This document shows, piece by piece, positions 1-23,624 of a DNA stretch of 23,624 bases. The notes beneath the pieces are model-generated. The model worked only from the letters and a program-made list of their open reading frames with translations. It searched no databases and was not told where the DNA came from. Within the stretch, counting starts at the first letter, position 1, and each line of letters begins with the position of its first letter. A program made the position numbers and the translations under genes. Source of the stretch: a virus; IMG/VR virus record IMGVR_UViG_3300042520_000670, positions 1 through 23,624 of that record. The stretch is one strand, 5' to 3'.

Positions 1-1269
1 GGCGTAGTGACTCGTCCAGTCGTGGAGTGGCCTGTCCTTGAACCGCTGCAGCCGGTCGTCGTATTCGCGCCGGTACTGCCGGACGGCATCCATCGCCCGG
101 GTCATGCGAGCCGCTGCGTCCTCGGCAGTCTCGCCGGGGAACGGGTCGGGAGCCTTGTTCCACTCGACCACCGGCAGCATCTGGCGCACCGCCTGGATGC
201 CATCGTCCACCGAGTCAGCCTCAAGCACCCGAGGCTTGAGCCCATATCCCGCCGCTGTTTCGAGCCGGGACTTGCCAGACCCCCACTCCTTCACCGCCCC
301 GTCGTGCGGCCAGATGTGATCGGCATACACATAGTCCATGGCGAGGAGCTTCTTCGCGTACCACTCGAGCCCGACGCCGGAGCCTTCCAGCACGTTGATG
401 ATGCGCACCTTGTGGCCGACGAGCTGGTAGAACCAGATGACCGTCGAATCGCCGATGCCGATGTCCCATGCCGTCCCGACCGGCTGGCCGACGATATGCG
501 GGAACTCGCCAGATCTGCCGCCCTGCTCCGCCTTGAGGATGGCATCGCCGTAGTACGCACCGGGAATGTCGGCATCGAAGTCGCAGTAATACTCCTGCCG
601 GATGATGGCCTCGGCTTCCTTCTCACCGCGCTCGACCCGCAGCTCCTTGCGCTCTCGGTCGATGATGTCCTTCGAGATCGCCTTGGTGTCCTCGACCGTC
701 AGCACCTGCCCGAACCACGCAGGGTCCTTCCGGGCGTAGTCCACCAGACGGGCAAAGTGGTTCCGGCCACGAGGGGTGCTGATGAATATCGCCCAGCCGC
801 CGTTCTCCGCAAGGATGGGACGCAGGAACGCCCAAGCATTCGGGTCGGCGAGCGCGTACTCGGAGAACACCACCCCCATGGGCGGGGAACCGATCAGGCT
901 GTTGTAGTTGTCCGAGCCCACGACCTGCCAAGTCGAGCCGTTCTTGAACCGGATGAACATGTCCTGTTCGCGGGTCGATTCTCGAAGCTCGGGCGGGAAT
1001 GCAGCGTCGATGCGCCGCCGCCCGGTATGCGGGTCCACCGCATCCCAGATAGCCTTACGGGACTGGTTCGCCTGGGGAAGCATGTGCCAGATGCCGCCCA
1101 CCCGCTGCATGGCCGACACAGCAGCCCAGTGAAGGCTCAGGTCATCCTTCCCCGATCTTCGGTGCCAAGAAAGGGCCAACCGCTTGCAGCCGCCCTCGAG
1201 CGCGGCCCACGCCGGCATCTGGTATGGGCGCGGTCGCCAGCCATTAGCCGGCAGCGTTACTGTCGGCAT
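1..1269 (-). CDS. terL: Terminase large subunit, partial (3' end beyond left edge)
   Basis: This is the DNA-packaging motor: an N-terminal ATPase and a C-terminal nuclease that cuts the genome at the portal. I translated the minus strand directly: 423 codons are present and the frame is still open at base 1. Visible motifs are a Walker A variant WHRRSGKDD (residues 35-43), a Walker B stretch GVVFSEY (133-139), coupling motif FISTPRG (162-168), and RNaseH-like nuclease aspartates in AWDIG (D269) and PHDG (D323). The ATG at 1267-1269 lies inside the end of terS, a 26-base overlap, and gives the usual opening MPTVTLPANGW. About 50-100 C-terminal residues are probably missing. A long plus-strand reading frame covers the same bases but is an antisense shadow. 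The motor assignment is known family biology; the sequence match is strong. Confidence 0.95.
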   Translation of the reverse strand, partial: MPTVTLPANGWRPRPYQMPAWAALEGGCKRLALSWHRRSGKDDLSLHWAAVSAMQRVGGIWHMLPQANQSRKAIWDAVDPHTGRRRIDAAFPPELRESTREQDMFIRFKNGSTWQVVGSDNYNSLIGSPPMGVVFSEYALADPNAWAFLRPILAENGGWAIFISTPRGRNHFARLVDYARKDPAWFGQVLTVEDTKAISKDIIDRERKELRVERGEKEAEAIIRQEYYCDFDADIPGAYYGDAILKAEQGGRSGEFPHIVGQPVGTAWDIGIGDSTVIWFYQLVGHKVRIINVLEGSGVGLEWYAKKLLAMDYVYADHIWPHDGAVKEWGSGKSRLETAAGYGLKPRVLEADSVDDGIQAVRQMLPVVEWNKAPDPFPGETAEDAAARMTRAMDAVRQYRREYDDRLQRFKDRPLHDWTSHYA

Positions 1270-1633
1270 CCGTCATCCGCACGACATTGACCGTCAGGCC
1301 GACGTTACCCGAGTGCTCGACCTCGGCCTTGTCCCCGTACCGCTTGGGCAGGAACTTGGAGGCAAACCACTTGCGGGCGTCGAGCTCGACCCGCGCTTGC
1401 TGGGCATCGATGACCCCGTTCCGCATGTCCTCGATGACCTGCTCGGCCTTCTCGACCTGATCCTGAGCGAGTGCTTCCAATGCGCGCGCGTAATTGTCAC
1501 CAGCCGTGACCTTCAACGCCGCTGCTCGGAAGGTTGCCCGATTGATGCCGACCTGTAGACAGGCGGCGTTCTCCGACATGCCGTCCTCGACGAGCGCGAG
1601 GACTGCCTTGACCTGTTCTGCTCTGTCCGGCAT
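1244..1633 (-). CDS. terS: Terminase small subunit
   Basis: The small terminase subunit recognises packaging DNA and recruits TerL. The protein is about 129 residues. It opens with a helix-turn-helix-like segment (LVEDGMSENAACLQVGINRA, roughly residues 15-34), followed by a helical region and the tail FLPKRYGDKAEVEHSG. That C-terminal KRYGDK.EVEH signature recurs in phage small terminase subunits. Start choice: the ATG at 1633-1631 shares its A with the stop of the preceding gene (TGATG). A GTG three bases upstream would add one residue. It is immediately followed by, and overlaps, terL, the standard gene order. Family assignment comes from the motif and position. Confidence 0.88.
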   Translation of the reverse strand: MPDRAEQVKAVLALVEDGMSENAACLQVGINRATFRAAALKVTAGDNYARALEALAQDQVEKAEQVIEDMRNGVIDAQQARVELDARKWFASKFLPKRYGDKAEVEHSGNVGLTVNVVRMTDADSNAAG

Positions 1634-1803
1634 CACTTCGCCATCAGCTTGCGTGCTGCCATTCCCTTACCGGCGCTCTTGGCTGCCTTGCGAGCCGTGC
1701 TCATGGCGATCGCCACGGCTTGCTTCTGCGGGCGACCGGCGCGGACTTCGGCTGAGATGTTGCGCGAGATGGTCTTCTGGCTGTATCCCTTCTTGAGCGG
1801 CAT
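1633..1803 (-). CDS. Small basic phage protein, DUF6496-like
   Basis: A 56-residue, strongly basic protein beginning [16 protein letters not shown] and containing [19 protein letters not shown]. The K/R-P-x-K-Q-A-V-A-I-A signature is that of a small phage protein family (resembling DUF6496) of unknown function. It is too short for most gene callers. Evidence that it is real: its stop overlaps the terS start by one base (TGATG), it begins two bases after the previous gene, and its lysine/arginine pattern matches the family. It belongs to a run of tiny basic proteins directly upstream of terminase. A role in DNA handling or packaging is only a guess. Confidence 0.8.
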
Positions 1804-1805
1804 GG

Positions 1806-2102
1806 TCACTTCCCCTTGTTGCGGTTGCTGATCGCCCGGGCCTTCGCCCTAGCGTCTTCCTTCGAGTTCGCACCCCATGCCTTCAGGGCGAGGGCGAGGC
1901 GTGTCGGCTTGCCGTCCTTCCCGACCATCGGGCCGGGAGCGTTGCCCATCCGGGCAAGGAAACTGGCGCGTCTCGGGTTGTCCCCTGACTTGACCGGGGC
2001 CTTGAGGTTCATCCCCTCGGCCTTGGCAGAGCGGCGACCGGCCTCGTTCAGACCGCCCTTCGGGTTCTGCCCTGCCTTGCGCTGCCATGCGGCGGTCTTC
2101 AT
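1806..2102 (-). CDS. DUF6321-like small basic protein
   Basis: A 98-residue basic protein starting [19 protein letters not shown]. It also carries [20 protein letters not shown], the motif MGNAPGPM and a [13 protein letters not shown] tail. This series (AWQRKxGxNPxGGLN, then NLKAPV, RRxSFxARM, GPM, KPTRxALALxxW) is one I recognise from an uncharacterised family common in environmental phages (DUF6321). The start ATG overlaps the upstream stop by four bases (ATGA). No catalytic residues or membrane segments are visible. The composition suggests nucleic-acid contact or a structural accessory role, but function is unknown. Confidence 0.82.
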
Positions 2103-2332
2103 ACGAGGTTCACGTCTCTCGGCTCCTGCGGTCTACCACCCGGGCCACCCGGTACCGGCGTAGGTGTCGGGCCACCGAGTCCAGCAGCGGCGACACCGGC
2201 GGTAGCCCTCGGCGAAAGTCTTGGCACCCTGCCGACGGCTCCTCCCAGAATTGCACCACCTCTCCGGCGACGAAAGCCGAACAGATCCTCGCCTTCCTGG
2301 TCGCCGTTATCTCCGAGCAGCTGCGCCTTCAC
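2099..2332 (-). CDS. Unknown Gly/Pro-rich small protein
   Basis: A 77-residue protein read from a GTG start that overlaps the preceding stop by four bases (GTGA); its own stop overlaps the next start by four bases (ATGA). The N-terminal third is acidic (GDNGDQEGEDLFGF). A basic RRRR patch and a low-complexity Ala/Gly/Pro-rich half (GGPTPTPVPGGPGG) follow. I do not recognise the family. The two coupled junctions and its place in an unbroken gene chain are the main evidence for translation. The C-terminal PxxP-rich part looks disordered. Confidence 0.6.
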   Translation of the reverse strand: MKAQLLGDNGDQEGEDLFGFRRRRGGAILGGAVGRVPRLSPRATAGVAAAGLGGPTPTPVPGGPGGRPQEPRDVNLV

Positions 2333-2481
2333 TTCCGCTTGAGCGCGGTCTTGATGGATTCGCGAAACGCTTTCGCAGTCGGCGCACCCTTGCTGCCGGG
2401 CTTGCGCATCTTCTCGCCGCTACCGGCCTTGATGCGCTCGCGTTTAGCGTTGATGTTTGCGTATAAACCGGGACCAGGCAT
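2329..2481 (-). CDS. Small basic conserved phage protein (MPG.LYANI.AKR type)
   Basis: A 50-residue protein, MPGPGLYANINAKRERIKAG at the start, then SGEKMRKPGSKGAPTAKAF and a lysine-rich end. The LYANI-x-AKRxRI, SGEKMRKPGSKGAPT and F-x-x-S-x-K-T elements are characteristic of a tiny protein seen in many phages with no assigned function. A Shine-Dalgarno GAGG lies about seven bases before the ATG. It is followed by a GTGA overlap with the next gene. With the other small basic genes it forms a compact set upstream of terminase. Confidence 0.8.
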   Translation of the reverse strand: MPGPGLYANINAKRERIKAGSGEKMRKPGSKGAPTAKAFRESIKTALKRK

Positions 2482-2490
2482 CTCGTTACC

Positions 2491-2670
2491 TCACGCTGCT
2501 TCGGGCAGTTTCGGCTTGCGCCGGACCTTCGCGCCACGCACGAACTCGACCTCGACCTTCGGCGGGGGCGGCGGCTCACAGTCGGGACACCGCACCCACC
2601 CGCCAGACCAATCGGCCACCCAGCCGCTGCTGTTGCAGTTGAGGCAAGGCTTCCGCTCAGTCTCGGTCAT
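2491..2670 (-). CDS. Small zinc-ribbon protein
   Basis: A 59-residue protein with two CxxC pairs: CLNC (residues 9-12) and CPDC (about 29-32), separated by a tryptophan- and glycine-rich loop. This spacing fits a treble-clef or DnaJ-like zinc ribbon. The pairs are followed by a proline run and a basic tail (RGAKVRRKPK). It starts 21 bases after the nuclease gene stop. The family is not recognised beyond the zinc-binding pattern. Zn-ribbon miniproteins of this type are common in phage accessory regions, and some bind nucleic acid or host enzymes. Confidence 0.72.
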   Translation of the reverse strand: MTETERKPCLNCNSSGWVADWSGGWVRCPDCEPPPPPKVEVEFVRGAKVRRKPKLPEAA

Positions 2671-2691
2671 GCCCCAAGTCTAACCCCCCGG

Positions 2692-3015
2692 CTACCGCTG
2701 CGGCAACTCGCCACGGATCAGCGGCAGGGCGTCCTCGAGGCGCATCACCACGAGCCACCCCTTCCCGTCACCCCGGCAGGCCACCACCGGGATGTCGCCG
2801 GGGCCAGACGCACGGACGGCCTGCTCGACCCATTCGTGGACCGCGATGCCCTTCCTGCGTTTGACCTCCCACCGGAACTGGCCGGTCGTGATGTCGTCCC
2901 CGCCGTCACGGGCCTGCCCGATGTTGCGCCTGACCACCCAGCCGAGTTGGTCGCTCAGGATCTTGGCGAGTTCGTTCTCACCGGCTGCGCCCTTACGCCT
3001 TTGACTTGCGCCCAT
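2692..3015 (-). CDS. PDDEXK-type endonuclease / resolvase-like protein
   Basis: A 107-residue protein with the layout of a minimal restriction-endonuclease-fold nuclease: GENELAKIL with E13, then GGDD (D40/D41) in a predicted beta turn, then the E-x-K catalytic strand WEVKRRKG (E50, K52). Phage proteins of this size and motif order are usually annotated as PDDEXK endonucleases or Holliday-junction resolvase-like proteins. The predicted chemistry is metal-dependent phosphodiester cleavage. It overlaps the upstream HTH gene by 23 bases. It lies a few genes before terminase, a position consistent with resolving branched DNA before packaging; that role is inference. Confidence 0.78.
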   Translation of the reverse strand: MGASQRRKGAAGENELAKILSDQLGWVVRRNIGQARDGGDDITTGQFRWEVKRRKGIAVHEWVEQAVRASGPGDIPVVACRGDGKGWLVVMRLEDALPLIRGELPQR

Positions 3016-3202
3016 TCGCTTTCCTCGGTTGGTACGCCTTTAGCCCGCGCCCAAGCAAACCCATGATGGTAGACACCGGAACCCCGAGCTCGCGGGCAAG
3101 TTCCTTATTCGTCGGCAGCGCCGCACGAGCGGCCTTTACATCGAGGACCCGCTGGTACTGCTCCATCGTCACCGATGGGGGCCTGCCTGCACTGCGCTTC
3201 AC
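2993..3202 (-). CDS. Helix-turn-helix DNA-binding protein
   Basis: A 69-residue basic protein with one predicted helix-turn-helix: TNKELARELGVPVSTIMGLL at residues 31-50. It has basic arms on both sides (KRSAGRPPS at the start, KANGRKSKA at the end). The AGRPP motif resembles an AT-hook-like minor-groove contact. The GTG start overlaps the preceding stop by four bases (GTGA). A local regulator is likely, but its target cannot be read from sequence. Confidence 0.75.
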   Translation of the reverse strand: MKRSAGRPPSVTMEQYQRVLDVKAARAALPTNKELARELGVPVSTIMGLLGRGLKAYQPRKANGRKSKA

Positions 3203-3309
3203 GACATCACCTCCACGAGCATGGCGAAAAACAGCAGGATGCCGAGGAGCACGATCGCGGCGTCCCGCAGCAGCCGGAACAGCGGGCCGAAGTCAGGAGG
3301 GCGTTCCAT
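3199..3309 (-). CDS. Single-pass membrane microprotein
   Basis: A 36-residue protein with one clear hydrophobic segment (AIVLLGILLFFAMLVEV, about residues 18-34). A short arginine-containing N-terminus (FRLLRD) precedes it. The start ATG lies 17 bases inside the preceding gene, and the stop overlaps the next GTG by four bases. Size and topology could suit a holin-like or inner-membrane effector protein. There is no neighbouring endolysin or spanin, so I leave it unnamed. Confidence 0.6.
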   Translation of the reverse strand: MERPPDFGPLFRLLRDAAIVLLGILLFFAMLVEVMS

Positions 3310-3490
3310 CACCATCCTCCACGGCATCCTCGACGCGCCCGATGAGCTCCTCGAGCTCCTCGTCGGCCAGCTGCTCCTTCCCGTGCAGCACGCACCAGGC
3401 GGGGTCGAGCCGCCGCAGGGCGTCGCGCACGTCGCGCAGCAGATCGTGTCGCTCTCGCAGCAGCCGGAGCAGCCTCATGCGCTCGCTCAT
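3293..3490 (-). CDS. Small helical charged protein, unknown
   Basis: A 65-residue protein starting MSERMRLLRLLRERHDLL and ending in an acidic stretch (LADEELEELIGRVEDAVEDG). It is probably two helices forming a short coiled coil, with basic N-terminal and acidic C-terminal halves. The frame stays open further upstream (to 3730), but the ATG at 3490 overlaps the preceding stop by four bases. The upstream extension lacks protein-like composition, so I use 3490. No family recognised. Confidence 0.65.
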   Translation of the reverse strand: MSERMRLLRLLRERHDLLRDVRDALRRLDPAWCVLHGKEQLADEELEELIGRVEDAVEDGDGTPS

Positions 3491-3714
3491 TTGCTCCCCC
3501 GCGCACGGATGGCGTTGACGATTTCCTGCGCGTTGTTGTCGCTGATGCACAGCCCGTAAACAATCGGGCAAATCGCCTCCCGCTCGGCCTCTGCGACGAG
3601 GGCGGCGAAGCGTTCGAGTGCCTCCACTTGGCCATTTGGCGCGGGCAGCAAAATGCTGTTCGCTATACAGATGCCCGCCTCCCGCGCCATGCGGGTGATG
3701 TCCTCGCGTGTCAT
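3487..3714 (-). CDS. Conserved small phage protein (MTREDI...MAREAG type)
   Basis: A 75-residue protein with the pattern MTREDITRMAREAG, then ALERFAALVAEAEREAICPI. Proteins with this opening, and with LERFAxLVAxAEREAC further on, are frequent in phages and prophages of Pseudomonadota and have no known function. The start overlaps the previous stop (ATGA), and its stop overlaps the next start the same way. Its first 14 bases are identical to those of the upstream gene, so the two start regions were probably copied from one another. Confidence 0.75.
   Translation of the reverse strand: MTREDITRMAREAGICIANSILLPAPNGQVEALERFAALVAEAEREAICPIVYGLCISDNNAQEIVNAIRARGSK
3701..3714 (-). repeat. 14-bp repeated start region (copy 1; copy 2 at 3928-3941)
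   Basis: The minus-strand sequence ATGACACGCGAGGA begins two adjacent genes, at 3714 and at 3941. The proteins diverge straight after the shared residues MTREE/D-I. This looks like a duplicated translation-initiation region joined to different bodies. Confidence 0.7.
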
Positions 3715-3941
3715 TTTCTACCCACTCCATTCCAACATTTAATCAATTGGTCTTGTGCGTTAAGCAGGTTCCAGAAATCGGCATTCAGAGATAGTTCCAT
3801 TCCACAATGCTCGTCTTTATCTTTAGTGCATTCGATGAAAAGTGTCTGCCAGTCTTTGCCGTAGCACTCAATAGTACCAGTAGCATCTAAACGCGCAGAT
3901 GATCCACACATTGGACAAGGTAAAATTTCCTCGCGTGTCAT
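3711..3941 (-). CDS. Lar-like zinc-ribbon protein (restriction-alleviation family-like)
   Basis: A 76-residue protein: MTREEILPCPMCGSSARL, a second pair of candidate ligands (C28 in IECYGKDW, C39 in FIECTKD, C47 in EHCGMEL), and the ending LIKCWNGVGRK. The L-x-P-C-P-x-C-G-S-x-A-x-L opening and terminal xxWN fit the Lar/restriction-alleviation-like zinc-ribbon family found in many phages. In prophage Rac, Lar modulates type I restriction-modification. Whether this one does is inference. A strong Shine-Dalgarno (AAGGAGG, about six bases before ATG) marks the start at 3941, against an in-frame extension upstream. GC is about 43 % over 3721-3900 by my count, far below its neighbours. Confidence 0.72.
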   Translation of the reverse strand: MTREEILPCPMCGSSARLDATGTIECYGKDWQTLFIECTKDKDEHCGMELSLNADFWNLLNAQDQLIKCWNGVGRK

Positions 3942-4516
3942 GTGTCCTCCTTCCTGATCCCGTGGAACCGCTCGGCGGCGCGCCAACCGTAACGAAATTC
4001 AGCGTGCCGCAGCCCCCACAAATTGTTATCCCAATACCATTTATGCACCTGCTCATCCGTCGCAGGCTCCCGCTTGGCGTCCGGCTGCGGTGGGGCGAGG
4101 TAAAGGTCTATATCTACCCCGCGCATTTGGGATGCGTCACCGCACCAAAACAAGTTGCCGTTCTTTGCAAAAGCCACCGGCTCCCGCTTGGCGTCCGGCT
4201 CCGCGACGGTGGCGGGTGGGTGGGTGTAAAGGGGTTCAAATCGCCACCATTCTGAATTCCAGCGTTTCGGCTTGCTCGTTCTGGCGATAAAATCGCCGTC
4301 ATTCACGCCGACCCCTACTTGCAACCACGCCACCGGCTCCGGCTTCTGCTCCGGCTCCGCGAGCGCGGCGTCGAGGGCTGCGAGGGCTTCCTCCGTGTTC
4401 TGCTTGCAGGTTTGAAGTGCGGATTCTGGCCATGCCCACAGCCCGTGATTCGCCCAACCACTAAGCGCACTTCGCGCTTGCTCGGCGGCGCGGCGCAGGG
4501 TGATGTTGTCGGTCAT
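3938..4516 (-). CDS. Repeat-containing accessory protein with PVAW...LYTHPP units
   Basis: A 192-residue protein. It has a helical N-terminus (AAEQARSALSGWANHGLW, then EEALAALDAALAEPE). Two diverged units of a motif frequent in phage accessory proteins follow: EPVAW ... EPLYTHPP and EPVAF ... DLYLAPP, each followed by a PDAKREP linker. A helical end holds KWYWDNNLW and YGWRAAERF. The repeated linker appears in DNA as a 22-bp direct repeat. The function of these proteins is unknown. The frame is open upstream to 4561, but the ATG at 4516 overlaps the preceding stop by four bases and is the better start. Confidence 0.72.
   Translation of the reverse strand: MTDNITLRRAAEQARSALSGWANHGLWAWPESALQTCKQNTEEALAALDAALAEPEQKPEPVAWLQVGVGVNDGDFIARTSKPKRWNSEWWRFEPLYTHPPATVAEPDAKREPVAFAKNGNLFWCGDASQMRGVDIDLYLAPPQPDAKREPATDEQVHKWYWDNNLWGLRHAEFRYGWRAAERFHGIRKEDT
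4065..4086 (+). repeat. 22-bp direct repeat inside the PVAW gene (second copy 4179-4200)
   Basis: The 22 bases at 4065-4086 recur exactly at 4179-4200, 114 bp apart (38 codons, in frame). They encode the shared linker between the two PVAW/LYxxPP units, consistent with internal tandem duplication of one unit. Confidence 0.85.
4351..4378 (+). repeat. 28-bp direct repeat shared by two neighbouring genes (second copy 4665-4692)
   Basis: The 28 bases at 4351-4378 are repeated exactly at 4665-4692. On the minus strand both encode the element ALDAALAEPE in two adjacent proteins (192 and 98 residues). This suggests the genes share a module by duplication or recombination. Confidence 0.85.
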
Positions 4517-4809
4517 GTCTTGTCCTCTTCGTTCCCCGGTATCTGGCAATACGCTTCCCAATACCCGATGGCAATCTCTCTAGCGCGGTGCTTGTTCACG
4601 CCCTCGCGCATCAGGGTTACTGTCAGTCCATCCATCCACCATGCGGGGGTCTTGCTCTCCGGCTCCGGCTCCGCGAGCGCGGCGTCGAGGGCGGCGATTT
4701 CGGCGCTGTAATCCGATTTCTCGCCGCTTGGCCTAATCGTTTTGTCCGCGTCTCTGAACGCCGCGTGTAATCTCCAGACCACAGCGCGGGGCAGGGTGAT
4801 GTCGCTCAC
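4513..4809 (-). CDS. Accessory protein sharing the ALDAALAEPE module
   Basis: A 98-residue protein from a GTG start that overlaps the preceding stop by four bases. The N-terminal half (LPRAVVWRLHAAFRDADKTI) leads into AEIAALDAALAEPEPESKTP. The C-terminal half (WWMDGLTVTLMREGVNKHRA, then REIAIGYWEAYCQIPG) is distinct. The middle is shared, down to the DNA level, with the next gene. No catalytic motif or known family is visible. Confidence 0.68.
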   Translation of the reverse strand: MSDITLPRAVVWRLHAAFRDADKTIRPSGEKSDYSAEIAALDAALAEPEPESKTPAWWMDGLTVTLMREGVNKHRAREIAIGYWEAYCQIPGNEEDKT

Positions 4810-5012
4810 GGCTTCACCTCCCGCGCCCGAAGCATGGCGTCGGCTGCTTTGTAGGCGTCCTCGGCAACATTTTCAAAAGTTGCGCCTTTGACAACATATG
4901 ACACCAACCCCGCCAACGCTTGCCCCGCGAACCAGTCGCGCAGGGTCATGCCGTCGTTGCTGTTGTATCCGTGCCTCGGAAACGCCGGGCCGCCGTCGTT
5001 GGTCATGCTCAT
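4806..5012 (-). CDS. Conserved phage protein (GGPAFP...GMTLRDWFAGQAL type)
   Basis: A 68-residue protein with the series NDGGPAFPRHGY, then GMTLRDWFAGQALAGL and a helical end (AEDAYKAADAMLRAREVKP). GGPAFP plus GMTLRD(W/Y)FAxQAL is a familiar signature of a small protein in many Pseudomonadota phages and prophages; its function is unknown. I chose the ATG at 5012: it overlaps the previous stop by four bases, and an AGAGGA Shine-Dalgarno sits five to six bases upstream. A second ATG lies two codons later. Confidence 0.78.
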   Translation of the reverse strand: MSMTNDGGPAFPRHGYNSNDGMTLRDWFAGQALAGLVSYVVKGATFENVAEDAYKAADAMLRAREVKP

Positions 5013-5254
5013 ATCGTCCTCTCCTGTTTCGGTCCCGAACACTCGCCCGCCCACATCCGGGCGCAACGGTTGTCGGTCAGGCAGTCGGGGTAGCCGCAGC
5101 CAGCCGTGCGGATATTGGCGAGCTCGGCCTCGAGCCGGTCGATGCGGGCCGCGTACATCGCGCAACGCTCCAGGGCGCTCTTGATCTCAGCGCGGTACTC
5201 ATCCGCAGTGTGCGGGCGGGCGAGCCATTGCTTGTCCCATTCGTCGAGTTCCAT
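5009..5254 (-). CDS. Coiled-coil protein with C-terminal cysteine cluster
   Basis: An 81-residue protein, first gene after the leftward promoter at 5286-5314. The N-terminal part is charged (ELDEWDKQWLARPHTADEYR). It leads into a helix with heptad-like hydrophobics (CAMYAARIDRLEAELANI), then a cysteine cluster (CGYPDCLTDNRCARMWAGEC) with four cysteines suited to metal binding. A clear AGGAG lies eight bases before the ATG, preceded by a CA-repeat leader. Family not recognised; first position in the transcript suggests early, strong expression. Confidence 0.72.
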   Translation of the reverse strand: MELDEWDKQWLARPHTADEYRAEIKSALERCAMYAARIDRLEAELANIRTAGCGYPDCLTDNRCARMWAGECSGPKQERTI

Positions 5255-5262
5255 GTCCGTCT

Positions 5263-5276
5263 CCTGTGTGTGTGTG
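5263..5276 (-). repeat. CA-repeat leader in front of Shine-Dalgarno (copy in leftward transcript)
   Basis: Minus-strand CACACACACACAGG runs directly into the ribosome-binding site of the 81-residue gene. A close copy (8256-8268, plus strand) occupies the same place in the rightward early transcript, and a shorter one (6505-6513, minus) precedes the 171-residue gene. Confidence 0.7.
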
Positions 5277-5282
5277 AACGGA

Positions 5283-5293
5283 ATTAGACTAAT
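5283..5293. promoter_or_regulatory. Perfect 11-bp palindrome over the -10 (candidate operator)
   Basis: ATTAG-A-CTAAT is a perfect inverted repeat with one central base, covering the -10 region of the leftward promoter. The position suits a repressor-binding site. Which protein binds it is unknown; two small HTH proteins are encoded nearby. Confidence 0.45.
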
Positions 5294-5314
5294 CTCGATT
5301 TAAAATGATGTCAA
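5286..5314 (-). promoter_or_regulatory. Leftward sigma70-like promoter
   Basis: On the minus strand a perfect TTGACA (5309-5314) is followed after 17 bases by TAGTCT (5286-5291). It lies immediately after the stop of the 37-residue membrane protein gene, in one of the few non-coding gaps. It shares AGTGTTGACAT with the rightward promoter at 8213. The expected transcript start is about 25 bases before the 5254 start codon, inside the CA-repeat leader. Confidence 0.65.
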
Positions 5315-5316
5315 CA

Positions 5317-5430
5317 CTATTTGCGCCTCGCCTCCTCGATGCAGATCCAGACAATGCGGATGAGCGCACCGGCCAGCATCGCAAGCCAGACCGCTATCCC
5401 CACTTGGAACACCATCTCAAGCTCACGCAT
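5317..5430 (-). CDS. Single-pass membrane microprotein
   Basis: A 37-residue protein with an acidic N-terminus (MRELEMVF), one hydrophobic segment (VGIAVWLAMLAGALIRIVW, about residues 10-28) and a positively charged end (EEARRK). It overlaps the preceding stop by eight bases. The charge layout predicts the C-terminus in the cytoplasm. It is the last gene before the leftward promoter. No family recognised. Confidence 0.6.
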   Translation of the reverse strand: MRELEMVFQVGIAVWLAMLAGALIRIVWICIEEARRK

Positions 5431-5983
5431 TGCTGTTGTCCTCCGCGCTGTGCCAGTCGGTCTGGCGGCGCAGGAACTTCGGCCACTCCAGCGTTGAAGT
5501 GAACGATTTGTCCTCAAGCAACACATGGTTCGTCGGCTGCGCGGTGATGCGGCCATTCTCCAGCCCGCAGAAGTAAAACTCTTTCGACTGTTCTGGCACC
5601 GCTGAAAACGCATCGGCGACCGGCGACACCGTGAACCAATACTCGCCCGCCATCTCGCGCCGATCCTGCAGCCGCACCCTCGCGTTCATCGATGAGAGGT
5701 ACGGGTATTCGAGGGCAGCGAACTGCCACCCGTAGGCATCCCATGTCTGCGCGTCTGACGCTCGCCAAGGCTCGTCGGTCTTGCGGTGCGCGAGCTGGTG
5801 GAGCGGGACATTCCGGTATACCGCCCCGCCTTCAAGCAGGACATGACACCCCCACGCCCGTCCCGGCCACGAGGTCAGCCCGAACCACACCCCGCGCAGC
5901 CAGTCGTGCTGGCCGATCGCGTTGGGCTCGACCCAGATGTACCTGTGGGCGGGCAGCGCACCCGAGTGCGTGTAGAGCGTCAT
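5423..5983 (-). CDS. Unknown protein, tryptophan/tyrosine-rich
   Basis: A 186-residue protein rich in aromatic residues: HRYIWVEPNAIGQHDWLRGV, then VWFGLTSWPGRAWGCHVLL and DAYGWQFAALEYPYLSS. It has neither a signal peptide nor a membrane segment. The predicted content is mostly beta, suggesting a compact globular domain. The ATG overlaps the previous stop by four bases (ATGA). I do not recognise a family. Its place after a possible replication-associated gene in the Cro-like transcript suggests early expression. Confidence 0.72.
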   Translation of the reverse strand: MTLYTHSGALPAHRYIWVEPNAIGQHDWLRGVWFGLTSWPGRAWGCHVLLEGGAVYRNVPLHQLAHRKTDEPWRASDAQTWDAYGWQFAALEYPYLSSMNARVRLQDRREMAGEYWFTVSPVADAFSAVPEQSKEFYFCGLENGRITAQPTNHVLLEDKSFTSTLEWPKFLRRQTDWHSAEDNSNA

Positions 5984-6495
5984 CGGTTCCGCAGCCTCGC
6001 AAGACCGCGCTCGCCGAACAGCTGCCGCACCATCCCCGCAAGGTGCGGGTTGCCGATGACCTCCTTCGGGTCTGCGTCACGGATCGCAGCAGCCGCCGCG
6101 TCTTTCACGCGCTCCATCGCGTCCGCATCCGGCTCGCGCATGGTCAACCGCGCGAGGTACGCCTCGCAGAGCTTCAGCCGGTTGATGGGTGTCGGCTCCT
6201 GCTTGCCCCAGATTCGAGCCGCCCACTCGTCTTGTTCGGCGTGACGGGCGATGTCGGCGGCTTTCTGCTTGTCGGTCTTCTCGACCTTCTCGCCGGGGCG
6301 CGGCGCGGCCTTCTTGATTTCGAACAACCCTTGCCATTGGTTTGCGATCGACTGGTCAACTACCGCCGCTTGGTCGTCGCCGAACCGAGCGAGCTTGAGC
6401 TTCATCGCGTGTTCGCTGATCGGCTTGATGGGCTTGCGGATGGCCTTCCTGAAGGCGACCCATCTCTCCCACGATGCTTCATCGAGTTCGTTCAT
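5980..6495 (-). CDS. Possible replication-associated protein (WERWVAFRKAIRKP...NQWQGLF domain)
   Basis: A 171-residue, helical, charged protein. The opening WERWVAFRKAIRKPIKPISE, then KLARFGDDQAAVVDQSIANQ and the motif NQWQGLF, follow a pattern I know from C-terminal regions of phage replication or primosome-type proteins (W-x-x-W-x-x-x-RK...SIxxGWxGLF). The rest (PTPINRLKLCEAYLARLTMR, then KEVIGNPHLAGMVRQLFGER) is unfamiliar. It lacks a recognisable initiator or helicase domain, so function is a weak inference. A good AGGAG precedes the ATG at 6495. Frame extension upstream to 6570 has no support. Confidence 0.7.
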   Translation of the reverse strand: MNELDEASWERWVAFRKAIRKPIKPISEHAMKLKLARFGDDQAAVVDQSIANQWQGLFEIKKAAPRPGEKVEKTDKQKAADIARHAEQDEWAARIWGKQEPTPINRLKLCEAYLARLTMREPDADAMERVKDAAAAAIRDADPKEVIGNPHLAGMVRQLFGERGLARLRNR

Positions 6496-6529
6496 GTGTG
6501 TGCTCCTGTGTGTATGCGTTCGCAGTGTT

Positions 6530-7270
6530 TTATCCGAAAAGTTCCAAATTCGTATAAGCCCCCATCGCATCGGCAGACCAATACGCGCAGCTCGCGTGGT
6601 GCTCGATGCGCTCCATCAAAATCAACGCCCGGCCATACTGGGTGCGCGGGGTGTAGGGGCCGCGCCACTTCTGGTCGATTCCGGCGTTCCGTGCGACGTT
6701 GCAGCTGTCGGCGGACGACAGCGGCAACTTGCTGAACACGCCAGGATCTAGCATCCGCAGTCCGTGCAGCTTGACCCTCGGGCGCCCGGCCTCGTCGCAC
6801 AGCACTCGCATCGCCTCGGCGATTCTGCCCCACCACCGATCATCACCGACGGTCGCAAATTGACCAGAGGAGCCAAGCGCGATGCGCGGCCATCGCATCA
6901 AGAAGTCGAGGTATTCCAGGCTTTCGTGCATGTGCCAAACAGGCACCGATACGGCAAGCGGCAGCGGCCAGTTTTTCACGAGCTCGCGATTGTCGGATTC
7001 TGAACCATCAATCCGATCTGGGATGACGCACCAATCCATCGCCGGGTGCCGCATCCATCGCTCGGCCCACTCTTGATAACCGTCAAAGTCGTATGCCTTG
7101 CCTTGCTTCCACGCGCTGAACGCGCCATTGTCCAGCACGAACGACTGGCAGATTTCTGCGGCCATCTCTGCTTGACTAGGGTGCTCGAAACTCACCATCG
7201 CGTGTCGCGCAGTCAGCGCTCGGACCATGTCTGCAAGAGGCGTCATCGGCAGGCCGTGGTAGTGGATCAT
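6530..7270 (-). CDS. TGT/DpdA-like base-exchange enzyme (putative)
   Basis: A 246-residue protein with the motif order of phage and bacterial tRNA-guanine-transglycosylase-like (TGT/DpdA-like) TIM-barrel proteins: FVLDNGAFSAW (residues 44-54, D47), DWCVIPDRIDG (79-89, D85), VPVWHMHESLEYL (109-121), RIALGSSGQF (129-138), KLHGLRMLDP (167-176) and PLSSADSCNVARN (183-195, D188). TGT enzymes exchange guanine for a 7-deazaguanine using an Asp nucleophile; DpdA relatives do this in DNA. The likely reaction here is base exchange in tRNA or DNA, but substrate is not decided by sequence. It has no zinc-binding C-terminus and is shorter than bacterial Tgt. The ATG at 7270 overlaps the previous stop (ATGA). 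Confidence 0.62.
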   Translation of the reverse strand: MIHYHGLPMTPLADMVRALTARHAMVSFEHPSQAEMAAEICQSFVLDNGAFSAWKQGKAYDFDGYQEWAERWMRHPAMDWCVIPDRIDGSESDNRELVKNWPLPLAVSVPVWHMHESLEYLDFLMRWPRIALGSSGQFATVGDDRWWGRIAEAMRVLCDEAGRPRVKLHGLRMLDPGVFSKLPLSSADSCNVARNAGIDQKWRGPYTPRTQYGRALILMERIEHHASCAYWSADAMGAYTNLELFG

Positions 7271-7437
7271 TTGACCCAGCCCCAACGAGCGCCCTTGATG
7301 ACGTTGCGGACGGTTTGCACTGAAACACCCAGCCTCCGCGCTATAGACTTATTGCAAAGGTCTCGACGAACGCGGTTTCTTTTTTGCACGGCGCGGCGAA
7401 TCATTCGCACGTCGTACTCGGTCAAAATTTTATTCAC
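7267..7437 (-). CDS. Small helix-turn-helix protein
   Basis: A 56-residue basic protein read from a GTG at 7437 (VNKILTEYDVRMIRRAVQKR at the start). The helix-turn-helix lies in CNKSIARRLGVSVQTVRNVI, followed by KGARWGWVK. The SIARRLGVSxxTVxxVxxGxxW pattern is typical of phage HTH microproteins of the sigma-like or resolvase type. Its stop overlaps the TGT-like start by four bases, and AGAAGG lies just before the GTG. It may regulate local transcription. Confidence 0.75.
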   Translation of the reverse strand: MNKILTEYDVRMIRRAVQKRNRVRRDLCNKSIARRLGVSVQTVRNVIKGARWGWVK

Positions 7438-7544
7438 CGCCTTCTCTCGTATAGGTTAGGTCTATATCCATCTCTCTCCCCATATGCTCGGAAGCCCGGG
7501 AATGACCCCCCTACCCCCCTTAAATCGGAAGGTAGCGAGGTCAT
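7434..7544 (-). CDS. Possible 36-residue protein
   Basis: A short frame starting at the ATG at 7544 (MTSLPSDLRGVGGSFPGF) and ending with a GTGA overlap on the HTH gene start, the same junction type used throughout the region. It is rich in Gly, Arg and Tyr with no known motif. The overlap is the only positive evidence; composition is not convincing, and the stretch could equally be an untranslated leader. Confidence 0.3.
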   Translation of the reverse strand: MTSLPSDLRGVGGSFPGFRAYGERDGYRPNLYERRR

Positions 7545-7571
7545 GCCTAAATGCCCGTATAGCCACGGTGT

Positions 7572-7919
7572 TTAGACCCGCCGGGCTTTGGTAAGCGATG
7601 CCCGGCCCGGTCTTGTGACCGGCCCTTCGCCGACAGATTGAACCCATGTCGAGGGGTTGGGAGATGGGTGATTGACAGACCTTTTCCCCCGGTCTATCGT
7701 CACGACACCTCGATACGCATCCCGAGAGTAGGGCCCTCCCCCCGCCCGCGTCAAGCCCCCGAAAGGGGGTTTGTCGTTTCTGGCCTCCTCCACGGCCTCG
7801 CAGATCACCGCCGCCACGCCGCGCACCCACCGTCTACGCCGAGCCATCACCCGCGCCATCTCTCGGCGACTCTCCAGGTGAGCCCGGTAGTAAGTCCGAT
7901 GGTACGCAGCGCGGCTCAT
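7572..7919 (-). CDS. Unknown basic protein, second gene of the Cro-like transcript
   Basis: A 115-residue frame whose ATG overlaps the Cro-like stop by four bases. The first 50 residues are protein-like and very basic (SRAAYHRTYYRAHLESRREM, then ARRRRWVRGVAAVICEAVEE). The remaining half (from DKPPFGGLTRAGG onward) is low-complexity and runs through DNA that also carries a plus-strand promoter, a tetraloop hairpin and other inverted repeats. The N-terminal part is probably translated. The C-terminal extension may be an accidental read through a regulatory region. Family not recognised. Confidence 0.5.
   Translation of the reverse strand: MSRAAYHRTYYRAHLESRREMARVMARRRRWVRGVAAVICEAVEEARNDKPPFGGLTRAGGGPYSRDAYRGVVTIDRGKRSVNHPSPNPSTWVQSVGEGPVTRPGRASLTKARRV
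7581..7622. repeat. Two adjacent inverted repeats (hairpins)
   Basis: CCGGGC at 7581-7586 pairs with GCCCGG at 7600-7605. Immediately after, CCGGTC (7607-7612) pairs with GACCGG (7617-7622) around a four-base loop. Neither is followed by a T run, so they are structural elements rather than convincing terminators. Confidence 0.45.
7672..7700 (+). promoter_or_regulatory. Rightward promoter inside the leftward gene, with internal dyad
   Basis: A perfect TTGACA at 7672-7677 is followed, after exactly 17 bases, by TATCGT (7695-7700). Between and over the boxes, GACAGACC (7674-7681) and GGTCTATC (7691-7698) form an eight-base inverted repeat with one mismatch, the layout of an operator. It points against the surrounding leftward genes and so would make antisense RNA. 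Confidence 0.5.
7707..7780 (+). ncRNA. Candidate small antisense RNA
   Basis: Inferred transcript of roughly 70-75 nt between the promoter at 7672-7700 and the hairpin at 7753-7772. It would be complementary to the message of the 7572-7919 frame and contains a pyrimidine-rich stretch (about 7735-7747). It would sit like the short antisense RNAs known near lambdoid control regions (lambda OOP, P22 sar), but no homology is claimed. Both ends are estimates. Confidence 0.4.
7753..7772 (+). terminator. GAAA-tetraloop hairpin, candidate rightward terminator
   Basis: AAGCCCCC-GAAA-GGGGGTTT folds as an eight-pair stem (five G-C, one G-U, two A-U on the plus-strand RNA) closed by a GNRA tetraloop. 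It is followed by TTTGTCGTTTC, an interrupted T run. It pairs better on the plus strand than on the minus strand, which has no T run, so it would end rightward transcripts. The weak T run keeps confidence moderate. Confidence 0.5.
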
Positions 7920-8155
7920 GGGCTGTCCGGCGTAGGCCGCAGCCCAGCCTCGATCTTGCGAATCAGCCGCCGAGTGCTGCGCGACTGGTCCTCTTCCTTG
8001 AGCTCGGCCACAACCTCACCGGCAAGCTCACGCAACGCATACCGCTCCGGCACGCCAACACGCGCCCACTTCGATACCGCTGCCCGCGTGACACCGAACC
8101 GCCGCGCAATGGCGCTTTGGTTGCCGTACTTCTTGACAAGTTCATCGACAGTCAT
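7916..8155 (-). CDS. Cro-like HTH transcriptional regulator
   Basis: A 79-residue protein with a helix-turn-helix in residues 13-30 (QSAIARRFGVTRAAVSKW), followed by ARVGVPERYALREL and a charged C-terminal helix. The A-x-A-R-R-F-G-V-x-x-x-A-V-S-K-W pattern is that of Cro/YdaS-type phage regulators. It is the first leftward gene of a divergent control region, where cro sits in lambdoid phages. It has no peptidase domain, so it is not a LexA/CI-type cleavable repressor. The ATG at 8155 has a near-perfect GGAGGT five bases upstream; the open frame upstream to 8209 overlaps the promoters and is rejected. It probably binds sites in 8160-8220. Confidence 0.8.
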   Translation of the reverse strand: MTVDELVKKYGNQSAIARRFGVTRAAVSKWARVGVPERYALRELAGEVVAELKEEDQSRSTRRLIRKIEAGLRPTPDSP

Positions 8156-8164
8156 AAGACCTCC

Positions 8165-8176
8165 GTTGTTAACGAC
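8165..8176. promoter_or_regulatory. Imperfect palindrome near the cro-like transcript start (candidate operator)
   Basis: GTTGTTAACGAC is a near-palindrome centred on GTTAAC with one mismatched pair. It covers the expected start of the leftward transcript, ten bases before the Cro-like start codon. This is a natural place for autoregulation; binding is untested. Confidence 0.4.
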
Positions 8177-8180
8177 CGGA

Positions 8181-8209
8181 AGCATACGGCAAAAAAAAGA
8201 TGGATACAA
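8181..8209 (-). promoter_or_regulatory. Leftward promoter for the Cro-like gene (candidate)
   Basis: On the minus strand TTGTAT (8204-8209) is followed after 17 bases by TATGCT (8181-8186). The -35 is weak (three of six) and the -10 moderate (four of six). The spacer holds a run of eight T on the minus strand. Its -35 lies three bases from the -35 of the rightward promoter. Confidence 0.5.
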
Positions 8210-8212
8210 GTG

Positions 8213-8242
8213 TTGACATAGCTACCGGAGCCGGTTTAGGAT
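8213..8242 (+). promoter_or_regulatory. Rightward early promoter
   Basis: A perfect TTGACA (8213-8218) and TAGGAT (8237-8242) separated by 18 bases. It stands before the plus-strand recombination operon. It shares AGTGTTGACAT and the downstream CA-repeat leader with the leftward promoter at 5286-5314. The expected transcript start is near 8249, about 30 bases before the first start codon. Confidence 0.65.
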
Positions 8243-8255
8243 TCACCCGTCGATT

Positions 8256-8268
8256 ACACACACACAGG
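8256..8268 (+). repeat. CA-repeat leader before the first early gene
   Basis: ACACACACACAGG runs into the AGGGGA ribosome-binding site of the 66-residue gene. It matches the minus-strand leader at 5263-5276 in sequence and in position relative to its promoter. Confidence 0.7.
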
Positions 8269-8278
8269 GGAATTGACC

Positions 8279-8479
8279 ATGAGATACCGACCCATCCCGT
8301 CCCATCTGCCCCCCGCCATCCGGTGGGGCATGACCGCAGGCCAGTGCCGCGCCGGTCGCGATCAGGCGATGCGCTTCGCCCGCCAGAACCCGAAGATGAC
8401 GGCTTACGTCACGATGGCCCGCAACCAGCAGCGCATGATGCTGATGGCCCTGCGCATGGCCCGCGAGGTGCAGTCATGA
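8279..8479 (+). CDS. Unknown small early protein
   Basis: A 66-residue, basic, methionine-rich protein (MRYRPIPSHLPPAIRWGMTA at the start; the end is one helix with NQQRMMLMALRMAREVQS). It is the first gene of the rightward early operon, with AGGGGA eight bases before its ATG. No family recognised. First-gene position suggests an early-expressed host-interaction or regulatory protein, by analogy only. Confidence 0.65.
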   Translation: MRYRPIPSHLPPAIRWGMTAGQCRAGRDQAMRFARQNPKMTAYVTMARNQQRMMLMALRMAREVQS

Positions 8480-8751
8480 GCGGCTTGGATAAATTCGCAC
8501 TCGCATGTCAGGCAGCGTTCTGGGACAGAATCCAGAACAATCAGCCGATCGCAGACGAGTACAACTTCGGCGACCAGTGGCGAGCATTGGTCGAGACCCG
8601 CACGATGGAGGCTGCTCGGGCCGCAGACTTCCGAGTACACCTCGCTCGACTTGGCGTGGACGATGATGGGGATGCCGCAGACGCGCTCGACGAGATGCAG
8701 AAGCAAACCTTCTCCGTAATCCACGACCTGAAGCGCAAGGTGGCCGCATGA
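8476..8751 (+). CDS. Unknown acidic early protein
   Basis: A 91-residue helical protein (MSGLDKFALACQAAFWDRI, then an acidic stretch LGVDDDGDAADALDEMQK, and a basic tail LKRKVAA). The ATG overlaps the previous stop by four bases, and its stop overlaps the next start likewise. No membrane segment or known motif. Function unknown. Confidence 0.68.
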   Translation: MSGLDKFALACQAAFWDRIQNNQPIADEYNFGDQWRALVETRTMEAARAADFRVHLARLGVDDDGDAADALDEMQKQTFSVIHDLKRKVAA

Positions 8752-8933
8752 GCGCCTTCGACGTCGTATACGTTACGGTCGTGACCATCGGCATGACGTT
8801 GTTGTTCGGTGCCATCGTGGTGTGGATGTTCACCCGCCCTGCACCGTGGAGGCGTCGGCGTGAGCGCCTGCCGAACCCCGCCTGGAGAGCCCGCGTCTAC
8901 CAGCCCCACAAGTTCAGCCGATGGTGGGTGTGA
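8748..8933 (+). CDS. Single-pass membrane protein
   Basis: A 61-residue protein with one strong hydrophobic segment (VVYVTVVTIGMTLLFGAIVV, residues 6-25). A basic, tryptophan-containing cytoplasmic tail (PAPWRRRRERLP) follows. It starts with an ATGA overlap. The positive-inside rule puts the C-terminus in the cytoplasm. Small membrane proteins in early operons often modulate superinfection or host physiology; this is not shown here. Confidence 0.68.
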   Translation: MSAFDVVYVTVVTIGMTLLFGAIVVWMFTRPAPWRRRRERLPNPAWRARVYQPHKFSRWWV

Positions 8934-9064
8934 TGGAAGACGACGATACCTGGTGGCACCAGCTCGACCTCGAGATGCAGGAGCGCGAGGAAGAGGAACG
9001 CATCGCAGCCTGCAACACCGCTTTATCCCTACTGACACAGGAACACACGCATGAACCAGTCTGA
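8933..9064 (+). CDS. Acidic microprotein
   Basis: A 43-residue protein (MEDDDTWWHQLDLEMQERE, then EEERIAACNTALSLLTQEH). It is strongly acidic and probably one helix. A GTG at 8930 would give a four-base overlap with the previous stop and one extra residue. Its 3' end overlaps erf by 14 bases. It is too short for most callers but fills the gap precisely in the operon. Function unknown. Confidence 0.55.
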   Translation: MEDDDTWWHQLDLEMQEREEEERIAACNTALSLLTQEHTHEPV

Positions 9065-9596
9065 ATCCATTGCCGCCCTCGCCGCCGCCCTCTCGAAGGC
9101 GCAGGCCGACATCACCGGAGCCTTGAAGGACAGCGCCAACCCGTTCTTCAAGTCCAAGTACGCGGACCTCGCGTCCTGCTGGGACGCCTGCCGCAAGCAG
9201 CTCGCCGCCAACGACCTCGCCGTCATCCAGACGACCGAGATCGGCGAGACCGGGGCCATCCTCGTGACCACCCTCGCGCACTCGTCCGGGGAATGGATGC
9301 GCGGGTACCTGCCCATCCTGACCAAGGACGCCGGTCCGCAGGGACAGGGCTCGGGCATCACCTACGCCCGCCGCTACGCCCTCGCCGCCATAGTGGGCCT
9401 CGCCCAGATCGACGACGATGCCGAGGCGGCGCAGGCCCGTGGCAAGCCCGAGGCCAAGCCCGACCCCGACCTCGCCAAGAAGGTGGCCGAGTGCCAGACC
9501 CTCGCCGACCTCACCGCCCTGTTCAAGGGGCTGACCGAGGCGCAGCGTCAGGCGTCCTCCGGCATCTTCGCCGCCCGCAAGAAGGAGCTCGGCTGA
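9051..9596 (+). CDS. erf: ERF-family single-strand annealing protein
   Basis: This protein anneals complementary single strands and promotes homologous recombination, as P22 Erf does, often to circularise the incoming genome. Length is 181 residues. The ERF core is visible: ALSKAQADITGALKDSANPF, then YADLASCWDACRKQLAANDL, and the hallmark GSGITYARRYALAAIVGLAQ followed by IDDDAE. The C-terminal third is a charged linker and a small helical domain. It lies directly before the exonuclease, sharing TGATG, the usual partnership of annealase and 5'-3' exonuclease. An AGGA lies eight to eleven bases upstream of the ATG. Confidence 0.92.
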   Translation: MNQSESIAALAAALSKAQADITGALKDSANPFFKSKYADLASCWDACRKQLAANDLAVIQTTEIGETGAILVTTLAHSSGEWMRGYLPILTKDAGPQGQGSGITYARRYALAAIVGLAQIDDDAEAAQARGKPEAKPDPDLAKKVAECQTLADLTALFKGLTEAQRQASSGIFAARKKELG

Positions 9597-10204
9597 TGGA
9601 GCAGCGCACCCCCGAATGGTTCGCCAAGCGGCTCGGGCTCGTGACCGCCAGCCGGATAGCCGACGTCATGGCGAAGACCAAGACCGGCGCGTCGGCCTCC
9701 CGCAGCGGGTACATGGCCGAACTCCTGACGGAACGCCTCACAGGACAGCCCACGGAGGGCTATAAGAGCCCCGCCATGGACAGGGGCATCGAGCTAGAGC
9801 CCGTCGCCAGAGCCGCCTACGAGGCGCGAGAGGGCGTTCTGGTGGACGAGGTGGACTTCGTGCGCCACCCCATCCTCGAGGCCGGGGCGTCCCCGGACGG
9901 GCTCGTCGGCGAGGACGGCCTCATCGAGATCAAGTGTCCGAACACGGCCACGATGCTCGAGTACATCGAGGACCGCTCCGTCCCCCGCAAGTACCTCCTG
10001 CAGATGCAGTGGCAGATGGCCTGCACCGGTCGCAACTGGTGCGACTTCGTGGCCTTCGACCCACGGCTCCCGGAGCATCTGCGCCTGCTCGTCATCCGGG
10101 TCCCGCGAGACGAGGGCGTCATCGCCGAGATCGCGGGCGAGGTCGGGCGGTTCCTGACCGAGCTGCGGGACCGGGTCGAGCACTTGCAGACGGTGCGCCT
10201 GTGA
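9596..10204 (+). CDS. YqaJ/lambda-exonuclease-type nuclease
   Basis: A 202-residue PDDEXK nuclease of the YqaJ family; relatives resect double-stranded ends 5' to 3' and hand the 3' strand to the annealing protein. Visible motifs: RTPEWFAKRLGLVTASRIAD (residues 4-23, the substrate-binding opening), RGIELEPVAR (63-72, acidic E66/E68), GASPDGL with D101, and the catalytic LIEIKCP with E111 and K113. The QMQWQMACTG helix (around 138-147) is also typical. The start ATG shares one base with the erf stop (TGATG). The frame stays open upstream inside erf, but that extension is not protein-like. Confidence 0.92.
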   Translation: MEQRTPEWFAKRLGLVTASRIADVMAKTKTGASASRSGYMAELLTERLTGQPTEGYKSPAMDRGIELEPVARAAYEAREGVLVDEVDFVRHPILEAGASPDGLVGEDGLIEIKCPNTATMLEYIEDRSVPRKYLLQMQWQMACTGRNWCDFVAFDPRLPEHLRLLVIRVPRDEGVIAEIAGEVGRFLTELRDRVEHLQTVRL

Positions 10205-10407
10205 CCCTCGTCACCGGGTACTTCATCCAGCGCGAGGGCTGGGGCGGGTGGGAGGACGTACCGGCGCACGTTCTGGAGCACGTCGGCCACAAGCCGAACC
10301 CCTACCTCGACATCAACCACGCACAGGCCGCGCTCGACGCAGCCGAGGCTTTCGGCGACGAGAGACACCGTCTCGTCGGTCGCCCCGTTTCCATCAACCA
10401 GGAGTGA
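10201..10407 (+). CDS. Unknown small protein in the recombination operon
   Basis: A 68-residue protein from a GTG start overlapping the exonuclease stop by four bases (GTGA). It begins MTLVTGYFIQREGWGGWEDV and contains KPNPYLDINHAQAALDAAEA. Mixed alpha/beta prediction; no family recognised. Position between the exonuclease and the SSB-like gene suggests a role in recombination, on context only. Confidence 0.62.
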   Translation: MTLVTGYFIQREGWGGWEDVPAHVLEHVGHKPNPYLDINHAQAALDAAEAFGDERHRLVGRPVSINQE

Positions 10408-10412
10408 TGACT

Positions 10413-10709
10413 ATGCCTGAGTACGACAACACGAATAAGGGAGCACTCTTCAAGAACGAAGAGAAGCGCCCAGATCGAGCCATGAAAAACCCTGACGGCA
10501 CCGAATGGGTTATGAAGGACTCCGACTATAGCGGCGAGGCCGACATTAACGGGGTGCTGCACTTTGTCGATGGCTATTTGCAAAAGAGCAAGGCCGGAAA
10601 GACCTACATGAGGCTCAAGTTCAAGCCTAAGCAGCAGCAGCACGAGCGCCCGAAGACCCTCGCGGAGCAGAAGCCCGAGGAGTTCATCGACGACGATATC
10701 CCGTTCTGA
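10413..10709 (+). CDS. Small ssDNA-binding-like protein with SSB-type C-terminal tail
   Basis: A 98-residue protein. It opens MPEYDNTNKGALFKNEEKRP, the signature of a widespread small phage protein that often follows recombination genes. The body (GEADINGVLHFVDGYLQ, then AGKTYMRLKFKPK) reads as beta strands of an OB-like fold. The last residues, FIDDDIPF, match the conserved C-terminal tip of bacterial SSB (DFDDDIPF in E. coli), which docks host repair and replication proteins. A role in coating ssDNA beside ERF and exonuclease is inference. AGGAG eight bases upstream favours the ATG at 10413; an earlier ATG at 10407 overlaps the preceding stop. Confidence 0.75.
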   Translation: MPEYDNTNKGALFKNEEKRPDRAMKNPDGTEWVMKDSDYSGEADINGVLHFVDGYLQKSKAGKTYMRLKFKPKQQQHERPKTLAEQKPEEFIDDDIPF

Positions 10710-10722
10710 GGCGGGAGCGTAG

Positions 10723-11136
10723 ATGAACCGCATCTTCCCCAAAGGCACCACGCCTGACCAGATCGCTTCGGCGATCTCGGTCATGGTGCGGTGGCTAGAC
10801 CCCGGCAAGTCCTGGAAGGTCACGCTGGAGGAGTTCAAGCCCCGGCGCTCGGACATGCAGAACGCCTTCCTCTGGGGCGTCGTCTACCCGTCCATCCTCG
10901 AGGGTGGCGGGGAGGCGCTGGCAGGCTGGCAGAAGGACGACCTGCACGAGTTCATGCTCGGCGAGCACTTCGGCTGGGAGACGCTCACGCTCGGCGGGAA
11001 GACCGTCCACAAGCCGGTGCGCCGCTCGTCCCGACTCAACAAGCAGGACTTCTCCGACTACCTCGAGTTCCTGTCCCGCCGCGCCGCAGAGCTCGGCATC
11101 GTGATACCCGAACCGTCCTATGGAGAACACACATGA
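10723..11136 (+). CDS. ninB: NinB/Orf-like recombination mediator
   Basis: A 137-residue protein resembling lambda NinB (Orf). NinB binds ssDNA and SSB and stands in for RecFOR in lambda recombination. Matching regions: the strand KSWKVTLEEFKPRRSDMQNA followed by FLWGVVYPSIL, and a C-terminal helical part RRSSRLNKQDFSDYLEFLSR then ELGIVIPEP, corresponding to the SxxM/LxxxxFxxxLxxLxxxxxExG segment of NinB. It starts 13 bases after the SSB-like gene with GGGAG upstream, and its stop overlaps the next gene by four bases. Confidence 0.8.
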   Translation: MNRIFPKGTTPDQIASAISVMVRWLDPGKSWKVTLEEFKPRRSDMQNAFLWGVVYPSILEGGGEALAGWQKDDLHEFMLGEHFGWETLTLGGKTVHKPVRRSSRLNKQDFSDYLEFLSRRAAELGIVIPEPSYGEHT

Positions 11137-11342
11137 CGCAGACCGAACAGATCCGCGCCCACTTAGTATCGGGCCGCGATATCACCCCGCTTGAAGCCCT
11201 CGACCGCTACGGCTGCTTCCGGCTCGCCGCTCGGGTCGCTGACCTTCGCGCCACCGGCCTCGATGTCCAGACCGTGACGGAGGAGCGGAACGGCAAGCGG
11301 TACGCCCGGTACCGGCTCGTCGGCCAGCTCGAGCTCGTATGA
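11133..11342 (+). CDS. Winged helix-turn-helix protein (HTH_39-like)
   Basis: A 69-residue protein: MTQTEQIRAHLVSGRDITPL, then EALDRYGCFRLAARVADLRA, TGLDVQTVTEERNGKRYARY and a short end. The pattern (IxxHLxxGxxITPLEALxxYGxxRLAARVxDLRxxGxxI) is that of small phage winged-helix proteins; the NGKRYARY hairpin is the wing. Probable DNA-binding regulator. It is coupled at both ends by four-base ATGA overlaps. Confidence 0.85.
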   Translation: MTQTEQIRAHLVSGRDITPLEALDRYGCFRLAARVADLRATGLDVQTVTEERNGKRYARYRLVGQLELV

Positions 11343-11623
11343 ACCTACGCAAGCAGGCACGAGGCCGGGGCTGCACCGTCAGGCTCCCCGGCGTCTGCAA
11401 CCACAACTCCGAGACGGTCGTCCTGGCGCACATCCGCATGGCCGGGATCTCCGGCATGGGGCTCAAGGCCGACGACCTGCTTGGAGCATGGGCCTGCTCT
11501 GCCTGTCACGACGCCATCGATCGCCGCTCCCACACCGAGCTCGAGCGCGACTATGTGCGGCTGGCCCACCTCGAGGGCATGGTCCGCACCATCGCGCAGT
11601 TACGCTCCGAGGGGCTCGTCTGA
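11339..11623 (+). CDS. ybcO: YbcO-type nuclease-like protein (DUF1364)
   Basis: A 94-residue zinc-binding protein closely similar in pattern to E. coli DLP12 prophage YbcO, a putative nuclease in lambdoid nin-like regions. Ligand candidates: C12, C20 (RLPGVCNHNSET), H31 in LAHIRMAGISGMG, then C53, C56 and H57 in WACSACHDAIDRRSH. It begins with an ATGA overlap and is the last gene of the rightward operon. Its stop (11621-11623) is one base from the stop of the opposing fibre gene, leaving no space for a separate terminator. Confidence 0.88.
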   Translation: MNLRKQARGRGCTVRLPGVCNHNSETVVLAHIRMAGISGMGLKADDLLGAWACSACHDAIDRRSHTELERDYVRLAHLEGMVRTIAQLRSEGLV

Positions 11624-11624
11624 C

Positions 11625-12290
11625 TTACGGCCCAGCATCGCGCCATACGCCACCGCTGTAGAAGTACAGCTTGTTGTTCGTGGTATCGACCACGATCGGC
11701 GCGAAGCCGGTCACCGTGGTCGGCGTTCCGGTCGGTGTACCCGCGCATGTCGGCACATAGAGGAACCCGTTCGTCGCGGTCGTGGCAACTGCACCAGCGC
11801 CGACCGACACGTTGCCCGCAGCGGTGAGAACCACCCGGTTAAGACCGGCGCAGCTAAAGGTCATCGTCAAAGCTTGGGTCTGGCTGATGATGGCGTTTCC
11901 AGCCGTGTCCACGCCAACCACCGTGCCATTAACGCCAGAGTTGCTGTTTCCAAACGACACAGCCGTTTGCGTCGATCCGGCTCGATAGAGACTCAGCACC
12001 TGCGTCGGAGCATTTCCGGCAGAGATGCCGACGTTTCCGTTGGACTCGACCCGCACCGCGTTCGTGCTGTTGGTCGAAATGCCGAGGGTATTGGCAGCAG
12101 GCAGATACACGCCGTTCGCCGGAACTGTCGTGCCGGTCACAGCGACACCAGCCGCAGAGACTTGGCGTCCCGCAGTCAGCTCGGAAACCGTAGCGCGAAG
12201 GGTGCTGCCACTCTGCACAAGCGGCACGGATTCAGTGCCAGCAAGCGGGGTTGCAGCGGTCGAAAGTTGCGATATTTTCTTGTCAGCCAT
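11625..12290 (-). CDS. Small tail-fibre-like protein
   Basis: A 221-residue Ser/Thr/Gly/Val-rich protein. The opening MADKKISQLSTAATPLAGTE, followed by VPLVQSGSTLRATVSELTAG, is typical of phage fibre or tip proteins. A repetitive beta-rich body (VESNGNVGISAGN, AAGNVSVGAGAVA) and a conserved ending (TTNNKLYFYSGGVWRDAGP) follow. It sits after the main spike with AGGAG upstream, the place of a second receptor-binding or fibre-attachment protein. I see no enzymatic motif. It is the last gene of the late block. Confidence 0.75.
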   Translation of the reverse strand: MADKKISQLSTAATPLAGTESVPLVQSGSTLRATVSELTAGRQVSAAGVAVTGTTVPANGVYLPAANTLGISTNSTNAVRVESNGNVGISAGNAPTQVLSLYRAGSTQTAVSFGNSNSGVNGTVVGVDTAGNAIISQTQALTMTFSCAGLNRVVLTAAGNVSVGAGAVATTATNGFLYVPTCAGTPTGTPTTVTGFAPIVVDTTNNKLYFYSGGVWRDAGP

Positions 12291-12303
12291 TTTTCATCTC
12301 CTG

Positions 12304-14478
12304 TCAGGTCTGGGTGCCGACGACGGTGCCGTCGGTGTCGCTGGTCGGCAACGAGCCGTTCTTGATGCGCAGGTCGCCGGTTGAGTCGGACCACAGATAA
12401 CTCTGCGTTCCACCGATGGAGCCAGGAAGCGGCGTCGGGTTCAACCAACCGAGCGCGGTCGTGGCGACAGTCGCGTTCGTCCCGCCGCCGAAGATGCTGC
12501 CGACGTAATACTTCGTCGCGTCGCCGGATTGGACAGCATACCCGCTTGCAGCGTTCGTGACCTGCGAGGCCGCGCTTGTCACCTCAATGGTCGGGGTGCC
12601 GTTGTTGTCGTAGAGGTAGCAATAGTACCGGGTGTTTGCCAGCACTCCGGCCAGCGGCACCGCTATGCCCGTTGACGGAATCTGATGCTCAATCCACTCG
12701 CCGGAGGTCGAGGCCACGCCGCCGCCGCTCTGATCTCGCGGGCCGCGCAACCGCATCGGGACGCTGCGACCCTCTCCGATGTATGCCTTCGGACGGAACA
12801 CAACCTCCGTTGAGGACAGTATGGCGATTTCATTGTTGTTCTGGATGTTGTCAAACAACCATCCATCAAACCGCACTTGGCCGGGATAATCCATGTTCTC
12901 CCAGTTCGTGTTGCGGACGCGGCACGAATTGAGGTCGGCATTCACTCCGCTGATCTTGAATGCGGTGTAGGGGTTGTTCAAAGATGTTGCGCGAACCGTG
13001 GTGTTCTCAATGTTCACCTGCCGGATGATGAAGCTGCCCGCTTCAAACTCAAACCCGGTCTGGGCAACGTAGTCGTTGTTGTTGTAGATCTGGCAGTTGA
13101 CTGCGTTGAAAACGAGGATGCCACGGCAGAAAAGACTGCGCTTGAAGCAATTCTCAAAAGTCACGCTACGCAAATCAACGGTCTGCCCGGAACCGGCCTC
13201 ACCCTTGATGAACAACCCGACGTTCTGGGTGCCGTTGGCAAAGCCGCACGACTCCATCGTCAGAATCTGACCCTTCCAGATCATGCCACCAGATGGCGGG
13301 ATGTACGGATTGAGAGGATCGTCGGTGCCGTTCGACTGGAAGAACACTTCGCGCAGGTAGGTATAGGAACCCTCGTTGCGATTGGCCGACCCATCGGCCT
13401 TGATGCCCCACCCCTTGCAAGCGTCAATCCAACATTGAGTCATGCTGAACATGTTCCAGCCGTCATCGATGTAGAGCCCGTTCTTGAGCTCGACGCCGTG
13501 GCTCGTCATGTCCTTGATGTAGACGTGATGGATGTCGATTTGGTAGCCATTAAGAACGCGGATTCCGACCGTTTCCGGCGTTGCGGTCGTGTTGACGATG
13601 GCGAGCTCGTGGATAAGCGAGCCCATCGCAGCTTCGTAACTGCCGCCATGCGAGCCGCTGTCGATGTCGATGAGCGGCTTGTTCGCGGCCTGATGGTTGA
13701 GAAAGGTCTTGACCATGCCGTCGCCCATCAGCTTGATGCCGGGGCTCGTAAAGCCGAAGGTCTTGGAGACGTTGTATGACAACGTGTTCGTGATCTTGTA
13801 GGTGCCAGCGGGGATATACACCGTCCGACCGGCTGCGGCGTTGATGGCGTTCTGGATGGCGAGCGTGTCATCCGCGCCGCCGTCACCGACCGCGCCGAAG
13901 TCCTTCACGTTCACGAAGTCGCCCAACTTGCTGTTCACCGAGCGCGGCACCGCGCCAGCGCCGGACTGCGTGAAGATGTCGAGCGAGGCATCGACCCCGA
14001 CCGTCGCGGTCGGGACACCGTTCGCATCGAAGGAGAGGAACTTGCTCGCCCGAGCACTGGCCGCAGGAACCTGCGATGACATCACCGCATCAGATGCAGG
14101 GAACTTGATCGATCGCGCAGACTCCTCGCCGAGCTGCTGGGCAAGCATGGTCGCCTTGTCGAGCGCGGTCTCGAGCGACTCAGCCGGGAGCCGGTCGTTC
14201 GGCAGCAGGTCGGTCTCCTGCGTCGCCTCGATGTTGCGCCGGATCGTGACCGTTACCGCCGCAGCAGGGGCCACGAGCATCGTCACCGTCCCGCCAGCCT
14301 CGACCCCAGCACCCGCCACCGTGTAGTTGGTGGTCAGCGCCTGGACGGTCTCGGTCGTGCCGGTGCGCAGGATGACCTGCAGGTCAGCCGCCTCGAGGAA
14401 GTAGAACGGCACCGCAAAGGCAGTGGTCGACCCGTTGCCGGTATAACTGACCTTGCTCGTCGTGGATGATACGGTCAT
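12304..14478 (-). CDS. Tailspike/tail fibre: T7 gp17-like N-terminus and beta-helix
   Basis: A 724-residue receptor-binding protein. Residues 1-130 match the T7 gp17-type tail-attachment domain in pattern (YTGNGSTTAFAVPFYFL, then VTIRRNIEATQETDLLPN and LDKATMLAQQLGEES). A linker follows, then from about 188 a right-handed beta-helix of the pectate-lyase superfamily (VNVKDFGAVGDGGADDTLAI, then AGRTVYIPAGTYKI). The C-terminal part (LANTRYYCYLYDNNGTPTIE, then GWLNPTPLPG) is probably a trimerisation or host-binding end. It probably binds or degrades host polysaccharide. GC falls to near 50 % across the beta-helix, unlike the N-terminus. GGGAG for its start lies inside the end of the giant gene. 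Confidence 0.88.
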   Translation of the reverse strand: MTVSSTTSKVSYTGNGSTTAFAVPFYFLEAADLQVILRTGTTETVQALTTNYTVAGAGVEAGGTVTMLVAPAAAVTVTIRRNIEATQETDLLPNDRLPAESLETALDKATMLAQQLGEESARSIKFPASDAVMSSQVPAASARASKFLSFDANGVPTATVGVDASLDIFTQSGAGAVPRSVNSKLGDFVNVKDFGAVGDGGADDTLAIQNAINAAAGRTVYIPAGTYKITNTLSYNVSKTFGFTSPGIKLMGDGMVKTFLNHQAANKPLIDIDSGSHGGSYEAAMGSLIHELAIVNTTATPETVGIRVLNGYQIDIHHVYIKDMTSHGVELKNGLYIDDGWNMFSMTQCWIDACKGWGIKADGSANRNEGSYTYLREVFFQSNGTDDPLNPYIPPSGGMIWKGQILTMESCGFANGTQNVGLFIKGEAGSGQTVDLRSVTFENCFKRSLFCRGILVFNAVNCQIYNNNDYVAQTGFEFEAGSFIIRQVNIENTTVRATSLNNPYTAFKISGVNADLNSCRVRNTNWENMDYPGQVRFDGWLFDNIQNNNEIAILSSTEVVFRPKAYIGEGRSVPMRLRGPRDQSGGGVASTSGEWIEHQIPSTGIAVPLAGVLANTRYYCYLYDNNGTPTIEVTSAASQVTNAASGYAVQSGDATKYYVGSIFGGGTNATVATTALGWLNPTPLPGSIGGTQSYLWSDSTGDLRIKNGSLPTSDTDGTVVGTQT

Positions 14479-14481
14479 CTG

Positions 14482-17400
14482 TCACTCCCTCGGAGGTCCA
14501 TACAGGACCTCATACATGAACTGTTGCGGACTCTCCGGGTTCCTCTCGTCGTTCAAGACATCCATCGTGTACTCGCCGCTGATCCGCACCTGACGGGTCG
14601 GCAACCCGAAGATGTACCCGCTGCTCTCAAACAGATCCCATGCGACGTCATTGAACTCCCGGTCCCCGGCCAGCACATCCGACGTCCGCATGAACGTGCG
14701 CCCGACCTTCTCAATCGACCCGGCGACCGGCGACAGCCGCCAACTCGGCTGGAACGCCATCTCGCCCTCGCCGGTCAAGTTTATCATGGTGGCCTCGACC
14801 ACCCCAGAACCTTCCTTGAGGATCGGCACCGAGGCCAACGGGTAGAGCAGCATCTTGCGGATCGCCCACCACGTCTCGTCCTCATCCTCATCCGGGCCGC
14901 GCCCCGCCAGGATTTCGCCCAGCACCGCCGGCAGGATGACCAGCGCCAGCATCCGGGCGACCGCCCGGGGCATGTCGCGCACCCGGCGGGTGGTCGCGCC
15001 GACATCCCGCATCCGGGCATACAGCACCGAGAACGGGGTGTAATACATGGTCAGCAGCTTCATCAGCTCGTTGTCGCGCTGCACCGCTGCAAGGTCTTTA
15101 GCGCCCGCTGCGCCCTGCGAGAGCCGGACCGCCCTGTCCCCTGCCCGGATGGCGTCCTCCTCCCCTAGGCCCTCTGCGAGCGCCTGACGGTATGCCCCGA
15201 TCCATGTCGGGATGGTGATCTGCCGGTCGGCCATCGCGGTCAGGTAGAACGCGGACCGGCGGATGGCCGCCAACGGCCCGACCTCGCCACGCAAGGTGCG
15301 GAGACTGTCGCGGACGTCGCGGTCGATGTTGTCGGACCGGAACTTCATCTCGCCCGACCGATCGTAGACGAACTGCTCGAGGGTCTCGCGGTGGGTGGAC
15401 CACGGCCCGAACCGGTTGTAGTCGATGAGCGCCTGGGTAAAGAAGCGCGGCTTGACGGTGTCGAGCGCGGGGCCGATGCCGGCGAACTGCGCCATCATGG
15501 TCGTGACCTTCCAGCCCATCGTGACGATAGCCATGTTGGTGCGGAACTGCATGATCGCGCGCGAGAACACGTTCCCGGAGTGCAGGGTGTCGGCCCGGTC
15601 GGACACCAGTACCTGCATCCACTTGGTGAACTCCCGGTAGCGGGCCTCGCCTAGCCGGTCAATCATCACCTCTTTGATCTCCTCGTCCTTGAGGATCTTG
15701 TTGAGGCTGAAGATGGCCTCGCGGTGGGAGATGTCCTTGATGACCTTGGTCAGGTGACTGGTCAGCACCTGCTCGTAGTCGAGCCGCACCGCCGCCTTCA
15801 GGTTCTCGACGCGCTGCTTGGTGTAGCCGCGGTCGGTCCGCGCGCGACCGTAGGCGTTCGACATGAACTGCGAAACCGACTCGGTCGCCTCGGCCTGCTT
15901 GTCGCCGACAGCCGAGAGCTTCGGGTCATAGGCTAGCGGGAAGTACCCGCCGCGGTAATCACCGAACCGGGTCTGCACCACACGCGGGTCCACCTTCGGC
16001 GGCGCCACGCCGGACGTGCGCTCCTCAAGCGCCTTAATCTCCGGCCACAGGGAATTGACCGCATCCCAGATGCCTTGGATGTAGTCCCAGTCCTCCTTCG
16101 CCAACTTGCCGAGCGCGGCGTTGATGGAGGAATCGCTCCACCCGTACCCGTCCCGCAGCCGCTGGTAGTTGCTGTCATTGCCGACGTTCATGGCGATGCT
16201 GATGAGCGTGTAGCGGGTGACCGGAGATTCGATTCCGGGCAGCAGCACATCGACCTTGTCGGTCAGGGAATCGCCCCAGCCCTTCGGCATCGACTCGGTT
16301 AGGTCCTGAATCTTCTGGGTCACCATCGCGTGGAGCTCGTATTCCTTCACCTGCGCGTCATTCGCCAGGTCGAACACGAACCGCGCCCACGGCCCGTCAA
16401 TCTTGCCGTTGTCCAACCACTCAACCATCTGCTCGACCTTGAGGATGGCGGCATCGAACCGCCGCCACGCCTTGGCCCCGCGCGCGCGCAACGGCTCGCC
16501 GACCGTGTTGGGGATGCGGAGCTCGCCGGTCGTGGCGAGGCGATCGGACTCGGTCGCCGACTTGATGAGCTCGTCCTTGGTCTCTTGGAACTCCACCGCC
16601 GCAGCCTTCCGCAGCAGTTTGTCCTTCAGCCGTGCGAGGTGTTCGATGTTCCGCACGGTGTCGTAGACCGCCCGCAGCTCATCGACCGATGCGTTCTTGT
16701 AGTTGACCAGCCGCGCCTCGTCGAGCAGCTGGTCTGGGACATTGACGATGAGGCCGAGCGCGGCCTGCTGCTCGGCGAAATCGGCCAGCGACTGGCGGCG
16801 GGCAAGCACCCGCAGCGGCACCCGCCGGAACTCGTACTTCTCGAGGATGGCGTCGATCTGGTCGAGGTAGCCGCCGCCGGCCTTCGCCAGCCGCTCGCGG
16901 GTCGCCTTCTTGTCGAACTTGTTGGCATAGTCGTAGATGCGGTCGAGCTGCTGCTGCGCCTTGCGGGCCTCGAGGTACATGTAGTGGTTCAGCAGCTCGC
17001 GCTGCTTCTCGGTCGCAGCCGCGTTGTAGTCCTTCCTGCGGATCGCGTCGAACGCCGCCTTCGATGCGCGGCGCTCGGCGAGCAGGTACTTTCCGGGCGA
17101 GATGTCCCGCGCCATCATCTGCCCGATGCGACCGGCCGCGGCTCGGGCGAATGCCTGCGGGTCGGCCATGGCGGCATCGACCATGTCCATGCCGGCGCGG
17201 CGCTGCTCAGCCTCCTCGCGGCGCAGGGCAGCGACCACCGGGCGCACCTGCCGCTGGAGCCGGCGGATGGCGACGAGCTCCGCCTTCAGCACGTTGGCCC
17301 GCTCGGAATTGTGGATAGCGGCCATCGCCTCGTCGGCGATCGTCCCGTCCATCCGCATGTCGCCGAACTCCGCAGCCATGCGGTTCGCGGTCTCGGCCTC

Positions 17401-20400
17401 AATAAGCTCCTTGCGCGGGCGCAGGTTGATAAGCGCCGTCATCAGCGCCTCGCCGCTCTCGAACCCTAGCATCTCGGCTGCGGTGTCGATGTCGGTGCCG
17501 CCGTCCTTGGTGTAGACCTTCCGCAGGAACCGGGGCATCCGCTTCAGGTACTCGGAGCCGAACCGGTCCTCGAGCGCCTTGCGGGAGAGTTTGACGGGGA
17601 CGCCGTCCGGCAGCTTGCCCTCGGTCAGAATCGCGGCTGCGCGGTAGGCCGGCGAGGAGTCCACCTCCTCGGTGACCTTCTCCAGCATCTTGGCGCGCTC
17701 GGCCTTCCACCACTTCTCGCGCTCGCGCTGGTACTCGCGGATGAGCCGCCCCTGCAACTTCTCCTTCGCGGCCTCTCCGGCAGCCTCTGCGGTCTTCTTG
17801 TAGGCCGCGAACTCGGCCTCCGTCATGCCGGCATCCTGCGCGCTGGCGAACACCTCCCGCACGTCGAGCTCGGCATTGGCCGACTCGATCTCCTTGTCGG
17901 TCGCGTAGATGCGGTCGAACACGCCGCGGACATCGTCGTTCATCCGCACGTTGAGGTTGGTCAGCACCCGGTAGACCAGCGTCATCCACGCCCGCACCCG
18001 CTGGAAGATGGTCCGCAGCTCGGCGCTCGGGGCCTTGCCCTCCATCAGGTACGCCTCATTGGCGCGGGCGAACTCCTCATGCTGCTTGACGCCGATCTCA
18101 GCGCGGGACTTCACCCCGAACCACTTCATCAGCGTTTCGGCGTCGGCCTTGATCTGCGGACTGGCATCCGGGCGCTCGGCGAGATCGAGCAGCACCTCGA
18201 GGTAGAAGTGGCCGGTCTCGTGGATAAAGGTGGACAGGTCGGCCTTCTCAAGCAGCCCGATGCGGACCTTGCGGTCGGTGCCGAATTGGATGAACCCGCG
18301 CTTGTCTTCTGTGGAAGTAGACTGAAAAAGCGTTACGTCCCCGCCGCCATCTCCTTCGACGAAGTTGTCTTCGCCGACAGGAACTCGGCCCTCGCCTGCT
18401 CCACCATCTTCTTGTGCTGCTCCGGCGTCATCGAGAAGAGACTCGATTCCTGATCCACTGGCATAGCTAGCGGTGACTTTTCTTGCTGCTTCTTCATAGC
18501 TGATGTCCGCAGTTTGACGTGCGCCAAGTTCCCCGTAAAGACGTTTTTCATAGTACCACAGGATGGCTTGGATGTCCGCAACAGACAATGTTTTGCCTTT
18601 GCGCTCAAGCGTTTTCTGAGCTTGATTGACCGCATTTAGCATAAACGTGCGGTCGGTCGCATTAAAGGGGGCATCCTCTAGCGCATCAAATGCAGCCTTC
18701 CACAGCGTGTTAGCCGCCTTTTCAATTTCAGTTCCGCTCTTGAAGCCCTTGGCCTCATAGGAGTTGTGGTACTCCACGGTAGCCGAAATCGCCTCATCGT
18801 CAGAGATTGAGGCAGGATCAACCCCAAGCTTCTTGTCGGCAACCAGAAGCTGCTTGAACCTAGCCAGACCCTGCTCGGTCGGCTTGGTCAGCAAACTGCC
18901 TCGGTATCGATTGAAAGTACGAGACCACCATCGGTCCATGGTGAGGTAGCCGTGCGCGCCCATCAGGTTGGCATAGAACGCGCCAAGCTTTGGACCAAAC
19001 TCAATCGCCGCCATCGGCATCTTGATGTGCGCTTGGTAATCCGACTTCATCTCGCCGCCGTTCTGCTTGGCGAGTTTCTTGAGATCGGAAATCGTGCGCT
19101 CCTGCATCAGGTACTCATGCACCTGCTCGGGCGTCATCTGGTCATACAGGCGCTGCAGCACCTGCAGGTTTTTGTCAATGGACGCTTGGCGCTGATGGCC
19201 GCGAGTTGTGGTGAACTTGCCCTCGGTTGCACCGCCGGGACGGAACCGACCGTAGATGTCCATCGCCTGCGCAAAATTAGGCACCACCTTCTGGCCGTCC
19301 GAGGTGATGGCAATCAGCGCGGTCATCGTGTTGCGAGCGGTCTTGTCGGCCTTCAGCTCAGGAAACGTCTCGGCCATGATGTCAATCGCCCGCTGGAACT
19401 TTTCCGAGTACCAACCGACCCCTGACTTCTCGGGGTTCTGCATCTCAAACTCAATCTCAGCAACCATCCACTTAGCAATCTTCGACACGGCCTCTGGACT
19501 TCGGTTGTCGGCAGCAATGCTTCCGTACTTGGCTCGCTGCCGGGCTTCCAAAGCAGCCGCAATTTCGCGGGTTTTGTAGGTTTTGTTTGGGTCAAGGCCA
19601 AACTTTTTTAGAGTTTCGCGGCCAGCCCTTACGGTGGCGGTCTGCGCAAACTGCACCCCAACATCGCCCATCCCCTCACTCGCCTTGGCGATGAGAGCCT
19701 TGATGGTCGCGTTGTCGGTCGTCGTGATGTCGATGCCCTGCTGCCCGAGGAACTGCTCCAGTCCCTCGAGCGCGTCGGCGAGCTCGGCCAGATCCGCCCG
19801 CTCCTTCCCGGGCATGAACACGCCATCGCCGCGGAACTCCCGGTCCATGGCGTCGAGGAAGGTCTGCTCGGTCTCGCCGACATCGAACCCGGCCTCAAGC
19901 GCAAGCTCGCGGGCTTCGTCGAACGTCATACCGGTCTCGGACACCAGCGCCTTCTCGCCGACCCGCCGGTTGTCGCGGTCCCAGAGCTTGGCATCGCGGG
20001 CGCCGAGCTCGCCGCCCTGATCCTGCACCCCGCCCCGCTCACGCAGGAACTCGGCCAGGGACTTGCCGTAGATTTCCCGCCGGCTCGGGATGTCGCCGCT
20101 GCGGAGCCGATCGATGAGGGGGTCGAGCGCGGTGTCCACCCCGGCCCGGGCCTGCAGGATGTCCGGCAGCGGGGTGACCACCTCCAACCCATACTGGCGG
20201 TGCAACTCCATCGGGTCCATGCCGCCACGCTGCGCCAGACTGTTTATAGCCCGCGCATAGAGGGTGGCATAGTTGTCTGCGGTCGCCCTGTCAAATCGCC
20301 CCAGAAGCTGCCCTAGGACCTCCTGCTTCACCTGTTCGATGGCGGGGGTCTCAACCTCCACCCCCTCCTGCTCCATCATGGTCTGGATCTCGGCCTCGAC

Positions 20401-22017
20401 CTCCTTGCGGCGGGCCTCGAGCGCCTCCACCTCCCGGATGGTCAGGTCGCCCTGCGCCAACCGGACGTCCTTCATCAGGCCGCTGTGGTGCGGGGTCGGG
20501 GCGAGCCGGGTCGCGTAGGCTTCGATGGGGATGACCACGTCGCTGCCGGTGGCGACCGCCTCGGTGTAGTTGGTCGCGCCGACCTCATTGGCGACCTGCT
20601 CCGGGTCGACGTTCTGGCTCTGCCAATACTGGGTGAACTGATCGGCGGGGATGAAGACATTCTCAACCGGACCCTGCTCGCGGATGCGGGCGACATAGTC
20701 CTGGAACACCTGCGGCAGCCGCTCGCGGAGCTTCGACTCACCGGCCGCCTCGCCGAGCGCCTGCATGAACTGCTGGGTCTGGTTGGCCTTGCGGACCTCC
20801 CGCACGTTGCTGACCGCAGAGATTGTCGAACCCGGCAGGCCGACACCGGCACCGCCGGCAAAGCCCGCAGCGCCGGACTCCAGCACCCGCATCAGGTCGC
20901 TGTCTGCCGCCTCCGGCGCGAACTCCTGCCCGCTGACGCCCTGCGCCAACTCGCGCCCGAGGATGACTATGAGCTCCTGTATCGACTCGGTCACGCCTTC
21001 GATGCTTGCGGACTGCAGCCACTTCTTGCCCGCCTGCGCGACGGCATTACGAAAGGTCGGGCGCGCCAGCAGGGTCTTGATGGCCTCACGCGATCCCGCG
21101 CCGAGCAGCCGATCGATTCCAGGAATTCTCTTGGCAAGTGCGATGTCGCCGATTGTCTCAAGGCCGGCATTCAACAGGCCCGCCGCAGCCGCAGCCCCGC
21201 GCGCGACCGCAGGGTCAATCAACTGGCCGGACTCGTCCCGCATCTGCTCGTACTCAACGAACGCGAACCCGGCCTCAGACTTGTAGCTGTAGACCAGCGT
21301 TCCGAGCTTGTACCCGGCGCTACCACCCAATGCAAATGCGCCAGGGACTGTGAGGATCTCCTCCGGCACCGCCACCTGCGGACCCGCTTGGCCGAGGAGC
21401 AGCGCCCCACCAGCGCCGGCTGCAGCACCGATGATTGCGCCCTTGCCACCCTCGCGCACCGAGGACACCAATTGGCGCGCGGTGTAGCCGGTCTGCCCGA
21501 AGACCCACGCAATTGGATTGTCGCCGCGCTCCGGGGTCTTGCCCAGCGCCTGCATCTTGTTGAGCAGCTCGCGCCGCAATGTCTGTTCAGCAGGCGAGAG
21601 GAATTCGCCGGACACCCAACGCCAATTCAGCGGCTCCACCTGATCCATGATGGAGGCTTGCTCAATGCCCTGCCCAGCAGCGCGGAACGTCCGGTCGATG
21701 CGGGTCAGTACGCTGACATCGTCGCGCGCGACATCAGCCTGCTCCGCGAGGAAATTCGCGGTGACTGGCGAGTCTTTCACCAACCCGTCGTAGTCCACCT
21801 CGCCGAGGATGGCCTGACGCTCGATCTCCTTGCGGTCAATCCGCACGGTCTCCACCGGAACGTTGACCTTCTCAGCGAGCTTGCGGAGGTCGGCCTCGAC
21901 ATCCGGGTTGGTCTGCGCCGCGCCGTACATCGCCGAGCGCAGCGCATCGCTCTCCTCTTGGCGCATCAGCTCAAGGTACGGGTTTTCCTCCTCCATGAGG
22001 CGGCGATAGTCCGTCAC
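14482..22017 (-). CDS. Giant polyvalent / internal virion (ejection) protein
   Basis: A 2,511-residue protein. In order: a charged N-terminus; a Gly/Ala-rich hydrophobic stretch at about 193-245; helical segments; a region seen in phage giant proteins (ENVFIPADQFTQYWQ, SDVVIPIEAYATRL); a lower-GC helical module at about 790-1228; a zincin-like site STFIHETGHFYLEVL (H1266, E1267, H1270); a long helical, coiled-coil-rich part; a conserved domain (LISIAMNVGNDSNYQRLRDG, FGDYRGGYFPLAYDP); and C-terminal membrane-like segments near 2353-2375 and 2390-2410. Its position between internal virion protein and tailspike resembles T7 gp16, so it is probably packed in the virion and ejected with DNA; the protease role is inference. 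The GTG at 22017 overlaps the upstream stop, with AAGGAC before it. Confidence 0.85.
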   Translation of the reverse strand: MTDYRRLMEEENPYLELMRQEESDALRSAMYGAAQTNPDVEADLRKLAEKVNVPVETVRIDRKEIERQAILGEVDYDGLVKDSPVTANFLAEQADVARDDVSVLTRIDRTFRAAGQGIEQASIMDQVEPLNWRWVSGEFLSPAEQTLRRELLNKMQALGKTPERGDNPIAWVFGQTGYTARQLVSSVREGGKGAIIGAAAGAGGALLLGQAGPQVAVPEEILTVPGAFALGGSAGYKLGTLVYSYKSEAGFAFVEYEQMRDESGQLIDPAVARGAAAAAGLLNAGLETIGDIALAKRIPGIDRLLGAGSREAIKTLLARPTFRNAVAQAGKKWLQSASIEGVTESIQELIVILGRELAQGVSGQEFAPEAADSDLMRVLESGAAGFAGGAGVGLPGSTISAVSNVREVRKANQTQQFMQALGEAAGESKLRERLPQVFQDYVARIREQGPVENVFIPADQFTQYWQSQNVDPEQVANEVGATNYTEAVATGSDVVIPIEAYATRLAPTPHHSGLMKDVRLAQGDLTIREVEALEARRKEVEAEIQTMMEQEGVEVETPAIEQVKQEVLGQLLGRFDRATADNYATLYARAINSLAQRGGMDPMELHRQYGLEVVTPLPDILQARAGVDTALDPLIDRLRSGDIPSRREIYGKSLAEFLRERGGVQDQGGELGARDAKLWDRDNRRVGEKALVSETGMTFDEARELALEAGFDVGETEQTFLDAMDREFRGDGVFMPGKERADLAELADALEGLEQFLGQQGIDITTTDNATIKALIAKASEGMGDVGVQFAQTATVRAGRETLKKFGLDPNKTYKTREIAAALEARQRAKYGSIAADNRSPEAVSKIAKWMVAEIEFEMQNPEKSGVGWYSEKFQRAIDIMAETFPELKADKTARNTMTALIAITSDGQKVVPNFAQAMDIYGRFRPGGATEGKFTTTRGHQRQASIDKNLQVLQRLYDQMTPEQVHEYLMQERTISDLKKLAKQNGGEMKSDYQAHIKMPMAAIEFGPKLGAFYANLMGAHGYLTMDRWWSRTFNRYRGSLLTKPTEQGLARFKQLLVADKKLGVDPASISDDEAISATVEYHNSYEAKGFKSGTEIEKAANTLWKAAFDALEDAPFNATDRTFMLNAVNQAQKTLERKGKTLSVADIQAILWYYEKRLYGELGARQTADISYEEAARKVTASYASGSGIESLLDDAGAAQEDGGAGEGRVPVGEDNFVEGDGGGDVTLFQSTSTEDKRGFIQFGTDRKVRIGLLEKADLSTFIHETGHFYLEVLLDLAERPDASPQIKADAETLMKWFGVKSRAEIGVKQHEEFARANEAYLMEGKAPSAELRTIFQRVRAWMTLVYRVLTNLNVRMNDDVRGVFDRIYATDKEIESANAELDVREVFASAQDAGMTEAEFAAYKKTAEAAGEAAKEKLQGRLIREYQREREKWWKAERAKMLEKVTEEVDSSPAYRAAAILTEGKLPDGVPVKLSRKALEDRFGSEYLKRMPRFLRKVYTKDGGTDIDTAAEMLGFESGEALMTALINLRPRKELIEAETANRMAAEFGDMRMDGTIADEAMAAIHNSERANVLKAELVAIRRLQRQVRPVVAALRREEAEQRRAGMDMVDAAMADPQAFARAAAGRIGQMMARDISPGKYLLAERRASKAAFDAIRRKDYNAAATEKQRELLNHYMYLEARKAQQQLDRIYDYANKFDKKATRERLAKAGGGYLDQIDAILEKYEFRRVPLRVLARRQSLADFAEQQAALGLIVNVPDQLLDEARLVNYKNASVDELRAVYDTVRNIEHLARLKDKLLRKAAAVEFQETKDELIKSATESDRLATTGELRIPNTVGEPLRARGAKAWRRFDAAILKVEQMVEWLDNGKIDGPWARFVFDLANDAQVKEYELHAMVTQKIQDLTESMPKGWGDSLTDKVDVLLPGIESPVTRYTLISIAMNVGNDSNYQRLRDGYGWSDSSINAALGKLAKEDWDYIQGIWDAVNSLWPEIKALEERTSGVAPPKVDPRVVQTRFGDYRGGYFPLAYDPKLSAVGDKQAEATESVSQFMSNAYGRARTDRGYTKQRVENLKAAVRLDYEQVLTSHLTKVIKDISHREAIFSLNKILKDEEIKEVMIDRLGEARYREFTKWMQVLVSDRADTLHSGNVFSRAIMQFRTNMAIVTMGWKVTTMMAQFAGIGPALDTVKPRFFTQALIDYNRFGPWSTHRETLEQFVYDRSGEMKFRSDNIDRDVRDSLRTLRGEVGPLAAIRRSAFYLTAMADRQITIPTWIGAYRQALAEGLGEEDAIRAGDRAVRLSQGAAGAKDLAAVQRDNELMKLLTMYYTPFSVLYARMRDVGATTRRVRDMPRAVARMLALVILPAVLGEILAGRGPDEDEDETWWAIRKMLLYPLASVPILKEGSGVVEATMINLTGEGEMAFQPSWRLSPVAGSIEKVGRTFMRTSDVLAGDREFNDVAWDLFESSGYIFGLPTRQVRISGEYTMDVLNDERNPESPQQFMYEVLYGPPRE
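18335..19650 (-). other. Compositionally distinct module inside the giant gene
   Basis: Codons about 790-1228 have lower GC (about 49 % in three sampled lines between 18541 and 18780, against about 67 % in flanking sampled DNA). They encode a compact helical domain (WYSEKFQRAIDIMAETFPEL, ARNTMTALIAITSDGQK, GPKLGAFYANLMGAHGYLTM, TMDRWWSRTF). Its edges are FAQT and LFQST-like segments, a linker type common between modules of such proteins. The domain resembles an uncharacterised segment of other large polyvalent proteins. It looks inserted by recombination. Confidence 0.55.
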
Positions 22018-23624
22018 TTGAGACGTCCTTTCGCCTTGAGGAAGTATGCCCGAATGTTCTGCTCGCTCACTTCCTTGCCGGTGGCGCGCAGCGCATCGGT
22101 AATCGCTTTCCTGTCGTCATCAGGAATCACGATTTCTTGCTCAGTCGTAGCCTCAAACAGCATCACTCTATTGGTTCCGAAAAGATTTCCGCGCACCGTC
22201 ACATCAGAAAACAGCCGATCGACCTCCGCGTTCCGTTCTTCCGGTGTCAGCTTGCGACCCAATGCCCGCTCTCGCTCAAAGATATTCATGTCCAAGGTGA
22301 TGAGCGCCTGGCCGGCGCGCTTCGCCATGGGTGTCCCAAACCTCGCTTCTGGGTTGATCCCCATCTCGGAGAGCCGCAGGTTCATCCGTTGCCTCGTGTT
22401 CAGAATCTCGGTCTGCGTCGCCTCCGGCGCGTTTATCAGGTCTGCTTGCAACCGCGTCAACTCCTTGAACTCGGCATCCTCGAGCTTGTTGCGGAGTGCC
22501 AAAAGATTGGCCTGCTTCAGCAGTTGCGGGTTGATCCGCAGGTTGTAGTAGACCTCCGTGTCGGTTTCAATCTTGCCGCCGCCGCGCAGACTGTCTGCGT
22601 AGTTTCTGACCTGCCCAATCTTGTCGCCGGGAATCGCCGCCCGCAGCGATGCAGGCAGCGCGGCGAAATTGCCGCCGTTCGCATCCAGCCTGCCGTAGAC
22701 CGCAGCCATGACTTCCTGCTGCTGCCGCTCGCGATCGCGCAACTTGGACCCCAACTGCGCCAGCGCCTCACTGGTCGCGTCGTCGCGCACCCGCACATTG
22801 TCACCGGCAACCTCGCGCACCGCCTGACGCACCTCGGTCTCGCTCGGGATGCGATTGCCGAACGACCCCATCACATCGTCCGCAATACGCGCAGACGCCC
22901 GCAGGTCGGTTTCGGTCGCCACCTTGCCCTCGAGCTCCACAAGCCTCGGAGCCTTGATGGTCGATCGGTTGCGGTCGATGTACTGCGCAGCAAACTCTAC
23001 ATCCCCAGCATCGAGCGCCGAATTGACCACCGCCGAATGCACCTGGTCGATGTTGTCCATCTGCACCGCAAGCAGCGCGTCGCCGGTAATGCCGTTGCGG
23101 TCAGCCCAGAGCGCCGTATTCGTTGCGATGCGCCCGATGCTATCGTTTACCTTCGCCTGGTCGCGCCAGTTGAGCGCGGCTTGATTCGCCTCAGTGGCGA
23201 CCGCCCCCTTGTAAACATTATCCCGGTACTGATCTGTCTCGCGCAGGACATGCCGCATCAAAGAGTCGTCGAACTCAGCCTCGGCCATTGCAGCCCGACG
23301 CCGGAACATGTCTTGCTGCCGAGTGTTCGGCAACCCAGACGCTACCCGCTCAATCGTTTTCTTGAAATCGCCCGAGTATTTGGTCATGAAATCAGGCGCT
23401 ACCGCATCAGCGGCCTTCTTCGATGTAAACCCCGTCTCCGGGTTCATCATCAAATCGGTCTGCTGGTCGCGCAACTGATTGAACGCATCCTCAACACGCA
23501 GCTCGTCGAGGTCAGCCGAAAGCCTAGCAAACGCTGTAACCCCACGCGCCACGGCCTCGGCAGTCTCCGCAGCCTGAGTCCCCACAGCAGCGAGCCCACG
23601 CGCACTCGGCGTAGCGATGCGCGG
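22014..23624 (-). CDS. Internal virion protein, partial (5' end beyond right edge)
   Basis: At least 536 codons are open to the right edge. A GTG at 23585 gives 523 residues, but the frame continues upstream without a stop (encoding ATPSARGLAAVG), so the true start is outside the window. The protein is soluble, helical and charged, with no membrane segment or catalytic motif: SKKAADAVAPDFMTKYSGDF, then RDNVYKGAVATEANQAALNW, and LRINPQLLKQANLLALRNKL. Length, content and its place just before the giant protein resemble T7 gp15-type internal core proteins, but I do not claim sequence homology. Its stop overlaps the giant gene's GTG by four bases, coupling the two. Confidence 0.75.
   Translation of the reverse strand, partial: PRIATPSARGLAAVGTQAAETAEAVARGVTAFARLSADLDELRVEDAFNQLRDQQTDLMMNPETGFTSKKAADAVAPDFMTKYSGDFKKTIERVASGLPNTRQQDMFRRRAAMAEAEFDDSLMRHVLRETDQYRDNVYKGAVATEANQAALNWRDQAKVNDSIGRIATNTALWADRNGITGDALLAVQMDNIDQVHSAVVNSALDAGDVEFAAQYIDRNRSTIKAPRLVELEGKVATETDLRASARIADDVMGSFGNRIPSETEVRQAVREVAGDNVRVRDDATSEALAQLGSKLRDRERQQQEVMAAVYGRLDANGGNFAALPASLRAAIPGDKIGQVRNYADSLRGGGKIETDTEVYYNLRINPQLLKQANLLALRNKLEDAEFKELTRLQADLINAPEATQTEILNTRQRMNLRLSEMGINPEARFGTPMAKRAGQALITLDMNIFERERALGRKLTPEERNAEVDRLFSDVTVRGNLFGTNRVMLFEATTEQEIVIPDDDRKAITDALRATGKEVSEQNIRAYFLKAKGRLK

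Follow-up and report, generated by a model that had tools for sequence, protein, structure and literature searches.

In the mechanism of the TGT/DpdA enzymes, which has been established for tRNA-guanine transglycosylase (TGT), an aspartate attacks C1′ of a guanosine, the guanine leaves, and another base enters. To the bases concerned, Cui et al. (NAR, 2023) reportedly add four further 7-deazaguanine derivatives.

The DpdA proteins of phages CAjan and 9g, experimentally tested DNA 7-deazaguanine enzymes of 306–317 amino acids, are accompanied by folE, queD, queE and queC, and CAjan DNA is heavily modified: it contains 70,628 dPreQ0 per 10^6 nucleotides, and loses dPreQ0 on deletion of dpdA (PMC6884629). 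Salmonella phage 7-11 and Pantoea phage MED16 are described instead as DpdA-only (group 3, defined by a DpdA in a phage with no preQ0 or G+ genes), no preQ0 pathway being reported for either, and two reports record traces of 2′-deoxy-7-amido-7-deazaguanosine (dADG) at 50 per 10^6 nucleotides, or about 0.02% of G, in 7-11 (PMC6884629) and at 354 per 10^6, or about 0.13% of G, in MED16 (PMC8306585). A base supplied by the host has already been proposed for such phages in both of these sources, and dADG is stated by the MED16 authors to have affected the restriction enzymes tried only minimally (PMC8306585). According to the other report, the DpdA-only Mycobacterium phage Orion, whose host is without the pathway, has no modification, YhhQ homologues correlate with no phage group, and the modification status of DpdA-only phages is 'difficult to predict' (PMC6884629). 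From the record lengths we calculate about 9 modified bases per genome for 7-11 and about 33 for MED16, numbers compatible with a small set of fixed sites as well as with haphazard insertion. Because the modification in these two tested relatives is tiny and its effect on the enzymes tried with MED16 minimal, protection of the DNA in bulk is unsupported. Also belonging to the TGT family is Cap10 of type IV CBASS, which is described as an enzyme remodelled for a protein target (PMC11996544).

Genomic setting of the DpdA-like gene

The window, by which we mean the entire stretch of DNA analysed here, is a linear virus fragment of 23,624 bases. The following features, all on the minus strand, are needed below.

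5423–5983, minus strand: match to phrog_3704 'ferredoxin' (4e-21), a name that seems doubtful here
5980–6495, minus strand: match to the C-terminal part only of replication initiation O-like proteins (phrog_18589, 1.7e-12; phrog_678, 3.9e-12)
6533–7270, minus strand, stop codon 6530–6532: predicted DpdA-branch TGT-like protein of 246 amino acids (phrog_887, alignment A1, AlphaFold2 model)
7267–7437, minus strand: small HTH protein of 56 amino acids, in the slot that is the queE slot of sister phages
7916–8209, minus strand: Cro-like HTH regulator (phrog_409, 2.6e-8), heading the same-strand gene run
14482–22017, minus strand: single ORF of 2511 amino acids among presumed structural genes (ORF list)

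The open reading frame of the DpdA-like gene begins with an ATG at position 7270, its final codon ends at 6533, and its stop codon occupies 6532–6530; the plus-strand frame of 6530–7270 contains stops, and so is not open. Immediately upstream, the TGA of the small HTH gene overlaps the ATG by four bases (ATGA). The next gene downstream is the O-like gene, the matching N-terminal part of which is absent from the searched stretch. Rightward genes of the window encode an Erf-like annealing protein, an exonuclease, a NinB-like protein and an HNH protein, and a leftward ORF that runs off the left edge matches phage terminase genes, being nearest to those of Acetobacter phage phiAX1 and Stenotrophomonas phages BUCT708/709 (50–52%). 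The original prediction had placed the DpdA-like gene in a transcript headed by the Cro-like gene, and on that ground expected it to act early. The genes do lie on one strand, but a scan of the minus strand from 5300 to 9200 yielded no sigma-70-like site, and early action would be conjecture. A second match of the DpdA-like protein within the window, at 18866–19060, was set aside as noise (13.8 bits, one internal stop).

Sequence relationships of the DpdA-like protein

In a PHROG search, the best family of the window protein is phrog_887 (E=1.9e-61), which is also the best family for the DpdA proteins of CAjan, 9g and 7-11 and for gp23 of BTP1, and which the MED16 protein matches at 3.1e-72. 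Local alignment finds 62 of 169 residues identical in 7-11 gp32 and 73 of 191 in MED16 gp38, and the corresponding figure is 112 of 227 for BTP1 gp23, a lambdoid prophage 'queuine tRNA-ribosyltransferase' whose gene order places it with the accessory genes of the left operon. Local alignment scores, with the best of 100 shuffles in brackets, are 129 (49) for CAjan, 247 (61) for 7-11 and 341 (47) for MED16. Single-query tblastn reaches 7-11 at 2e-20, CAjan at 2e-6 and 9g at a marginal 4e-3, hhalign against a profile of six CAjan/9g-type DpdAs gives an E of 3.4e-14 over 157 columns, and a profile comparison of alignments A1 and A2 gives 8.7e-13. In the hhalign result, D47, H113 and D188 of the window protein are aligned with a D, an H and a D, respectively, in CAjan. 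LDNGAF is aligned with LDSGAF and ADS with CDS of the CAjan/9g proteins, such that LDSGAF, H, and the DS around the second aspartate are collinear. The motifs on which the identification had first been based (LDNGAFSAW, IPDRIDG, HMHES, LGSSG, LHGLRMLDP and SSADS) were all found in the 246-amino-acid translation.

At E<=1e-5, relatives were matched in 148 of 50,697 phage records; a limit of E<=0.01 raised the number to 226. A pattern search of IMG/VR gave 184 matches, including 181 relatives, of which 80 were retained, and bacterial genome contigs provided 60 loci with a relative. Four of the 80 IMG/VR loci (L001–L004) represent the window's own phage, with DNA 99.9–100% identical. In alignment A1, comprising 50 sequences, D47, D85, H113, H169 and D188 are invariant; among 126 distinct family sequences, the first four residues are present in all and D188 in 124. 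Five of the 142 loci surveyed below (L079, L138, L147, L151 and, at its start, L083), mostly fragments, were left out of this larger set for want of a full protein, and 7-11 re-entered it via its annotated CDS. Measured against ten chosen relatives, pN is 0.18–0.25 and pS 0.70–0.89, values that indicate strong purifying selection, and by its sequence the DpdA-like gene is real, beyond chance.

The CxCxxC zinc motif, present in E. coli TGT, occurs in none of 138 family proteins, including that of the window, and in none of the six CAjan/9g-type DpdAs. The protein had been singled out as short and devoid of a zinc site; the motif is indeed absent, but because the CAjan/9g-type proteins are also without it, a phage DpdA that lacks it is nothing out of the ordinary. 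The Pfam TGT family, PF01702, gives no hmmscan match for the protein and none in the window, and matches in 13 of 13 host genomes. Pfam otherwise returned only DUF1569, below its cut-off, NCBIfam returned no family for the window protein, and PADLOC returned nothing. The cut-off of NF041059, the NCBIfam DpdA equivalog, was not reached; because CAjan itself scores 16.9 bits against a cut-off of 200, this model does not cover phage DpdA. Searches of the PDB gave a best E of 0.23, to aldolases, with the single sequence, and found no sequence with the profile.

In the family tree, a very long branch leads to the CAjan/9g group, 7-11 and HK106 are placed in a small cluster together with Opt-79 and a prophage of Serratia, and the clade of the window protein is made up of IMG/VR phages and is separate from 7-11 (MED16 is absent from the tree). 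The common family, the profile alignment and the fold ranking described below bear out the TGT/DpdA-like identity given in the original prediction. Judged on these sequence relationships, the window protein is a TGT-superfamily member of DpdA type, in itself ordinary, and probably another case of the known DpdA-only kind.

Predicted fold

An AlphaFold2 model computed with 50 window and IMG/VR sequences has a mean pLDDT of 88.5 and a pTM of 0.85. The best 50 rows from Foldseek were other TIM barrels, mostly tryptophan synthase alpha; on re-ranking of the Foldseek candidates with VIA-align, the best 50 rows were all of the TGT fold, with Z from 14.0 to 15.5. The top structural row is Cap10 (9ntn), aligned over 232 residues with 11% identity at Z 15.5, and archaeal TGT and Zymomonas TGT have Z of 14.7 and 14.6, respectively; because Z differs by under 1, the Cap10 and TGT rows are tied. 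The window protein is therefore predicted to fold as a TGT-type TIM barrel. It resembles bacterial and archaeal TGTs in predicted fold (Z 14.0–14.7) and differs from them in having no zinc motif, in being shorter, and in giving no significant sequence match. The original prediction had looked to a TIM barrel, and to an alignment of D47 or D188 with catalytic residues of TGT, as the tests of identity. A barrel of this type is predicted and the residues align with those of CAjan DpdA, but direct hhalign alignment with 14 bacterial TGTs is insignificant (E 0.052), and the match of D188 to the TGT nucleophile runs through DpdA only.

7-deazaguanine genes in the window and in relatives

Searches for QueC, QueD, QueE (phrog_2076) and FolE gave no match in the window, with CAjan and 9g controls positive each time. 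The claim that no preQ0 pathway gene is present in the 23.6 kb is upheld for the window and limited to it, because the record is a fragment. Relatives do carry queE, and those with 66–70% identical proteins have it directly upstream of the DpdA-like gene. QueE is over its cut-off in 5 of 33 IMG/VR records, and QueC, QueD and FolE are over theirs in none of the window and these 33 records, which are possibly fragments; none of the 5 of these records that carry QueE, each possibly a fragment as well, yielded QueC. A sub-cut-off QueC match in the record of locus L048 (G017) proved to be a PAPS-reductase-like PP-loop protein instead. Relatives of this protein (L048:6838–8022), the identification of which applies to L048 only, occur in the vicinity of the DpdA-like gene at 12 of the 142 loci surveyed below.

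Host genomes favour a supply of the base by the host, though with limited discrimination. Of 49 isolate genomes in which a relative occurs, 47 contain QueC at E<1e-60 (11 MAGs among the 60 loci were left out), and the remaining two have no true QueC, with no match in G042 and a best E of 1.5e-4 in G077; because QueC is common in such hosts, the count discriminates little. G077, Rhizobium subbaraonis, has a TGT and no true QueC, and its locus, L144, carries a VUT-like gene, a single case in the expected direction.

Partner genes adjoining the DpdA-like gene

Neighbours within 3 kb of the DpdA-like gene were surveyed in 142 loci: 80 from IMG/VR, 60 on genome contigs, and those of 7-11 and BTP1. 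In 19 of these loci, the gene immediately upstream encodes a QueE-type radical SAM protein and overlaps the DpdA-like gene by 4 bases, and another QueE type is located 10 bases downstream in one locus, L041. For the two upstream QueEs tested, QueE models were the top NCBIfam matches (TIGR04322, scoring 175 and 182 bits where the cut-off is 200), and one upstream QueE matches phrog_2076 at 1.6e-40. The CX3CX2C and GGEP motifs are kept in 19 of 20 QueEs, with L041 as the exception. In 17 loci, a gene for a VUT/YhhQ-like membrane protein adjoins the DpdA-like gene, either upstream with a 4-base overlap (7 loci) or downstream at a distance of at most 271 bases (10 loci). PF02592 is above its cut-off in 7 of 33 IMG/VR records, adjoining the DpdA-like gene by coordinates in each, and below it in CAjan. 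The VUT proteins L054:2376–2873 and L112:9537–10001 belong to phrog_4899, which is listed as function unknown, and TIGR00697, 'queuosine precursor transporter', matches the first weakly (8e-4) and the second not at all.

The upstream slot is held by a small HTH gene, again with a 4-base overlap, in 20 of the 142 loci, including L001–L004. A family of 80-amino-acid proteins, to which L113:9750–10001 (phrog_37496) belongs, occurs upstream in 23 loci, all on bacterial contigs and 20 of them in Pseudomonas. These genes overlap by 4 bases in 19 loci and by 1 base in 3, and lie 234 bases away in 1; in 22 of the 23, a gene of this family adjoins or overlaps the DpdA-like start, in the slot held elsewhere by QueE or HTH. 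None of the four recurrent partners is present in 60 loci, in 3 of them through a contig end. One locus with neither a queE nor a VUT partner in view is that of BTP1, where gp23, in a further difference from the window, adjoins ead/ea22. Because several loci carry identical proteins, as do the six VUT loci L070–L075, independent cases are fewer than these locus counts. The overlaps are based on the ends of the partner ORFs; a census of ATGA is uninformative, since an Ile codon (ATH) follows the start codon in nearly every case and ATGA then arises trivially.

In the tree, the window falls within a 27-row clade (SH-aLRT 95, by a quick method) that consists of 16 HTH rows, 10 QueE rows, and L008, whose contig ends at the slot; 5 of the 16 HTH rows are the window's phage. 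Within this clade, the small HTH gene occupies the slot held by queE in sister phages, and at least five changes are needed among HTH and QueE rows. VUT and QueE each require at least seven changes over the whole tree, all of these counts being taken from a quick tree with many weak branches and without a shuffled control. The changes recur on the tree, and partners therefore change around the DpdA-like gene. The window is thereby distinguishable from the DpdA-only phages 7-11 and MED16, both by its separate IMG/VR clade (relative to 7-11) and by the HTH gene in its upstream slot.

Since the 142 loci had been picked for the DpdA-like gene, reverse searches were run from the partners. Starting from the VUT protein, 24 of 24 IMG/VR loci have a DpdA-like gene within 240 bases, 19 of them on new contigs and 5 on known ones. 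Starting from QueE, 14 of 16 IMG/VR loci adjoin a DpdA-like gene, all 14 on contigs already known, and the two exceptions are remote QueEs, about 30% identical. Among the 50,697 GenBank phage records, VUT was found in 21, and a DpdA-like gene adjoins it in at least 14 of these (12 phages when RefSeq copies are merged, some of the 14 records being near-identical phages), where chance would be expected to give about 0.1 shared records with 226 of 50,697 carrying the gene or a relative. The other seven VUT records, six mEp phages and MagusPhagus, have no DpdA-like gene among the matches listed, and the whole mEp021 record has no phrog_887 match. The neighbour of VUT in mEp021, annotated as a cytosine methyltransferase, was considered and rejected, its translation being unlike DpdA.

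Proposed function and alternatives

We think it probable, without regarding the case as strong, that the window gene encodes an active DpdA-family enzyme of the DpdA-only (singleton) kind that swaps guanine in DNA for a host-made 7-deazaguanine, where activity, target, base and supply are all things that we infer. One of two conserved aspartates, the putative catalytic D47 or D188, would attack C1′ of the target guanosine, the guanine would depart, and a host-made base, preQ0 or a close derivative, would fill the vacated place. The likely target would be the phage's own DNA, at few positions, and for a protective role, too, we infer only that it may exist. The dADG of MED16 and 7-11 speaks for the DNA target, and the tight linkage of queE or VUT to the gene in relatives for the substrate; the window itself carries neither partner, which counts against this reading, as do the 60 loci with none of the recurrent partners. 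In close relatives, pairing with a partner that makes, or probably imports, a base suggests where the base comes from. The original prediction had offered a host-made base as one option, a sound guess that has been published for DpdA-only phages (PMC6884629, PMC8306585). Another of its options, tRNA modification, is weaker.

A true tRNA enzyme would replace guanine in host or phage tRNA with preQ0, preQ1 or queuine and would thereby tune translation in infection. The predicted TGT fold is in keeping with such a role, PHROG and several GenBank records call relatives queuine tRNA-ribosyltransferase, and the 13 of 13 host genomes with their own TGT imply that a base pool exists; the very low DNA modification measured in relatives (PMC8306585, PMC6884629) would also be accommodated. 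We nonetheless judge a tRNA enzyme unlikely, as the protein has 246 amino acids against 375 in E. coli TGT and no CxCxxC, is nearer to DNA-acting phage DpdA than to TGT, and has in 9g dpdA a relative with which Q was not restored in a tgt mutant of E. coli (PMC6884629).

The position of 9ntn at the head of the structural ranking raises the alternative of a target other than nucleic acid, in which the window protein would bind or modify as Cap10, itself remodelled for protein (PMC11996544), binds 7-amido-7-deazaguanine on a protein N-terminus, serving conjugation, recognition or counter-defence. The tie with archaeal TGT, the lack of a PDB sequence match, the lack of a QueC-family (Cap9-like) match in the window fragment, and the retention of DpdA motifs including both aspartates (compared on the DpdA-like side only) make this distinctly improbable. 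Slighter still is the chance that the protein is a degenerate relative that has lost base exchange and has an accessory role in DNA binding or regulation: retention of the putative catalytic aspartates in 124–126 of 126 sequences, strong purifying selection, and the recurrence of queE or VUT beside the gene in relatives all argue otherwise, even though very low modification in tested relatives, a window with no supply gene, and the pairing with an HTH gene would be compatible with it.

Returning to an enzyme that modifies DNA, we put forward as a tentative extension, which we would not yet bet on, that the DpdA-only branch is modular and that a partner translated together with the enzyme determines where the base comes from: QueE, a VUT/YhhQ-like importer, or the host pool alone where an unrelated gene, such as the HTH gene, fills the slot. 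Phages that have QueE and lack QueC may be inserting 7-carboxy-7-deazaguanine or supplying the QueC of the host. If the branch is modular, the tiny amount of modification would reflect few chosen sites and not bulk camouflage. The DpdA-only gene itself is of a known kind; the swappable queE and VUT partners look new, and would be the new part for a specialist, no description of queE or VUT adjacent to a singleton DpdA having been found in the open-licence PMC literature. The linkage would give the DpdA-only branch a likely substrate, puts phrog_4899 forward as a candidate importer of 7-deazaguanine precursors, and makes the role of singleton DpdA testable by single-gene expression and mass spectrometry.

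Three GenBank records encountered in the family search are also noted here. In OR053651.1 and OQ829281.1, the DpdA-like match lies under an annotation as putative Co/Zn/Cd efflux membrane fusion protein, which is probably a misannotation. OR850331.1 ('Staphylococcus phage SA 1298 Kay', 1,719 bases) contains a DpdA-like gene at 47.4%, comparable to the copies in Salmonella phages, and is perhaps a mislabelled or contaminated record.
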